The position numbers were made by a program, and so were the translations under genes. The notes under the pieces are model-generated. The model did not search any database. It worked only from the letters and a program-made list of their open reading frames with translations, and was not told the origin of the DNA. A stretch of 64,000 nt of DNA from Sneathiella aquimaris (GTDB lineage: Bacteria > Pseudomonadota > Alphaproteobacteria > Sneathiellales > Sneathiellaceae). The DNA lies in assembly GCF_026409565.1 (NCBI RefSeq), contig NZ_CP112881.1:1721501-1785500 (forward strand), in the 5' to 3' direction. Numbering within the stretch: the first letter of the stretch is position 1; the number at the start of each line of letters is the position of its first letter. Positions 1 through 64,000 of this stretch are shown here, piece after piece.

Positions 1-72
1 GGCGGGCGGAGCCAGTCGGTCAAGACTGTCTGCAATACGGGTTAATTGTGTCAGTAAGGCGTCGTTTGTCAT
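1..72 (-). CDS. N-terminal tip of a DUF815-type ATP-binding protein (partial)
   Basis: Only the first 24 codons are inside the window, starting at the ATG complement at 70-72 and running off the left edge. The visible start reads MTNDALLTQLTRIADSLDRL followed by APPA. That pattern (short helix with RIADSLDRLAPP) is how many alphaproteobacterial DUF815 AAA-type ATPases begin, and a DUF815 gene lies divergently upstream of yajC in many relatives. Both the short match and the neighbourhood argument are recall-based, so the family name is tentative. No ATPase motif is inside the window. Confidence 0.45.
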   Translation of the reverse strand, partial: MTNDALLTQLTRIADSLDRLAPPA

Positions 73-332
73 AAGTTCTGATTGAAAAGTTAATGAGGAG
101 TTCCAATCTATCCCATTAACTGAAAAAGCACAGTAAAAACTGTTTCGCTCTAAATCGGGCGGCTGTCTGGACATGAACAGTCTGGAATAGCGTCAGGAAA
201 TGAGGCAGGTGGGTATTTTGCTGCTTGCAATGAGGGGCAGGACTACTATAACAGTCGTTCAAATATTTTTGTGTATAGCCGCTGAAATCGGGCTATGCGA
301 GGCTATAAAAGTCGTTTTAGAGGGTCAAAATT
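73..332. other. Intergenic region between the DUF815-type gene and yajC
   Basis: This 260-base divergent intergenic region must hold promoters for both flanking genes. A GAGGG sequence about 10 bases before the yajC ATG serves as ribosome binding site. I see no convincing RNA gene, terminator or operator in it. Confidence 0.5.
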
Positions 333-674
333 ATGAACCAGGAATTAGCGCAGTTTTTGCCGTTGATCCTTATCGGTGTTGTATTCTACTTCTTGCTTAT
401 CCGTCCGCAGCAAAAGCGGGTGAAAGAACATAAAGCCATGGTAGAAGGCGTTCGCCGCGGTGACAATGTTGTCACTGCTGGAGGCATTATGGGTAAAGTA
501 ACGAAAGTTCGGGATGACAATGTCGTTCAGATCGAAGTTGCACCTGAAGTGCGGATCGATGTTGTAAAATCTACACTGTCAGAAATTCGCAGTAAATCTG
601 AGCCTGCCAATACAGCTGCTAAGCCGGCTGAAGAAAAAGAAGGCGGGTTTCTAGGGAAGCTGAAAAAGAAATAA
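333..674 (+). CDS. yajC: Preprotein translocase subunit YajC
   Basis: Small inner-membrane partner of SecDF in the Sec holotranslocon. The 113-residue length fits the family (about 110). One membrane segment lies near residues 8-24 and is followed by the hallmark cytoplasmic start IRPQQKRVKEH; the rest is a small soluble domain with the family pattern GDNVVTAGGIMGKV near residues 45-58, then a low-complexity Ala/Lys tail. It is followed by secD after 12 bases, so it opens a yajC-secD-secF operon. Identification is secure from motif, length and context. Confidence 0.97.
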   Translation: MNQELAQFLPLILIGVVFYFLLIRPQQKRVKEHKAMVEGVRRGDNVVTAGGIMGKVTKVRDDNVVQIEVAPEVRIDVVKSTLSEIRSKSEPANTAAKPAEEKEGGFLGKLKKK

Positions 675-686
675 CGGATATTTGCG

Positions 687-2267
687 ATGATTAGCTTCCC
701 CAAGTGGAAGACCGCCCTTGTTTTGCTTGTAAGCATTCTGGGGGTGGCCTATACGATTCCTAATTTTATCCCGGCCGAAAAGTTGGTGGACATGCCTGAA
801 TGGGCGCCGCGCCAACATATTAATCTGGGCTTGGATTTGCAGGGAGGCTCTCATCTGCTCATGCAGGTGGACACCGCAGACGTTAAAGAAAAAATGATGG
901 AGGGACTGGCGGATTCTGTTCGCGCCAACCTCCGCGGGACCGAACCAAAACTAGGTTTCAGAAACCTGACCGTGAAGAAGAACTCAGTTACGTTCAGTTT
1001 GCGAAATCCAGAAGACCGGGATTTGGTTCGGGAACGGCTGGCGTCCATCTCAAATTTGATGCCAAATGGTCAGCGTAGTCATTTGATCACCGTTGGCGAT
1101 GATGATGTTGTGACGCTAGAGCCTAGTGAGCAGGCCATTGCGGACCGTGTCAGTGCCGTTGTTACTCAATCTATTGAAATTGTCGGACGCCGGGTCAATG
1201 AAACGGGCATTAACGAGCCCACTATTCAGCGGCAAGGTAAGGATCGGATATTGGTCCAGCTTCCAGGTCTTGGTGATCCGCAACGGATCATCGATCTGCT
1301 GGGGCAAACGGCGCAAATGACATTCCATCTTGTGGATGTTTCTGCAAGTGCTGCGGTTGGCCGTCCGCCAGCGGGATCCAAACGTCTTCCTGCAATGGAA
1401 GCCGGTGAGCCGGACTATGTCATTAAGAACCGGGTTATGGTGTCTGGTGAAAATCTTGAAGATGCTCAGGCCACTTTTCAACAGGGACAACCCGTTGTCT
1501 CCATCCGTTTTAACGGTTTGGGCGGCAAGCAGTTCGGTAAAGTAACGTCTGAAAATGTTGGACGGCCTTTTGCCATTGTTCTGGATGGTAAAGTGATTAG
1601 CGCGCCTCGTATTAATGAGCCGATTTTAGGTGGCAGCGCGGTGATCAGTGGTGGCTTCAATATCCAGGGCGCTCAGGATTTGGCCCTGTTGTTACGGGCC
1701 GGTGCTTTGCCCGCTCCGTTGAAAGTGATCGAGCAACGTTCCGTTGGTCCAGACTTGGGTAAAGACTCTATCGAAGCTGGCAAAATTGCCGGTATTATCG
1801 GTATTGTTGGTGTTATCGTTTTCATGATCGTCACATACGGCTTTTTTGGACTTGTGGCCAACATTGCCCTGATCATGAATATGTTCCTGATCGGTGCTTC
1901 ATTGTCTGTATTGGGCGCAACACTGACGCTGCCGGGTATTGCAGGTATTATCCTGACCGTCGGTATGGCTGTGGATGCGAACGTTTTGATTTTTGAACGG
2001 ATTCGGGAAGAAATGAGAGTGGGTAAAACGCCACTCAATGCAATTGAATCCGGTTATCAGCGTGCCTTTACAACCATTGTGGATGCGAATGTGACAACGG
2101 GTATTGCTGCGGTTATCCTGTTTGTCATGGGATCCGGGCCGGTAAAAGGCTTTGCGGTGACTTTGGGGATCGGCATTATTTGTTCCATGTTTACAGCGAT
2201 ATTGCTGTCACGCATGGTTATTTCCCTTTGGGCGCAACGGACGCGTCCGAAGACATTGAGCATATAG
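687..2267 (+). CDS. secD: Protein translocase subunit SecD
   Basis: RND-superfamily membrane protein that uses the proton motive force to help late stages of Sec-dependent export. One membrane helix near residues 9-25 is followed by the D1 motif GLDLQGGSHLLM (about 48-59), a large periplasmic P1 region, and a C-terminal block of five membrane helices carrying the D4 motif GMAVDANVLIFERIREE at about residues 426-442. The 526-residue length is normal for alphaproteobacterial SecD. It sits between yajC and secF, with 12 bases to each gene, in one operon. Confidence 0.98.
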   Translation: MISFPKWKTALVLLVSILGVAYTIPNFIPAEKLVDMPEWAPRQHINLGLDLQGGSHLLMQVDTADVKEKMMEGLADSVRANLRGTEPKLGFRNLTVKKNSVTFSLRNPEDRDLVRERLASISNLMPNGQRSHLITVGDDDVVTLEPSEQAIADRVSAVVTQSIEIVGRRVNETGINEPTIQRQGKDRILVQLPGLGDPQRIIDLLGQTAQMTFHLVDVSASAAVGRPPAGSKRLPAMEAGEPDYVIKNRVMVSGENLEDAQATFQQGQPVVSIRFNGLGGKQFGKVTSENVGRPFAIVLDGKVISAPRINEPILGGSAVISGGFNIQGAQDLALLLRAGALPAPLKVIEQRSVGPDLGKDSIEAGKIAGIIGIVGVIVFMIVTYGFFGLVANIALIMNMFLIGASLSVLGATLTLPGIAGIILTVGMAVDANVLIFERIREEMRVGKTPLNAIESGYQRAFTTIVDANVTTGIAAVILFVMGSGPVKGFAVTLGIGIICSMFTAILLSRMVISLWAQRTRPKTLSI

Positions 2268-2279
2268 GGGAGAGATCGG

Positions 2280-3239
2280 ATGTATAAACTGAAACTTGTC
2301 CCTGCTGAAACAAAGCTGCCGTTTCTACAAGCGCGGTTCATTGCTTTCTTGGTGTCAGCGGCTCTTATCCTTGGCTCTGCCGGCATGTTCTTTGGTGTCG
2401 GGCTGAATAAGGGGATCGATTTTGAAGGCGGCATTATGATCGAGGTGGGGATGCCAGAGGCTCCTGATCTTGCAAAAATGCGGTCAAGTCTGGGCTCCCT
2501 CGGGCTTGGGCAGGTGTCCTTACAAACCTTTGGTGCGCCGGATGATATTCTGATACGCGTTCAGCGTCAGGAAGGGGATAGCGAAGCCCAGAAAAAAGCG
2601 GTTGAGTTGGTAAAAACCACCCTTGAAAAAGAAATATCAGATGAAATTTCTTACCGCCGTATTGAATTTGTCGGCCCGACAATTTCCGCCGAACTTGTCG
2701 AAACGGCGATCGAAGCTGTTTTGGTCGCGGTTGTCGCAATCCTGATTTATATCTGGCTCCGTTTTGAATGGCATTACTCTGTGGGTGCGATTGTCGCTCT
2801 GGTCCATGATGTGATCTTGACGATCGGTATGTTTGCTATCACGGGGATTGAATTTAATCTGGCATCGGTTGCTGCAATTCTCACAATTGTCGGGTATTCG
2901 ATCAACGATACCGTTGTGGTTTATGACCGCATTCGCGAGAATTTCCGTCGTTACAAAAAAATGGATGTAAAAGATCTTCTTAATCTGTCCATCAATGAAA
3001 CATTGTCGCGGACCGTCATGACGTCTTTAACGACATTACTTGCCTTGGGTGCCTTGTTTATTTTTGGCGGAGAAGTTATTCGAGGCTTCTCGACAGCGAT
3101 GATTTTTGGTGTCGTTGTTGGTACCTATTCATCTATTTTTGTAGCCGCTCCAATCCTTCTTCACATTGGTTTGACCCATCGCAGCGAAGAAGAAGATGGC
3201 TTTAAACCAAGCGATGACACGGCTGAAGCGGAGAGTTAA
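2280..3239 (+). CDS. secF: Protein translocase subunit SecF
   Basis: Partner of SecD in the SecDF complex of the inner membrane. It has an N-terminal helix, the motif GIDFEGGIMIEV just after it (about residues 43-54), a periplasmic domain, and a C-terminal membrane block with YSINDTVVVYDRIREN (about 205-220), the SecF equivalent of the SecD D4 motif. The start is supported by GGGGAGAG about 8 bases upstream. Length (319) is typical. A 32-base gap separates it from the next co-oriented gene. Confidence 0.98.
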   Translation: MYKLKLVPAETKLPFLQARFIAFLVSAALILGSAGMFFGVGLNKGIDFEGGIMIEVGMPEAPDLAKMRSSLGSLGLGQVSLQTFGAPDDILIRVQRQEGDSEAQKKAVELVKTTLEKEISDEISYRRIEFVGPTISAELVETAIEAVLVAVVAILIYIWLRFEWHYSVGAIVALVHDVILTIGMFAITGIEFNLASVAAILTIVGYSINDTVVVYDRIRENFRRYKKMDVKDLLNLSINETLSRTVMTSLTTLLALGALFIFGGEVIRGFSTAMIFGVVVGTYSSIFVAAPILLHIGLTHRSEEEDGFKPSDDTAEAES

Positions 3240-3271
3240 TTCTCCGCTTTTCCTAACCGCGGGAAACTATT

Positions 3272-3649
3272 ATGCAGGATATTTCAGGTCTTCCAAAAGA
3301 GGGGCAACAGCTTATTAACTCCTATGGAGAAGGCGGGTTTCGTGTTAGCGGCGTCCGTCATGAAGGATCTGTAATTGTTTTTCCAGATGAAACAGCCTCC
3401 TGGTCTGTCGCTGATCTTGGCGAATTGACTTTGGAAAGCCTGAACACCGTGATGCAAGCGGTCCCGCCAGTGGAAATTCTTCTGATCGGGTGCGGGGCCA
3501 GCATGGGTTTTATCGATGACAGTATTCGCCGGCCCTTGCGCGACAAAGGTATCACGATCGATAGTATGGACAGTGGCGCGGCTGCGCGGACCTATAACGT
3601 CCTTTTATTGGAAGGGCGACGGGTCGCGGCCGCTTTGATCGCTCAGTAA
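3272..3649 (+). CDS. Mth938-like domain protein (NDUFAF3 homologue)
   Basis: A 125-residue single-domain protein of the DUF498/Mth938 family. Recognisable family patterns are VIVFPDETASW near residues 29-39, a central LLIGCGASM near 70-78 and a C-terminal DSGAAARTYNVLLLEGRRVAAAL. Its human relative NDUFAF3 is an assembly factor of respiratory complex I; the bacterial role is inferred, not shown. Linkage to the secDF operon is a known feature of alphaproteobacterial homologues and fits membrane insertion or assembly. It is followed after 1 base by a small membrane-protein gene. Confidence 0.88.
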   Translation: MQDISGLPKEGQQLINSYGEGGFRVSGVRHEGSVIVFPDETASWSVADLGELTLESLNTVMQAVPPVEILLIGCGASMGFIDDSIRRPLRDKGITIDSMDSGAAARTYNVLLLEGRRVAAALIAQ

Positions 3650-3650
3650 G

Positions 3651-4022
3651 ATGAAAACGCAGGCGTTATTCACCGCGCCAAGTGCGGATGGTAACCGTTT
3701 TAGCCTTTTTTTTCTGTGCGCGGCTTATCTCTTTTTAATCCCTTATCTTCATAAGACTGTGATGTATGGGCTTCCTCTATTGGAACCCTATGCCTTGTTT
3801 CCACTGGCCAGTCCCGTTTCGTGGTTAAAGGGTTTTGATCTCGTTCGCTTCGAGCTTGTATCCGATTTGTTATTCATGAGTGGCTTTTTGTTTATTCTGG
3901 GATGCTGGTTTTTTGTCTTGAGAAAAATTCCAGAAAAGACGCTTCAACGCTTAACAATCTTCGTTGTGTCCGCAGGCGTTTATATATTTGCCGTTGCGAT
4001 GGCGCATGAATTTGGCCGCTAA
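3651..4022 (+). CDS. Small three-helix membrane protein of unknown function
   Basis: I do not recognise a family. The 123-residue product has about three hydrophobic helices: near residues 18-38 (FSLFFLCAAYLFLIPYL), 65-84 (LLFMSGFLFILGCWFFVL) and 99-116 (FVVSAGVYIFAVAM). It begins one base after the stop of the Mth938 gene and ends at a strong terminator, so it is the last gene of the yajC-secDF transcript. Translation is probably coupled to the gene before it. The context suggests a membrane-biogenesis role, which is inference only. Confidence 0.75.
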   Translation: MKTQALFTAPSADGNRFSLFFLCAAYLFLIPYLHKTVMYGLPLLEPYALFPLASPVSWLKGFDLVRFELVSDLLFMSGFLFILGCWFFVLRKIPEKTLQRLTIFVVSAGVYIFAVAMAHEFGR

Positions 4023-4030
4023 GTCATAAA

Positions 4031-4057
4031 AAAGGCACCGAATAAATCGGTGCCTTT
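4031..4057. terminator. Bidirectional intrinsic terminator between the secDF operon and sodB
   Basis: AAAGGCACCG and CGGTGCCTTT form a perfect 10-bp stem with a 7-base loop, flanked by A-tracts on the left and T-tracts on the right. It can therefore stop both the plus-strand yajC-secDF transcript and the minus-strand sodB transcript that ends at 4080. Confidence 0.93.
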
Positions 4058-4079
4058 TTCGTTTAAAGTGCGGATTGAG

Positions 4080-4673
4080 TTAGGCGTTTGCCAAATTCTC
4101 ATTCGCAAAGTCCCAGTTTACCAGGCTTTCCAGGAATGTCGCGATGTAATCTGGGCGGCGGTTCTGGAAATCAATATAGTAAGCATGCTCCCAGACGTCC
4201 ATTGTGATCAATGGAGTCGCGCCAGATGTCAGCGGGCATTCTGCATTTGGTGTTTTGGTCACTTTCAGCTTACCGCCGTCAAGGACCAGCCATGCCCAGC
4301 CACTACCGAACTGTGTTGCGCCAGCAGCTTTGAATTCTTCAACAAATTTGTCGTAAGAGCCAAAGTCTTCGTCGATCTTCGCTGCGATTGCACCGGTTGG
4401 TTTACCACCACCATTTGGCGCCATTGAGTGCCAATAGAATGTGTGGTTCCAGATCTGTGCGGCGTTGTTGAAAACACCAGCCTTAGAGGCATCACCAGCG
4501 GTTTCTTTCATCAGGTCTTCAAGAGACTTACTGTCATCACCATCCAGAAGATTATTCAGGTTTACAACATATGTGTTGTGATGTTTCCCATGGTGGAAGT
4601 TCAGAGTTTCTTCTGAAATATGGGGTGCCAATGCATCTTTTGCGTATGGTAGTTCAGGAAGTTCAAAAGCCAT
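4080..4673 (-). CDS. sodB: Superoxide dismutase, Fe-type
   Basis: Cytoplasmic enzyme converting superoxide to hydrogen peroxide and oxygen. The 197 residues cover the full Fe/Mn SOD fold. Metal ligands visible are His27 (LNFHHGKHHNTYV), His77 (QIWNHTFYW), and the Asp and His of MDVWEHAYYIDF. The FNNAAQIWNHTFYW and AGATQFGSGWAWLV stretches are characteristic of the iron-type subgroup. It is monocistronic by layout: a terminator lies downstream and the divergent gene at 4866 lies upstream. A small hairpin at 4695-4711 sits in its leader. Confidence 0.97.
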   Translation of the reverse strand: MAFELPELPYAKDALAPHISEETLNFHHGKHHNTYVVNLNNLLDGDDSKSLEDLMKETAGDASKAGVFNNAAQIWNHTFYWHSMAPNGGGKPTGAIAAKIDEDFGSYDKFVEEFKAAGATQFGSGWAWLVLDGGKLKVTKTPNAECPLTSGATPLITMDVWEHAYYIDFQNRRPDYIATFLESLVNWDFANENLANA

Positions 4674-4694
4674 AATAGTCCTCTAGCCTGTTAT

Positions 4695-4711
4695 GGAACG
4701 CGGGGCGTTCC
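4695..4711. other. Short hairpin in the sodB leader
   Basis: GGAACG and CGTTCC pair across a 5-base GC-rich loop, just upstream of the sodB ribosome binding site (AGAGGA in the minus-strand reading). It could be a leader structure or a protein-binding dyad. The role is unknown. Confidence 0.4.
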
Positions 4712-4865
4712 TTGTTATTAAGCCAACGAACAGTCAGTGTTGTGACCGCTCTATTCATACAGTCGTTTATATCGTAAAAATATCGGCAGAACATCCATTT
4801 TTTTTAATTATTCTAAACAGTTTCTGTTACATAGAGCACAGGCGATACAGAAAGGTGGACGAAAC

Positions 4866-5702
4866 GTGAAAAATGGCGAAGAACGATCCCATTTGGCAGA
4901 GGAAGCGCATCGATATGATTATGATCGATGGCTGACAACCCTTTTTGCGCCTGCGTCCATTCGCGAAACACTGTACGCTTTGATTGCCTTCAATATTGAA
5001 CTGTCGCGTATCCGGGAAACGGTCACCGAACCTTTGTTGGGAGACATTCGCCTGCAATGGTGGCGCGAAGCCCTTGCCGGACTTGAAGCCCACACACCCA
5101 AAACACATCCAGTGATAGAAGCACTGGACTTTGCCAATCGTCAGAAACCAATTGATTTCAAACTGATGCAGGACATGGTGGATATGCGCGCAAAAGACCT
5201 GGACCCAACACCCCTTAGTAGTGATGCAGATTTTATTGCTTATGCCGATGGGACAGGGGGGGCTTTGCATCGCCTGTTACTAGCAGCGAGCGATCTGGAT
5301 GTGACGGAGGCCGATGAAGAGGCGGCCGCGGCGGCAGGGCGTTCTTTTGCGATGACAGGTATCCTGCGGGCAATTCCGTTCCACTTTCAGCATGATCTTG
5401 TGCTCTTGCCAACAGACCGACTGGAAGAGCAGGGGGCGACACGAAATACGATCTTCCAACAGGAAAATCGGAGTAATTTTTTCAGTATTGTGAGAGAACT
5501 TGGGGAATTGTCGCTAGAAGAAAATCGGCGGGCTAAAAAGCTATCAAATAATGGCAGCAAGAACGGTGCTTTTGCACGTAAGATAAACGGAATTACCGGG
5601 CTTTATCTGACACGGTTGAAAAAAGCAGGGTATGATCCAGGCGATACAAAAATGCAGATAGGGGCTCCGCGCAAAATTCTGTCCCTGTTTCTAACCCGAT
5701 AA
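4866..5702 (+). CDS. Squalene/phytoene synthase-fold protein, NDUFAF6-like
   Basis: A 278-residue member of the squalene/phytoene synthase superfamily. The helix with FNIELSRIRETVTEPLLGDIRLQWWREAL (near residues 41-69) matches the pattern of the mitochondrial complex I assembly factor NDUFAF6 and its bacterial relatives. In true prenyl synthases both Asp-rich motifs are complete; here only YADGTGGAL-like remnants are seen, so catalysis is doubtful. The start is GTG at 4866, preceded by AAGGTGG. A complex I assembly role is inferred, strengthened by the NDUFAF3 homologue 1.2 kb away. Confidence 0.8.
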   Translation: MKNGEERSHLAEEAHRYDYDRWLTTLFAPASIRETLYALIAFNIELSRIRETVTEPLLGDIRLQWWREALAGLEAHTPKTHPVIEALDFANRQKPIDFKLMQDMVDMRAKDLDPTPLSSDADFIAYADGTGGALHRLLLAASDLDVTEADEEAAAAAGRSFAMTGILRAIPFHFQHDLVLLPTDRLEEQGATRNTIFQQENRSNFFSIVRELGELSLEENRRAKKLSNNGSKNGAFARKINGITGLYLTRLKKAGYDPGDTKMQIGAPRKILSLFLTR

Positions 5703-5724
5703 ATACGCGTAAATTGACGCCCGG

Positions 5725-6687
5725 TTAAACGTTACCCAGACGCCAGGACTGGCTTTGAATGAAATTCTGGGCCAGAAATCTGTAAGTTGCTTTCAGTTGA
5801 CGCTCGACCTCAGGGTCTTCTTCTGGTTGAAGATTTTTCCAGCCGTTAATCATATCATCCCAAATCATGAACCGTTGGTGCAGATCGTCACGGGTTTTCC
5901 GGATATGATCGATTGTCGGATCAAAGTTTTTCAAGATTGTCAGAACTTCACAGGTCTGTGCGTCGATTTGGTCGAAGCTTCTCTCAAAATTATTGATAAC
6001 CGGCTCAATCAGTGTATGGATCCGGGACAGATCTTCCATCATGCCACGGTCGCGCTTATACACGGTACGGAGCTTGTCGATATTGGTGCTGATCTTCTTA
6101 ATCTGGCTGTAATGGTCGCGCAGAGCTTCGATGAACGAGAGTTCACGAATAACGTCGTCTACTTTTTCAACCACATCGTCCTTGGTGATACCAAGCTTAT
6201 CTGCAATTTCCTTGAAAGCCTTTTGCACCTTGTCTTTTGTATGCGGGTCGTTTGCAATGCTTTCCAGTTCACCAATATTGGTGATGATTTCCTCGCTGCC
6301 TGCCAGCCATGAAATAAGCTGCATGGTGATACGGCCGCGGGCAATCTGTTTGTGAATTTCTTCAATGGACCAGGAGGCTGATCCATCCAGAATTTCCGTT
6401 GGAATGGAATCGTTTGGATGGATTTCTTTCACGAACTTCAAAGAGCTGCTGATGGTACCCAGAAGTTCCGCATCGGTGCTGTCCTTGTCAATTCCAAACT
6501 CCTGACAGATGGAGCGAACAGGGATCGCGCCTTTCATTTCACCAAGTTCAACAAAAAAAGCAGGTTCTTTGCTGTCATGGGTCAGCTTGAAGTAAGCCCC
6601 CTTAACACCAAAAATCTTGTGTTGAAACGCGAAATGAGTACTAGGGCTCAAGTCACTGTTCTCACTGGTTTTTTCTGCTTCCGACAT
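5725..6687 (-). CDS. Conserved-looking coiled-coil protein of unknown function
   Basis: I do not recognise the family. The 320-residue product has no signal peptide or membrane helix. Residues 20-100 look like a compact beta-rich domain (FGVKGAYFKLTHDSKEPAFFVELGEMKGAIPV), and residues about 150-290 are strongly charged and helical with heptad character (IEALRDHYSQIKKISTNIDKL, then IRKTRDDLHQRFMIWDDMI). It lies downstream of trmFO on the same strand after a 256-base gap, so it probably has its own promoter. A cytoplasmic scaffold or stress-response protein is possible but unsupported. Confidence 0.7.
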   Translation of the reverse strand: MSEAEKTSENSDLSPSTHFAFQHKIFGVKGAYFKLTHDSKEPAFFVELGEMKGAIPVRSICQEFGIDKDSTDAELLGTISSSLKFVKEIHPNDSIPTEILDGSASWSIEEIHKQIARGRITMQLISWLAGSEEIITNIGELESIANDPHTKDKVQKAFKEIADKLGITKDDVVEKVDDVIRELSFIEALRDHYSQIKKISTNIDKLRTVYKRDRGMMEDLSRIHTLIEPVINNFERSFDQIDAQTCEVLTILKNFDPTIDHIRKTRDDLHQRFMIWDDMINGWKNLQPEEDPEVERQLKATYRFLAQNFIQSQSWRLGNV

Positions 6688-6943
6688 AGGTGCGTCAGTA
6701 TCCCTTGATAAACGTGGTCATAAGAACCAATTCTGGAAAACGGTATCCTGAATGTTCTCAGACTAACCAGACATCGTATATAAAAGGTTACCAAAACCAC
6801 TTTTTAAGCACTAATTTATTCAAACTTTTAGTGTTTAAGTTGATGGCAACAGTTGGAACGTCCGGTTCTTGAACAGTCATCATTATACCGTTTTTCCCGT
6901 TATCAAGCACCTGCAATATTTCAGTTGCGTTGTATTCTGATGG

Positions 6944-8284
6944 TTATGCAGAAAGGGTTTCTTTCCATTCTTCAAAATCAGCTGTCGCTCGCTTCGTATA
7001 GGCCTGTTTACGCTCTTTCTTTTTGACCCGCACTTCAAGGGGCGGGAAAAGACCGAAATTGACGTTCATAGGCTGGAAGGTGCTGGCTTCAGCATCACCC
7101 GTAATATGTGACATCAGGGCGCCAAAAGCAGTTGTTTGTGGTGGGATCGTGAATGTTTCATTCCGTATCTCCGCCGCAATAAACCGCCCGGCCATCAGGC
7201 CAACCGCTGTGCTTTCGACATATCCTTCAACACCGGTTACCTGACCGGCAAACCGAAGGCGCGGAACTGATTTGAGGCGCAGCTGGCGATCCAGAACGAC
7301 CGGGCTATTGATAAAAGTATTTCGGTGCAAGCCGCCAAGGCGCGCAAATTCCGCGTTCTCAAGGCCAGGAATTTTTTGGAAGATCCGGACCTGTTCCGCA
7401 TATTTCAGTTTAGTCTGAAAACCGACAATATTGTATATGGTCCCCAGTTTGTTGTCCTGACGCAACTGGACAATGCCATAGGGTTTGACGGTTGGATTGT
7501 TGGGATCTGTCAGGCCCACAGGTTTCATTGGACCATAGCGTAGAGTTTCCGGGCCCCGTTCCGCCATGACTTCAATCGGCAGGCAGCCATCAAAATAGGG
7601 TGTATCTTTTTCCCATTCTTTGAACTCGGTTTTTCCGCCTTCGTTCAGGTCATTGATGAATTCGTAATACTGCTCTTTCGTCAAAGGGCAGTTGATATAG
7701 TCGGTTCCTTCGCCTTTATCATAGCGGGACTGGAACCAGGCAATATCAAAATTGATGCTATCTTTGTAAATAATGGGCGCAATGGCATCAAAGAAAGAAA
7801 GGGCATCTGCGCCCGTTGCTTCATGCACGGCCGCCGCCAGATCCGGTGAGGTTAGCGGACCCGTTGCAATCAGGGTGCTGCCCCATTCTTCCGGGGGCAG
7901 GCCTTTTACTTCTTCGCGGGAAATTGTGACAAGCGGGTGGTTTTCCAGTTTGTTCTGGACGTAATTGGAAAATTCCACACGATCAACAGCGAGGGCTCCC
8001 CCTGCGGGCACTTTATTGGCATCTGCACTTTCCATAATGAGCGAACCAAGTTCACGCATTTCTTTGTGCAAAAGGCCGACCGCATTATTTTCAGCATCGT
8101 CCGAGCGAAACGAGTTGGAGCAGACAAGTTCGGCCAAACCATCGGATAAATGGGCATCGGTTCCGCGAACAGGACGCATTTCATGCAGGATAACCGGAAT
8201 GCCCTGACGGACCAGTTGCCAGGTTGCTTCTGAGCCAGCCAGGCCGCCACCTACCACATGAACGGGTTTGATCTCTTCTGTCAT
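6944..8284 (-). CDS. trmFO: FAD/folate-dependent tRNA (uracil-54) methyltransferase TrmFO
   Basis: Makes 5-methyluridine at position 54 of tRNA using methylenetetrahydrofolate and FADH2. The dinucleotide-binding motif [11 protein letters not shown] lies at residues 10-20. The two conserved cysteines are Cys55 ([11 protein letters not shown]) and Cys234 ([14 protein letters not shown]), matching the catalytic and FAD-contact cysteines of the family. Length 446 is typical. It begins 25 bases after the uvrA stop and is probably cotranscribed with uvrA. Confidence 0.97.
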
Positions 8285-8309
8285 ATTTACTCTTTTCGCC
8301 GAAAGTGGA

Positions 8310-11219
8310 TTAGGCCGCTTTGGTCTTTTTAGATTTCTTGGTGTTGGATTTCTTCGCTGGTGCTTCCCCTACCGTGACAGGGGGGCGTTTTGCAAGGATT
8401 TCCTTCAAATACTGGCCTGTATAACTCGCTTCTACCTCAGCAACCTGTTCAGGGGTGCCTTCTGCGACCAGATAACCGCCCGCATCACCCCCATCAGGGC
8501 CCATATCAACAATCCAGTCCGCTGTTTTGATCACTTCCAGATTATGTTCAATGACCAGAACGCTGTTACCCGCATTGACCAGTGCCTGCAAGACTTCCAT
8601 CAGTTTGCGGACATCTTCAAAATGCAGTCCGGTTGTTGGCTCGTCGAGAATATACAGCGTGCGCCCTGTTGCCCGGCGGGACAATTCTTTGGCCAGTTTG
8701 ACCCGCTGGGCTTCACCACCAGAAAGGGTTGTCGCCTGTTGGCCGACATGGATGTAACCCAACCCAACCTGTTGCAGGGTTTCGAATTTTTCCCGAATAA
8801 CCGGCACAGCCTTGAAGAAAATGGCGGCTTCATCAACCGTCATATCCAAAACATCCGAGATGCTTTTGTCTTTGAAGGCGATTTCCAGAGTTTCGCGGTT
8901 GTAGCGTTTACCTTTACACACATCGCACTGGACATAGACATCCGGCAGGAAGTGCATTTCGATTTTAATAACGCCGTCGCCTTTACATGCCTCGCACCGT
9001 CCGCCTTTTACATTGAACGAGAAGCGCCCTGATTTATAGCCCCGTGCTTTCGCTTCAGGCAGGCCTGCGAACCATTCTCGGATAGGTGTGAAAGCGCCGG
9101 TATAGGTCGCCGGGTTAGACCGGGGTGTGCGTCCGATCGGGCTTTGGTCGATATCGACGATTTTGTCCAGCCACTCTATCCCTTCAATCCGATCATGCGG
9201 ACCGGGATGATTACGGTTATTGTTCAGCTTTTTGGCAATTGCCTTATACAGGGTTTCAATAATCAGGGAGGATTTACCGCCGCCGGAAACACCGGTAACA
9301 CAGGTGAAAGTGCCCAGCGGAATATTCACATTGACGCGTTTCAGATTATTGTGCCGGGCACCAATAATGCGCAATTCACGTGCGGTTTGCGGCTTGCGTC
9401 GTATCGCAGGCAAGGGCACTTCTTTCGTTCCTGAAAGATACTGACCGGTAATGCTGTCCGGGTTATCCATAATATCCTGCGGTGTTCCCTCGGCGATCAG
9501 CTTGCCGCCGTGGCTACCGGCTTTGGGTCCCATATCGATGACATGATCGGCTGTCATCACAGCTTCTTCATCATGTTCGACAACGATAACCGAATTGCCC
9601 TGATCCCTGAGGTTGACCAAGGTTTTCAGCAGGCGAGAGTTATCCCGTTGATGCAGTCCGATAGACGGCTCATCCAGAACATAAAGAACACCGGTCAGGC
9701 CGGAGCCGATTTGAGAAGCAAGCCTGATCCGTTGACTTTCGCCGCCAGACAGGGTTCCCGATCCCCGTGAAAGGGTCAGGTATTCCAGACCTACATCCAC
9801 CAGAAAGCCAAGACGTTCGTTAATTTCTTTCAGGACGCGTTCGGCAATTGATTTTTCTTTTTCACTCAGAACATTGTTCAGGTTCAGGAACCATTTGCGG
9901 GCATCCAAAATTGATTTTCCCGAAACCTCACCAATTTGCAGTCCATCAATTTTTATGGCGAGAGCCTCTTGTTTCAGCCGATGTCCGCCGCAGGTTTTAC
10001 AGGCAGTTTTATCCTGATATTTTTCAAGATCTTCGCGAACCCAGCTGCTGTCGGTTTCGCGCCAGCGCCGCTCAATATTCGGAATGACACCTTCAAACGG
10101 TTTGTTGGTTTTGTATGTGCGCATGCCATCATCAAAAGTAATCTGGATTTTCTGATCACCCGTGCCTTGCAAAACGGCCTGCTGATGTTCTGGCTCCAAT
10201 TCTTCCCATGGGTCGGTAGTCTTAAATCCGAAATGCTTGGCGAGGGCTTCCAGTGTCTGCATGTAGTAGGGGGCCGGCGTTGCGGACCGTGACCAGGGCG
10301 CGATCGCGCCGTCGCGCAAAGATTGTGTTACATCTGGTACCACAAGATTGGGATCGAAATACATTTCGGTTCCCAAACCACCGCAGGACGTACAGGCACC
10401 ATACGGATTATTGAAAGAAAAGATACGCGGCTCGATTTCTTCGATCGTAAAACCGGAAACCGGGCAGGCAAATTTTGCGGAAAAGATTTTTCTTTCGCTG
10501 GTATCGGCATCTTCGACGACAAACAGGCCATCGGCCAATTCTAGCGCAGTTTCAATGGAATCGGCCAGACGTGTCTTGATATCATCATTAATGACGACAC
10601 GGTCAACAACCACGTCGATATGGTGCTTCAGCTTTTTATCCAGCTCCGGCACATCCTCGATTTCATAGATCTCGCCATCGATCTTAACCCGTTGAAACCC
10701 GCGTTTTCGCAGATCCATGAATTCTTTTCGGTATTCGCCTTTGCGGCCCCTGACAATCGGCGCCATCAAATAAAGTCGCTTACCTTCCCCCAATGCCAGA
10801 ACCTGATCAACCATCTGGCTTACGGTCTGGCTTTCAATGGGAAGACCCGTTGCCGGGGAATATGGAACACCGATGCGGGCAAACAACAGACGAAGATAAT
10901 CGTAAATTTCGGTTACGGTACCAACAGTTGACCGCGGGTTTTTCGAGGTCGTCTTTTGTTCGATGGAAATTGCGGGACTTAAGCCGTCAATATGGTCAAC
11001 GTCTGGTTTTTGCATCATTTCCAGGAATTGCCGGGCATAGGCTGAAAGGCTTTCAACATAGCGGCGCTGTCCTTCAGCATAGATTGTATCAAACGCAAGA
11101 GACGATTTTCCTGACCCTGACAATCCGGTGATCACAACCAGCTTGTCGCGGGGAATGTCAACATTCACATTTTGCAGGTTATGTTCGCGTGCGCCTCGGA
11201 TACTGATAATCTTATGCAT
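8310..11219 (-). CDS. uvrA: Excinuclease ABC subunit A
   Basis: DNA damage recognition ATPase of nucleotide excision repair. I place the start at the ATG complement at 11217-11219 ([18 protein letters not shown]), the normal UvrA N-terminus, giving 969 residues; the longer open frame upstream does not look like UvrA. Two ABC modules are visible: Walker [15 protein letters not shown] with signature [12 protein letters not shown], and [11 protein letters not shown] with [15 protein letters not shown]. Zinc-type CxxC pairs are present ([21 protein letters not shown]). A LexA-like box lies 89 bases upstream of the start. Confidence 0.98.
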
Positions 11220-11307
11220 ATGTCGTTTACACCTGAATTCTGGTTTTCTTGGAGCACAAGAATTTATAGGGAATGCGGCTAAAATGCCAGCAGCAATCTT
11301 GAATAAT

Positions 11308-11322
11308 GTTGTTATTTTGTTC
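11308..11322. promoter_or_regulatory. LexA (SOS) box candidate between uvrA and the unknown cassette
   Basis: GTTGTTATTTTGTTC matches the alphaproteobacterial LexA consensus GTTC-N7-GTTC with one mismatch (GTTG). It lies 89 bases upstream of uvrA and 120 bases upstream of the divergent gene at 11442. uvrA is a known SOS gene in this class, which supports the reading. No binding data are available. Confidence 0.7.
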
Positions 11323-11441
11323 CTGTTTACCCGTCCTGTGATCAAGAACAACTTTTTGCGCCCGCTCTGTTAGTTTTCTCACAGTTTTACTTCCTCAGGA
11401 TTTGTAATAAAGTAGTAAAACATAATATAGGGAGGCTGGGG

Positions 11442-12620
11442 ATGGTTATGTTGGAGGCCGCATTGGCCTTTGCCGTGGTCATGATAATCTTTTCGACAGT
11501 CGTGACGGGGATCATTGAATTTATTCACCGGATAATGGGAACGCGCCATAAACACCTGAAGCGCATGGTAGGGCACTTGTTTGACCAGTATCTGATGCCC
11601 CGTCTGGGACGACATTTGTCCGCCGCCAATGCCCGCGACAGAGAAAAGTTTATACGGGCCATGACTGAAAACCCGATGGCTGAAGCCCCCGAAAAATTTG
11701 TTCCCCCTGCCACAGACCTGAGTTCCCTTGGTTTCTTCGAAAAAATTATTCAGTTTTATAGCAGTCTGAAGTCTTTCTTTTTGTTTTCCATGTCTCCTTT
11801 TCGCCGAAAAGTGTTCGGTAAAGAGATTGAAGTTCTGACGCCTCTTGCCTTTGCCGAACGTCTTGCCCGTACTGATATTGGATTGGCGATCCTTGAAGAA
11901 GGTGAGGAGCAGCTGGAGGCGCTGATCGATGATTTTTCGAGAAGTTTCGACCGGCTGGGACGAACTGCGACCGAGTTCCTGCAAAATCGGGCTCGTTCAT
12001 TATCCATTCTTGTCGGAATTGTGCTTGCCCTTGCGGTGAGTATTGACGCTGGAAAATTGATGACGGCCTTGGTCGAAAATCCTGAATTGCGAACCGCGCT
12101 GATCGATCAATCCGAAGAAGCCATCGAGGAAAACCGTAAAGCATCGCAGAAACTGGAAGACCTTCTTGTCGATATAAAGGCAGGCAAAGCAGAGGCCGTT
12201 ACCGCGAAGGATATTGTTGAGGCGCAGGAAGCGCTGAAAAACAATGTGGATAGCCTCAAGAAGCAAGGGCTGCCCATTGGCTTTGAAGAATACCCATGGG
12301 TAAAGGATGCGCCAGTTGAACCTTCAGGCTATGTCCGATGGTTCTTCATGTGTGTTCTCAGTGGCGTTTTAATTGGGTTGGGCGGACCCTTTTGGTATCG
12401 TGTTTTTACCAAAATCTCTCAACTGACAACCTTACTTAAAGCCGTTGGTTTTGGCGCCCGCAAAGAGGTGGAGGAAAGCAAACAGCCACCAAAAACAGCA
12501 GAAGAAAAAATGAGGCCAGAGACGGTCAGCGACGCATTTTTGACAGCTGCGCGTAACCACAAAATCGCTCATAAAGCCCGCAACCGTGCCATTTTAGGCG
12601 CGGACGGAACACCGCTTTAG
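11442..12620 (+). CDS. Three-helix membrane protein, first gene of an unknown cassette
   Basis: Function unknown. The 392-residue product has membrane helices near residues 5-27, 186-205 and 298-317. Between the last two lies a charged, coiled-coil-like stretch (about 222-275). The pattern after helix 2 (SIDAGKLMTALVENPELRTAL) and the GGPFW at 314-318 resemble a widespread uncharacterised membrane-protein architecture that I recall with NxD-xxRIAxxLxxDPALR and LGAPFW signatures; this is recall, not a search. Start is supported by GGGAGG 7-12 bases upstream. It is followed after 12 bases by the repeat-protein gene and lies divergent from uvrA across the LexA-like box. Confidence 0.78.
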   Translation: MVMLEAALAFAVVMIIFSTVVTGIIEFIHRIMGTRHKHLKRMVGHLFDQYLMPRLGRHLSAANARDREKFIRAMTENPMAEAPEKFVPPATDLSSLGFFEKIIQFYSSLKSFFLFSMSPFRRKVFGKEIEVLTPLAFAERLARTDIGLAILEEGEEQLEALIDDFSRSFDRLGRTATEFLQNRARSLSILVGIVLALAVSIDAGKLMTALVENPELRTALIDQSEEAIEENRKASQKLEDLLVDIKAGKAEAVTAKDIVEAQEALKNNVDSLKKQGLPIGFEEYPWVKDAPVEPSGYVRWFFMCVLSGVLIGLGGPFWYRVFTKISQLTTLLKAVGFGARKEVEESKQPPKTAEEKMRPETVSDAFLTAARNHKIAHKARNRAILGADGTPL

Positions 12621-12632
12621 AAAGGAAAGAAA

Positions 12633-14540
12633 ATGGATCCGATTTTTGCCATTTCCGCTGTCAGGGCGATTATCCGAATTGGGGATGTCTCAAAAGATGC
12701 ATTTAGTCAGTATGCGCAGGAAAAACCCATCTTATTACCATCGGGGACCAGTATTCCTCACGACCCCATCATTGCAATTCGGGATATTTGCGAACAATAC
12801 CCGGCCTTCACGGCGATGTTGGAAAATGACGAAGAATTAAAAAAACGGTGGGCTGACAACCGAGAAACAGAGGTCCCTGGTGCTTTGGAGACGGTTTATC
12901 TGGCGGCTGTTCAGTTTGAGGCAGAGCAAAAGGCAGAAAGCCGAGTGGAAGGCGTCGACCCGTCCAACGATTTCGTCGAGGACGCTGACAAATCAAAACT
13001 GGCAGCAGGTGCCATGGTTTCCCAGTGGGCGGTCGGTCAGGGACCTGTGTCGCCTGTTGCGCGGGTTTTTGTCTCGCTCGCCGATGTTGCCCTTGAATTT
13101 GTGAGCGCGGATCCGTCTATTCTGGGGGTTGGCGGAAAAGGCGAAAAGCTCATCGGTGCGATCAGTCTAGCGGTTTCAGAGGCTATTCCCGATATTGATA
13201 CGCGGGCCTCCCTTGGGCCGAAAGATCGTTTCGCTGAACGGTTGTCGGGGCTGGCGTTGCGGGCCTGTTTGCAAGCGGTCACGAGTAATCCGGATCTGGT
13301 TGTTGAAGAAAAATCTGTCCAGCAGCTTCTTAAAAACAGTTTACCACCGATCATTGCCGCAATGCCTTCCGGGGATGGAAGTATTGCAGAACAAATCAAA
13401 TGGCATCAGGTGACGGATGCTTTTTTCGGACCAGCATTATCGGCGGCCCTTGATACGATCTCAAACGACCCATCAGCTTTTCTTGGTGGTAGTTTTGATC
13501 GGGAAAAAGCGGCCGGGGTGATGGTCACTGGGTTGTTGAAAGCGGCGGCGAAACAGGATCTGGAAACCCGATTTTCGAAAACCGGGGTCATTGAATTGGC
13601 GCGCGCGGCGGCCGGTATCGCAGCAGAGAACCCGGCTTTAATTCTAGGGGGACTTCTTGGCAATGAAGATCTGACCGATCCGCAAAAACAGGAAATATCA
13701 GAGACCATCTCTGTTCATTTATTCGCGGAAATTTCGGCAACGCTTGCCCATAAAAAGGCTCCTTTTAGTGAAGGGCTTGGGGTTGCGATAGCAGCGTCGA
13801 TGCTGGAGGGGTTAAAGAAAGCAGGACCCCAAATCTTTAAAAGCGCCCGCCCTTGGGATGTTGTTGCCTCTAAGGGGTTGAACCTTATTCTGGACGGGTT
13901 CTCGGATGCTTTGCTTAAACCAGACGGAAGCTTTGTTTCGACGGTCTTTAACAAAGATCAGTTAATTGAACTGGCGCGGGTGGTTGTGGCGCAGGTGGCA
14001 ACGACCCCTCATATGCTGGGAACGGATAACAAAGACATTCAGCGTGTTATTTCCGGGGTTGCAAAGGCCATGACGGCCGATAAAAAATTACTGCTGACCC
14101 GTGAGGATTGGGGGCAGATTATCGCTGTCGCGGCCGAGGAAGCCGCCTTAAATCCCGGACGATTGTTCGGCATTAATGACAAAAATCCTGAAGGATTGCT
14201 GGCCACTGAATTGATTACACAACTGCTGGATGTTGCTGCCGAAGACCTCCAGAAACAAACCGGAAAAGTGGGGCCTGTCCTTATTGGCACCACGTTAAGG
14301 GATGCCATTACAACAACTCTTCGGTCTGTCGGTGGGAATATTCATGCGGCGGTTACCCATAAAACCAAAATGAAAGAATTGGCACAAACTCTTACGCAAG
14401 TCGCGGCGGCGCGGCAATTTGAGATCGGCGGGAAAGAGTGGAAACGCTTGTATATGCATTTACTGCCTGGGGTTTTGCGGGATGGTGTCATTCCGACATT
14501 AAGTGCCGAGAAAATTGAAGATATTCTGTCTGCTGGATAA
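12633..14540 (+). CDS. 635-residue alpha-helical repeat protein of unknown function
   Basis: I do not recognise a family. There is no signal peptide and no clear membrane helix; it is rich in Ala, Leu and Glu. At least six similar units can be seen, each an Ala-rich helix ending in a (D/N)P-x-(I/L)-L/F-G turn: near residues 158-165 (SADPSILG), 218-223 (SNPDLV), 277-285 (SNDPSAFLG), 331-340 (AENPALILGG), 457-463 (TTPHMLG) and 505-513 (ALNPGRLFG). The unit repeats about every 50-65 residues. AAGGAAAG precedes the start. It is sandwiched between a membrane-protein gene and a lipoprotein gene, 12 and 10 bases away. Confidence 0.78.
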   Translation: MDPIFAISAVRAIIRIGDVSKDAFSQYAQEKPILLPSGTSIPHDPIIAIRDICEQYPAFTAMLENDEELKKRWADNRETEVPGALETVYLAAVQFEAEQKAESRVEGVDPSNDFVEDADKSKLAAGAMVSQWAVGQGPVSPVARVFVSLADVALEFVSADPSILGVGGKGEKLIGAISLAVSEAIPDIDTRASLGPKDRFAERLSGLALRACLQAVTSNPDLVVEEKSVQQLLKNSLPPIIAAMPSGDGSIAEQIKWHQVTDAFFGPALSAALDTISNDPSAFLGGSFDREKAAGVMVTGLLKAAAKQDLETRFSKTGVIELARAAAGIAAENPALILGGLLGNEDLTDPQKQEISETISVHLFAEISATLAHKKAPFSEGLGVAIAASMLEGLKKAGPQIFKSARPWDVVASKGLNLILDGFSDALLKPDGSFVSTVFNKDQLIELARVVVAQVATTPHMLGTDNKDIQRVISGVAKAMTADKKLLLTREDWGQIIAVAAEEAALNPGRLFGINDKNPEGLLATELITQLLDVAAEDLQKQTGKVGPVLIGTTLRDAITTTLRSVGGNIHAAVTHKTKMKELAQTLTQVAAARQFEIGGKEWKRLYMHLLPGVLRDGVIPTLSAEKIEDILSAG

Positions 14541-14550
14541 GGGTGCTGAG

Positions 14551-15417
14551 ATGGCAAAAATACTAAAAAAATTGGTCTTTGTGACGGTCTTCCTGATGCT
14601 TCAAGGGTGTCAGGCCACAACGTTGCTGGACCTAAATAAAGACTATGTGACACTGGCCGAACAACAGGCAAAAAACCAACATTATTCGAAAGATGGGGTG
14701 CCGTATCACGAACAGGAGCTGGTGACCGAAGCCTATGGCCTTGAACTTGAACAATTGGCGTTGAAAGCATTGGAAAGTGCAGATGAAGCAGCATCAGATG
14801 CCAAAAGTGCTTCGGATGCGCAGGAGAGAAATAGCGCTCTTCGCAATGAAGCGTCTTTCCTCAATGTGTCAGTTCGAAGTTATCTGTCTTCTGGGAAAGT
14901 TGCAGATCACAATGTGGTCTCTGTCGCCAATCGCGGTGTGGATGTGTGCGCAGGGCTAAAAGGCTTGGAAGGATTGCCCACCACATGTGGTTATTTTCAT
15001 ATCGTAAAAATGGTTGCCCTTAATAATGAGCTTGCCCGAAAAACGCGCGCGCTTCTGCGCAAGGCGGCTCTATTAAACCAAGGCGAAAAATTAACGGTTG
15101 AAGAGGGAAAAATATTGCTCGGCGCGCATACAGGATCAGTGGCGGCGATTGTTCAACTGGAAAAATTACGATCAGGGAACACAATTAACTGGCAAGAGGC
15201 GTCCAAAGGTTTGCACGATTATCTGATCGATGAACAAATTAATTTACTGTGCAATGCGATTACCTATCGGGGGCGTATTCTTGACGCGAAGGCAGGCGAT
15301 GGTTGGGACCCACTGACCGTTTTGGAGGAGACGAGACCCGCATTCAATGAGGTGAGAGAAGCGCTGAAAACAGAACCTCAGGAATTCAATCGACAAACAG
15401 ACTGCGATCGGGTGTGA
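14551..15417 (+). CDS. Lipoprotein of unknown function, third gene of the cassette
   Basis: The start is placed at ATG 14551, 10 bases after the preceding stop. This gives a 288-residue precursor with a lipoprotein signal peptide: Lys-rich start MAKILKKLV, hydrophobic core VFVTVFLML, lipobox LQGC with Cys20. Residue +2 after the cysteine is Gln, not Asp, which favours outer-membrane sorting. The mature part is largely helical and Ala/Glu rich (LEQLALKALESADEAASDAK), with no family I recognise. It completes the cassette and is followed by ssb after 85 bases. Confidence 0.77.
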   Translation: MAKILKKLVFVTVFLMLQGCQATTLLDLNKDYVTLAEQQAKNQHYSKDGVPYHEQELVTEAYGLELEQLALKALESADEAASDAKSASDAQERNSALRNEASFLNVSVRSYLSSGKVADHNVVSVANRGVDVCAGLKGLEGLPTTCGYFHIVKMVALNNELARKTRALLRKAALLNQGEKLTVEEGKILLGAHTGSVAAIVQLEKLRSGNTINWQEASKGLHDYLIDEQINLLCNAITYRGRILDAKAGDGWDPLTVLEETRPAFNEVREALKTEPQEFNRQTDCDRV

Positions 15418-15502
15418 TTTCTACTGGTCAGGAATTACTGAAGCGGATAAAGTGCCGTTCAATTTTTCTTAGGTTAGATATAGAATCGAAAGCACGAAGA
15501 TT

Positions 15503-16018
15503 ATGGCAGGCAGCGTCAATAAAGTAATTCTTGTAGGCAATCTGGGAGCGGATCCTGAAGTTCGCTATATGCAGAACGGAAAACCCGTTTGTAACCTTCG
15601 GATTGCGACATCTGAGAGCTGGCGCGACCGCGAAAGCGGAGAGCGCCGCGAAAAAACAGAATGGCATCGGGTGGTCATTTTCAGTGAAGGTCTGTGTAAA
15701 ATTGCAGAAAACTATCTGAAAAAAGGCTCAAAAGTCTATCTGGAAGGTCAATTGCAGACCCGTCAGTATGAACAGGATGGAATGACCAAATACTCAACTG
15801 AAATTGTTTTGCAGGGCTTTAATGCCACGCTCACAATGCTGGATGCTGCAGGCGGTCAGGGCGGCGGCCAGGCGGCTGGCGGCCAAGGCGGTGGAAGCTT
15901 TGGCGGAGGCGGCAATCAGGGCGGCGGCTTTGGTGGCGGCTCTTCCGGGGGCGGAAATGGCGGTGGTTTCGGTGGCGGACCATCAGGTGGTGATTTTGAT
16001 GACGACATTCCGTTCTAA
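15503..16018 (+). CDS. ssb: Single-stranded DNA-binding protein
   Basis: Binds single-stranded DNA in replication, repair and recombination. The N-terminal OB fold spans residues 1-110 ([20 protein letters not shown] at the start, [17 protein letters not shown] near 78-94). A Gly-rich linker follows, and the acidic tip FDDDIPF at the C-terminus is the docking peptide for repair and replication partners. Length 171 is normal. In most relatives ssb lies directly divergent from uvrA; here the unknown cassette separates the two. Confidence 0.98.
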
Positions 16019-16054
16019 GGAATTGGTTGTTTTTGCTTCGGCAGATACGAATAG

Positions 16055-16083
16055 AAAGCGGGCTTTTATGCCCGCTTTTTTGT
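16055..16083 (+). terminator. Intrinsic terminator after ssb
   Basis: AAAGCGGGC and GCCCGCTTT form a 9-bp stem with a 6-base loop (TTTTAT), followed by a T-run. The A-rich left side may also let it act on the minus-strand tpmT transcript that ends at 16088. Confidence 0.93.
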
Positions 16084-16087
16084 GTTT

Positions 16088-16729
16088 TCAGGGCTTCCCG
16101 CGGAGGAGCGTGACCGTTTCAAGTGCATCGTTCAGACCTTTTAAGCCCCCCTCAACATGTATCCGATCAACCGGGGCAACGCTGTAGTCGTTTGCGTAAA
16201 GATCGCGAATATGGACGCTGTCGATTGAAAAGGGCGGTCCCGACATCAGGGATTGATCATATTCATAGCAAATCAGGAATTGTGGGGCCCGATCTGTTAT
16301 ATTGATCAGGTGGCGGGCATAGCGCGTCCGCATGTCTGGTGGCAAGGCGACCAAGGCGGCTCGATCATAAATTCCGTGAACTGTACCCAGATTGTCCGCG
16401 TTCAGTTCGAAAATGTCCCCGACGAAAATATCAATATCCGGGGCAGAATACAGGGTCAAAGGTCCTGTTTTGGTGATCGTTGGTTCCAGCGACAGGCCAG
16501 AGAACAACTGTTTGATTGCAAGTTCGCTCAGCTCGATGCCCACAACTTTATACCCCTGACCAAGAAGCCAGGCGATATCACCGGTCTTGCCACATAGAGG
16601 GACAAAAATTCGGTTGCCCGGCGCAACCTCCAGCAAGCTGAACCTTTTCGCAAGAATGGGATTTCCTTGCTCCTGATGAAACCCCAAATTGTTTGTTTCC
16701 CATAAACCGTGCCAAAATTCTGTTTCCAT
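16088..16729 (-). CDS. tpm: Thiopurine S-methyltransferase family protein
   Basis: SAM-dependent methyltransferase; bacterial members methylate selenium and tellurium compounds and thiopurines. I start at Met11 of the open frame (METEFWHGLWETNNLGFHQ), preceded by GGAG, giving 213 residues as usual for TPMT. Visible motifs are RIFVPLCGKTGDIAWLLGQG (SAM site, near residues 35-54) and a later IYDRAALVALPPDMR stretch typical of the family. A MerR-type promoter with a 19-base spacer lies 40 bases upstream, and a MerR regulator gene is divergent. Confidence 0.92.
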   Translation of the reverse strand: METEFWHGLWETNNLGFHQEQGNPILAKRFSLLEVAPGNRIFVPLCGKTGDIAWLLGQGYKVVGIELSELAIKQLFSGLSLEPTITKTGPLTLYSAPDIDIFVGDIFELNADNLGTVHGIYDRAALVALPPDMRTRYARHLINITDRAPQFLICYEYDQSLMSGPPFSIDSVHIRDLYANDYSVAPVDRIHVEGGLKGLNDALETVTLLRGKP

Positions 16730-16768
16730 ATTGTCTCCATTCCTCTTGAGATATTGCATATTTTAGGT

Positions 16769-16799
16769 AAGATACAACCTCAAGTTCACTTTAGGTCAA
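16769..16799 (-). promoter_or_regulatory. MerR-type promoter with 19-bp spacer driving tpm; operator 16777-16796
   Basis: On the minus strand TTGACC (16799-16794) and TATCTT (16774-16769) are separated by 19 bases, the overlong spacing typical of MerR-activated promoters. A near-palindrome, ACCTCAAGTTCACTTTAGGT in the plus reading (16777-16796), fills the spacer. It differs from the SoxR-box pattern CCTCAAGTTAACTTGAGG at two positions. The same site lies 10 bases before the merR start and could allow autoregulation. Confidence 0.82.
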
Positions 16800-16806
16800 G
16801 AGAAAA

Positions 16807-17244
16807 ATGAGCACAGAAATTCTGGATATTGGAGAGGTCTCGAAATTTGCAAAACTGCCTGTTTCGACATTACGATACTACGAGGAAAAAGGCCTGATAC
16901 AGTCGATCGGCCGGCGGGGATTGCGGCGTCTTTTTGATGTTCAGGTTGTTGAAAGACTGGCGTTGATCACACTTGCCCGCAAGGCTCATTTTTCGCTTGA
17001 AGAAATCAGTACCATGCTGGGAACAGACGGCAGTGTTCATATCAACCGGAATAAGCTGAGGGACAAAGCAGATGCCTTGGATCAAACCATTCGGCAACTG
17101 ACAACGTTAAGAAATGGTCTTAATCACATAGCCGAATGCCGGGCGCCCAGCCATCTTGAATGCCCAAAGTTCAGACGTCTCATGCGCCTTGCAGGTAAAG
17201 GGAAGGGGGACGCCGGGCCGAAGAACCCATCGATAAATCTTTAA
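16807..17244 (+). CDS. MerR-family transcriptional regulator with CueR-like cysteine pair
   Basis: DNA-binding regulator. The winged helix-turn-helix covers residues 7-75 (IGEVSKFAKLPVSTLRYYEE), followed by a dimerisation helix (about 80-108). Cys111 and Cys119 (ECRAPSHLECP) show the C-x7-C spacing seen in the metal loop of CueR (Cys112, Cys120). The four-cysteine cluster of SoxR is not complete: only two of its positions are filled. Metal, thiol or redox sensing is therefore plausible and the ligand unknown. It is divergent from tpm and probably controls it through the shared operator. Confidence 0.88.
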   Translation: MSTEILDIGEVSKFAKLPVSTLRYYEEKGLIQSIGRRGLRRLFDVQVVERLALITLARKAHFSLEEISTMLGTDGSVHINRNKLRDKADALDQTIRQLTTLRNGLNHIAECRAPSHLECPKFRRLMRLAGKGKGDAGPKNPSINL

Positions 17245-17309
17245 GGCGGGCGCCGCTCCCCGCTCCTTGAGGGCTGGAAAAGTCTGGACAAGACCGATTT
17301 TTGCCGATA

Positions 17310-17342
17310 TCTCATATAAGAGAATATTTCTCATAATAGAGA
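17310..17342. promoter_or_regulatory. Tandem TCTC-N6-GAGA dyads upstream of the XRE-cupin gene
   Basis: Two copies of TCTC-N6-GAGA start at 17310 and 17329, exactly 19 bases apart. An inner palindrome GAGAATATTTCTC (17320-17332) joins them. They end 14 bases before the start of the XRE-cupin gene, which makes them good candidates for an autoregulatory operator. Confidence 0.6.
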
Positions 17343-17356
17343 AAATAAGAGGCTGA

Positions 17357-17911
17357 ATGACTGATACCTTGACGGAAAAATTGGCAGACCGCTTAAAGAA
17401 TTTGCGGCAGGAACGGGGGCTTTCGCTTGATCGTCTTGCCGGTCAGGCTGGGATCAGCCGCGCAACACTATCCCGGCTGGAAAAAGGGGAAGTCAGCCCG
17501 ACAACAGAACATCTTGGGAAGTTATGCAGCGTCTATGGACTGACACTTACAAGATTAATTGCCATGGTAGAAGACGGGTTCGTCCCGTTGGTGACGCGAG
17601 GGGCGCAATTGATATGGCAGGATGCAAAGCAGGGGTTTACCCGCAGATCTGTCTCGCCACCATCCAATAGTCTGGGGGTTGAAATGATTGATGTTCTTTT
17701 GGCGCCTGCCGCTGATATTGCCTATGACGCGCCGCCCCGACCGGGCCTTGAACATCATTTATATTTGCTGGAAGGAGAGATGCAGATCACCCTGGGCGAT
17801 CATCTGTATCACGTCAAAGCCGGTGATTGTTTGCGCTATCAATTATATGGCCCTAGTCGTTTTCAGGTTCTGGGGAAAAGGGCCGCCCGGTATGTGATGG
17901 GCTTGTTATAG
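17357..17911 (+). CDS. XRE-family regulator with C-terminal cupin sensor domain
   Basis: Transcription regulator of the HTH-XRE plus cupin type. Residues 11-65 form the helix-turn-helix (LKNLRQERGLSLDRLAGQAG, ISRATLSRLEKGEVSPT). Residues about 105-184 form a cupin-2 barrel with HHLYLLEGEMQITLGDHLYHV and AGDCLRY. The His residues of the barrel (LEHHLYLLEGE) could bind metal or a small ligand. It is followed after 9 bases by a GNAT gene, presumably in the same operon. The signal is unknown. Confidence 0.92.
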   Translation: MTDTLTEKLADRLKNLRQERGLSLDRLAGQAGISRATLSRLEKGEVSPTTEHLGKLCSVYGLTLTRLIAMVEDGFVPLVTRGAQLIWQDAKQGFTRRSVSPPSNSLGVEMIDVLLAPAADIAYDAPPRPGLEHHLYLLEGEMQITLGDHLYHVKAGDCLRYQLYGPSRFQVLGKRAARYVMGLL

Positions 17912-17920
17912 GAGAGAGAA

Positions 17921-18457
17921 ATGACAGATATCGTCATACAGAAAGTGGACCCGGAGCATATTAAAAATCTCCCTGATGCCCTTGGAAACCTGTTGAAAAG
18001 ATGTGTGGATAACGGCGCGAGTGTTGGTTTTATTCAGCCTTTCGAATATCAGGAAGCCCGGCACTACTGGATGAGTACTGTTGTTCCTGCGGTAGAGAGA
18101 TCACAGATTTTGTTGTGGGTTGCCATGCTGAAGGAGCAAGTTGTTGGTACCGTGATGTTACAGGTGTCAATGTTGCCCAACCAAACACACCGGGCGGAGG
18201 TGGGAAAACTATTAGTGGATCCCGATTGCCGGCGAATGGGAATTGGTCGGCGCCTTATGCATCAAGTGGAAGAAGGGGCGTTGCAGGCTGGAAAACTTTT
18301 ATTGACCTTGGACACCCGCACGGGAGATGTGGCGGAACCTCTTTATCATCAATTGGGATTTCGAACCGCGGGTGTTATTCCAGACTATTGCAAGCGCCCT
18401 GAAATTGGTTCTCAAATACTGGATGCAACAACCTATATGTATAAACGAATAGATTAA
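17921..18457 (+). CDS. GNAT-family N-acetyltransferase
   Basis: Acetyl-CoA-dependent transferase with an unknown acceptor. The 178 residues contain the GNAT core: VVGTVMLQVSMLPNQTHRAE (beta strands), then the acetyl-CoA-binding motif VDPDCRRMGIGRRLMHQVEE (R-x-x-G-x-G/A type) near residues 97-116, and a C-terminal YHQLGFRTAGVIPDY. GGAGAG precedes the start. It lies 9 bases after the XRE-cupin gene, a frequent pairing. An amine-detoxification or antibiotic-like substrate is possible but not shown. Confidence 0.9.
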   Translation: MTDIVIQKVDPEHIKNLPDALGNLLKRCVDNGASVGFIQPFEYQEARHYWMSTVVPAVERSQILLWVAMLKEQVVGTVMLQVSMLPNQTHRAEVGKLLVDPDCRRMGIGRRLMHQVEEGALQAGKLLLTLDTRTGDVAEPLYHQLGFRTAGVIPDYCKRPEIGSQILDATTYMYKRID

Positions 18458-18535
18458 CGGCTATGGCCTTTGCTGGTCGCGATTAGCCGGGCTTCGTGCG
18501 TTGATGCGTGCCTTTGGAAGCAAGTGGGCCCAGCG

Positions 18536-21235
18536 TTAGGCAAATGTTTTGTCGCGCGATTTTTCGTTTGCATCACCGTCTTTTTGAGGGCGATCGGTTT
18601 GCGGAAGAAAGATCGTCACAGTCGTTCCATTTCCAACTTCGGATTCCACTGTAATGTGGCCGTCGGATTGTTTTACAAAACCATATACCATGGATAAACC
18701 CAGACCTGTACCTTTGCCGACATCCTTGGTCGTATAAAAAGGCTCAAACACATGCTGGATATTTTTCTTTGTAATACCAGAGCCTGTATCAGTAATCGTT
18801 AAGTAAACATAATCGCCGGGCTTGATATGCTCTCCGTTTGCCGCGGTCGCTTCTTCGAGAAATTTATTGCCGGTTTCAATGGTGAGCTTCCCACCGGCAG
18901 GCATTGCATCTCGGGCATTTAGGACCAGGTTCAGGACTGCGTTTTCCAGCTCACCCGGATCAGCAATGCAATAACCCAGATCAGGCGAGGTAGAGGTATG
19001 GATGGAAATGGCTTCGCCAATGGTTCTGGCAAACATTTCAACCATGCTATCAACCTGTTGGCTCAGGCAGGTGATGGACGGCCTGAGTTCCTGTTTGCGA
19101 GAAAAGGCCAACATGCTTTTTGTCAATTTCGCACCGCGTTCTGAGGCGCGCAGGATCGCCGTTAGCTGCGCTACCAATTGTTCAGTAAGACTTTCGCTGC
19201 TTTCCAGCAGTAATTCAGCGTTCCCCTGAATAACCGCGAGCAAATTGTTAAAGTCATGGGCCACACCACCGGTGAGCTGACCAACGGCTTCCATTTTCTG
19301 GGATTGCCTTAGTCTGCTTTCCAACGCAAGTGTTTCCGTTATATCCTGAGACACTCCAAAGACGGAGACCACATTTCCTTTTTCATCATATTCCGGTCTC
19401 ATTGATCCTGCCATCACTCGAATGCTGCCATCTTCAAGGTGAATCCTTGTTTGGAATTCATGAACCTGTTCCGTTTTGGCCGTTTTTAAAATAGCGGATC
19501 TCATCGCATCCCGATCTTCTTCAAGGACGAGACTGATGGCCCGCTCGATGGTCAAAATATCTTTATCAGGATCCAGACCGTGAATTCTGAACAGTTCATC
19601 TGACCAGAAAACAGAAAAGTCGGACATTTTGACCCGCCAATGTCCGAAATGACCGGTTTCCTGAGCCAGGGCCATTTCTTTTTCTTTTTGAATAAGGCTG
19701 GTTTCGTATTGCCGGCGTTTGGACACGTCCTTGATAATGTTCATCGTTCCCAGCTTGCCATTCCAGATCACAGCCTTTGAATGCATCTCTGTTTGGAAGA
19801 CTTCACCATTTGTCCGTTTATGGCGTGTTTCAATAAACGGCTGTTTTTCCCCTTTAAGGGCGCTGTTTCGTAAATTGATTACTTTTTCCCGCTCTTCATC
19901 ATCCAATATGATCAGACTGTCTGAACCGATCATTTCTGACTTGGAAGACGCGCCAAAAATCTGAACAGCACTATCATTGACGTATTGGGTGATACCATTG
20001 ACCTGAACGATCAAGGCATCAGGGACGAGTTCAAGCAGGTCGCGGTTTTGTTTTTCGCTTTGCTTCAGCGCCTGTCGGGTTTTATCGGTTTCCGTGATGT
20101 CCAGCAGTGATGAGATAATGGCATTCCTACCCTGATAATTCACATACGCGCTGGAACAGTTTACGGTTAGGATGTCACCGTTCAATGTTTTGAGGTTAAT
20201 TTTCCGGGTAACCTTGGTCATCCCATTATTCAATAACTCAAACAAGCTCTCCCGATCTTCTTTTTGGACATAAAAGTCGAAGACATCCATCCCGATTAAC
20301 GAGGTTTGTTGGGCCTTAAACATCTCGTGTGCATGGGAATTTGCGTAAATGCACTGATTGTCAGCAGAAATGAGAAGGGGAATAGGGGCGTTTTCTATGA
20401 GCGAGCGAAACAACAATTCATTCTGAACTGCTTTTTCGCGTTCTTCCACCAGCTCAGTGATATCAGAACGAACGGCAACCGTTTTGTTTGTGTCTGTGAG
20501 ATAGTGAGTCAGGCGGATGGTCCGGCCATCAATAAACTTCTGCTCTTCCTGATGGCGATGCATTTTAAGCTGTTGCTGCCGCTTTTTAATCCATTTTTCG
20601 CCTTCGGTCCTGGCGGCATCCAGATGTCCCGCCTTTTTTTGAAGATTGAGTAATGCCGTATAGGTGGCACCCAATTCGATATGTTTCCCGACAGACGGAA
20701 ACAGGTCTTTCTGTTTCGAATTATAGGCGACTATTTGTTCATTAGAATCGTAAACGATGAACCCGTCGTCAATGGCATCAAGGGCTTCCTGAAGAATAAT
20801 GGGGTCTGGGGTAACACTGTTTTCCGCCAGGTGTTTTTGAATGAGAGCGGGGGCCGCCATCTCAAAAATTGTTTTTATGCCTTCGGTTAGAGTGCTTAGA
20901 TCATTGCCGTCAGGTAATCTGATGGAAAAAGATGTTACATAAATAGGGCTCAGTTTAGCAGTATAACTGATTTTGTTTGCCGCTTCCTCGTTTGCATGCC
21001 AACCGAGGGGGGGGCAGGTTTTATCAATCCGTCCTGCAACTGTGTTTTCACCGTCTGTCACAGGATATTGGGCTTGGATCTGTTCTGTTTCAGTCGAATA
21101 TAAATGAAAGGACAGGTGCGGGAGAGCGAGCCCGATACGCAGGCAATCCAAGCCGTCTTCAACAGATGAAGAGCTGTTCAACTGCCAATCTGAAAACGCT
21201 TTTGCTACTTGTGAAACTGAAGGGCACCAAACCAT
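18536..21235 (-). CDS. Multi-PAS sensor histidine kinase, soluble
   Basis: An 899-residue cytoplasmic sensor kinase without visible membrane helices. Order: an N-terminal domain of about 150 residues resembling regions found before PAS or cyclase domains in alphaproteobacterial signalling proteins (recall only); four PAS domains at roughly 150-270, 275-390, 395-520 and 525-635; a phosphoacceptor helix with GGVAHDFNNLLAVIQGN (His660); and an ATPase domain with NLVLNARDAMP, DTGSGI and GTGLGLSMV. There is no receiver domain, so the partner regulator is elsewhere; none is adjacent. The H-box belongs to the NtrB-like HDFNN class. Confidence 0.93.
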   Translation of the reverse strand: MVWCPSVSQVAKAFSDWQLNSSSSVEDGLDCLRIGLALPHLSFHLYSTETEQIQAQYPVTDGENTVAGRIDKTCPPLGWHANEEAANKISYTAKLSPIYVTSFSIRLPDGNDLSTLTEGIKTIFEMAAPALIQKHLAENSVTPDPIILQEALDAIDDGFIVYDSNEQIVAYNSKQKDLFPSVGKHIELGATYTALLNLQKKAGHLDAARTEGEKWIKKRQQQLKMHRHQEEQKFIDGRTIRLTHYLTDTNKTVAVRSDITELVEEREKAVQNELLFRSLIENAPIPLLISADNQCIYANSHAHEMFKAQQTSLIGMDVFDFYVQKEDRESLFELLNNGMTKVTRKINLKTLNGDILTVNCSSAYVNYQGRNAIISSLLDITETDKTRQALKQSEKQNRDLLELVPDALIVQVNGITQYVNDSAVQIFGASSKSEMIGSDSLIILDDEEREKVINLRNSALKGEKQPFIETRHKRTNGEVFQTEMHSKAVIWNGKLGTMNIIKDVSKRRQYETSLIQKEKEMALAQETGHFGHWRVKMSDFSVFWSDELFRIHGLDPDKDILTIERAISLVLEEDRDAMRSAILKTAKTEQVHEFQTRIHLEDGSIRVMAGSMRPEYDEKGNVVSVFGVSQDITETLALESRLRQSQKMEAVGQLTGGVAHDFNNLLAVIQGNAELLLESSESLTEQLVAQLTAILRASERGAKLTKSMLAFSRKQELRPSITCLSQQVDSMVEMFARTIGEAISIHTSTSPDLGYCIADPGELENAVLNLVLNARDAMPAGGKLTIETGNKFLEEATAANGEHIKPGDYVYLTITDTGSGITKKNIQHVFEPFYTTKDVGKGTGLGLSMVYGFVKQSDGHITVESEVGNGTTVTIFLPQTDRPQKDGDANEKSRDKTFA

Positions 21236-21359
21236 TCAAACATCTACTCCGTATTATCGCCCCAAGGGGACGTTAACAAGTTTGATTAGGTGAATAAACA
21301 ATATTTTTCTCTATTCGGTTAACAAAATAGAGAAAACTGAATTTAATTTCATAAAACAT

Positions 21360-21392
21360 GCTGATCGAAAAGACTGCATCTTTCCGATCAGC
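21360..21392 (-). terminator. Terminator downstream of the cytochrome b561 gene
   Basis: GCTGATCG and CGATCAGC form the outer stem, extended inward by AAAGA/TCTTT with one bulge. In the minus-strand reading it is followed by ATGTTTTATG. It lies just after the b561 stop at 21403. Confidence 0.75.
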
Positions 21393-21402
21393 ACCAGGAG
21401 GA

Positions 21403-21939
21403 TCACAGCATCCGTTTTAAGGTGTTATGTCCGTCTAATAATTGGTGTTTCAGCGCCGCTCCGGCGTGAAAAAGTGCGATGATCCCGATGCCATATGTTA
21501 CGAAATAATGCACTGAAATAGCCAAATCCCGAGAAGAATTTGCAACCTTAAATATCGCCGGGATATCAAATAACCCAAAGAAGGTAAATGACGCGCCTGC
21601 TGACGTGGAGATGATATATCCGCTCGCTGGGGCCAAAAACATGGCCACAAGTAATAGGCCATGCACCACTTTTGCCGCCATGATTTCATACCATAAAAGT
21701 TCTCTTTGCAGCGGTGGCTTGGGAGCAAATATTTTCCAGATTAGGAAAAAGCTGGCCAAAGCGAGTGCGAGGCTGCCGATTGACCGATGCAGTTCAAGTC
21801 CTTGATGGTACCATTTATCATAGTAACTAAGTCCGACCATCCACCACCCGAGCCCAATAAGGCCGAGTATTGAGGCGGCTATAAGCCAGTGAAGAATTTT
21901 ACTCACTGGCGTATAGCCTTTTGATGATGCTTCCATCAT
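21403..21939 (-). CDS. Cytochrome b561 family protein
   Basis: Diheme b-type membrane electron carrier of the bacterial CybB type (178 residues, four helices). Candidate heme ligands are His17 (KILHWLIAA), the His in LELHRSIGSL, the His in KVVHGLLLVA and the His in ISVHYFVTYG. It follows the YceI gene by 16 bases on the same strand. A YceI-b561 pair is common and is thought to link a periplasmic isoprenoid-binding protein to membrane redox chemistry; the exact substrate is not known from sequence. Confidence 0.92.
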   Translation of the reverse strand: MMEASSKGYTPVSKILHWLIAASILGLIGLGWWMVGLSYYDKWYHQGLELHRSIGSLALALASFFLIWKIFAPKPPLQRELLWYEIMAAKVVHGLLLVAMFLAPASGYIISTSAGASFTFFGLFDIPAIFKVANSSRDLAISVHYFVTYGIGIIALFHAGAALKHQLLDGHNTLKRML

Positions 21940-21955
21940 TAAGCTGATCTGACAG

Positions 21956-22543
21956 CTACTGACGAATTGCTTCGATATAGAGGTCCAGCTTTACAACTTC
22001 AGCCGCAGGGCCAAGATTATAACCCATATCAAAATCCTTTCGGACAAGATCGTAGCTGCCTTCAAAGCCAGCCCGGTATCCGCCCCATGGGTCATCGCCT
22101 TCACCGATTTTCTTGATATCGAAAGAAATGGACTTTGTTACGCCATGCAGTGTCAGGTCACCGGTCAGGGTGCCGCCGTTTGCGTCCCCATCAAATCCTG
22201 TGCTGACAAATTTGGCTGTCGGAAATCTCTCGGTATCCAGAAAATCTGCGCTGCGCAAATGCTTGTCGCGTTCTGCATAATTGGTATCAACACTTGCCGT
22301 ATCAATTTCAATCACGATTTTTTGGTCGTTCGCCGATTTAGCAGGATCATAGTTCAACACGCCGCTGATTGTGTTGAAACGTCCAGCCAGCCAGCTGAAA
22401 CCCAGATGCTGTGTTTTAAACTCGACAAATGAGTGGGTGGGGTCAATGGCATATTCAGCAGAATAAGCCGGACTGGCAACCGCAGCCAAAGCAAGCAAAC
22501 CAACACACGCACTGGAAATTCTACTAACAGTTTTTGAAATCAT
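21956..22543 (-). CDS. YceI-family periplasmic lipid-binding protein
   Basis: Secreted lipocalin-like protein; characterised members bind polyisoprenoids such as ubiquinone-type chains. The signal peptide is residues 1-28, ending ASPAYSA before EYAIDPTHSFVEFKTQHLGF. The family patterns SADFLDTERFPTAKFVS and GDLTLHGVTKSI are present. Length 195 is typical. AAGGAAAA precedes the start. It heads the yceI-b561 operon; a perfect CRP/FNR-type palindrome lies 108 bases upstream. Confidence 0.95.
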   Translation of the reverse strand: MISKTVSRISSACVGLLALAAVASPAYSAEYAIDPTHSFVEFKTQHLGFSWLAGRFNTISGVLNYDPAKSANDQKIVIEIDTASVDTNYAERDKHLRSADFLDTERFPTAKFVSTGFDGDANGGTLTGDLTLHGVTKSISFDIKKIGEGDDPWGGYRAGFEGSYDLVRKDFDMGYNLGPAAEVVKLDLYIEAIRQ

Positions 22544-22650
22544 ACGTTTTCCTTTTTTCTTGAGGTTTTAAGTCTTTAGACCCCTTCAGTTAAGGGGCAG
22601 GCGGGGGTTATGCCAGTAAAGAAACCATGTCTCGGAAAGCAAGTTGTATT

Positions 22651-22670
22651 GCTGTGACCCGGGTCACAGC
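22651..22670. promoter_or_regulatory. Perfect 20-bp palindrome, CRP/FNR-superfamily type site
   Basis: GCTGTGACCCGGGTCACAGC is a perfect inverted repeat containing TGTGA-N6-TCACA, the classical CRP core. It lies 108 bases before yceI and 160 bases before the divergent acyl-CoA synthetase gene, so it could serve either. A second dyad, CACGT-N8-ACGTG, lies at 22713-22730. Confidence 0.75.
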
Positions 22671-22829
22671 GCAGCAGGCTGATCAAGTCTGACGTAGGGT
22701 CATGCAGCTTTACACGTATTCCCAAACGTGAAAATCAGGAAATAACTGGGGCGCTATTCATTATTTTCTTTCAGCCTCTGGGCGAATTGGCTAGGCTTTT
22801 TCCAATAAAAAAATGAGAGGAAACGCTAC

Positions 22830-24710
22830 ATGCCCACTCCAATAACCGCCCCGTTCGAAGGGCTGAAAGATGTTGTTGCCTTTGAACGGCAGGCCGAAGA
22901 TGTTTGGTTGTCCAAGAACAGTATTTACGAGGCTTTTTGTCAAACGGCGGAGCGTTTCGGATCCAAAACAGCGCTAACAGCTTTGCCGCCCGGTGATCCA
23001 TTAGCGCAAGGGGTATCGATTTCTTTTGATCAATTGCTGAAGGGCGCGAACCAGGCGGCAAATATGTTTATAGAGGCGGGACTGGAAACCGGAGAGACCG
23101 TTTGTCATCTATTGCCACTTTCTTTTCAGGCCTTCTATACGCTGATTGGTGCCGAAGCTGCAGGTATTGTGAACGCCATAAACCCTCTGCTGGAGCCTGA
23201 ACATATTCTGGGGATCGCCGAGGCGGCAAATGCAACAATTCTGGTGGTTCCGGGATCGACCCTAAATGAGGAGGTCTGGCAAAAAGCGTCTTATGTGATC
23301 GGTAATCTGCCAAGTTTGAAAGCGGTTTTCGTTTTGGGCAGCGGCCCCGAATGTGACGGTTTGAAAATTTTTGATTTTGATGAGGCGCTGTCCCGTCAGC
23401 CCGCGGATCATGTCCATCGTCAAGAAGCCAGGCAGCTGGATGATATTGTTGGTTATTATCATACAGGAGGGACAACAGGGGTTCCAAAGCTAGCCCCTCA
23501 TACCAACCGTATGCAACTCATTCAAATGGCGTCGACCGGGTTTTTGATGGGGGTCTCCGAGCGGGATGTTATGGTCGCGGGTCTGCCACTTTTTCATATC
23601 AGCGGATCGATTGTCAGTGGACTGGTTCCCTTAATGGCGGGGGTTTCGCTGGTTATACCAAGCCCAATGGGCTTTCGTGATCCGCTGGTCATCGGGAATT
23701 ATTGGCGGATCGTCGACAAGTATCGCGTATCCATTCTGGGAGCTGTGCCAACCATGCTATCGGCGCTTTTGAATATTCCTGTTGGTGACGCTGATATCAG
23801 TTCTTTGCGAGCGGGGATGACAGGCGGTGCTGCCGCCCCTGTCGAGGTTTTGAAGGCGATTACAGAACAGACAGGCGTTCCCATGCTTGAAGGGTATGGC
23901 ATGACGGAGGTGACATCCTTTACCACCTTGCAACCGCGGGATGGCGAGGTGCGTTTTGGCTCCGTGGGTATTCGGGGGCCTTATGTTAATGTCAAGGCGG
24001 TTATCCTGGATGACAACGGAGAGATAAGTCGAGAAGCCGACGTGAATGAAATTGGTGTCATCGTTATGCGCGGAACATGCGTCATGCCGGGATATGTGCA
24101 ACAGGTGCACAATCGATCTGCTTTTCTGGGAGATGGTTGGATAAATTCCGGTGATCTAGGCCGCATAGATGAGGATGGTTATATTTGGTTAACAGGACGC
24201 GCCAAGGATCTGATTATTCGCAGCGGCCATAATATTGACCCTTCATTGATTGAAGAAGCGTTACACGAACATCCGGCTGTGGAGCTGGCGGCGGCGGTGG
24301 GCAAACCGGATTCTTATGCCGGTGAAATGCCCATTGCCTATGTTCAATTTAAACCGGGTGCCACAGTTACAGAGGATGAATTAAAAGATTTCGCCCGAGA
24401 ACGGATCGCGGAACGGGCCGCCAATCCAGCGGAAATTCATGTTTTGGGCGAAATGCCACTGACAGGCGTGGGGAAAATATTTAAACCGGCTTTGCGCGCA
24501 GACGCGACCAGAAGGGTCTTTATGCAAGAACTTTCGAGCGTGGCTGGACTTTGCGAGGGCTATAACGTGCATGTTGACAATCATCCATCGCTTGGCATGG
24601 TGGCTCAGGTGGAACTTAACGACCCGGAGAACAGCGTTCTTGAAAGCCGGATTAAAAATCAGCTGGGTCGGTTTACCATCCAGCATCAAGTTGTCTGGAA
24701 GGTGGGGTAA
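22830..24710 (+). CDS. Acyl-CoA synthetase (AMP-binding enzyme)
   Basis: ATP-dependent CoA ligase of the ANL superfamily, 626 residues. Motifs: P-loop YYHTGGTTGVPK (about residues 210-221), A5-type EGYGMTEVT, A7 INSGDLGRIDEDGY, A8 LTGRAKDLIIRSGHNIDP and the near-C-terminal lysine in LTGVGKIFKPALR. This supports full catalytic competence. The acid substrate cannot be read with confidence; a fatty or aryl acid is likely. The C-terminal 60 residues after the catalytic lysine are somewhat longer than usual. Start is supported by GAGGAAA. Confidence 0.93.
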   Translation: MPTPITAPFEGLKDVVAFERQAEDVWLSKNSIYEAFCQTAERFGSKTALTALPPGDPLAQGVSISFDQLLKGANQAANMFIEAGLETGETVCHLLPLSFQAFYTLIGAEAAGIVNAINPLLEPEHILGIAEAANATILVVPGSTLNEEVWQKASYVIGNLPSLKAVFVLGSGPECDGLKIFDFDEALSRQPADHVHRQEARQLDDIVGYYHTGGTTGVPKLAPHTNRMQLIQMASTGFLMGVSERDVMVAGLPLFHISGSIVSGLVPLMAGVSLVIPSPMGFRDPLVIGNYWRIVDKYRVSILGAVPTMLSALLNIPVGDADISSLRAGMTGGAAAPVEVLKAITEQTGVPMLEGYGMTEVTSFTTLQPRDGEVRFGSVGIRGPYVNVKAVILDDNGEISREADVNEIGVIVMRGTCVMPGYVQQVHNRSAFLGDGWINSGDLGRIDEDGYIWLTGRAKDLIIRSGHNIDPSLIEEALHEHPAVELAAAVGKPDSYAGEMPIAYVQFKPGATVTEDELKDFARERIAERAANPAEIHVLGEMPLTGVGKIFKPALRADATRRVFMQELSSVAGLCEGYNVHVDNHPSLGMVAQVELNDPENSVLESRIKNQLGRFTIQHQVVWKVG

Positions 24711-24745
24711 GCGCAACGAATTTCGGTTTATTTTACTGAGGGGCC

Positions 24746-25120
24746 ATGATGTCTGAGGAAAAAAATGAGGATGAACAGGACAATGGTGGCGTTCAAAAAG
24801 GACGCCTTGCCATTGCTGTTCTTGGTCTTTTCTTTGCCGGGGTGGGCAGTGTTTTATACGGCTTGCTGGCAAATTTGGTTTTTGGTGCCGAGATATGGAA
24901 AGCTCATGTCTTGAAAAATTTTGAAATGATCTCGGGATTGCCTATGGCAGCGGCATTGGCCTTCGGCATTGTTGTGATCTTTCAAAATAATACCAAAGGC
25001 CCGGTTTCCGTGAAAGTTGTTGGTCTTGAATTAAAAGGGCCCGCAGGCCCCATCCTGCTATGGGCAATTTGTTTTCTGGTTATTGTCACCGGGATTGCGA
25101 TCACGTCCAACAATATCTGA
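24746..25120 (+). CDS. Small membrane protein of unknown function
   Basis: I do not recognise it. The 124-residue product begins with an acidic tail (MSEEKNEDEQDN) and has about three hydrophobic helices: near 21-45 (LAIAVLGLFFAGVGSVLYGLL), 65-80 (LPMAAALAFGIVVIF) and 101-120 (PILLWAICFLVIVTGIAI). The second half has FQNNTKGPVSVKVVGLELKG, which looks like a short conserved linker. It follows the acyl-CoA synthetase by 35 bases and ends directly against the stop of the convergent gene. Confidence 0.7.
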   Translation: MMSEEKNEDEQDNGGVQKGRLAIAVLGLFFAGVGSVLYGLLANLVFGAEIWKAHVLKNFEMISGLPMAAALAFGIVVIFQNNTKGPVSVKVVGLELKGPAGPILLWAICFLVIVTGIAITSNNI

Positions 25121-26113
25121 TTAGGTGGGCAAGGGGATCGTTCGGCCATCCCGGGCGGAAACCGAGGGTAAATCACTGGTGGATTTCCTGCTGTTAGCCG
25201 TCCAGTTTACGAGCGGTAAATCTGCAATGATTTTATGGGGGTTATGATCGCCATCGTTCACGTAATACCCTTCCAGGATCGCGTTAAAATTCACTGTGTC
25301 TGACACGCCGGGCAGATTGAAAATTCTGCGGGCATAGGGAAATAGAAACGGATAGTCCGCCAGCCGCCGACGGGTGCAGCGAAAGTGGGTTGCGTAGACT
25401 GCATCAAATCGTACGAGAGTGGCAAACAACTGTAGATCGCTCTCTGTAAGTAGGTTGCCACACAGAAACGGATTGGTGCCAAGCAGGTCTTCTAAATAAT
25501 CCAACGTGCTGAATACGTGATCAACGGCTTCGCGGTAGGCGGCCTGGCTACGTGCAAGACCCGCCCGGTAAACCGCGTTAGAAAGTCCATTATAGATCCG
25601 GGCGTTCAGGCTATTGATGCGGGCAGACAGTGCGGGAGGATAAAGAGTAAAGTTTTTTTCAGACGCGACCTTATCGAGCCCGCGCATAAGCACCTTTGAC
25701 TCGTTACAAATAATTTTTTGATCAACAAGATCATAAAGAAGAGGTACTGTAGCCCTGCCGGAATAGGTGGGATCCGTTTTGGAATAAAGTTCGTGGATGT
25801 GATTTATATTGCCCTCTATTTTTTCTTTTCCATCCTGATCCGGTAATGCATATCCTTCAAGCCTTGGACCCGCGGCGACCAGTAGGGGTAACCGCCTTTG
25901 CAGGCCTTTCAAGGCGCGTACCAGGCTGACCCGGTGAGACCAGGGGCAGCTTTGCGATATAATCAAAATATAACGGCCTTCGTGACGGGCCAGACTATTG
26001 ATGGTCGCGTTTGAAAGCGGAAGACTGAATTGGCTATCTGTTCGAATAAAGTGACCATTTTTAAAATTTTTTTCGGCCTGGCCTTGCCATTTCCCATTAT
26101 CAATATAACCCAT
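25121..26113 (-). CDS. Glutathione S-transferase, Xi class (glutathionyl-hydroquinone reductase)
   Basis: Reduces glutathionyl-quinone conjugates with glutathione. The Xi-class active-site motif CPWSHR has its cysteine at residue 56, and the thioredoxin-like and all-helical GST domains are both present. I start at the second ATG (MGYIDNGKW) because GGAG lies 7 bases upstream of it and within the codons after the first ATG; this gives 330 residues. A divergent LysR gene lies about 100 bases upstream. Its stop codon abuts that of the convergent membrane-protein gene. Confidence 0.9.
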   Translation of the reverse strand: MGYIDNGKWQGQAEKNFKNGHFIRTDSQFSLPLSNATINSLARHEGRYILIISQSCPWSHRVSLVRALKGLQRRLPLLVAAGPRLEGYALPDQDGKEKIEGNINHIHELYSKTDPTYSGRATVPLLYDLVDQKIICNESKVLMRGLDKVASEKNFTLYPPALSARINSLNARIYNGLSNAVYRAGLARSQAAYREAVDHVFSTLDYLEDLLGTNPFLCGNLLTESDLQLFATLVRFDAVYATHFRCTRRRLADYPFLFPYARRIFNLPGVSDTVNFNAILEGYYVNDGDHNPHKIIADLPLVNWTANSRKSTSDLPSVSARDGRTIPLPT

Positions 26114-26155
26114 TGTAATCTCCATTTTTGACTGTATGAAGGAAACAGGATATCA

Positions 26156-26179
26156 AAACTATAGGACTATTAGTGGTTT
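26156..26179. promoter_or_regulatory. Candidate LysR operator, AAACTA-N12-TGGTTT
   Basis: An imperfect inverted repeat sits in the middle of the 99-base divergent region between the GST and LysR genes, where an autoregulatory LysR site is expected. The arms match at five of six positions. It is a weak call made mainly from position. Confidence 0.4.
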
Positions 26180-26212
26180 CAAAGATGTGTTTTTTGGTTT
26201 AATTATTAGACC

Positions 26213-27103
26213 ATGAAATCGATACCTCTTAATAACCTGCATGCTTATTCCGTTGTTTTTGAAGCGGGCGGTGTGCGAGCGGCCGCGCGCGTTCTGGGTG
26301 TCACACATTCCTCTGTCAGCCGACATATTCGCGAATTGGAAGCGTGGATGGGGGTGCCTCTTCTGGAAAAGGCCGAAGGTCGCCGGAAGCTGATCTTTAC
26401 ACCTGAGGGGGAGAAGCTGGCGAAAGAGGCGAGTGCCCATTTTTCCGGATTGCAGGCTTCTGTTCAGTCGATCAGGGAGCGCGCCGACCAACGCACAGTG
26501 GTCATTGAAACCACGCCGAGTTTTGCGATACGGTGGCTTTTGCCGCGGCTTGGCGAATTTGAAGAAAAACAGCCTGATATTGAAGTGTCCGTGTTGATTG
26601 ATCAGCGCCAGAAAACACCCTCTGAAGCTGGTGCTGATTTTTCAGTTCGAATGGGCCGTGGACCATGGCGCGAGGTCGATTGTATGGCTTTAATGGACGA
26701 GGAATTTGTTCCGGTTGTGTCACCAGATCTTTGGAGAAAATGGGGGACTCCAACCTCGTTGGATGAAATTCAGAATATAAGGTTATTACATGATCGGGAC
26801 CCCAATATATCATGGCCTCTATGGTCAGAGCAGCATGGTGTCTCCTTGCGCGACCCAAACAAAGGGCCGCGATACACGTCATCTGATCTTGTTTTAAGGG
26901 CCGCTGAACAGGGGCTGGGACTTGCTTTGGCCCCTAAAAGAATGGCGGCAGAGAGTATAAAGGCAGGGCATTTGATCGCCCCGCTTTCCTCTGCTTCTGT
27001 TGAAATAGGAGACTACTACTGGATTGTTCAACCCAGGATCAGGCTGGGCAGATGGGCCGTTGAACGGGTCATTCAATGGATGCAGGGCCGTGCGGTTGAC
27101 TAA
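26213..27103 (+). CDS. LysR-family transcriptional regulator (GcvA-like)
   Basis: LysR-type regulator of 296 residues. The N-terminal helix-turn-helix spans residues 6-60 (NLHAYSVVFEAGGVRAAARV, THSSVSRHIRELE), with a substrate-binding domain from about residue 90. SDLVLRAAEQGLGLALAPK near 222-240 is typical of the GcvA/AmpR branch. It is divergent from the hydroquinone reductase gene, so that gene is the likeliest target. Its end overlaps the convergent isoaspartyl dipeptidase by 4 bases. Confidence 0.93.
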   Translation: MKSIPLNNLHAYSVVFEAGGVRAAARVLGVTHSSVSRHIRELEAWMGVPLLEKAEGRRKLIFTPEGEKLAKEASAHFSGLQASVQSIRERADQRTVVIETTPSFAIRWLLPRLGEFEEKQPDIEVSVLIDQRQKTPSEAGADFSVRMGRGPWREVDCMALMDEEFVPVVSPDLWRKWGTPTSLDEIQNIRLLHDRDPNISWPLWSEQHGVSLRDPNKGPRYTSSDLVLRAAEQGLGLALAPKRMAAESIKAGHLIAPLSSASVEIGDYYWIVQPRIRLGRWAVERVIQWMQGRAVD

Positions 27104-28272
27104 TGCTTTTCAAATGTTCCCCACGCTTTCACTTCGCCGTCATCCATCAGGGTCTCGCCTTGTGCGATAACCGTCGAAAGCATCAGCTCCTGATCGAGGA
27201 ATAGAAGATCAGCGTCTTTTCCGACGTCCAAAGATCCTTTCTTCTTGCTAAGGCCAAGGGACTGCGCGGGTGAAGAGGTTAAAGGCACAAGCGCGTCTTC
27301 CAAAGAAAGTTTCTCCCGTTGGACCATGTCTCTGAATTCTTGCATCAAAGGGTCAAATCCGGCGACACCAATCCCGCTCAATACACCATTCTCATCAAAG
27401 ACGGGTACCGATCCGTTCGCATCTGAGCTAATACAAATCCGGCTCATATCATATTCGTCCCGGTAACACTCAGCGATCGCTTCGCTTACTTTTTTGCTGC
27501 CGCGGGCTCCGCGTTCCGGGTTGATACCAGCAGTTAAATCAATGAACCCGCCTTTTTTTGTCCATTCCAAAGCCTGTTCATACAAGGCGGTGTGGCGATT
27601 AACATGGGTTGGGATGAATTGCCGAATAGGAATATCGGTTTCCTCAAGGACAGCGTTCAATAAGTCGAAATTCTTTTTGCCCCCACCCATGTGAACAACG
27701 ATACACCCCGCTTTATCTGCAGTCAGACCAGCTGTTCTTGCTTCACTGGATACGCGTGCCAGTTCGTGGACGGAAGGATGGGAAGAACGGTGGTCATTAA
27801 TGGCAATTTTCAAGCCGATCACCGGGTCCATGAACACAATATCCTCGCGAATGCCAACAGTGGCAACCGGGCTTGGAACCGGATATCCACCTGTCAGCAT
27901 AAACGCGGTAATACCTTCAACATTCAATGCTTTGGTTTTGGCAAACAGGCTTCCAACATGTCGGGTTAGGCAATCTGTACCAAGCAGGCCGACAACGGTG
28001 GTTACGCCTCCCTTTACAAGATCACTCAGGTTGGCTTCTGGGGTGCGAGAGGCAAATCCTCCTTCGCCGCCACCGCCAATCAAATGTACATGACCGTCGA
28101 CAAGACCCGGTGTGACAATCCTGTTTTTCGCATCAATCACTTTCAGGTTCGGAAGACCGTTAAGTGTAAGATCAGCCTCGATCGCGGCAATTTTCGAGTT
28201 GGCGATCAGAATATCACGTGTCCCAAGCGGCTTGGGCGTATACAGGTTGGCGTTTTTTATAAGTGTTAGCAC
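27100..28272 (-). CDS. iadA: Isoaspartyl dipeptidase (beta-aspartyl-peptidase)
   Basis: Zinc amidohydrolase that cleaves beta-aspartyl dipeptides from damaged protein. I start at GTG 28272 (MLTLIKNANLYTPKPLG), with AAGGAAA about 10 bases upstream; the result is 390 residues, the length I recall for E. coli IadA. Metal-site motifs are VDGHVHLIGG, the lysine in IGLKIAINDHRSSHPS, VVHMGGGKKN, PTHVNRH and the aspartate of ISSDANGS. The GTG start lies inside one arm of a 10-bp inverted repeat. Confidence 0.93.
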   Translation of the reverse strand: MLTLIKNANLYTPKPLGTRDILIANSKIAAIEADLTLNGLPNLKVIDAKNRIVTPGLVDGHVHLIGGGGEGGFASRTPEANLSDLVKGGVTTVVGLLGTDCLTRHVGSLFAKTKALNVEGITAFMLTGGYPVPSPVATVGIREDIVFMDPVIGLKIAINDHRSSHPSVHELARVSSEARTAGLTADKAGCIVVHMGGGKKNFDLLNAVLEETDIPIRQFIPTHVNRHTALYEQALEWTKKGGFIDLTAGINPERGARGSKKVSEAIAECYRDEYDMSRICISSDANGSVPVFDENGVLSGIGVAGFDPLMQEFRDMVQREKLSLEDALVPLTSSPAQSLGLSKKKGSLDVGKDADLLFLDQELMLSTVIAQGETLMDDGEVKAWGTFEKH

Positions 28273-28320
28273 GGCCGGTCGTTTCCTTTTTTTAGTGTTT
28301 GGTAGTTTTGGACCGGCCGT
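28271..28320. promoter_or_regulatory. Inverted repeat covering the iadA start codon
   Basis: ACGGCCGGTC (28271-28280) and GACCGGCCGT (28311-28320) are perfect 10-bp arms with a 30-base spacer. In the iadA mRNA the ribosome binding site falls in the loop and the GTG start overlaps the second arm, so the structure could limit translation initiation. On the plus strand the second arm is followed by TCTTTTTTTG. Confidence 0.55.
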
Positions 28321-28336
28321 TCTTTTTTTGCAACCC

Positions 28337-29860
28337 CTAGACCAGAACTGGCCCGATTTCTCTGTCTTGATATCGCCAGTTTTGTTCATGTTGACTGCTG
28401 ATATGAACACCGCCAACCCATTTGTCTGTGGGGTTTGCGTTCAACCAGTTTGCCTCGCCAGACAGAAGTTGTTTGCCAAAATCTGTCAAGGACAGAATGT
28501 CCAAGCCCGGACCGCTGGCGTTGCTGATTTTGCCAACATGCTTCAGAGCCGGTTCTTTCGCGGTACATAATGCGTCAAGAACCGCAAAAAACATGATATC
28601 ACCGTGATAAGGTTGAGGGTCCCGATCCGCAATCAGGATCAGAAAAACACGGCGGGCAAGAATTGCTTCTTCTTCAGCGATAATTTCCAAAGCCAAATTT
28701 TCTGTTAGCCCCAGCCCGTTTTTTGACGAAGGCAGTTCAGCTAAAAATCTTTGACACGCATTTTGCAACAGGGGAAGAGGGGCGTTCTCCTCTTTAATCA
28801 GCGCCCAAAGGGCGTCTGGCGCGGGGTTAGTAACGGCCTCCCAAACAGTGGCCCCGAATGAAATCATCGGCGGTGTTACGGGCATTCGTTGTGAAAAAAG
28901 AAGGGCGAAACCTTCCGGCTGGCCAATTTGACCGATGCCGACAAACCGTTTGATCCCGGGAAATCGATCGACCTGTACCAGACTAAGTCGAAACGGAAGG
29001 TTCGGACACTTTTGTGCCATATGATGAAGGATATAAGCCAGACACAGCTGGTCATAGGCATCATGCTCGAACCACAGGACAACCTCGTCATACTGATCGC
29101 CAAGATTTCTAAGGGTTTGCTCCTCGTCGATCAAGGAGCGCGTCGTGTTGTCAAGGCGTTTCTCATCCAGATAAGGCCCGAGAAACGTTTTGATAAAGCG
29201 GCTTCTTTGGGAAAGGGATGCGGGTGCCAGTCGATCTGGGAGAACCGGTCCAATCGTGAAGGGGTTTATGACTTCAAGAAACGGGCCGACCAAATTTGCT
29301 TCTGTAAGGGCTGGTTTAATGTCATTCCCGCATCGAATATGCAGGGTTCTGGATGTATCCAGTGGCGCCCCGCTTTCTATTTTTCGGGCTGCGGCCTTCA
29401 TTTGGGAAAGATGTGATTTTAATCTTGGCCAGCTGGGAAATCCATTTTCCAAAGCAAGAACATGGTGCGCATCGGCAAGGGTCAATTGATCCAGGGGGCG
29501 TTGTTTTTGAATGACTTTTGGATGGGTGTTCTCAAATCGTAAAGTCGCTACAGGATCCTTTGATTTTACAGATTTGAGAAGTTTCTTGGCTTGCTTCTTC
29601 AACCATTCCAGGGATAATTTCTGGTCCCGCATACTTTGCAACATGATAACTTGCCGGGCATCTAAAAGCTGTGGAGTAAAATCAGGTTTGTCACTGGCAG
29701 GATGAAAGAGACGGAAGTCTTCAAGAGCTGTTTCAGCACCATCGTAATAGTCTTGAAGAAGCTGTTCTGCTTTTAATTTAAACTCGGTGCGCAGATCGAG
29801 GCTGGAGAGTTTTTCAGACGCCGATAGGCTGACGATTGACGCATCGTTAAGTGATTGCAT
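28337..29860 (-). CDS. DUF1835 domain-containing protein
   Basis: Function unknown. The central part (about residues 170-300) has the DUF1835 hallmarks: LHIRCGNDIKPALTEAN, then NPFTIGPVLPD, and a region with VVLWFEHDAYDQLCLAYIL. N-terminal to it is a helical stretch with LADAHHVLALENGFPSWPRLKSH, often seen before DUF1835. Length is 507. AAAGGGA precedes the start and overlaps the stop of a possible small frame upstream. The gene is followed by iadA on the same strand. Confidence 0.85.
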   Translation of the reverse strand: MQSLNDASIVSLSASEKLSSLDLRTEFKLKAEQLLQDYYDGAETALEDFRLFHPASDKPDFTPQLLDARQVIMLQSMRDQKLSLEWLKKQAKKLLKSVKSKDPVATLRFENTHPKVIQKQRPLDQLTLADAHHVLALENGFPSWPRLKSHLSQMKAAARKIESGAPLDTSRTLHIRCGNDIKPALTEANLVGPFLEVINPFTIGPVLPDRLAPASLSQRSRFIKTFLGPYLDEKRLDNTTRSLIDEEQTLRNLGDQYDEVVLWFEHDAYDQLCLAYILHHMAQKCPNLPFRLSLVQVDRFPGIKRFVGIGQIGQPEGFALLFSQRMPVTPPMISFGATVWEAVTNPAPDALWALIKEENAPLPLLQNACQRFLAELPSSKNGLGLTENLALEIIAEEEAILARRVFLILIADRDPQPYHGDIMFFAVLDALCTAKEPALKHVGKISNASGPGLDILSLTDFGKQLLSGEANWLNANPTDKWVGGVHISSQHEQNWRYQDREIGPVLV

Positions 29861-29872
29861 ACGAATTTCCCT

Positions 29873-30016
29873 TTATGCCGTATCCGCCGAACGTACAGAA
29901 ACCGTATGATTGGTTTTTATTTCCAGAATATTCTTGTCAGGCAAAGCCTTTTCCGCGGATAGGGTGCATACAAGAAATGCCGGAACACCATAATTGCCGG
30001 GCTGTTCGTCTGTCAA
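29873..30016 (-). CDS. Possible 47-codon small ORF
   Basis: A frame that is open from inside the preceding gene to a TAA at 29873-29875 reads like protein: TDEQPGNYGVPAFLVCTLSA then EKALPDKNILEIKTNHTVSV. The only convenient start is TTG at 30016, with no clear ribosome binding site. Its stop overlaps the Shine-Dalgarno of the DUF1835 gene, an operon-like spacing. It may be a real small gene, a remnant of a longer gene, or chance. Confidence 0.25.
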   Translation of the reverse strand: MTDEQPGNYGVPAFLVCTLSAEKALPDKNILEIKTNHTVSVRSADTA

Positions 30017-30032
30017 ACAGGATTTGAAGGTA

Positions 30033-30482
30033 TTAATTCGTAATGTTGACCAGACGAGCTTTGAACGGCATTTCTCCGGTGGTTAAAATAAGGGAAAGGT
30101 CGACAAGATTACTCTTTCCTGTGGGTAGTTTCATATTTTCCAGCTCGATATAGATATGCGCCTCTTTCATGTTAAGTGCTTCTTCACTGAGCAATGAAAG
30201 CGAGTCCAGTTCTACAAATTTTTGAGGAGCCATGCGGGCCATGATTTTCGAGCCGTCATGAAGGCTGCCGGTTACCCCCATGATAATCAGTTGATCAACC
30301 GCCGTATTTTTCAGATTAAACCGAAGGATTGCTTTGCCATCTGGATCGCCTTTTACGGGTGAAATCACAGCATTGCTGATCGCAGCATCCTGATAAATAA
30401 TCCCATAATCCATGGCCTTTGCGTTGAGAGCGAAGACGAAACTGAAGAACAAACCAAAGGCGACGAGGGTGATTTTCCCCAT
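30033..30482 (-). CDS. Periplasmic PCuAC-like (copper chaperone fold) protein
   Basis: The start is placed at Met22 of the open frame (MGKITLVAFGLFFSFVFALN), which gives a signal peptide cleaved after residues AKA near 23. The mature 126 residues resemble the PCu(A)C/DUF461 fold: AILRFNLKNT, then VTGSLHDGSKIMARM, then MKEAHIYIELENMKLPTGKS. However, the copper motif H-x10-M-x21-H-x-M is not intact, so copper binding is doubtful. The family assignment rests on pattern recall. It lies downstream of the glycosyltransferase gene. Confidence 0.55.
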   Translation of the reverse strand: MGKITLVAFGLFFSFVFALNAKAMDYGIIYQDAAISNAVISPVKGDPDGKAILRFNLKNTAVDQLIIMGVTGSLHDGSKIMARMAPQKFVELDSLSLLSEEALNMKEAHIYIELENMKLPTGKSNLVDLSLILTTGEMPFKARLVNITN

Positions 30483-30589
30483 AACATGCATTCCCGACAA
30501 AATTGTGTATATTCCCCTCCATATAGGCGTTTGTTTAAAAACCACCAGTGATGAAGGATACAGAAAATACTGTTTCGGGGCTTGATGGA

Positions 30590-31630
30590 TCAGACAGTGA
30601 ATAATTCCGTTGGCCAGTCGTATTCTTCGCTTAATGGTTCGCGGAAGGTTACTTCAACCAGATATTTGGCCACACGCTGCGCGTCGAATATCTCATGGCT
30701 CCTCTGCCAACCCTTTTGGGCAATTTCCCGGGCTTCGTCGTCGTGAAGGTTGAAATATTCAATTTTTTTGATCAAATCGTCGAAATCTTCATAGAACGCC
30801 ATTTCTTCATCTTTGAAAATTTTGTCGAACTGTGTTCTGCGATGGATCAGGGTCATCAACCCGTTGCCCATATAATGGGCCATTCTGTCTGAACTGTAAT
30901 AAGGATCATCCAGCCCTTCGCCCTGACTGAGGTTCAGGCCCATTCGGGCATTGGCGATGAGGTTCTGATAGGTGATCCCGTTCACGGGCGGAACCCCATT
31001 GATCCCGAGGATCTTTGTCGACCCTTCCGGAAAATGATTGAGGAGACGACTGGCTACCTGATGGCGTTCCGTTCCTTCACGGGCATTCCCCATGCCGTAG
31101 AATAAACGGTATTCAGGATCCGGATTATTAAAGCTTTGGCCACTATCTACCGTTTTGTCCATGACGTTTGGGAAAAAACTGACTACGTTGTTTTTGCGGG
31201 CAAACTGGCGAAGTTTTTCGCCTGCTGTCGTAATGAAGACGGCATCAACAACATCAACGCGGGACATGATCCGGTCCACGTTATCCTGATGCCAGATTGC
31301 ATCCACATTACGGACGATGATTTTAACATGGGGCAGGGCTTTTTTGATCTTTTTCAAGGTTTTGGTAAAGATCTGTTGCGAATGACCAATGATGATCAAG
31401 TCGGGCCAAAAATTCTGGGCCGTTTCAAAAAGCCGCTTATTTGCCGGCAATATTCCGAATTTCCGAGACTCGAACCAGCTTGAAGACCGGGCAATGTCGC
31501 GATCACTAAATTGATATACCTGATGGCCGTTCCGAATAAAGCCGTTCGCCAGTTTCCGATTGGAATCGTAAAACAGGCCACCATTTGCTTTTTCATTAAA
31601 ATTGCCGACATAGAGTACGCGCATAGTCAT
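30590..31630 (-). CDS. Glycosyltransferase, CgeB/GT4-like
   Basis: A 346-residue protein with the two-Rossmann GT-B outline. The N-terminal half has MRVLYVGNFNEKANGG and WPDLIIIGHSQ. The C-terminal half has NARMGLNLSQGEGLDDPYYS and RMAHYMGNGLMTLIHRR, a pattern of CgeB-type glycosyltransferase domains in which the protein picks a position in a glycan. A late GWQRSHEIFDAQRVAKYLVE helix is typical of that domain. The donor and acceptor are unknown. Met1 or Met3 could be the start. Confidence 0.75.
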   Translation of the reverse strand: MTMRVLYVGNFNEKANGGLFYDSNRKLANGFIRNGHQVYQFSDRDIARSSSWFESRKFGILPANKRLFETAQNFWPDLIIIGHSQQIFTKTLKKIKKALPHVKIIVRNVDAIWHQDNVDRIMSRVDVVDAVFITTAGEKLRQFARKNNVVSFFPNVMDKTVDSGQSFNNPDPEYRLFYGMGNAREGTERHQVASRLLNHFPEGSTKILGINGVPPVNGITYQNLIANARMGLNLSQGEGLDDPYYSSDRMAHYMGNGLMTLIHRRTQFDKIFKDEEMAFYEDFDDLIKKIEYFNLHDDEAREIAQKGWQRSHEIFDAQRVAKYLVEVTFREPLSEEYDWPTELFTV

Positions 31631-31708
31631 TCAAGCCGTTCTTCTGAATTTACAGTCTTTATCTGGCATTTTCACTAGTTTAGAAGCACTGAGAGCGCAA
31701 GCGAATTT

Positions 31709-32500
31709 TCAAATACGCCAGCGAAGCAAAAACCGCTCCGCGCGCCCGATCAGCCAGCTAACAGACAGACCAAGAACGGAAAGAATGGTCACGCCTGCAA
31801 CAAGCTGGTCCAGCGCCATCAGATTTCCTGCCAGAAGAATATAGGCACCAATCCCATATTCAGCACCGATCATTTCAGCAGCAACCAGCAGGATAATGCC
31901 GATCGATGCGGAAATACGGAAGCCCGATAAAATGGCGGGCATTGCACCAGGCAAGATGATTTTCCAAACAATCGACCACCAGCTCAGGTTAAAGGATTGG
32001 CCCATTCTGATCAGTCCGCGGTCCACATTGTCAACCCCGCCATAAACGGCAATAACTGTCGGAAAAAAAGTCCCGAACAGAATGGTTGCAATCTTGGATT
32101 CCTCCCCGATACCAAACCAGATGATAAAAAGCGGCAATAGAGCAATTTTCGGGATCGGGAAAATGGCTGCGACAAGCGGTACGATACCGCCGCGCGCAAG
32201 ACTAAATAATCCGGCAGCTAATCCGAAGGCCAGACCGAGTAACGAGCCTGAAATCCATCCGACAATCAAACGCTGCAACGACGCGGACATGTGCTGCGCC
32301 AGCAAGCCTGAGTGAAAAAGCTCCATAAAGGCGTTAAAAGCTTCGGAGGGGGCGGGCAGAACGAGGGGGCTGATCCAGCCGGAACGACTGCCCATCTCCC
32401 AAAAGCCGATGAGAAAAACAAACACCACAGGGGCAACGGCGCGCATTGGTTTCGGCGAAAAGCCGCCCCCACGGTAAGGAACCGGTTTACCTTCAGACAT
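31709..32500 (-). CDS. ABC transporter permease, SsuC/TauC type
   Basis: Inner-membrane permease of a nitrate/sulfonate/taurine-type importer. I start at ATG 32500 (MSEGKPVPYRGG), preceded by AGGAG and overlapping the end of the ATPase gene by 8 bases; 263 residues. About six helices are visible, and the EAA loop is in GLIRMGQSFNLSWWSIVWKI followed by ILPGAMPAILSG, matching the family. It is the third gene of the binding protein-ATPase-permease operon. Confidence 0.94.
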   Translation of the reverse strand: MSEGKPVPYRGGGFSPKPMRAVAPVVFVFLIGFWEMGSRSGWISPLVLPAPSEAFNAFMELFHSGLLAQHMSASLQRLIVGWISGSLLGLAFGLAAGLFSLARGGIVPLVAAIFPIPKIALLPLFIIWFGIGEESKIATILFGTFFPTVIAVYGGVDNVDRGLIRMGQSFNLSWWSIVWKIILPGAMPAILSGFRISASIGIILLVAAEMIGAEYGIGAYILLAGNLMALDQLVAGVTILSVLGLSVSWLIGRAERFLLRWRI

Positions 32501-33260
32501 GCGCAAGCTCCTCGTCCGCTGCCTTGGCTTCATCCCTCATCAGGGACCAAAGATAGTCTTGTTTTTCTTTTAATTTGATCGGGTTATCCAGGCGTTCTTC
32601 CAATGGAACATCAATTTCGACAATTTCGCGGATACAGCCGGGGCGCCTTGAAAGGACAATCACCTTATGCCCCAGCCGAACGGCTTCGTTCAGGTTATGG
32701 GTGACGTAACAGGCTGTATATTTTTCTTTCAGCCATAACTCGACAAGATCATCCATCAACAGCTCGCGGGTTTGACTATCAAGTGCTGATAAAGGTTCAT
32801 CCATAAGCAGGCAGGCAGGCTTAACGGCCAGTGCGCGGGCGATGGCGACCCGTTGCTTCATGCCACCGGAAAGTTGCTTGGGAAGCGCCTCGGAAAAATC
32901 TGAAAGTTTTGTTCGCGCAAGGACGTCCGTGATAATTTCATTGGCCTTATGTCCTTTGATGCCGTGATCTTCCAGCACCAATGAGATGTTTCCCCTGACA
33001 CTGCGCCACGGAAGAAGCGCAAAATCCTGAAAAATATAAGTGAGGGGGTTAAGGCTTTCAGCAGGAGGGTCACCAATTTGAATGACCGTGCCGGACTTAG
33101 GACGTTCGAGGCCTCCGATAAAGCGAAGAAGCGTTGACTTGCCGCATCCACTTGGACCGATCAGGCAGACGATTTCTCCTGACGGAATTCGAAAATCAAT
33201 GTCTTTTAGAACTTCTGTTTCATCATAGGTGTGGGAAATCTGTTTCAGATGCAAATCCAT
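32493..33260 (-). CDS. ABC transporter ATP-binding protein, SsuB/TauB type
   Basis: ATPase of the same importer (255 residues). Walker A LIGPSGCGKSTLLRFIGG, signature QLSGGMKQRVAIARAL and Walker B LLMDEPLSALD are present, with the switch histidine in YVTHNLNEAV. It lies downstream of the substrate-binding gene, with a hairpin between them that could lower its expression relative to the binding protein. Confidence 0.95.
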   Translation of the reverse strand: MDLHLKQISHTYDETEVLKDIDFRIPSGEIVCLIGPSGCGKSTLLRFIGGLERPKSGTVIQIGDPPAESLNPLTYIFQDFALLPWRSVRGNISLVLEDHGIKGHKANEIITDVLARTKLSDFSEALPKQLSGGMKQRVAIARALAVKPACLLMDEPLSALDSQTRELLMDDLVELWLKEKYTACYVTHNLNEAVRLGHKVIVLSRRPGCIREIVEIDVPLEERLDNPIKLKEKQDYLWSLMRDEAKAADEELAHV

Positions 33261-33280
33261 CGGAGGCCTCGGAAAATAAG

Positions 33281-33303
33281 GGGCGGATCAATATGACCCG
33301 CCC
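33281..33303 (-). other. Intraoperonic hairpin between binding protein and ATPase genes
   Basis: GGGCGGATCA and TGACCCGCCC pair over 9 of 10 positions with a 3-base loop. It lies just after the binding-protein stop. Such hairpins often protect the upstream message or partly terminate transcription, and the lack of a T-run favours stabilisation over full termination. Confidence 0.6.
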
Positions 33304-33314
33304 GGTACATCTAC

Positions 33315-34352
33315 TTAATCGATTGTTTTGACAAAACTTGTATCGACCATTTTGTCTAATGTCAGGCTCGCAGGGGCCAGTTTGTTTTTCTGGAACCAGG
33401 CAAGTTGAGCCGCCACGTTTTTCACGTTGAGCGCAGCGCCTTCGTTCAGGTAAACAGCGCCTGCCTTAATGGAAGGAGCTGCTTTTTCACGGGGACGACT
33501 GGCATACACATATTTGTGGATCAGATCGACCATTGCTTCCGTGGCTGCAGGGTCCTTGTCTTGATTTAGCATAACAGCCTGATAATCAGCGATACCGCGT
33601 GAATAAGCTTTCAAGAAACGTTTCACGATATCTTTGTTGTCTGTCGTGTTTTTAGTCGACGTAAAGATGGTTGTAACCTGATAATCGCTGATGTCCTGAA
33701 TTTTACCGATTATCTTGGCAGCGCCACCTTTTGCAAGGCCAGAAGCGATATGCGGAACAATCGCCATGCCATCAACCTGACCAGACTTCAAGGCACCGAT
33801 CATGGCGCCTACATTCTGCAAGGGCCGCAATGTCATGTCAGAGGCTGAGAAACCGTTATTCTCTGCGATGATACCCGCCATGTAATGAAAGGATGAGCCT
33901 TGTTGGGTCATCGCCCAGCTTTTACCCTTCAGATCAGCAGGGCTTTTAACGCCAGCGTCAAATGCCTTGTTTGAAACAAGAATAGTGTTGCCGGGTGTTC
34001 CTTTTTTCTCTGACATCAGGCCGCCGATTACTTTAACGGCGCCTTTGTCAGCAAGACTGAAAAAGCCACCGGTCAGGGCAGTGACACCAAAATCAACGGC
34101 GCCTGTCGCAATTGCAACGGCAACTGGCTGGGCGGCCTGAAAGAATTTTAGCTCTACATCCAGTCCTTCTTCTTTGAAATAACCTTTTTCAAACGCGATA
34201 AAGGAAGGAGAATGCGAAGTGAAGCGGAGCGCCCCAATTGTGATTTTGTCATCTGCCAGTGCCGCGCTGGAAAAGCCTGTCAGGGCAACAAGACCTGCCA
34301 TTGCACTGAGCGCAAGCCGGCGCGTGAATTTTGTTGGTTTTTGTAACGTCAT
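33315..34352 (-). CDS. ABC transporter substrate-binding protein, NMT1/SsuA type
   Basis: Periplasmic binding protein of 345 residues. The signal peptide has RR at residues 11-12 (KFTRRLALSAMAGLVALTGF) and ends at ALA before DDKITIGALRF. The mature part has the NMT1-like pattern AFEKGYFKEEGLDVELKFF, then IATGAVDFGVTALTGG. The ligand class (sulfonate, taurine, nitrate-like or pyrimidine-like) cannot be chosen from the sequence. It begins an operon with the ATPase and permease genes; a BCCT carrier gene lies upstream. Confidence 0.93.
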   Translation of the reverse strand: MTLQKPTKFTRRLALSAMAGLVALTGFSSAALADDKITIGALRFTSHSPSFIAFEKGYFKEEGLDVELKFFQAAQPVAVAIATGAVDFGVTALTGGFFSLADKGAVKVIGGLMSEKKGTPGNTILVSNKAFDAGVKSPADLKGKSWAMTQQGSSFHYMAGIIAENNGFSASDMTLRPLQNVGAMIGALKSGQVDGMAIVPHIASGLAKGGAAKIIGKIQDISDYQVTTIFTSTKNTTDNKDIVKRFLKAYSRGIADYQAVMLNQDKDPAATEAMVDLIHKYVYASRPREKAAPSIKAGAVYLNEGAALNVKNVAAQLAWFQKNKLAPASLTLDKMVDTSFVKTID

Positions 34353-34480
34353 ACCTTTTATCCTCCCAATTAGGGATCATTATTGCGGGGCAGACTACGC
34401 GATTGATGGATAGCAATCAATCCTGCGTTTTTCGGTCGGGATATATAAAAGGGGGTAGATTGGCAATAGGGCTAATGGAT

Positions 34481-34504
34481 GTGAGGCCGGAATACCGGCC
34501 TCAC
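34481..34504 (-). terminator. Strong hairpin downstream of the BCCT gene
   Basis: GTGAGGCCGG and CCGGCCTCAC form a perfect 10-bp stem with an AATA loop, 10 bases after the BCCT stop in the minus reading. There is no long T-run, so it may be a terminator or an mRNA end-stabilising hairpin. Confidence 0.6.
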
Positions 34505-34513
34505 AAGTGCCAG

Positions 34514-36130
34514 TTAATCTTTCAGTGCGTTTTTCAGTCCGATAAACAGGCTGATGCACATGAGGAGTAAAACGATGGTAAAGGGAAACCCGGTCGACAC
34601 GGACATTGCTTGCAACGCCGTGAGGGCCTCTGTTCCGCCGACCAGCAGCAGGGTTGCAGCAACCAGCCCTTCAAATGAGCACCAGAAGACCCGCTGCGAG
34701 ACAGGGGCATCTGTTTTACCACCCGCTGTGATCGTGTCGATTACAAGGGATCCTGAATCAGAAGAAGTGACAAAGAAAACGAGCACCAGAATAATACCAA
34801 CGAAGGATGAAATGGCTGTAAGCGGCAAGGGTTTCAGCATTTCAAAGAGTTTAAGTTCAAGGGCCGCATCCTTAACCGGAGCTGTGGCATCCGCAAATAC
34901 CTGCGCAATGGCGGTTCCGCCGAACGCTCCCATCCAGACCATAGTTACCAATGTTGGAATGATTATGACGCAAAAGACAAACTCGCGAACGGTCCGGCCT
35001 TTTGAAACTCGGGCAATGAACATGCCAACAAAAGGTGACCAGGAGATCCACCACGCCCAATAAAAGGATGTCCAACCTTGTGTGAAGTTTGAATCTTCGC
35101 GTCCAAACGGCATGGACAGAGGAACCAACTCGGTGAGATAAGCAATACTACCATCCCAAATGGTGGAGAAAATGGTTGCGGTCGGTCCTACGACAATAAT
35201 GAAAAGCAACAGGAGTGCAGCAATTCCAATATTGATTTCCGATAAAATCTTCACGCCTCCATCAAGCCCGCGCAGCACTGATATCAGCGCAAGGGTGGTA
35301 ATGAACGTAATCAGGATAACCTTGGCCATATTGCCGGTTCCCCAACCGAACAGGAAGTTGAAGCCGGCAAGAGCCTGTTCCGTTCCAAAACCAAGAGAGG
35401 TTGCCAGGCCAAAGAGGGTGGCAAAAACGGCCAAAGTGTCAATTACATGTCCGGGCCAACCCCAGACACGTTCTCCCAAAAGAGGGTGGAAAGCTGACCG
35501 CAAGGTAAGGGGCAAGCCCCGATTAAAAGTAAAGAAGGCCAGGGAAAGAGCAACAACAGCATAGATGGCCCAAGGGTGAAGCGCCCAATGGAAGATAGTG
35601 GCCGCCATACCCAGCTTTAAGGCTTCGGCATGATCCGCTGCCGCAGCACCCAACGGGGCCCAGTCTGTTCTGACGCCGTTTTCAACAGTAGTCCCGCCAA
35701 TTGCAGAGCCATAATGGGACATTGGTTCTGACACACCAAAAAACATCAGGCCGATCCCCATTCCAGCAGCAAACAGCATGGCGAACCAACCAAGATAACT
35801 ATATTCGGCAGAGGCTTCTTTTCCGCCCAGACGGATGCCGCCGAGGGGGGTCACCATGAGTATCAGACAGAAAATAACAAAGATGTTGGCAGCGCTCAGG
35901 AAAAACCAGTCAAATGTTGAGGTTAAAAAGGGGCGCAACCAACCAAAAAATTCGGTTGCTTCTGCCTGAAACATCAACGCGATCAAAACAAAGGCAATGA
36001 TGGATAAGCCAGATACCATGAAAACCGGATTATGAATATCGAGACCAAAAAGGTTTACATTGTCCTGTCCGACTTCATAATCCGTCTCTATATGGTTCGG
36101 GTTATTTTGTGTAGTCTCAGTCTCTGCCAT
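34514..36130 (-). CDS. BCCT-family betaine/carnitine/choline-type transporter
   Basis: Secondary carrier of 538 residues with about 12 helices. The BCCT signature is complete: GWTSFYWAWWISWSPFVGMF. The helix 3 motif AGMGIGLMFFGVSEPMSHYG carries GMGIG, the form associated with sodium-coupled betaine transporters of the BetP type rather than the GMGIG-lacking CaiT type. The signature tryptophans of the HWALHPWAIYAVV helix are present. Betaine or choline is therefore the likely substrate class, inferred from family rules. Short N- and C-termini give no sign of a BetP-like osmosensing domain. Confidence 0.93.
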   Translation of the reverse strand: MAETETTQNNPNHIETDYEVGQDNVNLFGLDIHNPVFMVSGLSIIAFVLIALMFQAEATEFFGWLRPFLTSTFDWFFLSAANIFVIFCLILMVTPLGGIRLGGKEASAEYSYLGWFAMLFAAGMGIGLMFFGVSEPMSHYGSAIGGTTVENGVRTDWAPLGAAAADHAEALKLGMAATIFHWALHPWAIYAVVALSLAFFTFNRGLPLTLRSAFHPLLGERVWGWPGHVIDTLAVFATLFGLATSLGFGTEQALAGFNFLFGWGTGNMAKVILITFITTLALISVLRGLDGGVKILSEINIGIAALLLLFIIVVGPTATIFSTIWDGSIAYLTELVPLSMPFGREDSNFTQGWTSFYWAWWISWSPFVGMFIARVSKGRTVREFVFCVIIIPTLVTMVWMGAFGGTAIAQVFADATAPVKDAALELKLFEMLKPLPLTAISSFVGIILVLVFFVTSSDSGSLVIDTITAGGKTDAPVSQRVFWCSFEGLVAATLLLVGGTEALTALQAMSVSTGFPFTIVLLLMCISLFIGLKNALKD

Positions 36131-36344
36131 GTGAACCCTCCCGTTATGACAGTGTGGCCTTCTATTGAAGGTAATATTATTTTTTTCTTATAAGCACACT
36201 ATAACTAGCACTGAGAACAGGAGCAAAATGATTTGATTGCGCCGATAAATCTTCTCTAACCGTCACTTTCGTGTCGTTCGTGGGATTGCTTCTTGGCTCA
36301 AACTGCATTAGGCAAAGAATGAACGAGGGAGTAGACGAACAGAC

Positions 36345-37049
36345 ATGAACGATCTAATGGCGGGCGTATTTGAGGCTTTCAGGCTTCTTTGGTCATTCGA
36401 TTCCAACCTTGTCGAAATTTCTTTGCGGTCATTACAAGTGTCCTTTTCTGCGGTCATTCTGTCTGCGGCGCTGGGTCTTCCGTTTGGTGCCTGGCTTGCG
36501 GTGTCCCGCTTCCGATACCGGCGATTGGCGATCGCCTTGCTCAACGCGCTTATGGGGTTGCCCCCAGTGGTTGTCGGACTGGTAGTTTATCTGCTTCTTT
36601 CTCGCTCCGGTCCGTTGGGTGTCTTGAACCTTCTCTTTTCACCGACCGCGATGATTATTGCGCAAGTTATTATTGTTACGCCCATTATCGCATCCTTGAC
36701 CCATCAGTCACTGCGTGAGTTGTGGTTTCAATATCATGATCTACTGATCTCGCTGCACACCTCCAAACTGCAGCGCATGACCGCTCTTCTATGGGATGGC
36801 CGACGGGCTTTGCTGACAGCGACATTAACAGGCTTTGGGCGGGCTATTGGTGAAATTGGTGCAATCATGATTGTCGGCGGGAACATTGATCATCTCACTC
36901 GTGTTCTGACAACGGCCATTGCGCTGGAAGTTGGCAAGGGAGATTTCCCATTAGCATTGGGGCTTGGGATTATTTTGATTCTGCTTGCGGTCCTTGTGAA
37001 TATCAGCATTCATGTTTTGTCCCGCACGGAAAGAGAAGGAACGTGGTAA
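36345..37049 (+). CDS. tupB: Tungstate ABC transporter permease TupB
   Basis: Inner-membrane permease of the tungstate importer (234 residues, about five to six helices). The EAA-type loop is seen in ALLWDGRRALLTATLTGFGRA followed by IGEIGAIMIVGGN, typical for TupB/ModB-like permeases. It is followed by tupC with a TAATG overlap and by tupA with an ATGA overlap, so tupBCA is one translationally coupled operon. The BCCT gene is divergent. Confidence 0.92.
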   Translation: MNDLMAGVFEAFRLLWSFDSNLVEISLRSLQVSFSAVILSAALGLPFGAWLAVSRFRYRRLAIALLNALMGLPPVVVGLVVYLLLSRSGPLGVLNLLFSPTAMIIAQVIIVTPIIASLTHQSLRELWFQYHDLLISLHTSKLQRMTALLWDGRRALLTATLTGFGRAIGEIGAIMIVGGNIDHLTRVLTTAIALEVGKGDFPLALGLGIILILLAVLVNISIHVLSRTEREGTW

Positions 37050-37762
37050 TGACCAGTTTGTTTCCTGTCGCAATGCGGGCTGTGACGGTGGGCCGTAAAA
37101 AGGAGATCCTGATCGGCCCGATTGATCTGGTCATTGAGGGGGAGGGATGTACCATTTTAATGGGTCCCAATGGTTCCGGTAAGACAACCTTGCTAAGACT
37201 GCTGCATGGATTGGAGCGCCCCAGAAGTGGGGTGATCGACTGGCAGGATAGTTCTGTATCTGCGCAGAAACAGCAATCCTTCGTTTTTCAAAGTCCGACA
37301 ATCATGCGCCGGTCAGTTTTGGAAAATATTTTATATCCTTTGAAAATCAGGGATGTTCCGCGACGGAGCGCTTTAAGAAAAGCTGAAACCTGGTTGGAAA
37401 AAGTAGGCTTGTTATCTGTTATGCATCAGAAAGCCGATGTTCTTTCAGGAGGAGAAAAGCAAAAGCTTGCCGCGGCGCGCGCCTTGATTACCCGTCCGAG
37501 CCTGTTGTTTTTGGATGAACCCACTGCCAATCTGGATGGCGCATCCACATTGGCGATTGAGGGACTTGTGCAGGGAGCGATGGAAGAGGGCACCAAAATA
37601 GTAATGGCGACCCATGACGTGGGGCAGGCGAAAAGACTGGCGACAGAGGTTTTATTTTTGCATCATGGAAAGCTGAAAGAAAAATCTGAAGCTGCCGCAT
37701 TCTTCGGAGGCCCAGATACGAAGGAAGCGTCAGTATTCTTGAAAGGGGGAATATTGGTATGA
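37049..37762 (+). CDS. tupC: Tungstate ABC transporter ATP-binding protein TupC
   Basis: ATPase of 237 residues. I start at ATG 37049, with AAGGA 8 bases upstream and the codon overlapping the tupB stop; the frame is open to a GTG two codons earlier. Walker A LMGPNGSGKTTLLRLLHG, signature LSGGEKQKLAAARAL, and Walker B LLFLDEPTANLD are intact. There is no C-terminal TOBE domain, in keeping with TupC. Confidence 0.93.
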   Translation: MTSLFPVAMRAVTVGRKKEILIGPIDLVIEGEGCTILMGPNGSGKTTLLRLLHGLERPRSGVIDWQDSSVSAQKQQSFVFQSPTIMRRSVLENILYPLKIRDVPRRSALRKAETWLEKVGLLSVMHQKADVLSGGEKQKLAAARALITRPSLLFLDEPTANLDGASTLAIEGLVQGAMEEGTKIVMATHDVGQAKRLATEVLFLHHGKLKEKSEAAAFFGGPDTKEASVFLKGGILV

Positions 37763-38619
37763 TATCGTTTTTGTCGAAGTTACTGGTTTTTGTTCTGATT
37801 TTTTCGACAGGGGTGTTTTCGACTCTGGCTTTCGCAGATGACCTGAAATTGGCGGTAACAACCTCATTTCATAACTCAGGGTTGTCTGAAGTCCTCATTC
37901 CTGAAATTAAAAAAGATCTGAACCTGGATGTTCATATGCTTGTGGTTGGGACCGGACAGGCCCTTAAACTTGGCAGAGCCGGGGATGTGGATGCGATACT
38001 GGTGCATTCCAAAGCGGCAGAAGAGAAATTTATCAGAGCAGGATACGGCACCCATCGGACAGAGATCATGTATAATGATTTTGTGCTAATCGGACCGGAA
38101 ACCGATAGGCTGGATATCCCGTTGTCAAAGTCAATAACGGCCGCTTTTCAGAAAATTGCTCGAAATGAAGCTGTGTTTATCAGTCGTGGTGACGACAGTG
38201 GTACTAACCGCAAAGAGTTGTCCATCTGGCGAATGGCGGGAATTACATCCGAGAAACTTGAAGGAGACTGGTACCGGGCCACCGGTTCCGGGATGGGGGC
38301 GAGTTTGAATACGGCAAGTGCAATGGACGGATACATCCTTGCAGACCGGGCAAGCTGGCTAAATTTCAAAAACAAACGGACACTGAAAATTTTATTCTTT
38401 GGCGATACCATCCTGTTTAATCAATATGCTTTTATTCCTGTAAACCCGGATCGGCACCCGCACACAAAAATAGATCTGGCAATTAAGCTTCAAGACTGGC
38501 TGGTGAGTGAAAAAGGACAAGGGTTGATCGGTCGCTATCGATTGCAGGGTGAACAGCTGTTCTTTCCCAATGCGTTTGAGAAAAAGGTGATGCTCCCTAT
38601 ACCGGAAGGGCAGTCGTAA
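37759..38619 (+). CDS. tupA: Tungstate-binding protein TupA
   Basis: Periplasmic binding protein (286 residues) of the tungstate importer. The signal peptide covers residues 1-26 (ends at FADD). The TupA patterns LAVTTSFHNSGLSEVL and FISRGDDSGTNRKELSIW are present, the latter corresponding to the oxyanion-binding region. Order B-C-A is less common than A-B-C. The 3' end overlaps the convergent Lrp gene by 23 bases, which leaves no room for a conventional terminator. Confidence 0.94.
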   Translation: MISFLSKLLVFVLIFSTGVFSTLAFADDLKLAVTTSFHNSGLSEVLIPEIKKDLNLDVHMLVVGTGQALKLGRAGDVDAILVHSKAAEEKFIRAGYGTHRTEIMYNDFVLIGPETDRLDIPLSKSITAAFQKIARNEAVFISRGDDSGTNRKELSIWRMAGITSEKLEGDWYRATGSGMGASLNTASAMDGYILADRASWLNFKNKRTLKILFFGDTILFNQYAFIPVNPDRHPHTKIDLAIKLQDWLVSEKGQGLIGRYRLQGEQLFFPNAFEKKVMLPIPEGQS

Positions 38620-39046
38620 ATTTTATCTCTTCCATTGCGAAATTGGAACTGACGTCGGATAAGGTGACGGACTGAATAAGGCGTCTGTAAAACGTATCAT
38701 AGGCAGCGATATCGGGAACCACGACTTTCAGAAGATAATCAACGTCTCCGCTCATGCGGTAGAATTCGGTTATTTCCGGAAAACGATCAACGATGGACGC
38801 AAATTTTTCAAGCCATTCAGGGTCATGCTCGCTGGTTTTGATATTGACAAAAACCGTTACCGGAACCCCGATTTTTTCTCGATCTACAAGCACAACATGG
38901 CGTTTTATAAACCCTGTTTCCTCTAACGATTTGATCCGCCTCCAGCAGGCAGTGCGGGAGCAGCCGACGCTTTCAGAAAGGTCTGCGGCGGAAATCCGGG
39001 CGTCTTGTTGAAGGTGGAACAAAATCTTTCTGTCTATGTCATCCAT
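38597..39046 (-). CDS. Lrp/AsnC-family transcriptional regulator
   Basis: Feast/famine regulator of 149 residues. N-terminal HTH (MDDIDRKILFHLQQDARISA, then VGCSRTACWRRIKSLEETGF) and C-terminal RAM domain (YRMSGDVDYLLKVVVPDIAA followed by YDTFYRRLI) are clear. The ligand, probably an amino acid, is not identifiable. It is divergent from the DUF6356 gene; a perfect 8-bp inverted repeat between the two is a good operator candidate. Confidence 0.93.
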   Translation of the reverse strand: MDDIDRKILFHLQQDARISAADLSESVGCSRTACWRRIKSLEETGFIKRHVVLVDREKIGVPVTVFVNIKTSEHDPEWLEKFASIVDRFPEITEFYRMSGDVDYLLKVVVPDIAAYDTFYRRLIQSVTLSDVSSNFAMEEIKFTTALPV

Positions 39047-39111
39047 GAAACAAATATCTCATAAATTTTTCAAATTCGAAATAAAAGTGTCGATATTTTA
39101 GCATATAACGC

Positions 39112-39130
39112 GAATTTTGGAACAAAATTC
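39112..39130. promoter_or_regulatory. Palindromic operator candidate for the Lrp regulator
   Basis: GAATTTTG-GAA-CAAAATTC is a perfect inverted repeat with 8-bp arms and a 3-base centre in the AT-rich 147-base region between the Lrp gene and the DUF6356 gene. Lrp/AsnC proteins commonly bind AT-rich 15-bp dyads upstream of their own gene. Confidence 0.6.
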
Positions 39131-39193
39131 TCTGAAATTAGATCTAATCTACAGTCATTGAGTTGAGAACAGAATGAATTGAGTGGAGTGGTC

Positions 39194-39469
39194 ATGTCAG
39201 TCAAAGCCTTATTTTTGGATCATCCAAAATCAGTGAACGAGACATATTTGGAGCATATGCAGATGTCTGCCGGATTTGGTGGCTGGTTGCTGCTTGCAAC
39301 TCTCTGTGCGTTCATGCATTCTCTTTTTCCGTTTCTGTTTGAAAAAACCGCCAGCAATATCATCCGTCAGTTATATGGCCGGATGGTTGCAAACCGCGTT
39401 GTAAAACCATCCTCCCGCGCCGAGGAAAGATCTGCGGCCCATCTGTCATTGGACAGTGCCGCCCTGTAA
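39194..39469 (+). CDS. DUF6356 family small membrane protein
   Basis: I start at ATG 39194 (MSVKALFLDHPKSVNETYLE), with GGAG 5 bases upstream; 91 residues. The family pattern is LFLDHPKSVNETYLEHM, then FGGWLLLATLCAFMHSLFPFLFE as the single hydrophobic helix (residues 30-52), and a C-terminal cytoplasmic tail. Function is unknown. Being divergent from Lrp, it may be part of the Lrp regulon. Confidence 0.75.
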   Translation: MSVKALFLDHPKSVNETYLEHMQMSAGFGGWLLLATLCAFMHSLFPFLFEKTASNIIRQLYGRMVANRVVKPSSRAEERSAAHLSLDSAAL

Positions 39470-39611
39470 TGCTTTCCGGGCAAGCATAGAAAGCCGTTGA
39501 CCTTAAGCACGTCAAAGCGCATAAATCCGACTGAGTTTGTCAAAAGGGGAATGCGCTGAAACCTGTATGCCCATCTGGATTTTGAGATGGCGGGTTTCAA
39601 CTATATCTTGA

Positions 39612-41024
39612 ATGAGACCGATACTTTTTGTGAACGGCGCTGTTCTTGCCATTATTTCCCTGCCTCTGCTTGTTATCGAGCTGTTGAATACTGGCGCTGA
39701 TTTGCCCTTTGTGAAGGCATTTGCTTTCATCATATTCTTGGGTGTCGGGTTGATGCTGGCCTCCCGTGGATCAGCGATCACATTTACCCATAAACAAACC
39801 TTTGTCCTGACAGCGTCAATCTGGGTGACCTTGGTGGCGGCAGCAGCGTTGCCTTTTTGGATGTATGGCATGGCGCTGGAAGATTCAGTGTTTGAAGCGG
39901 CGTCTGGCATCACTACCACGGGGGCGACGGTCCTTGTCGGGCTGGATGAGATGCCCCATAGTATTTTGATGTGGCGTGCTTTCCTGCAATGGCTGGGCGG
40001 AATTGGTATCGTTGTTACGGCAATTGCGATGCTGCCGTTTCTGGGGATCGGCGGGATGCAGCTTTTTAGGACTGAAAGCTCTGAATCATCTGAAAAGGAA
40101 CTTCCCTCAGCGGCAAAGTTGGCCTCCACCACCCTTTATTTTTATCTGGGCCTAACGGTTTTATGTGTTCTGGCCTATCTGGCTGGCGGCATGACGGGAT
40201 TTGATGCAATCGCCCATGCGCTGACAACGGTTAGCACGGGGGGATTTTCCACCCATGACGCCTCGATGGGTTATTTTGATAATCCAGTGATTTATGTTAC
40301 CTGCATTGTTTTTATGTATTTAGGCAGTATTCCGTTCCTCTGGTATATCCGGGCTGTGAGAAAACGCCAGTTTGGTAGCGAGCAGGTGCGGATTTATACC
40401 ATCGGCCTGGTCGTTGTGATTGCTGTCTTGACCACCTGGTTGGTCGTTGCGAAAGATGAGCCAGTGGGGGATGCCTTGCTTCATGCAGGGTTTAATGTCA
40501 TTTCTATTGTAACCACAACTGGATATGCCATTTCTGACTATTCAGGGTGGGGCAGTTTCTCACTGATGGTTTTCTTTTTTCTGATTTTCATGGGCGGATG
40601 CACGGGATCAACATCAGGCGGCATTAAAATTATGCGGTTTATCGTCAGTGCAAAAATGGTGCGTCAGATCATTCGCAAACAGATTTACCCTAACGGTATT
40701 TTCACAGAAAAATATGACGGAAAAAAAATCACGGATGACGTGTTTGTCGGTGTCGCCAGTTTCGTTTTTGTCTTTGTCGCATCGTTCGTTGTTTTTGCCT
40801 TCATGCTGATGCCGTTCGGCTTGGATTTTGATACTGCAGTCAGCGCGTCGGCATCGGCTCTTGCCAATGTCGGGCCAGGGATTGGTACTCAGATTGGTCC
40901 TGCCGGGAACTTTTCTGCGCTGGATCCTGCAGTGAAGTGGATTTTGGCCGTGGAAATGGTTCTGGGCCGTCTTGAAGTTTTTACCCTCCTGATTTTCCTG
41001 ACGCCTCGTTTCTGGCGTCAGTAG
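39612..41024 (+). CDS. trkH: TrkH-family potassium uptake channel subunit
   Basis: Membrane component of the Trk potassium uptake system. The four selectivity-filter loops are visible: ITTTGATVL, TVSTGGFSTHD, SIVTTTGYAISD and ANVGPGIGTQIG. Helix content fits the MPM repeat architecture. It is 470 residues, slightly shorter than many, because an in-frame TGA precedes the ATG at 39612. No TrkA gene is in the window, so the gating partner is encoded elsewhere. Convergent with the hydrolase gene 14 bases away. Confidence 0.95.
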   Translation: MRPILFVNGAVLAIISLPLLVIELLNTGADLPFVKAFAFIIFLGVGLMLASRGSAITFTHKQTFVLTASIWVTLVAAAALPFWMYGMALEDSVFEAASGITTTGATVLVGLDEMPHSILMWRAFLQWLGGIGIVVTAIAMLPFLGIGGMQLFRTESSESSEKELPSAAKLASTTLYFYLGLTVLCVLAYLAGGMTGFDAIAHALTTVSTGGFSTHDASMGYFDNPVIYVTCIVFMYLGSIPFLWYIRAVRKRQFGSEQVRIYTIGLVVVIAVLTTWLVVAKDEPVGDALLHAGFNVISIVTTTGYAISDYSGWGSFSLMVFFFLIFMGGCTGSTSGGIKIMRFIVSAKMVRQIIRKQIYPNGIFTEKYDGKKITDDVFVGVASFVFVFVASFVVFAFMLMPFGLDFDTAVSASASALANVGPGIGTQIGPAGNFSALDPAVKWILAVEMVLGRLEVFTLLIFLTPRFWRQ

Positions 41025-41037
41025 TTGGCCGGTTTTC

Positions 41038-41862
41038 TTATAAAAACCTGGCGATGTAGCGGGCTGCTGGTTTCGTGAAGCTGTTATCGGTCCAGTATTT
41101 TGTATGGCTCAGTGGGTTCCACGACGTGAAGAAGCCGCCTACTTCAATTTCGTGCTCTTCTATGACGTCCAGATTATAGGCCGGGCTGATGGCTTTAAGG
41201 GGATAAGCGAGAACATCCTCCGGATCATAGTAATTCATCCATTTTGCAATTGACTTTAAATCGTTTGATAACGTATCCGGTGGAAAATCAATAGGCTGAG
41301 GGTTCTGGTGGGTAAATGTGAAGAGAGGGATGTTGCATCCAAAGGTTATAATTCCCGCCAGCGTTTTAAACTGCTCGAAATCAGTATCAACGGGAAGGGG
41401 TTCATTATTCCTGATCAATTCCTGCATATCCCAAATGTAATTCGACATTATATGCCCGCCCAGCGAGTGCGCCATCACGATCAGTGGGGCTTCTTCCGAC
41501 CCCAGTTTATCTGTTAACAAGGTCCGAACAGCTGCCCGAACAGTTGAGTGGATGGCCGTATAGGTGGACGTTTCTTTTTTGCCTCTCCGTTGGTAGGCAA
41601 CCGCGTCTCCCAAAACAGAAACAACGAAATGTCGGATCGCCATCAAGTTTAGATTCTCCTGCTGGCGAGCCCGTTGGAGGTAGTCTCGTTGACGATCAAT
41701 TAGAATATCTGCCCAATAGATGGGTTGAAACGCGATCTGATCCGTGTTCTTGCCCAAGCCTTTCAAGTGGTCTTTGATTTCTTGTATCATGCCATCCGCA
41801 AAATGCTCATCATCCTGTGAACCAATGCCGTGAATAACAAGAATGCCTAATTTTTTGCCCAT
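41038..41862 (-). CDS. Alpha/beta hydrolase-like protein
   Basis: A 274-residue cytoplasmic protein with an alpha/beta-hydrolase outline: oxyanion loop LGILVIHGIGSQ (residues 5-16), nucleophile elbow VMAHSLGGHIMSN with Ser in AHSLG, and candidate acid and histidine in YYDPEDVLAYPL and NPLSHTKYWTDN. Substrate unknown; no lipase or esterase subfamily is evident. AGGAAAC precedes the start. It lies between the convergent trkH and the gyrA leader. Confidence 0.75.
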   Translation of the reverse strand: MGKKLGILVIHGIGSQDDEHFADGMIQEIKDHLKGLGKNTDQIAFQPIYWADILIDRQRDYLQRARQQENLNLMAIRHFVVSVLGDAVAYQRRGKKETSTYTAIHSTVRAAVRTLLTDKLGSEEAPLIVMAHSLGGHIMSNYIWDMQELIRNNEPLPVDTDFEQFKTLAGIITFGCNIPLFTFTHQNPQPIDFPPDTLSNDLKSIAKWMNYYDPEDVLAYPLKAISPAYNLDVIEEHEIEVGGFFTSWNPLSHTKYWTDNSFTKPAARYIARFL

Positions 41863-42182
41863 GCCTGTTTCCTGTTCGTTCGATTCTAAAGATATTAAAT
41901 TAACTTAATCTGATATAAAGTATAATACTCGGTAAACGATAGAAATAAATGGATAAAAAGAGAAAATACGAGTCTTTACGTCACCCGAAGTTCACCGTTT
42001 TGAGTGTTTGGTGACGGCCTGTAAAATTACCGTTTGTTTCGCAGATGCAATAGGTTGCACATAGCATCAGTTTCTTGTAGAACGGAAGGGTGCTTGGACT
42101 CATGAGAAGCCAAGTGAAACAAAGTAAGTGATTTGCTGTTTCCGGGGGGAATTCCGAAGCAGTCCAACAGCTGGATGTTACC
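41863..42182. other. 320-base region upstream of gyrA
   Basis: This region separates the hydrolase start from the TTG start of gyrA. It is AT-rich in its first half; TATAAT at 41921-41926 looks like a -10 hexamer but has no good -35 at normal spacing. GTCACC (41980-41985) and GGTGAC (42010-42015) could pair as a loose hairpin in the gyrA leader. I see no RNA gene or open frame. Confidence 0.45.
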
Positions 42183-44951
42183 TTGAACGACGTTACCCTG
42201 CCTCCATCCGATAAAGATATCGTACCGGTCACTATCGAAGAAGAAATGCGTAAGTCCTATCTGGACTATGCAATGAGTGTGATCGTCTCTCGTGCGCTTC
42301 CAGATGCCCGTGACGGGCTGAAGCCAGTGCATCGACGCATTATTTATGCCATGTACGAAAATGGCTACACCTCCGACAAGCAGTTCAGAAAATCTGCACG
42401 TGTGGTCGGTGATGTCATGGGTCGTTATCACCCGCATGGTGATAGTGCGATTTATGACGCCATGGTGCGCCTCGCTCAGAGCTTTTCCATGCGGCTGCCT
42501 CTCATTCAGGGTCAAGGTAACTTTGGCTCGATGGATGGTGATAAAGCGGCGGCAATGCGTTATACGGAAGCCCGCCTTGAAAAGGCTGCAGAAAGCCTGA
42601 TCGATGATATCGACAAGGAAACCGTGGACTTCGTCAATAACTATGACGACAGCGAGCGGGAGCCGTCTGTTATTCCTGCGCGCTATCCAAACCTGCTTGT
42701 GAACGGTGCGGGTGGTATTGCGGTCGGTATGGCGACAAATATCCCCCCTCATAATCTGGGTGAAGTGATCGACGGGTCGATTGCGCTGCTGAACAAACCG
42801 GAGACCACTGAAGAAGAATTGCTGGAATATGTGCCCGCTCCTGATTTTCCAACAGGCGGCGTTATTCTGGGTCGGTCCGGTTCCATAAGCGGACTAACCA
42901 CCGGACGTGGTTCGGTCATCATGCGCGCCAAGGTGGATATCGAAGAAATTCGCAAAGACCGTCAGGCTTTGATCGTCAGCGAAATACCGTATCAGGTTAA
43001 TAAGTCACGGTTGGTCGAACAGATCGCTGATCTGGTTCGCTCCAAGAAGGTTGAAGGTATTGGCGACCTTCGCGACGAGTCTGACCGTCACGGCGTTCGC
43101 GTTGTCGTCGAGATCAAACGCGATGTGATGCCAGAAGTGGTCCTGAACCAACTTTATCGTTTTACGTCGTTGCAGACATCTTTCGGTATGAACATGCTGG
43201 CGCTTGATCGCGGAAAACCAGAATTGATGAACCTCAAGCAGCTGCTTGTAGCGTTCCTTGATTTCCGTGAAGAAGTGATCACACGCCGGACGAAATATCT
43301 TTTGCGCAAGGCAAGAGAGCGGGCCCATGTCTTGATTGGTCTGGCCATTGCTGTTGCAAATATTGATGAGATCATCAAGTTAATCAGAGGGGCGCCGGAT
43401 CCTGTAACTGCCCGGACAGAGTTGATGGGCCGGCGTTGGCCAGCCAATTCTGTTGAGGCCTTGATCCGTCTTGTGGATGATCCGGAATATCCGATCAATG
43501 AAGACGGCACTTATCAGTTGTCGGAATTTCAGGCACGGGCAATTCTGGATCTTAGATTGCAGCGTCTGACGGCTCTTGGCCAGAATGAAATCGGCGACGA
43601 ATTAAAAGGGCTGGGTGACAAGATTGTTGATTATCTTGATATCCTGTCCAGCCGTCCGCGATTGATCAGCATCATTCAGGACGAACTCCTGGAAATGAAA
43701 GAGAAATATGCGACCCCACGGCGAACGCGGATCGAAGATAACGAATTCGAGCATGATATCGAAGATCTGATCCAGCGTGAAGATATGGTCCTGACCGTCA
43801 GTCATAAAGGCTATATCAAGCGGGTTCCTCTTTCGACCTACCGGGCACAGCGCCGGGGCGGTAAGGGCCGTGCGGGTATGCAAACCCGGGATGAGGATTT
43901 TGTCACTCAGGTCTTTGTGGTGAATACGCATACACCCGTCTTGTTCTTCTCGTCCTTTGGTCGGGTTTACAAAATGAAGGTATATCGCCTGCCACTTGGA
44001 ACGCCGCAAAGCCTTGGAAAAGCGATAATCAATCTTCTGCCACTGGAAGAAGGGGAGGTTATCTCGACCCTGATGCCACTGCCAGAGGAAGAGGAAAGCT
44101 GGAACGAGCTGGAAGTCATGTTCGCCACGTCGAAGGGTAATGTCCGTCGTAACCGGTTAAGTGACTTCTCAAACGTTAAATCTAACGGCAAGATTGCCAT
44201 GAAGCTGGACTCTGATGATCAATTGATCGGTGTCCAGATCTGTACCTCAGCTTCTGATATTCTTCTGGTGGCCAAGGGCGGTAAATGTATCCGCTTCCAG
44301 GCGACTGATGTTCGGCTGTTTAAAGGACGGGATTCAAGTGGTGTCCGCGGGATGCGACTTGCTGAAGGTGACAGCGTTATTGGCGTGTCTATTCTGGGTC
44401 ATGTGGATCTGGATACAGAACAACGCGATATTTATCTGAAAGCCCGTCGTTCAGCTAATGAAGATGGCACACCGACTGACCTGAACGGGCTGGATGAAGC
44501 CCGCTACTGGGAACTGTATGAAAAAGAAGAAGTCCTTCTTTCCATTACAGAAAATGGATTTGGTAAGCGGACAAATGCCTATGAGTACCGGGTTACTAAC
44601 CGGGGTGGTCAGGGAATTATCAACATCGAAACATCGGATCGGAATGGTCCGGTTGTTGCAACGATGCCGATTACCCCAGAACATCAGATTATGCTGGTTA
44701 CCAATGGCGGAAAGTTGATCCGAACACCAATTTCGGATATTCGGATTGCTGGCCGGAACACGCAGGGTGTCACCCTGTTCAAGACTGCAAAAGGGGAACA
44801 GGTTGTATCTGTAACCGCGCTTGAAGACGGAAAATCTGACGAGGATGGTGATGAGGATGAGAACCTTGTGGAAGGTTCTGTCATCGAAAACACCGGTGAA
44901 GGCGTCAGCGAACCCGATCCATCAGACAATAATGAGGAAGAGGGCTCCTGA
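42183..44951 (+). CDS. gyrA: DNA gyrase subunit A
   Basis: Catalytic subunit that cuts and rejoins DNA in ATP-dependent supercoiling. The start is TTG 42183 ([20 protein letters not shown]); no ATG or GTG lies between it and the upstream in-frame TGA, and the first ATG (codon 22) would remove the conserved IEEEM segment. The catalytic tyrosine is Tyr127 ([10 protein letters not shown]). Ser88 and Asp92 correspond to quinolone-site residues Ser83 and Asp87 of E. coli, both in the sensitive form. The GyrA-box [10 protein letters not shown] lies near residue 556, followed by the beta-pinwheel domain and an acidic C-terminal tail ([14 protein letters not shown]). Confidence 0.98.
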
Positions 44952-45012
44952 CGATCACGAGCCTAATAGAGAAAGCTAACGCAAGAAATAGCAAATCTGG
45001 AAGGAAACTCCG

Positions 45013-45528
45013 ATGACAACTGAGCGTACTGGTTTGTACCCCGGCACATTTGATCCGATCACACTTGGTCACTATGACATTATTAAACGTGCCTCCAAAC
45101 TTGTTGATACACTGGTGATTGGTGTTGCCATGAACCCGGGGAAAAATCCTCTCTTTTCAGTGGAAGAGAGGGTTTCAATGGTTGAAAAAATGACACGGGA
45201 AATTCCCGGTACGAACTTTGAGGTCAAACCATTCAATAATCTGTTGATGCATTTCGCAGAAGATTGTAATGCAAGCATCATTATCCGGGGCCTGCGTGCT
45301 GTATCGGATTTCGAGTATGAGTTTCAGATGGTGGGCATGAACCGTCGTTTGAATTCCGAAATCGAAACGGTTTTCCTGATGGCCTCGGATCAACATCAGT
45401 TTATCGCGTCCAGTCTGGTGAAGGAAATTGCCTTTCTGGGGGGGGATATTACGAAATTTGTGTCGAAATCTACGGCCGAAAAAATTGTAACCAGGGTCGA
45501 TAAGATCCTGGCGGATAAATCGAATTAA
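45013..45528 (+). CDS. coaD: Phosphopantetheine adenylyltransferase
   Basis: Fourth step of coenzyme A synthesis, joining ATP and 4'-phosphopantetheine. The nucleotidyltransferase motif LYPGTFDPITLGHYDII (residues 8-24, TxGHxD-like) and the C-terminal IASSLVKEIAFLGGD are both present. The 171-residue length is usual. It follows gyrA by 61 bases in the order common in Alphaproteobacteria. Confidence 0.97.
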   Translation: MTTERTGLYPGTFDPITLGHYDIIKRASKLVDTLVIGVAMNPGKNPLFSVEERVSMVEKMTREIPGTNFEVKPFNNLLMHFAEDCNASIIIRGLRAVSDFEYEFQMVGMNRRLNSEIETVFLMASDQHQFIASSLVKEIAFLGGDITKFVSKSTAEKIVTRVDKILADKSN

Positions 45529-45564
45529 AAAGGAACCTGCCCTGCAGGTGTAAAGGAGCATATT

Positions 45565-46050
45565 ATGTCAGCAGATCTTGAAAACACACTCTATCTGGAA
45601 CTTAAAGATGGCCGTGTTGTTATTGAACTGCGTCCGGATCTGGCGCCAAATCACGTGTCTCGCATCAAAACACTGGCGCGTGAAGGTTTCTATGACGGGA
45701 TCGTTTTTCACCGTGTGATTGATGGTTTTATGGCTCAAACAGGTGACCCTTTAGGAAATGGTACTGGCGGATCCGGTCAAAATCTGGACGCTGAATTTTC
45801 TGGTGAAGCGCATGTGGAAGGAACCTGTTCAATGGCCCGTGCTGCGGACCCGAACAGTGCAGATAGCCAATTCTTCATCATGTTTGGCCCAGCCCCACAC
45901 CTGGATAGCCAGTACAGCATCTGGGGTCAGGTGGTTGAAGGAATGGAACATGTTCATGCGATCAAAAAAGGCGATGGCATGATGAACGGTTCGGTTCAGG
46001 ATCCTGATAAAATCGTAAGCATGAAGGTAGCGGCAGACGTTACTGAATAG
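45565..46050 (+). CDS. Cyclophilin-type peptidyl-prolyl isomerase
   Basis: Cytoplasmic proline isomerase (161 residues, no signal peptide). Catalytic motif [20 protein letters not shown] with the Arg of FHR, then [19 protein letters not shown], are typical. In many relatives two cyclophilin genes stand here, one with a signal peptide; only the cytoplasmic one is present. AGGAG precedes the start. A terminator follows. Confidence 0.96.
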
Positions 46051-46073
46051 CCTCGGCTTATGCGGGTTTACTG

Positions 46074-46110
46074 CGAACGGCTTTTCTTCGGAGAAGCCGT
46101 TCGTTTCTGT
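46074..46110 (+). terminator. Intrinsic terminator after the cyclophilin gene
   Basis: CGAACGGCTT (46074-46083) pairs with AAGCCGTTCG (46094-46103), and the loop has a further short TTCT/AGAA-type pairing. TTTCTGTTTT follows. It separates the cyclophilin gene from queA. Confidence 0.85.
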
Positions 46111-46129
46111 TTTAAGGGCAGGGATTGTT

Positions 46130-48291
<2,162 letters not shown>

Positions 48292-48295
48292 TCGC

Positions 48296-48324
48296 CGGCC
48301 GGCCCGGCCGTCTCGGGGTTTTTT
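48296..48324 (+). terminator. GC-rich terminator-like hairpin after tgt
   Basis: CGGCCG (48296-48301) and CGGCCG (48305-48310) form a tight stem, and an alternative CCCG/CGGG stem (48303-48306 with 48314-48317) is directly followed by GTTTTTTA. The second structure is the better terminator candidate. It lies between the convergent tgt and EAL genes. Confidence 0.45.
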
Positions 48325-48357
48325 AGGAGCTGACCCCTGGTGTTTGGTGAAGTGGGG

Positions 48358-49563
48358 CTAGATGGCCATTCTGGTGCCGAGTATTTCATATACTTTTTCG
48401 ACAGGTAAGGGCTTGGAAATAAGGAAGCCTTGCCCATAATGGCAGTCCAGATCTCGATATAGGGATAATTGTTCACGCTCTTCAATACCTTCAGCGACAA
48501 CTTCAATATTCAGGTTGTGGGCGAGGCCAGCAATGGCCCGAACGATCTCGCAACTGTCTTCGTCATTGAGCATCGTGTGGGTAAAAGAGCGGTCAATCTT
48601 CAGTTTGTCGATCGGAAATTGATGCAGGTAATTCAGGCTTGAGTAACCCGTGCCAAAATCATCCAGGACAAGCTGAAACCCCAAATCCTTGATTTGATGA
48701 AGAATACCCTTTGCGTGGGTCGTGTCTTCCATCAGCACGCTTTCAGTGATTTCCAGTTGAACGTGAGACGTGTTGACGTTGGTATTAGCGATCATCTTTT
48801 TGAAACGATCAACGATGTCGGGAACAGCAAATTGTTTTGCTGAAATATTGATGCTGACAAATATTTCAGGGCTTCCCCCTTCAGCGGCAATCTTGTTGAA
48901 AGGGGCCACATGGCGGCAGGCCTCTTCAAATACCCATTCCCCCAGCGGGACAATCGCGTTGGTTTGCTCTGCGATATCGATAAAGTGAAATGGGGACAGT
49001 AGTCCTCTGTCCGGGTGATCCCATCTTACAAGGGCTTCAAAACCGGCTGTAAATCCGCCTCTTAGAGAAATGATCGGCTGGAAATGCAAAACAAATTCAT
49101 TTTGGTCAACAGCGCGTTCCAATTCCTCTTTTGTCTTGAAGATTTCCACCAATTCGTCACGGTTCTTATTGACCTTGTCTCGAACGGAGCGTCTGTTCGG
49201 AGAGGTTATCTTTTCAGTGCTGCCCTCGTGATAATGGCGCTCTGTCAGGCTGTGGCACCGATCCATAAAGAAATTCAGAAAAAGGCTTACCATCGGATCA
49301 GAAAGTTTTGCTTTTTCTTCTATTTCCTCCAGCGGTACAACCAGAAGCAAGCTGTCTTCTTCCGCTGTCGCAACACAATAATGGGGGGAATCAGGAATAA
49401 CGCCATATTCCCCGAACATTTCGCCCGGGCCGACCGTATATTCCTTTAACACAGAAACGGCATCTTCAATTCTAACACTGCCCTGTTCGACGATATAGGC
49501 ACACTGTCCTTCTTCGCCTACTGAAAGGATACGCTGGCCTTTTGTGACTTCTATGCGATGCAA
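48358..49563 (-). CDS. EAL-domain c-di-GMP phosphodiesterase with N-terminal cNMP-like domain
   Basis: A 401-residue cytoplasmic protein. Residues 8-100 have a cyclic-nucleotide-binding-like domain (FGEYGVIPDSPHYCVATA at 50-67). The position of the ligand-binding Arg, 10 residues after the conserved Glu52, is Tyr62, so canonical cAMP binding is unlikely. The EAL domain (about 148-395) is catalytically complete: FEALVRW, NISAKQF, LEITES, LDDFGTGYSS, KIDRSF, AEGIE and YGQGFL. It should hydrolyse c-di-GMP. It faces tgt convergently. Confidence 0.92.
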   Translation of the reverse strand: MHRIEVTKGQRILSVGEEGQCAYIVEQGSVRIEDAVSVLKEYTVGPGEMFGEYGVIPDSPHYCVATAEEDSLLLVVPLEEIEEKAKLSDPMVSLFLNFFMDRCHSLTERHYHEGSTEKITSPNRRSVRDKVNKNRDELVEIFKTKEELERAVDQNEFVLHFQPIISLRGGFTAGFEALVRWDHPDRGLLSPFHFIDIAEQTNAIVPLGEWVFEEACRHVAPFNKIAAEGGSPEIFVSINISAKQFAVPDIVDRFKKMIANTNVNTSHVQLEITESVLMEDTTHAKGILHQIKDLGFQLVLDDFGTGYSSLNYLHQFPIDKLKIDRSFTHTMLNDEDSCEIVRAIAGLAHNLNIEVVAEGIEEREQLSLYRDLDCHYGQGFLISKPLPVEKVYEILGTRMAI

Positions 49564-49784
49564 GATAATAACTCTTCAGTTGATAGCAATTAGAACAGGA
49601 AATTTCTCAAAAAGGAAGATTGAACAATTTCCCTTACTTTTTCGTTAAACTCGGGTGAATGAGGAAAAATATATTCTTTGACAGGGGGAATGTAATCGAA
49701 GCTGCCGTTACCCTTAAAAGGGGGGGCTTGGAAAGAGGTTACGGCAGCTCCGATCAACCTTGGACAAGACAATCATCTAGGTTG

Positions 49785-49842
49785 AATATTAATATATTAT
49801 TAAATTTTAATAAAAATAATCTATTATATTCTAATAACCTGT
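49785..49842. other. Very AT-rich stretch
   Basis: About 58 bases are nearly all A and T (ATATTAATATATTATTAAAT and following), much richer than the flanks. It lies between the EAL gene start and the membrane-protein stop and could hold the EAL promoter or a bend. No motif is clear. Confidence 0.4.
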
Positions 49843-49845
49843 TGT

Positions 49846-51078
49846 TCATTCCGGCGGGCTTGCTCTGTTAATCACTGTTTTATCGCCTTTTTTGCGTTTT
49901 TTTTTGGCGCTTGCATTTTGTAAGGCTGAGGCATTTAGCGCAGACTGGGCTTCTTGTGGGTCGAGGGTTCGGTCGATGAATCTGAAAACAAATTCAACAC
50001 TATATCCCGCTAAAAAGGCGAGCGCCAGGGGACTGAGCGAGGCAAAAGAGGGCTCCAACGACAGTAAGTCAGAATTACCAAGTGCGAGCGGACTTTTCTC
50101 GTCATTTTCTGTGTTAAAGAGAAAACTGATCATGATTCCGGCCAAAGGGCCCTGAGTCGTTCGAAGACTGTAGTTGATATAGGAGTTCATGGAAAAGGTG
50201 CGTCTGGCAATTTCCTTTGGCAGCTGCCGTAAGATAAAGAAACAGGCGCCAATCAGCCCATAAAGAATAGGCAGGATATATCCGGTCAGGGCGGCCAGAA
50301 AATTTCCGGCCGCAACAAATTGTATATGGCGCTGTACTTGTAGAGATAGATCTTGAAAACCGGCCTCCTGCCAGGGTTGACTGGTCAGGAAATTGACGTT
50401 TGACCAAGTGCTGTTCCAGTTATCCAAATGATGGAAAGCAGCATCTTTCCATTGTGAATGCTCAATGATTTCCTTCTTCAGGGTTTCTTCCCGCACCTTT
50501 TCAAAATTAAAACTGCTTTGAGATACCGCTTCGCTGGCTTCCTGAAGATTAAGCTGTGATATCTCGCGCTTCAGTTTTTCGATGGCCTGACTTTGGGCCG
50601 TGATATCATCGACAATCGACCAACCGATATACCAATAAACCTGAACACCAATCAAGAGGGTGAGGGTTATAACAGATAACAGCTTGTAATTACTGGCACA
50701 TTGACGCGAAAGAGGGCGTCTTGGTCGGCGGGTGAACCATCCTGTATGCTGGGCTGGATCGATCAGGCCTTCGTAGGTTGCGCGGATGCTATCAACGGAA
50801 ATCGGGCTCAATGTATTGGATATCCGTTGGTAAGCCATCCAAAAATTTCCCTCCAACGTGCTTTCCAGTGGACCTTCCTTTATCGCGTTTTTGGCCTGTA
50901 TGACGGTCGCAATGGTTTCTTCGTCCAGTTCGATCGCATTTTCCGATGCGGTCATGATAATCAGCACTGCGTTTTCGATTGACGCGGCAAGTATCTGCTG
51001 GCTGTTTTCGGCCTTATTCGAAAGCGGTGGTTCAAGAAAACGGCGATATAAGGTTTTTACGAAATCGATGAACGTCAT
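49846..51078 (-). CDS. Membrane protein of unknown function
   Basis: I do not recognise the family with confidence. The 410-residue product has a helix near residues 133-153 (LLSVITLTLLIGVQVYWYIGW), a coiled-coil-like stretch about 160-220, then helices near 268-290 (LAALTGYILPILYGLIGACFF) and 357-380 (SPLALAFLAGYSVEFVFRFI). The pattern ARRTFSMNSYINYSLRTTQGPLAG sits between the last helices and recurs, as I recall, in uncharacterised proteobacterial proteins. The tail is basic (AKKKRKKGDKT). An AT-rich stretch follows its stop. Confidence 0.7.
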   Translation of the reverse strand: MTFIDFVKTLYRRFLEPPLSNKAENSQQILAASIENAVLIIMTASENAIELDEETIATVIQAKNAIKEGPLESTLEGNFWMAYQRISNTLSPISVDSIRATYEGLIDPAQHTGWFTRRPRRPLSRQCASNYKLLSVITLTLLIGVQVYWYIGWSIVDDITAQSQAIEKLKREISQLNLQEASEAVSQSSFNFEKVREETLKKEIIEHSQWKDAAFHHLDNWNSTWSNVNFLTSQPWQEAGFQDLSLQVQRHIQFVAAGNFLAALTGYILPILYGLIGACFFILRQLPKEIARRTFSMNSYINYSLRTTQGPLAGIMISFLFNTENDEKSPLALGNSDLLSLEPSFASLSPLALAFLAGYSVEFVFRFIDRTLDPQEAQSALNASALQNASAKKKRKKGDKTVINRASPPE

Positions 51079-51188
51079 TTTTCAGCCCCCTTGCCCCTAA
51101 AGGACGTGACAGCATTGGTTTTGTGAGGGGCCTTGCTGTTATGCCAAACAGTGTTGTACACAGACATAAACGTCAGAAAGGAAAAGCG

Positions 51189-51542
51189 TTGATTACAATT
51201 TATGGAATTCGCAACTGCGATACGATCAAGAAATCACTGAAATGGGCCGATGAACAAGGGCTGGAACATCATTTTCATGATTACCGCAAAGAACCGGTTA
51301 GCGAAGAGCATCTGTTGAAATGGCTGGCGGAAATCGATCGGGATGTTTTAATCAACAAGCGCGGAACAACGTATCGAAAGCTGACAGACGCGCAGAAAGA
51401 GACGTTGGAAGGGGACGGGGCCGTCTCATTGTTGCAAGAACAGCCCACGATAATGAAACGCCCTCTATTTGATCTGGGCAATGGCGTCTTTGTTGTCGGA
51501 TTTAAAGACGAACAGAAAGACGCCGTCCTCGCCGCCCTTTAA
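51189..51542 (+). CDS. ArsC/Spx-like thiol reductase (YffB-type)
   Basis: Thioredoxin-fold protein of the ArsC/Spx family. I start at TTG 51189 (MITIYGIRNCDTIKKSLKW), with AAGGA 6 bases upstream; this gives 117 residues, the normal length. The N-terminal cysteine in GIRNCDT is the presumed nucleophile; only one cysteine of the CxxC pair is present. The pattern RGTTYRKLTDAQK and IMKRPLFDL is typical of the YffB branch. Substrate unknown. Confidence 0.87.
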   Translation: MITIYGIRNCDTIKKSLKWADEQGLEHHFHDYRKEPVSEEHLLKWLAEIDRDVLINKRGTTYRKLTDAQKETLEGDGAVSLLQEQPTIMKRPLFDLGNGVFVVGFKDEQKDAVLAAL

Positions 51543-51560
51543 TGGTTTGGCTGAACCGGG

Positions 51561-52304
51561 TTATTGCAGCTTTTGTATGTAGCATAACACATGATCGATA
51601 TCGCGGCCGCTCTCACTGAGGGGCAGCGCGATCACTCTTAACGGGCATTCGCCGGTCAAGGTCGGAAAAAATTCAGTTGTATGGGCCGGCTTGCGGGTAC
51701 TGGATACAGTCTGTCCAACACTTAAGATCCAATCCACGATCATGGGGGTGAACTCAATGCGTCCCAGAATTTCTTCCTCGGATAACTCACCATAAGCGGC
51801 TTGCCGGATTGCGTGTGTGAAATCAAATTTCACCTGAAGGCGGCCAATATCCCGGTTGCAATGCACCAGAATACAATTGGGCCAATTCTTGCCGATCACA
51901 TTCGGGTCCAGTGACCGGTGCGATGGGTAACGACGTCCGCCCTCCCGGATTTCCATCCAATAGCTTAAGATGTCTCCGTGAGTGGCAGGCTTTTTGCCCC
52001 AACCATTGGCAGCCGCGACCGCTCTGTCTGCGGACGCCTTACGGCGGTCTGGCGCACCCTTACTCCAGCCTGTTTTGGTCGGACGAGGCGGCTCCGGCAG
52101 TGTTTTTTCACGTTTCTCAATTGGCGTCGTATCAAAGTTGTCCAGCTCAGTTGCCAGTGCTGCCAAGCGATCCGTGATATCCCCGATTTTCCGTGAGGGC
52201 TCTTGCCCAAGCAGATCCGCCTTTGGTTTTCTGACCTTAATCCGTGTCAGCGACGCCGCGTTCGAGCCGTTATCGCCTTCCTCTTTGTCCAGAATATCTC
52301 GCAT
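51561..52304 (-). CDS. PAS_5-like domain protein, third gene of a ParA operon
   Basis: A 247-residue protein. Residues 1-100 look disordered with a short coiled coil (IGDITDRLAALATELDNF). Residues about 110-245 (ILSYWMEIREGGRRYPSHRS, then LDPNVIGKNWPNCILVH) fit the PAS_5 fold of alphaproteobacterial regulators, a family I recognise by the W-x(E)-x(4-5)-R-P-x-R-x-x-(L/I)-D pattern, here somewhat degraded. It follows the RHH gene by 17 bases. Its role with ParA is inferred from the operon. Confidence 0.7.
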   Translation of the reverse strand: MRDILDKEEGDNGSNAASLTRIKVRKPKADLLGQEPSRKIGDITDRLAALATELDNFDTTPIEKREKTLPEPPRPTKTGWSKGAPDRRKASADRAVAAANGWGKKPATHGDILSYWMEIREGGRRYPSHRSLDPNVIGKNWPNCILVHCNRDIGRLQVKFDFTHAIRQAAYGELSEEEILGRIEFTPMIVDWILSVGQTVSSTRKPAHTTEFFPTLTGECPLRVIALPLSESGRDIDHVLCYIQKLQ

Positions 52305-52321
52305 GGCAATTAATCCAAATG

Positions 52322-52801
52322 TTAGCTGAAAAATTTATCCTTGATGCAAGCGCAGGCATCGGGAATGAGGTCTGTACCGTGTTTTTCTACATACTCCTTC
52401 AACGCATCCTCGATGATTGCCTGTGAAGAAAGGCGGGAATGTGCTGAAATAAGTTTTAGATTGAGATGCTGTTCCGGTGTCATCCGAATGCTCATTCTAA
52501 CACGACCCAAGGCGTCTTTTCTCATACTGGAAGACGCACGTGCCTGACGGACGACAGTTTCTTCCTTGATTTTAGCGGATTTTGGCGTTGAAACCAGCAA
52601 GCCATTATTACTTTCTTGCGGTCCCGGATCAGACACTGAAGCCGATGGTTGAGGGTCCGGATTTGATGAACGGCTGCCTGAATAGATTTTCTTGGCGCGT
52701 TCGGACGTTGCCAGTAATTCCTTTGGCAGCATGGATTGTGTCGCTGGCCCAGCTGATCCCTTGGAACTAATTAATGAACTTGATAAAAATGCGGCTTTCA
52801 T
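52322..52801 (-). CDS. Ribbon-helix-helix DNA-binding protein with long disordered N-terminus
   Basis: 159 residues. The first 95 are low complexity (Ser, Pro, Asn rich) and carry basic patches; residues about 100-142 form an RHH fold (RVRMSIRMTPEQHLNLKLIS, then SSQAIIEDALKEYVEK). It ends with a Cys-containing tail DACACIKDK. It lies 23 bases after parA, the place of a ParG-like centromere-binding partner in type Ib partition systems. Whether it binds DNA or another cargo is unknown. GGAAGAGAG precedes the start. Confidence 0.8.
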   Translation of the reverse strand: MKAAFLSSSLISSKGSAGPATQSMLPKELLATSERAKKIYSGSRSSNPDPQPSASVSDPGPQESNNGLLVSTPKSAKIKEETVVRQARASSSMRKDALGRVRMSIRMTPEQHLNLKLISAHSRLSSQAIIEDALKEYVEKHGTDLIPDACACIKDKFFS

Positions 52802-52824
52802 GGGAACTCTCTTCCTTTGGGCAC

Positions 52825-53523
52825 TTAGTTAAAGGCTGTCTGGGAGGTTTGCAGGGTCGGCTTGTTACGCTGTCGGCTGATTTCCGGCGCCAAACCGGCT
52901 GGCTTTTTTTCAATGCGGCCCTGAATGTAGCTCCACAGTCTTGCAAGCTCTTCACTGGATTTGGACTGCTCGTTCAATTCCATAACAGTCCGGCCATCAA
53001 TCATGCTTGAGGCAAAATCCACACGTTGGTGCAGGATCGAGGGTGCCAGAGTACCATGTTGCGATAAAGCAATTGCGGCCTCGCTTGTAATTCGGGCTCT
53101 GGGTGTTGCGCCGTTTACGACAAAAACCAGTGGTGTTTCCAGCCCTTCAGCCAGTTCCACAGTCGCCCCTACGGCACGCAGATCATGCGGGCTGGGACGC
53201 GTTGGAATGATAAGCAGGTCTGCCAATCCAATCACCGTAGCAATGGTTTCCGTAATTGCCGGTGGCGTGTCAACAATCAGGAGTTTGATCCCCATATGCT
53301 GCATCCGGGCAATATCGTCCTTCAGGTTTTCAATTGAGGTTCTTGCGAACAAAGGCGTTTCTGCCTCGCGTTCATTCCACCATTCAGAAAGGCTTCCTTG
53401 TGGGTCTGTATCGACAAGCGCTACCGGTCCCATTCCAGAGAGTTCTGCTTGGACAGCTAAATGACCAGCAAGGGTGGTCTTTCCTGAACCGCCTTTTTGA
53501 GAGGCTACTGCAATTACTTTCAT
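52825..53523 (-). CDS. ParA/MinD-family ATPase, type Ib-like
   Basis: P-loop positioning ATPase of 232 residues without N-terminal HTH, as in type Ib plasmid ParA. Deviant Walker A SQKGGSGKTTLAGHLA (residues 8-23), DTDPQGSLSEWW, Walker B-like LLIVDTPPAITE and IIPTRPSPHDL are clear. A C-terminal tail of about 30 residues is basic. It is first in the ParA-RHH-PAS operon; CAGGAG lies upstream of the ATG. A chromosomal cargo-positioning role is likely, as no plasmid replication genes are nearby. Confidence 0.9.
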   Translation of the reverse strand: MKVIAVASQKGGSGKTTLAGHLAVQAELSGMGPVALVDTDPQGSLSEWWNEREAETPLFARTSIENLKDDIARMQHMGIKLLIVDTPPAITETIATVIGLADLLIIPTRPSPHDLRAVGATVELAEGLETPLVFVVNGATPRARITSEAAIALSQHGTLAPSILHQRVDFASSMIDGRTVMELNEQSKSSEELARLWSYIQGRIEKKPAGLAPEISRQRNKPTLQTSQTAFN

Positions 53524-54140
53524 CTATTTTCTCCTGCCACAGGGAACTGTGTTGTCGAGTCGTTGAAAATGAAAGTATCTGCAAAAAATTAAATTTAATT
53601 TACGAATTGGAAAGTAATCGAGTAAAACTCACAGTATATTTAAATAAAATTTTATCCATTTTACGATGAACACGCTAAGTTCGGGGCCAACTGTATATCG
53701 GTCCTGATCTTATTGTCGCTGATGTGCCGGTTAGTCTTTATTTTTAGTATACTGGTACTTGAAAACTGGCCGCAACAAAACATTTGTATTTTCAAGTGCC
53801 CGTTGAAACAGGCAGCAAAAGATGTCTGAAACTCGCGTTCGATCTGTTCGTCGGATGTTAGCAACTGCTGTGTCTGGCCCTACGCTTCAAAAACTGGCTT
53901 TTTAAAATTTAAAATATGAAAAACTGTCAGGCACCCCAGGACGGAGGGTTAGGTCAAATCGTTGAGGCGACACCAACTTCTGATCGTAACCCGCGTAGAA
54001 AAAAAACGTACATCCCTTTGGTTGTTCTATCACGCCAGTGTGCCGCGCTACCGGCCGTTCAATTTCAAGAGAGTGCGCTTCGATCGTCCCGTCGAACAAA
54101 GCGCACTCTCTTTGGTTTCTTGCAAAAGACAGGTGCCGCC
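53524..54140. other. 617-base region with no convincing gene between parA and the enoyl-CoA hydratase
   Basis: The left part (53570-53660) is AT-rich and should contain the parA promoter. The right part holds a large inverted repeat at 54068-54111. Open frames in it (for example one at 53916-54296) overlap the hydratase or lack a ribosome binding site and protein-like composition. Partition systems often have centromere repeats beside parA, but I find no clear tandem repeats here. Confidence 0.5.
54068..54111. repeat. Perfect 13-bp inverted repeat (hairpin)
   Basis: AGAGAGTGCGCTT (54068-54080) and AAGCGCACTCTCT (54099-54111) pair over 13 bases, with TTCGA/TCGAA further inside. It lies 29 bases after the enoyl-CoA hydratase stop. 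No long T-run follows on the minus strand; on the plus strand TTTGGTTTC follows. It is probably a terminator of the hydratase transcript. Confidence 0.6.
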
Positions 54141-54908
54141 TTAGTTGAATTTCTTGAAGTCAGGGGCCCTTTTTTCCATGAAGGCTTGCATTGCTTCGCG
54201 GGCTTCTGCAGATGTCAGGCGGGTACTGAATATCTCAAGCTCTGCATACATGTGTTTCATAACGGATTCGCTGTCATTTTTCAGAAGGGCTTTTGACAGG
54301 CGAAGGGCTTCCGGTGCTTTTGCTGCGAGCGCCTTGGCTGTATTCAGCGCGACGGTTTCTAATTGGCCTGCTGGAACAACCTCATTCACGATGCCATAGG
54401 CATGCGCTTTTTCCGCATTAAACTTGTCCCCGAGCAGAAGCAGTTCAGAGGCGCGCTGATGACCCATAATTTTTGGCAAGAGAAGACTGGATGCGGCTTC
54501 CGGTACAAGGGCCAGATTAACAAATGGAAGAGAAAAAACGGCGTCTTCTGACGCATATACCAGATCACAGTGCAGCAGCATTGTGGTTCCAACCCCAACT
54601 GCGATGCCATTCACGGCACCGATCAATGGTTTGCGGATGCTGACGAGGGCTTTCAGGAAACGCTCTACCGGCTTTTCTTCTTCCTGCGTGGCATTTTGTA
54701 GAAAGTCCATCAGGTCATTTCCGCTTGTGAAGCTGTCTGCGGTACCGGTAATGATGGTAACACGTATGTCAGGGTTATCCTCTGCCGCCAGAAGACTGTC
54801 TGCCAGAACGGCGTACATTTCCTGGGTTAGTGCATTTTTCTTGTCGGTCCGGTCGATTTTCAGGGTTTGAATGCCGTCACTCACGGACACCTTAACAAAA
54901 TCACTCAT
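54141..54908 (-). CDS. Enoyl-CoA hydratase/isomerase family protein
   Basis: Crotonase-fold enzyme of 255 residues. The oxyanion-hole regions TADSFTSGNDLMDF and AVNGIAVGVGTTMLLHCDL are present. The first catalytic glutamate position (usually in PEI-x-LGL) is Val in PFVNLALVPEAASS, while the second is kept as in the PEA of isomerase-like members. A 2-enoyl-CoA isomerase or hydratase-like role is therefore open. It is minus-strand; the TauE/SafE gene begins on the other strand. Confidence 0.9.
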   Translation of the reverse strand: MSDFVKVSVSDGIQTLKIDRTDKKNALTQEMYAVLADSLLAAEDNPDIRVTIITGTADSFTSGNDLMDFLQNATQEEEKPVERFLKALVSIRKPLIGAVNGIAVGVGTTMLLHCDLVYASEDAVFSLPFVNLALVPEAASSLLLPKIMGHQRASELLLLGDKFNAEKAHAYGIVNEVVPAGQLETVALNTAKALAAKAPEALRLSKALLKNDSESVMKHMYAELEIFSTRLTSAEAREAMQAFMEKRAPDFKKFN

Positions 54909-55078
54909 TTTTTTACCTTATTGTTTTGGGCTGGTATAAAGAGACATTAACGGATATTTTCCATCAGGTCAGCTATGACGTAAGGGAAGGGAGTGCATTT
55001 TTTGTACCCACCCTTGCCGAACAGTTTGAAATCGCGACTTTTTATTTCCACTCCTTCTCTGCCCAGGCAGGTTTCCCC

Positions 55079-55828
55079 ATGCAAGATGCTTTGTTGATTA
55101 TTAGTTGTATTTTCCTGCTCGCAGGGACAATTAAAGGCTTGGTTGGTATAGGCTTGCCTACGGCTGCCATTTCTCTGACTACGCAGCTTGATGTGGTCAG
55201 TGAGCCGCAATTGGCGGTTGCTCTGGTGATCTTTCCAATGATGATTTCAAATGCCTGGCAGGTTTACCGAGGGGGCAATATTGTAAAAACTGCCCGCCAA
55301 TACTGGCCATTTTTGGTCATAATGCTCATCATGATTTACGTGTTCGCGCATGTGAGTGCGTCCATCCCTGCAGAGAGTTTTCTGATAATCCTTGGCTGTG
55401 TAATTGTTCTTTTTGCCCTCACCAGCCTTTTTGTGAAGCCTGTTTATCTTTCCGATAAATATGATCGGCCTGTCCAGATTGCCGCCGGCGGAATATCCGG
55501 CATTATGGGGGGGCTTACGGGGATCTGGTCTCCGCCCATGGTTATTTACTTTTTATCGCGCCGCGTGGAAAAAGATGATTTCGTCAGAGCGACTGGTTTT
55601 CTGATATTCTTTGGAAGTATTCCTTTGTTTTTTGGCTATTGGCAAAGTGAGATCATGACAGAAGCCGTGGCCATATCCTCTTTATTGCTCACCGTACCGG
55701 TTATCGCGGGCTTTACCATCGGGGAGTTCATTCGCCGTAAAATGGATGGCGGCCGCTTTCAGAAAGTGCTGTTGATCATTTTTCTGTTGATGGGGCTCAA
55801 CCTAATTCGCAAAGCGATCGGGTTCTAA
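55079..55828 (+). CDS. TauE/SafE-family sulfite exporter-like permease
   Basis: Membrane permease of about 8 helices. I start at ATG 55079 (MQDALLIISCIFLLAGTIKG), which gives the usual 249 residues and removes a non-family N-terminal stretch; AGG lies 7 bases before it. The GTIKGLVGIGLP motif at the N-terminus and GIMGGLTGIWSPPMVIYFLS in the second half are the duplicated family signatures. Substrate class (sulfite, sulfonate, organic anion) is not evident. It ends 7 bases before the convergent NAD kinase stop. Confidence 0.88.
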   Translation: MQDALLIISCIFLLAGTIKGLVGIGLPTAAISLTTQLDVVSEPQLAVALVIFPMMISNAWQVYRGGNIVKTARQYWPFLVIMLIMIYVFAHVSASIPAESFLIILGCVIVLFALTSLFVKPVYLSDKYDRPVQIAAGGISGIMGGLTGIWSPPMVIYFLSRRVEKDDFVRATGFLIFFGSIPLFFGYWQSEIMTEAVAISSLLLTVPVIAGFTIGEFIRRKMDGGRFQKVLLIIFLLMGLNLIRKAIGF

Positions 55829-55834
55829 CCTTTT

Positions 55835-56602
55835 TTAATACTGGAACTGCTCGTCCAGAATACGCATTTCAAGGTTATGCTCTTCATCAAACAGCAGTTT
55901 GATGCAGATATTCGGTTCTTCCTGGACGGTAACCGTCGCAACATCCCGAACTTCAACGGCATCTGCCACGGCGCTGACCGGCCTTTTCTTAGATTCGATG
56001 ATCCTGAATTTGATCTGGGCTTCGCGGGGAAGAATGGCTCCACGCCAGCGTCTTGGTCGAAAGGCACTAATGGGAGTGAGGGCAAGGGCGCCCGCATTGA
56101 CCGGTAAAATAGGACCGTGTGCTGATAGATTATAGGCTGTGCTGCCCGCTGGCGTTGCCACAAGGACACCGTCACAGGTCAGTTCTTCAACTTTTACTTT
56201 CCCATCAATTGAAATCTCGATCTTTGCTGTCTGCCGGCTTTCACGCAGCAAGGATACTTCATTGATTGCCAGGGCTTCGGTTACTCGTCCATGCATATCC
56301 GTTGCGGCCATTTTTAACGGATGGAGTTTCGTAATGACACCGGCCTGCAGGCGCTCAAACAGGTTTTCTTCTTGATAGTCGTTCAGCAAAAAGCCGACGG
56401 TCCCTTTGTTCATTCCATATATGGGAAGACCGGACGCCATATAACGATGCATGCTTTCCAGCATAAATCCGTCACCCCCTAAGGCGACGATGACATCCGC
56501 CTGAGAAATTGAATATTGACCATATTGATGGATAAGCCGCTTGTGGGCGGATTGCGCGTTTTCAGTATCGCTTGCCGTGAAGTGTATTTTCCATGATGTC
56601 AT
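55835..56602 (-). CDS. nadK: NAD kinase
   Basis: Phosphorylates NAD to NADP. I start at Met18 of the open frame ([18 protein letters not shown]), giving 255 residues, the usual length of the short alphaproteobacterial form. The GGDG motif is [14 protein letters not shown], the NE/D motif is in [13 protein letters not shown], and the third is [20 protein letters not shown]. It begins 34 bases after the moaA stop, probably cotranscribed with it. Confidence 0.95.
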
Positions 56603-56636
56603 ATTATTTTTAAATCTCTTTGGATGGCAAACGGCG

Positions 56637-57629
56637 TTATCCGCCGGTGACACTCATGTGGCGGGAAACCGCAGGCTTATGATCAGACGTCCGGTCAATT
56701 ACGAAGTCATGGCCTTTGGGTTTCCGTCCAATGGCTTCATCAATCGCCGCATCCAACTTGGATAACCCATTTTCAGACCGGATAACCTGTTTCAGATCCG
56801 CGCTGTCCTCCTGCCCAAGGCACATATAAAGCATTCCCGTGCAGGTCAGGCGCACCCGATTGCAACTTTCACAGAAATTGTGGGTTAGGGGAGTTATAAA
56901 ACCGATACGGTTCCCGGTTTCGCCGACCGACACGTAGTCCGATGGCCCACCTGTTTTATAATCGCTTTCTGTCAGGGTCCAGTTTTGTGAAATCCGTTCT
57001 TTAAGTTCTGATAATGGTAAAAACCGGTCAGAGCGCAGCTCATCAATGGCCCCCATGGGCATGGTTTCAATAAAGGTGATATCCATATCCCGGCTACCAG
57101 CCCATCGGATCAGGTCGTCCGTTTCATGGTCATTAAATCCGCGAACAGCAACAGTATTGATCTTGATTTTCAAGCCCGCATCCTGTGCGGCATCCAGGCC
57201 TTGCATCACTTTGTCCAGGTTGCCCCAACGGGTAATATCCTGAAACCGATCCGCATCCAGTGTGTCCAGTGATACATTTAATCGGCGCACCCCTGCGGCA
57301 TAGAGGTCTTTTGAATATTTGGAAAGCTGGCTGCCATTTGTCGTCAGGGTCAGTTCATCAAGTTCCCCGCTATCCAGATAGCGACCCAGATTCTGAACCA
57401 GCTCCATGATGCCTTTTCGAACCAGTGGCTCCCCCCCTGTCAGGCGAACTTTTCGCACGCCTTTTCGAATGAAGGAAGCGGTTACCAGCTCCAATTCTTC
57501 CAGGCTGAGGACATCTTTTTTGGGCAAAAAAGTCATGTTTTCAGCCATGCAGTATTTGCATCGGAAATCACATCTATCCGTCACGGATACACGCAGATAG
57601 GTTACGGCTCTACCAAAAGGATCAATCAC
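56637..57629 (-). CDS. moaA: GTP 3',8-cyclase (molybdenum cofactor synthesis)
   Basis: Radical-SAM enzyme making the pterin precursor of molybdenum cofactor. The SAM cluster motif [12 protein letters not shown] (C-x3-C-x2-C) is near residues 17-28, and the second cluster is in [18 protein letters not shown] with a following cysteine. The essential C-terminal GG is present (SVTGG). It also includes [13 protein letters not shown]. Length 330 is normal. No other moa gene is in the window. Confidence 0.97.
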
Positions 57630-57728
57630 AGCATTCGTCCACTAATCTGTGCCGCGAGGGCGGTACAATTCAACATGCTAACAGAGTATATCTTAATTCT
57701 GCTTTTGCAAGTGGCAGACACGAATGTG

Positions 57729-58847
57729 TTACGAGCTCGTTTGAGAATATTTTATGAGACCGTTGATAAAGTCTTTGTTTTTCAATGCCCGTTTTGCGGC
57801 ATCAAGCTTAAGGAGGCTGTAAAATCCGACAGCCTGCTCTTTCTGTTCGGCGGAGAATTCATTGCCAGAGTGAAGCGCTGTATTCGTCAGATCAAAAATG
57901 GTGGAAAATACAATAGGATCGAGTCCTAGAACCCGGCAGGCAACTGCCAGAAGTTGAGGGTCATCGGCGTAGAGTATTTTTTGGACGTCTTTTCTTGGGA
58001 CATCAAGCAATTTGGCAAAGGAAAGTTCAAACAGATCGATTTCACCCTGCCTTAGTGATTTCAGTAGAAATCCATTTGAAAGCTCACCTGCGCTGAAAAG
58101 CTTGTCGACCAGCATAGAGGAGGGGTCGCTATCGCTTGTAATGTCTTTGACGCTCTGTGCCTGATCATCCGCAGAAACAACCAAAAGATCCGGGCTGATG
58201 TCGAAATTGGAGACAATATATTCCCGCAAGGCAATCGACACCCACTGATACATTTTTTGTGCAATTTTTTCAGGTAAAAACGGTCGTTGAAGCAGAGGTT
58301 TTTGATATTCAAGAATTGTTTGTGATTGGATGCAAAACAACTCGAGTACGTCTTCTGGTATAGCTGCGGTTTTATTTTCGAGTAAGCAAAGGCACACGTC
58401 ATTATTGTTTGTGTCAGAGAGTGCGCGGGATACCGCCTCCCCGATATTGTTTCTGGCGGCGACTGCTAGCTGGTGTTGAACAGATCTCGTACGCACAACT
58501 TCGCAGAGGTCTTCTTCTTCCAATAAACCACAATCCTGTAGGATCGGTAAGGCAACGTCATATTCTTCATTTGCAAGAAAGATCACAAGATCAATCGGTA
58601 TGTCATTGTTTTTGCAAATATTTTTTGAGAAGGAGGCTCTAACTGAACGTTCGACATCAGAGGTGATGCGACACATAATGTCAGCCATCAATTCTTTTTC
58701 AGCGCGAGAAAATCCCTCTTCCTCACATAGAAAGTTTCCTATCTTTTCATAGAGAAACTTACGTTGTGTTGGGGACTTATCTTCGGCCAGCTCAACCAAA
58801 TTCAGTATTTGATTAATATTTTGCTGTCCATCAGAACTCACATGCAC
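57729..58847 (-). CDS. DUF2336 protein (first of two paralogues)
   Basis: Alpha-helical repeat protein of the alphaproteobacterial DUF2336 family (372 residues); function unknown. Typical stretches are VERSVRASFSKN, LVIFLANEEYDVALPILQDC and the C-terminal SFAKLLDVPRKDVQKILY, with LLAVACRVLGLDPIVFSTIF. The frame begins at GTG 58847; GTG 58841 two codons in would be better spaced from AAAGG. It lies downstream of the PAS kinase, on the same strand. Confidence 0.85.
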   Translation of the reverse strand: MHVSSDGQQNINQILNLVELAEDKSPTQRKFLYEKIGNFLCEEEGFSRAEKELMADIMCRITSDVERSVRASFSKNICKNNDIPIDLVIFLANEEYDVALPILQDCGLLEEEDLCEVVRTRSVQHQLAVAARNNIGEAVSRALSDTNNNDVCLCLLENKTAAIPEDVLELFCIQSQTILEYQKPLLQRPFLPEKIAQKMYQWVSIALREYIVSNFDISPDLLVVSADDQAQSVKDITSDSDPSSMLVDKLFSAGELSNGFLLKSLRQGEIDLFELSFAKLLDVPRKDVQKILYADDPQLLAVACRVLGLDPIVFSTIFDLTNTALHSGNEFSAEQKEQAVGFYSLLKLDAAKRALKNKDFINGLIKYSQTSS

Positions 58848-58947
58848 CTACCTTTAGAAATAAGACTAGGTAACAATATTGTTCGCTGAACGTTAAAAAA
58901 AAATAAATTTATGGTAGAACTGGAAAAATAGTTGATTAAGGGGCCAA

Positions 58948-60561
58948 TTATAACATTAAGGGTAGGGCTATTGTAAAACGGCTCCCGTTACCGGGCTCAC
59001 TTTCGACTGAAATGTTACCCCCCATAAGGCGGGCAAGCTTTAACGAAAGTGTTAATCCCAGGCCTACGCCATCCTCGCCGCGGCTGTAGATACCGTTATG
59101 GGCCTGCTGAAAGGCTTCAAATATTTTTTCTTGTTCGGATTTATCAATACCGGGTCCGGTATCCCAGATTGTTACCAGCAGGGCATCGTCCTGAATGACA
59201 GTATCGATACCGATGGTCCCGTTTTCAGGGGTAAATTTTACAGCATTTCCGAGAATATTGACGATAATTTGTAAGCATCTTGTTGGATCGACCTTCAAAT
59301 CGAAGTCTTGATCAATATGCGTCTGAGAAATATCAATATTTTTGTCGGACGCGTGTTTTTGAACGAGAATCACAGCATCTTCTGTCAACGTCTTTAAGGA
59401 GGTTTTGACTATCTCCACGGAAATCTTGTCGCTTTCGATGCGCGCAATATCCAGTATATCTTCGATCAGGCTAAGAAGGTGCCGGCCGGAATTCAGGATG
59501 TCGCCGACATATTCCTGATATTTTTTGTTAATCGGGCCAAAGGTTTCCATGCCCATTACTTCGGCAAAACCAATAATGGCATTGAGCGGCGTGCGAAGTT
59601 CATGGCTCATGGTCGCAAGGAACTCATCCTTGGCCCGCGCCGCGGCCACCGCTTTTTTGGCGGTCATTTCAAGCTGAAGATTTTTTCTCGTAATTTCTGT
59701 GACGGCTTTTTCAAGATCGGCACGGGAAGACGTTGCTTCGTCTTCAGCGGCCAGCCTTGCTGTAATATCGTCACTGGTACCGCGATATCCTGTGAAGCGT
59801 CCTTTTTCGTTAAAGACCGGGACACCACTGATGTTAAACACTTTTCTTTCGCCGTCCGTTCCAATGATTTGCATAGGGACAGAGCGGAAAGGGATATGTT
59901 TGTTGATGGCGGTTTCGGCTTTGCTGGGCATCCCTTCAGAGGAGGAAAAACTTCCCAGTTCGGACAAAAGTTTGCCTTTGAGAAGAAGAGGGGGCAGCCC
60001 CACAGCCTGAACCACGCGGTCAGACACATATTTTAAATGTCCTTCTGCATCGGTCTCCCAAATCCAGTCAGAGGCAGCGCGCGTGATATCAAGAAACCGT
60101 CGTTTTTCAAGCCTTAGCTTGGTTTCAGCATTTACCTGACGCGTAGAATTGATAAAGGTTCCGCAAATGGCGATGAAGGCATCCTGTTTGTCAAAAACAG
60201 GAAAGTGACGCGATAAAAAGTATTCTGTTCCTTGAGGGGTATCCAAAGACACCTGTTTGGTTTCGGCTTCGCGGGTTTTGTTAATACGTTGGATGATCTG
60301 CAGATGATCCGGGCTTAAGGCGGAAAAAATCCGGTCAGTTGCCCGCTCCGTCGCGACAGGGCTGAATAGGGAAGAATAACCGGAGTTCACATACAAAATT
60401 GTACCGTCAGGCCTCGCCATATACATGGGTTGGGCTTGTTCGAAAATGCTATCAAAGAAATCCCGGCTTACAATATCCTGTAGCCCGGATGTCGCTTTAT
60501 TGTCCTTTCGTTCATTTCTTGAACGAAGCGAGACAACACTCCCCTTTGACGTCTCTGTCAT
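58948..60561 (-). CDS. PAS-domain sensor histidine kinase
   Basis: Soluble sensor kinase; start placed at ATG 60561 (MTETSKGSVVSLRSRNERKD), with GGGGGA just upstream, 537 residues. Order: PAS 1 near 30-150, PAS 2 near 160-280 (RAASDWIWETDAEGHLKYVS), a short coiled coil, HisKA with FLATMSHELRTPLNAIIGFA (His320), and ATPase with NILGNAVKFTPENG, WDTGPGI and GVGLGLTLSLKL. No receiver domain. It is bracketed by two DUF2336 genes on the same strand. Confidence 0.93.
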   Translation of the reverse strand: MTETSKGSVVSLRSRNERKDNKATSGLQDIVSRDFFDSIFEQAQPMYMARPDGTILYVNSGYSSLFSPVATERATDRIFSALSPDHLQIIQRINKTREAETKQVSLDTPQGTEYFLSRHFPVFDKQDAFIAICGTFINSTRQVNAETKLRLEKRRFLDITRAASDWIWETDAEGHLKYVSDRVVQAVGLPPLLLKGKLLSELGSFSSSEGMPSKAETAINKHIPFRSVPMQIIGTDGERKVFNISGVPVFNEKGRFTGYRGTSDDITARLAAEDEATSSRADLEKAVTEITRKNLQLEMTAKKAVAAARAKDEFLATMSHELRTPLNAIIGFAEVMGMETFGPINKKYQEYVGDILNSGRHLLSLIEDILDIARIESDKISVEIVKTSLKTLTEDAVILVQKHASDKNIDISQTHIDQDFDLKVDPTRCLQIIVNILGNAVKFTPENGTIGIDTVIQDDALLVTIWDTGPGIDKSEQEKIFEAFQQAHNGIYSRGEDGVGLGLTLSLKLARLMGGNISVESEPGNGSRFTIALPLML

Positions 60562-60612
60562 TCTTTCCCCCAATATGCGTTTCGCACATTGTTTTTACAT
60601 ATCCCTGACGGG

Positions 60613-61770
60613 TTACAAATAGACGCGCTGTGTATCAAGTTTGTGATTAATTTGATCAACAGCATCTGAATACCCCGTATCGAGCCTCCAGTGCGCTAAA
60701 ACCTGCTCTGCTTTTTCGGTTTTGAGCCTGTCATAAAAATTCATGACAGTTTCAACCTCAGCAGGGCTTGTTGGTACTTGGTTGCCATTTTCCATTCCGC
60801 CCCGACGGGTCAGTAGAAAAACAGCAGAAAAACTATTTCTATCAAAATCGAGCGCTTTACATGTTACGGCCATTCCTTCGGCATTCTTATCAAAAAGGAA
60901 GCGGCTCAATGTCTGGGTGCTCAACCCGGATTTTAACGATAGACCGGCAATAAACAGGCGGATCTGTTTGCTTTGAAGGCTTTGAACAAGGAACATTTCT
61001 GATAATTCATTGCGAGAGGCAAGCTGGGCCACCAGTTTGTCGGCGTGAGTTTCGCCAAATTCAGCAATAGATGGCTCTTCCTGAAATTCTCGGGTAGCCG
61101 ATGAAATATGCTGATCCAGAGCAAACTGGTCGATTTCAAAATTCTCGATGATATGGCGGCGAAGCGCGGCGGACACCCACCAGAACATTTGATGTGCCAA
61201 AGCCGATGGCAAATCATGACGCGCCAGCAAAGGTTCCTGAAAACGGTCAAGCCGTTTTGATTCCTCAACCAGATAAGCCATAGCTTCTTTGGAAACTTCC
61301 GCATCCGAATTGCGGATCAGGCTTTCGATAACATCTTCATCGCCAAATTCGATTAACTGGTCACTGACCGCTTCAGACAGGCCCTCGCGGTTGGAAATAA
61401 CAAGCAGATGCTCTTTGCTTCGTGATTCAACCAGTTCCATTAAGTCGGGCTCCAGCAAAACACGGCTCTTAAGCAGTATCGGGCGAGCGACTTCTATTGC
61501 ATCATTGGCTAATAATTTTATAAGTTCGGCAGGGGCTTTACCACTGACAGCAAGCTTTTCGGCCAACGACCGACGGACGTTAAGCTCAATATCCTGAATA
61601 AGCTTGCTCAAAATGTCGGAAATATGGGCGCGTTCCTGTTCGCTTAACCGTTCCTCTTCTGCAAGGAATAGATTTGTCATATTGTCAAACAGGCGCTGCC
61701 GTGCGGATATACTACCGTCACGCGAAAGGACCATCAATTGGTCAAGCTCAGCTTCTTTACTTTCGGCCAT
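60613..61770 (-). CDS. DUF2336 protein (second of two paralogues)
   Basis: A 385-residue DUF2336 protein; start at ATG 61770 (MAESKEAELDQLMVLSRDGS), with AGGTAAG upstream. It resembles the other copy in order and motifs: VRRSLAEKLAVSGKAPAELI, LLANDAIEVARPILLKSRVL, and SGLSTQTLSRFLFDKNAEGM with AVTCKALDFDRNSFSAVFLL. The conserved spacing of aligned segments shows gene duplication. It is first of the three co-oriented genes DUF2336-kinase-DUF2336. Confidence 0.88.
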   Translation of the reverse strand: MAESKEAELDQLMVLSRDGSISARQRLFDNMTNLFLAEEERLSEQERAHISDILSKLIQDIELNVRRSLAEKLAVSGKAPAELIKLLANDAIEVARPILLKSRVLLEPDLMELVESRSKEHLLVISNREGLSEAVSDQLIEFGDEDVIESLIRNSDAEVSKEAMAYLVEESKRLDRFQEPLLARHDLPSALAHQMFWWVSAALRRHIIENFEIDQFALDQHISSATREFQEEPSIAEFGETHADKLVAQLASRNELSEMFLVQSLQSKQIRLFIAGLSLKSGLSTQTLSRFLFDKNAEGMAVTCKALDFDRNSFSAVFLLTRRGGMENGNQVPTSPAEVETVMNFYDRLKTEKAEQVLAHWRLDTGYSDAVDQINHKLDTQRVYL

Positions 61771-62336
61771 TACGTACTTACCTGTTCTAAATGTACTCTT
61801 CGCCAAAACTCGCAAATCGAATCAGGACGAATCATACGTGTTAAGAAAACAATTGAGACGTTAAAAGCTTATAGACTCACACTTTTCTTACAGAATCACT
61901 TTCTCCATTTAGATGGGTCGAACGCAATAGTATTATGCCATTTGGTAAATTTCTTGTGAACTTTTGGCTAAAATGTCACAGTTTTCTTAAAATTATTTAA
62001 ATCTTTAAGTTGAGTCATTGTTTTATTTTTACGCCTTAAGGCCGATAGGCATACAGCGTCTGGTGGGTTGCCTGCCTTGAAGCTACTAAATGTTCATAAT
62101 GTTAGTATATTCAGTAACTTAGAATATAAAATTCGCCATAAAAAAAACAAAATTTATGGCGAAATAGGGTCCACTGGTCAAAGAACCGTATGTTTTCAAG
62201 AGGATCAGCGCTCAAAAGGCCACAGACTATTTTTCTGTTTTTTACAATTCCTTAAGTTTGTTTGGGCAAATTGACGGGCTTGAATACAAAAAATTCCAAT
62301 TGGTATAGGTGGTCATTGCCACCAAGAGGGGATCTA
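61771..62336. other. 566-base intergenic region between DUF2336 and the MarR/LdtR-like gene
   Basis: This divergent region should carry the promoters of both flanking genes. It is AT-rich; it holds a perfect inverted repeat at 62132-62163 and a small GGTGG/CCACC hairpin (62308-62323) just before the regulator start. I see no gene in it. Confidence 0.5.
62132..62163. repeat. Perfect 11-bp inverted repeat with A-rich loop
   Basis: TTCGCCATAAA (62132-62142) and TTTATGGCGAA (62153-62163) are perfect complementary arms with a 10-base A-rich loop. It sits 174 bases upstream of the MarR/LdtR-like start. It could be an operator for a homodimeric regulator or a terminator of an unseen short RNA. Confidence 0.65.
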
Positions 62337-62786
62337 GTGACTGAAGATTATCGTGAATTGACCAGGCTGATCGAACGTTTGCATCGTCGTTTTCTCGATT
62401 TGCTCCGTACAGAGCTAAGCTTGATGGAGATCAGCGATATTAATGCAGTGCAGGCATTATTATTGTCGAATATCGGTGACGAGGAAATCAACGTCAGTGA
62501 GTTAATGTCCCGCGGGTATTATCAAGGATCGAACGCTTCGTATAATCTTAAAAAACTGGTCGAGACCGGTTATCTGATTAAAGAGAAATCAGAGCGGGAT
62601 GGTCGCGCAGCGATGATCCGCCTATCTGATAAAGGGTTGGCACTTGTTGATCGGATTAGCCAGTCAGAAGAAAAACAGGCTGAAATGATGATGCGATCTG
62701 ATCCTGCGCCGGATCTTGAGAATACACGCAAAGCGTTGCGCCAGATTGAAAGAATATGGACGGATCATATTTTATACCGCGCTTGA
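62337..62786 (+). CDS. MarR-family winged-helix regulator, LdtR-like
   Basis: I start at GTG 62337 (MTEDYRELTRLIERLHRRFL), with AGAGGGG upstream, giving 149 residues. The winged helix has MEISDINAVQALLLSNIGDE, then SRGYYQGSNASYNLKKLVET, a pattern I know from LdtR of Liberibacter and Sinorhizobium, which controls L,D-transpeptidase, stress and motility genes. The longer frame at 62262 lacks this family N-terminus. It precedes flaG, in line with a motility link. Confidence 0.85.
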   Translation: MTEDYRELTRLIERLHRRFLDLLRTELSLMEISDINAVQALLLSNIGDEEINVSELMSRGYYQGSNASYNLKKLVETGYLIKEKSERDGRAAMIRLSDKGLALVDRISQSEEKQAEMMMRSDPAPDLENTRKALRQIERIWTDHILYRA

Positions 62787-62877
62787 TTTTTTTACATTAC
62801 GGTTTTGTTGGCCTGAGCGCCGAGTAGGAACAATTTGCCGACCTTTGAGGGGAGAGGTAGGCATTTTTTTCCGGTTA

Positions 62878-62890
62878 GGCATTATTTGCC
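62878..62890. promoter_or_regulatory. Enhancer-like dyad GGCATTATTTGCC
   Basis: GGCA-N5-TGCC is a perfect dyad, flanked by CCGG on both sides (62871-62874 and 62889-62892), about 80 bases upstream of the sigma-54-type promoter. Position and sequence resemble FlbD/ftr-type sites of flagellar genes in Alphaproteobacteria. This is a comparison from memory. Confidence 0.45.
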
Positions 62891-62955
62891 GGGTGCTTGA
62901 GCGTTTGTTTTTTGGTTAATCGGCTTAAAACCAACATTTTTGAATGAGATATTGT

Positions 62956-62970
62956 TGGCATCAAAATTGC
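62956..62970 (+). promoter_or_regulatory. Sigma-54-type promoter
   Basis: TTGGCATCAAAATTGC has GG (62957-62958) and GC (62969-62970) separated by 10 bases, the exact -24/-12 geometry, with TTGGCA and TTGC cores. It points toward flaG, whose start is about 285 bases downstream. Confidence 0.7.
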
Positions 62971-63190
62971 GTGTTTGAAATACGGGTAAGAATGCCCGAT
63001 TGGAAATTGCCGGAACAGGGAATAAAATTTTCCTGATTTCAGGATCCTATTGGTTTCCATGTGAGCATTCTTCTCAGGCAGTAATTGTAGTGGAAGTAAT
63101 GCTATTTGCTGGTAATTCAGCCATTCGAGCGCATTTCATCCCCCATTCTGGTTGCTGTTCCCCTTCGTTTTACGATAAAGAACGAAGACT

Positions 63191-63205
63191 TTAACGACTT
63201 GGTAA
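63191..63205 (+). promoter_or_regulatory. CtrA-like box upstream of flaG
   Basis: TTAA-N7-GTAA (one mismatch to TTAA-N7-TTAA) lies 52 bases before the flaG start. CtrA governs flagellar genes in many Alphaproteobacteria. The match is modest and may be chance. Confidence 0.35.
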
Positions 63206-63256
63206 CTTTTAGTATTGTATGATTTTCGTTGAATTATTAGGGAGAGGAGTTGCGAA

Positions 63257-63625
63257 ATGGACGTAACCCCGATTTCGAAAGTTGGCTTTGGAATACCGGA
63301 TCAAAGATCTGAAACCCAGGCTCAGGCTCCAAAAGGAGTAGCTGATTCTGCGAGTGGCATCCCCTCAAAAGAGATGGATACTGCTCTTCAAATTGATGAT
63401 CCTGTACGCCGTGCTGAACAAGCAATTGGTGCTTTCTTCGAAGATGAAGCAGAGCCCTCAGGCCGTTTTTCGATTGACAGAGACAAAGACAGTGGACGTT
63501 TCGTGTATCGCTTGGTCAATTCTGACACAGGTGAAGTCATGAAGCAGTTTCCAGGTGACTATGTATTACGGCGCGTAGCCTATTACAGAGAGCTGGAAGG
63601 TCTGGCTGTCGATAGTGAAGCTTGA
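63257..63625 (+). CDS. flaG: FlaG-family flagellar protein
   Basis: A 122-residue protein. The N-terminal half is disordered; the C-terminal half has the FlaG-domain pattern RFSIDRDKDSGRFVYRLVNS, TGEVMKQFPGDYVLRR, then a final helix VAYYRELEGLAV. FlaG proteins affect flagellar filament length or assembly. GGAGAGGAG precedes the start. A terminator follows, and a minus-strand FlgN-like gene faces it. Confidence 0.87.
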   Translation: MDVTPISKVGFGIPDQRSETQAQAPKGVADSASGIPSKEMDTALQIDDPVRRAEQAIGAFFEDEAEPSGRFSIDRDKDSGRFVYRLVNSDTGEVMKQFPGDYVLRRVAYYRELEGLAVDSEA

Positions 63626-63651
63626 AAACAGGGTCTGAATACCCTGTTTTC
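63624..63651 (+). terminator. Intrinsic terminator after flaG
   Basis: GAAAACAGGGT and ACCCTGTTTTC form a perfect 11-bp stem with a 6-base loop; the A/T-rich ends make it usable in both directions. It closes flaG and probably the convergent FlgN-like gene. Confidence 0.9.
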
Positions 63652-63679
63652 TGTTGTGACTGGTAGAGTAGCGTAGTGA

Positions 63680-64000
63680 TTAAACCACTTCATTATACGC
63701 AATCGCTCCACCTAACGTTCTGCTATTCTGTGTTGGCACACTATTTGTCATCGACGCCGCGGCGTTATAGGTAGCGGGCGGCCCTTTCTTTTTAGCCACT
63801 TCATCTGCAACCGCTTTTACAAGGCCTTCTGTCACGGTTTTTATCGTCGACAGTTTCCTGAAATGCAGGTCCAGGGCTTCGTAAAAAATCTCACTCGTTG
63901 CTTTGAGCCGATCAACATCCGCTTTCGGGAACCGTTTATACCGTTCTGGATCGGCTTTAATTAAGGTCATTTGTTGATTGTAAATCGCAACCAGGCGGGA
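63680..64000 (-). CDS. FlgN-like flagellar chaperone, C-terminal part (partial)
   Basis: The frame is open to the right edge, so the N-terminus lies outside; the visible part begins with SRLVAIYNQQMTLIKADPER. A helical region with LKATSEIFYEALDLHFRKLS is followed by a C-terminal tail ending in NSRTLGGAIAYNEVV. This outline matches FlgN-type chaperones of hook-filament junction proteins, and the flaG neighbour supports it. Family assignment is by pattern only. Confidence 0.6.
   Translation of the reverse strand, partial: SRLVAIYNQQMTLIKADPERYKRFPKADVDRLKATSEIFYEALDLHFRKLSTIKTVTEGLVKAVADEVAKKKGPPATYNAAASMTNSVPTQNSRTLGGAIAYNEVV

Follow-up and report, generated by a model that had tools for sequence, protein, structure and literature searches.

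A predicted 4.1-kb accessory cassette between uvrA and ssb in Sneathiella aquimaris carries a rare gene pair found in distant proteobacteria

In the genome of Sneathiella aquimaris, three genes that resist assignment to any family lie next to uvrA, and a LexA-type box sits between them and uvrA. This arrangement raises the question of whether the three genes form a unit under DNA-damage control or came to this site separately from the box beside them. The uvrA-ssb promoters of Sinorhizobium were reportedly treated by Tapias and Barbe in 1999. Our analysis concerns a 64,000-nucleotide stretch of contig NZ_CP112881.1 (positions 1,721,501 to 1,785,500), hereafter the window, in which all coordinates are counted. 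The uvrA gene occupies 8310-11219 on the minus strand, with its start codon set at 11219 (MHKIISIRG...); the mechanical open reading frame (ORF) extends to 11351, and many congener matches open at or near query residue 45. On the plus strand follow gene 1 (11442-12620), encoding a 392-residue predicted inner-membrane protein with three transmembrane (TM) segments, gene 2 (12633-14540), encoding a 635-residue helical repeat protein, and gene 3 (14551-15417), encoding a 288-residue lipoprotein if counted from ATG (the ORF list begins at GTG 14503). Separated by gaps of 12 bp (genes 1 and 2) and 10 bp (genes 2 and 3), these close-packed genes probably form one operon. The ORF coordinates agree with a preliminary description of the locus on the three genes and their gaps; that description overlooked ssb, which is not missing but lies at 15503-16018 on the plus strand, starting 85 bp past gene 3.

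Comparison within the genus points to an insertion. Directly beside uvrA stands ssb in all 19 informative congeners, so the earlier statement that the three genes occupy the place where ssb normally adjoins uvrA holds. The 19 were drawn from 24 ssb matches in all, with ssb matched in 20 of the 23 congeners (G006, G012 and G016 are incomplete and had no ssb match); the matches left out were L008, the window's own, L029 and L030, second ssb copies without uvrA, and L027 and L031, fragments at contig ends. In the window, the cassette is flanked by the LexA-type box (GTTGTTATTTTGTTC, 11308-11322, plus strand), an ancestral uvrA-side element immediately outside the insertion, and by a retained ssb promoter-like site (TGGTCA-N17-TAAAGT, 15425-15453, plus strand), the hexamer spacing of which is the same in 19 of 19 informative congeners. 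The distance from the box to the TGGTCA-like-N17-TAnnnT pattern is 26 bp in 6 of these congeners and 27 bp in 13. Both insertion junctions carry a 6-bp direct repeat, TGTGAT (left copy at 11337-11342, right copy at 15413-15418, plus strand), and the gene 3 stop codon lies inside the right copy. When the flanks are joined at TGTGAT, the spacing from the box to the -35 hexamer becomes 26 bp, as in the relatives; a run of at least 6 at 25-27 bp was obtained in 236 of 20,000 shuffles, the promoter-like pattern having been picked after inspection and not being listed by the consensus promoter scan. The adjacency of uvrA and ssb in the congeners and the restored 26-bp spacing together indicate that the cassette is an accessory insertion of about 4,076 bp (a 4.1-kb block), placed in this species between the uvrA box and the ssb promoter. 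Genes 1 and 2 have no match in any of the 23 congeners searched, and the direction of change would be gain rather than many losses.

The means of entry left few marks. The insert is filled by the three ORFs only, none of which matches an integrase or transposase family, and no pair of terminal inverted repeats was found at both insert ends, which share the 6-bp direct repeat only; on neither ground does the cassette look like transposon or integron cargo. Composition lends weak support to acquisition: the GC content of the cassette is in keeping with the remainder of the window, its GC3 lies close to the window mean and the codon usage of gene 1 is typical, while gene 2 is more deviant than all 14 genes of similar length and gene 3 is more deviant than 21 of 29 genes.

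The alphaproteobacterial LexA motif is given as GTTC-N7-GTTC in a published study (PMC3323433), and one-mismatch matches to it number 52 in the window versus 54 expected; taken alone, the LexA-like element of the window is no more than chance. All 19 informative congeners have a one-mismatch box at the same place (GTTN-N7-GTTC in 18), and upstream of lexA in the same genome as the window lie a perfect box and GTTTTTGTTTTGTTC. The box that the preliminary description placed between the three genes and uvrA was thus correctly recognised; it is located outside the insert, 120 bp ahead of gene 1, and its position with respect to uvrA is that seen in the congeners. Because all 19 informative congeners have the box at uvrA without having the cassette, the box predates the cassette, and for the same reason we rejected its arrival with the cassette. 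The 100-bp leader of gene 1 contains none of the window's boxes with at most one mismatch (its best match has 2), and the consensus scan lists no conventional gene-1 promoter there. The DNA-damage switch near the cassette most likely belongs to uvrA and not to the cassette, and the possible SOS linkage suggested earlier is unsupported, the box being the ancestral one of uvrA and ssb. The nearest known arrangement is the divergent uvrA-ssb pair that shares a single LexA site; in Vibrio fischeri, according to the same study, a bacteriophage insertion splits uvrA from ssb, and independent LexA sites are kept for both (PMC3323433). The window resembles that case in the insertion separating the two genes, but its insert consists of three non-phage-like genes, and beside ssb nothing closer to a box than 2 mismatches is left (PMC3323433 for the Vibrio side of this comparison).

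The encoded proteins have the character that was first ascribed to them: a three-helix membrane protein, a helical repeat protein and a lipoprotein with Gln at +2. The hydrophobic segments of gene 1 span residues 7-25, 186-204 and about 296-318, and the positive-inside rule suggests an N-out topology with a 160-residue cytoplasmic loop and a 95-residue periplasmic loop. Gene 2 is acidic and has no signal peptide or TM helix, which is consistent with a cytosolic, solenoid-like helical-repeat protein; its repeats are about 55-60 residues each, and in each of two relatives outside its seed the repeat profile detects three repeats (E≤5.2e-4). The product is predicted to be all-helical, with a structure model of low confidence (mean pLDDT 45.7) that is too poor for a fold search. 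Gene 3 has a hydrophobic stretch followed by the lipobox LQGC at residues 17-20, with C20 as the +1 cysteine, and further cysteines at 133, 146, 234 and 285. A signal sequence and lipobox of this kind mark it as a predicted lipoprotein, probably with a helical periplasmic domain in which disulphides may form. The TM segments of gene 1 and the lipobox of gene 3 agree with the envelope location proposed for both at the outset. The structure model of gene 3 is all-helical and has no Foldseek match at E≤1e-3; its VIA-align matches to designed helical repeats and 14-3-3 proteins (best Z 13.4) are ordinary for helical bundles by chance, and the sole hit below E 0.1 in profile searches of PDB sequences, 3rgc, a 'possible periplasmic protein', at E 0.024 with the four-row gene-3 alignment, was gone with six rows.

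No family could be named for these proteins, as had been stated from the start. None of the three window proteins was confidently matched in Pfam, NCBIfam, PADLOC or PHROGs, the weak hits being below the cut-off where one is given, and the relatives scanned were not confidently matched either. In PADLOC-DB 2.0.0, a library that newer systems lie outside, no family reached E≤1 with any of the three. By defence profile matching, the cassette does not appear to be a known anti-phage defence system. Gene 2, in its all-helical prediction and repeats, and gene 3, in its all-helical model, resemble HEAT/TPR-like helical repeat scaffolds, but profile searches and PDB sequences yielded no confident match for the window genes. 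With bacterial lipoproteins, gene 3 shares the N-terminal signal and lipobox cysteine, but no lipoprotein family model reached its cut-off. A limited literature search, covering titles and abstract starts, found nothing about genes 2 and 3 as a pair.

Outside this locus, genes 2 and 3 travel together and gene 1 does not; the co-occurrence that the preliminary description set as its check is thus found for two of the three genes, and a conserved three-gene unit is not. Relatives of gene 2 occur at six loci scattered in distant families (scores of E 0.0017-0.1 in 14 further genomes were treated as chance). A scan of genome contigs with gene 2 alone found no locus, and one with the gene 2 alignment found two, both in records identical to G362 and G209. 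Five of the six loci have a gene 3-like lipoprotein gene immediately after gene 2, overlapping it by 4 bp in four loci and after a 12-bp gap in one; the exception, L059, is a second gene-2 copy in G362 without gene 3. Lipobox-like sites are present in all five gene 3 relatives; of the 6 gene-3 proteins, 5 show a five-cysteine pattern and all share one cysteine pair. Compared with the other five, window gene 3 scores E 0.027 (top of 468) and, by hhalign, E 7e-5 with probability 63; with this weak sequence match, it is the most divergent member, and the case for its homology is made chiefly by position, lipobox and cysteines. These data indicate that genes 2 and 3 are a rare conserved pair in distant proteobacteria, also outside the class. 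Gene 1 has relatives of its own (L032, L033, L034 and L035; L036 in G066 scored E 0.0039 at first, yet was missed by the profile at E≤0.1 and was set aside). Its family was not found in the pair-bearing genomes G190, G362 and G209 (whole-genome search, E≤1) or in the 20-kb neighbourhood of any of the six other gene-2 loci (E≤0.1), and gene 1 belongs to a separate membrane-protein family, independent of the pair.

The account that we tentatively favour, at somewhat less than an even chance for the whole, is that of an accessory insertion with a gene 2-gene 3 core, joined here by an independent gene 1, acting as an envelope scaffold and not driven by LexA. Gene 2 may act as a scaffold on the cytoplasmic face of the inner membrane and gene 3 as its partner on the periplasmic side. 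Because gene 2 lacks a signal peptide whereas the gene 3 product is exported, the two could make no contact without a bridge; gene 1 may bridge the membrane between them here, and another protein elsewhere. No conserved bridge protein was found, which counts against this model, and the envelope-associated scaffold function is putative. Expression of the cassette would be constitutive or separately regulated; uvrA retains its box, and ssb retains its promoter-like site but has lost the box close by.

Other readings explain part of these observations. Repression of genes 1-3 and uvrA alike by LexA at 11308-11322, with the products forming one envelope-spanning machine after damage, would suit a box that is real and close upstream of a probable operon, but the same box in congeners without the cassette, the gene-1 leader free of boxes with at most one mismatch, the pair's position elsewhere at loci not adjoining uvrA (20-kb loci read) and the separate travels of gene 1 make it improbable. 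We consider it still harder to believe that the genus ancestor had the cassette and that all other sampled members deleted it: the GC content and the gene-1 codon usage match the rest of the window, but all 19 informative congeners keep the 26-27-bp spacing without any remnant of the cassette, for which either numerous precise deletions or a single early one would be required, and the relatives of gene 2 are scattered across distant families.

The chance that the three genes merely stand side by side with no joint function is low, although the highest that we give to any of these alternatives; gene 1 and the pair are indeed distributed separately, but gene 3 again follows gene 2 in 5 of 6 other loci, beyond the class as well, so that this pair at least would not be a chance grouping, and the three genes lie at most 12 bp apart on one insert. 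A rather unlikely reading is that the cassette is phage-defence or mobile-element cargo, the pair belonging to an accessory unit for defence or conflict in which the third gene can be exchanged. The pair is sparsely distributed and its third genes differ: beside the 3-TM protein here, a peptidoglycan (PG)-binding/CHAP protein gene follows gene 3 after 46 bp in L056, and an MBL-fold protein gene follows after 287 bp in L058, matching the LmuA (E 1.2e-16) and Avs1a (E 5e-10, far below the Avs1a cut-off) profiles. Each of these third genes was seen once, however, and L057, L068 and L069 have no identifiable neighbour of that sort; nor was there any PADLOC or PHROGs match below E 0.01 for the three window proteins, any tblastn match in plasmids for these proteins or their relatives or in phages for the L057 relative, or any relative of gene 2 or gene 3 in viral contigs. 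The related idea of an unrecognised, sparse, modular envelope or conflict system, built around gene 2 as a helical-repeat scaffold and gene 3 as a disulphide-bonded lipoprotein, with a third protein that is interchangeable among the 3-TM, PG-binding/CHAP and MBL-fold types, is comparably doubtful.

On present evidence, the finding is modest: the accessory insertion is well resolved, and its cargo is uncharacterised. With ssb displaced by some 4 kb from the LexA box that is common to uvrA and ssb in the congeners, the locus offers a clean natural experiment on whether the SOS control of ssb matters. It also defines a gene pair that is absent from the searched profile libraries and present in distant proteobacteria; if the envelope scaffold or the modular conflict system proves true, this pair would be a new one.

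In the window, the cassette lies between minus-strand uvrA on its left, whose start we take at 11219, and ssb (15503-16018), which follows directly on the right, 85 bp past gene 3. Reading of the ORFs bore out the gene order and spacing of the preliminary description: gene 1 (11442-12620) encodes a membrane protein with three hydrophobic segments; gene 2 (12633-14540) encodes a helical repeat protein without a signal peptide or clear TM helix; and gene 3 (14551-15417) encodes a lipoprotein with an N-terminal signal, the lipobox LQGC and Gln at +2. The claim that ssb normally stands beside uvrA also held within the genus: of the 23 other genomes, 20 yielded ssb and 19 a readable uvrA-ssb junction, and the two genes are direct neighbours in all 19. 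Each of these junctions carries a LexA-type box with one mismatch to GTTC-N7-GTTC (GTTN-N7-GTTC in 18, GTACCGTTTTTGTTC in one), and the distance from box to promoter-like site (TGGTCA-like hexamer, 17 bp, TAnnnT) is 26 bp in 6 congeners and 27 bp in 13; the site pattern was picked after the sequences had been viewed, and its weight rests on this constant spacing, not on the match. Gene 1 was not found in the 23 congeners.

The cassette of the window sits between the box (11308-11322) and the promoter-like site (15425-15453), which is absent from the output of a consensus promoter scan. The direct repeat TGTGAT occurs at both cassette junctions (11337-11342 and 15413-15418), its right copy containing the gene 3 stop codon (15415-15417), and joining the flanks at TGTGAT places the box 26 bp from the promoter-like site; in 236 of 20000 single-base shuffles, the shuffled flanks had at least 6 consecutive bases in common at 25-27 bp. 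As judged from the sequence, the junction fits a putative 4,076-bp insertion that either duplicated 6 bp or used microhomology of that length. Neither an integrase or transposase nor inverted repeats at the termini were seen in or at the ends of the insert. The GC3 of genes 1, 2 and 3 (0.509, 0.492 and 0.453 vs 0.506, sd 0.03, for 37 window ORFs) is unremarkable. Gene 1 has typical codon usage; the codon usage of gene 2 deviates further than that of any of the 14 genes of similar length, and that of gene 3 further than in 21 of 29 such genes.

The LexA motif given for alphaproteobacteria in two papers is GTTC-N7-GTTC (PMC3323433, PMC9578287). The uvrA-side box, from which a possible SOS link of the cassette had been proposed, is credible as such an element because this genome's own lexA is directly preceded by two LexA-type boxes, one perfect and one GTTTTTGTTTTGTTC (L072:1443-1481). 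The proposed link is not supported, since the box is older than the cassette and the best match in the gene-1 leader has 2 mismatches. Beside ssb, too, the best match has 2 mismatches. In Vibrio, according to PMC3323433, a phage likewise separated uvrA from ssb; there, LexA sites were kept for both genes, whereas in the window ssb has kept its promoter-like site and no nearby box.

Gene 2 is rare. Among 95 relatives, its one match was the window's own, and the class sample gave 4 of 385 genomes at E<=0.001 (own, G190, G209 and G362), a count that leaves out 14 further class genomes scoring E 0.0017-0.1. In the family to which G362 belongs, 3 of 10 genomes have it; it is also present in 2 of 299 genomes of the phylum sample (own and G651, the latter outside the class) and, within the class of G651, in G651 itself (1/350). 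A conserved-peptide scan of 84,980 species genomes, which overlooks distant relatives, returned two loci, one in the record of G362 (Alphaproteobacteria bacterium IP29b_bin.24) and one in that of G209 (Proteobacteria bacterium casp150-mb.302).

A lipoprotein gene lies directly downstream of gene 2 in five of the six other loci (L056, L057, L058, L068 and L069), overlapping it by 4 bp in four and standing 12 bp apart in L058. The sixth (L059:9107-11038, minus strand) is a divergent second copy in G362, and its 20-kb locus contains no relative of gene 3. These gene-3 relatives were identified by position; a direct search of 385 genomes with gene 3 gave nothing beyond the window's own at E<0.01. 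Leave-one-out profiles recovered each of the five other gene-3 proteins at 1.1e-10 or better, and the window's gene 3 ranked first of 468 against the profile of its relatives (E 0.027; hhalign probability 63, E 7e-5, 227 columns). This match is weak, and the assignment of the window's gene 3 to the family therefore depends on its place, size, lipobox and cysteines: the same order of five cysteines is seen in five of the six gene-3 proteins (three cysteines in L069), and C133 and C146 are present in all six.

Co-occurrence did not extend to gene 1: no relative of it was found beside any other gene-2 locus, and searches of the complete genomes of G190, G362 and G209 gave none either; in G408 and G651 the search covered 20 kb. 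The class sample contained gene-1 matches in six of 385 genomes at E<=0.01, own included. A profile built with three of the five others recovered L035 at E 7.9e-28 and missed L036, the fifth, which was rejected as a relative. The membrane-protein relatives in L032, L033, L034 and L035 are scattered over other alphaproteobacteria of the class sample, without genes 2 and 3 nearby.

The gene 2 model, built from three sequences, is all-helical and too poor to use (mean pLDDT 45.7). Matches in two relatives that were not part of the seed support the repeats of gene 2, each about 55-60 residues long and with an xPxLFG-like turn. The relative at L058:9093-11696 (minus strand) has 867 aa and seems to contain an additional stretch of repeats, about 240 residues long. 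The N-terminal helix of gene 2 is its most amphipathic stretch (at least the 99th percentile in six of seven proteins) and is on average not hydrophobic, so that membrane contact through this helix is only a guess. The gene 3 model is also all-helical (pLDDT 70.3); Foldseek returned no match to it at E<=0.001, and VIA-align gave matches up to Z 13.4, ordinary for helical bundles.

The main difficulty for reading the cassette as an envelope scaffold is that no bridging protein is conserved. Two other pair loci have different neighbours past gene 3: a PG_binding_1 and CHAP protein, 46 bp on (L056:11104-11889, plus strand), and an MBL-fold protein, 287 bp on (L058:6376-7887, minus strand), which resembles LmuA (PADLOC, E 1.2e-16) and Avs1a enzymes (NCBIfam, E 5e-10, 38.7 bits, cut-off 420). 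Since each was seen once, the idea that the third partner of the pair is interchangeable is no more than a lead. We infer that the cassette may function as an envelope-associated scaffold, in which gene 2 would act inside the cell, gene 3 would lie on the periplasmic side and, in the cassette of this species, gene 1 would reside in the inner membrane.
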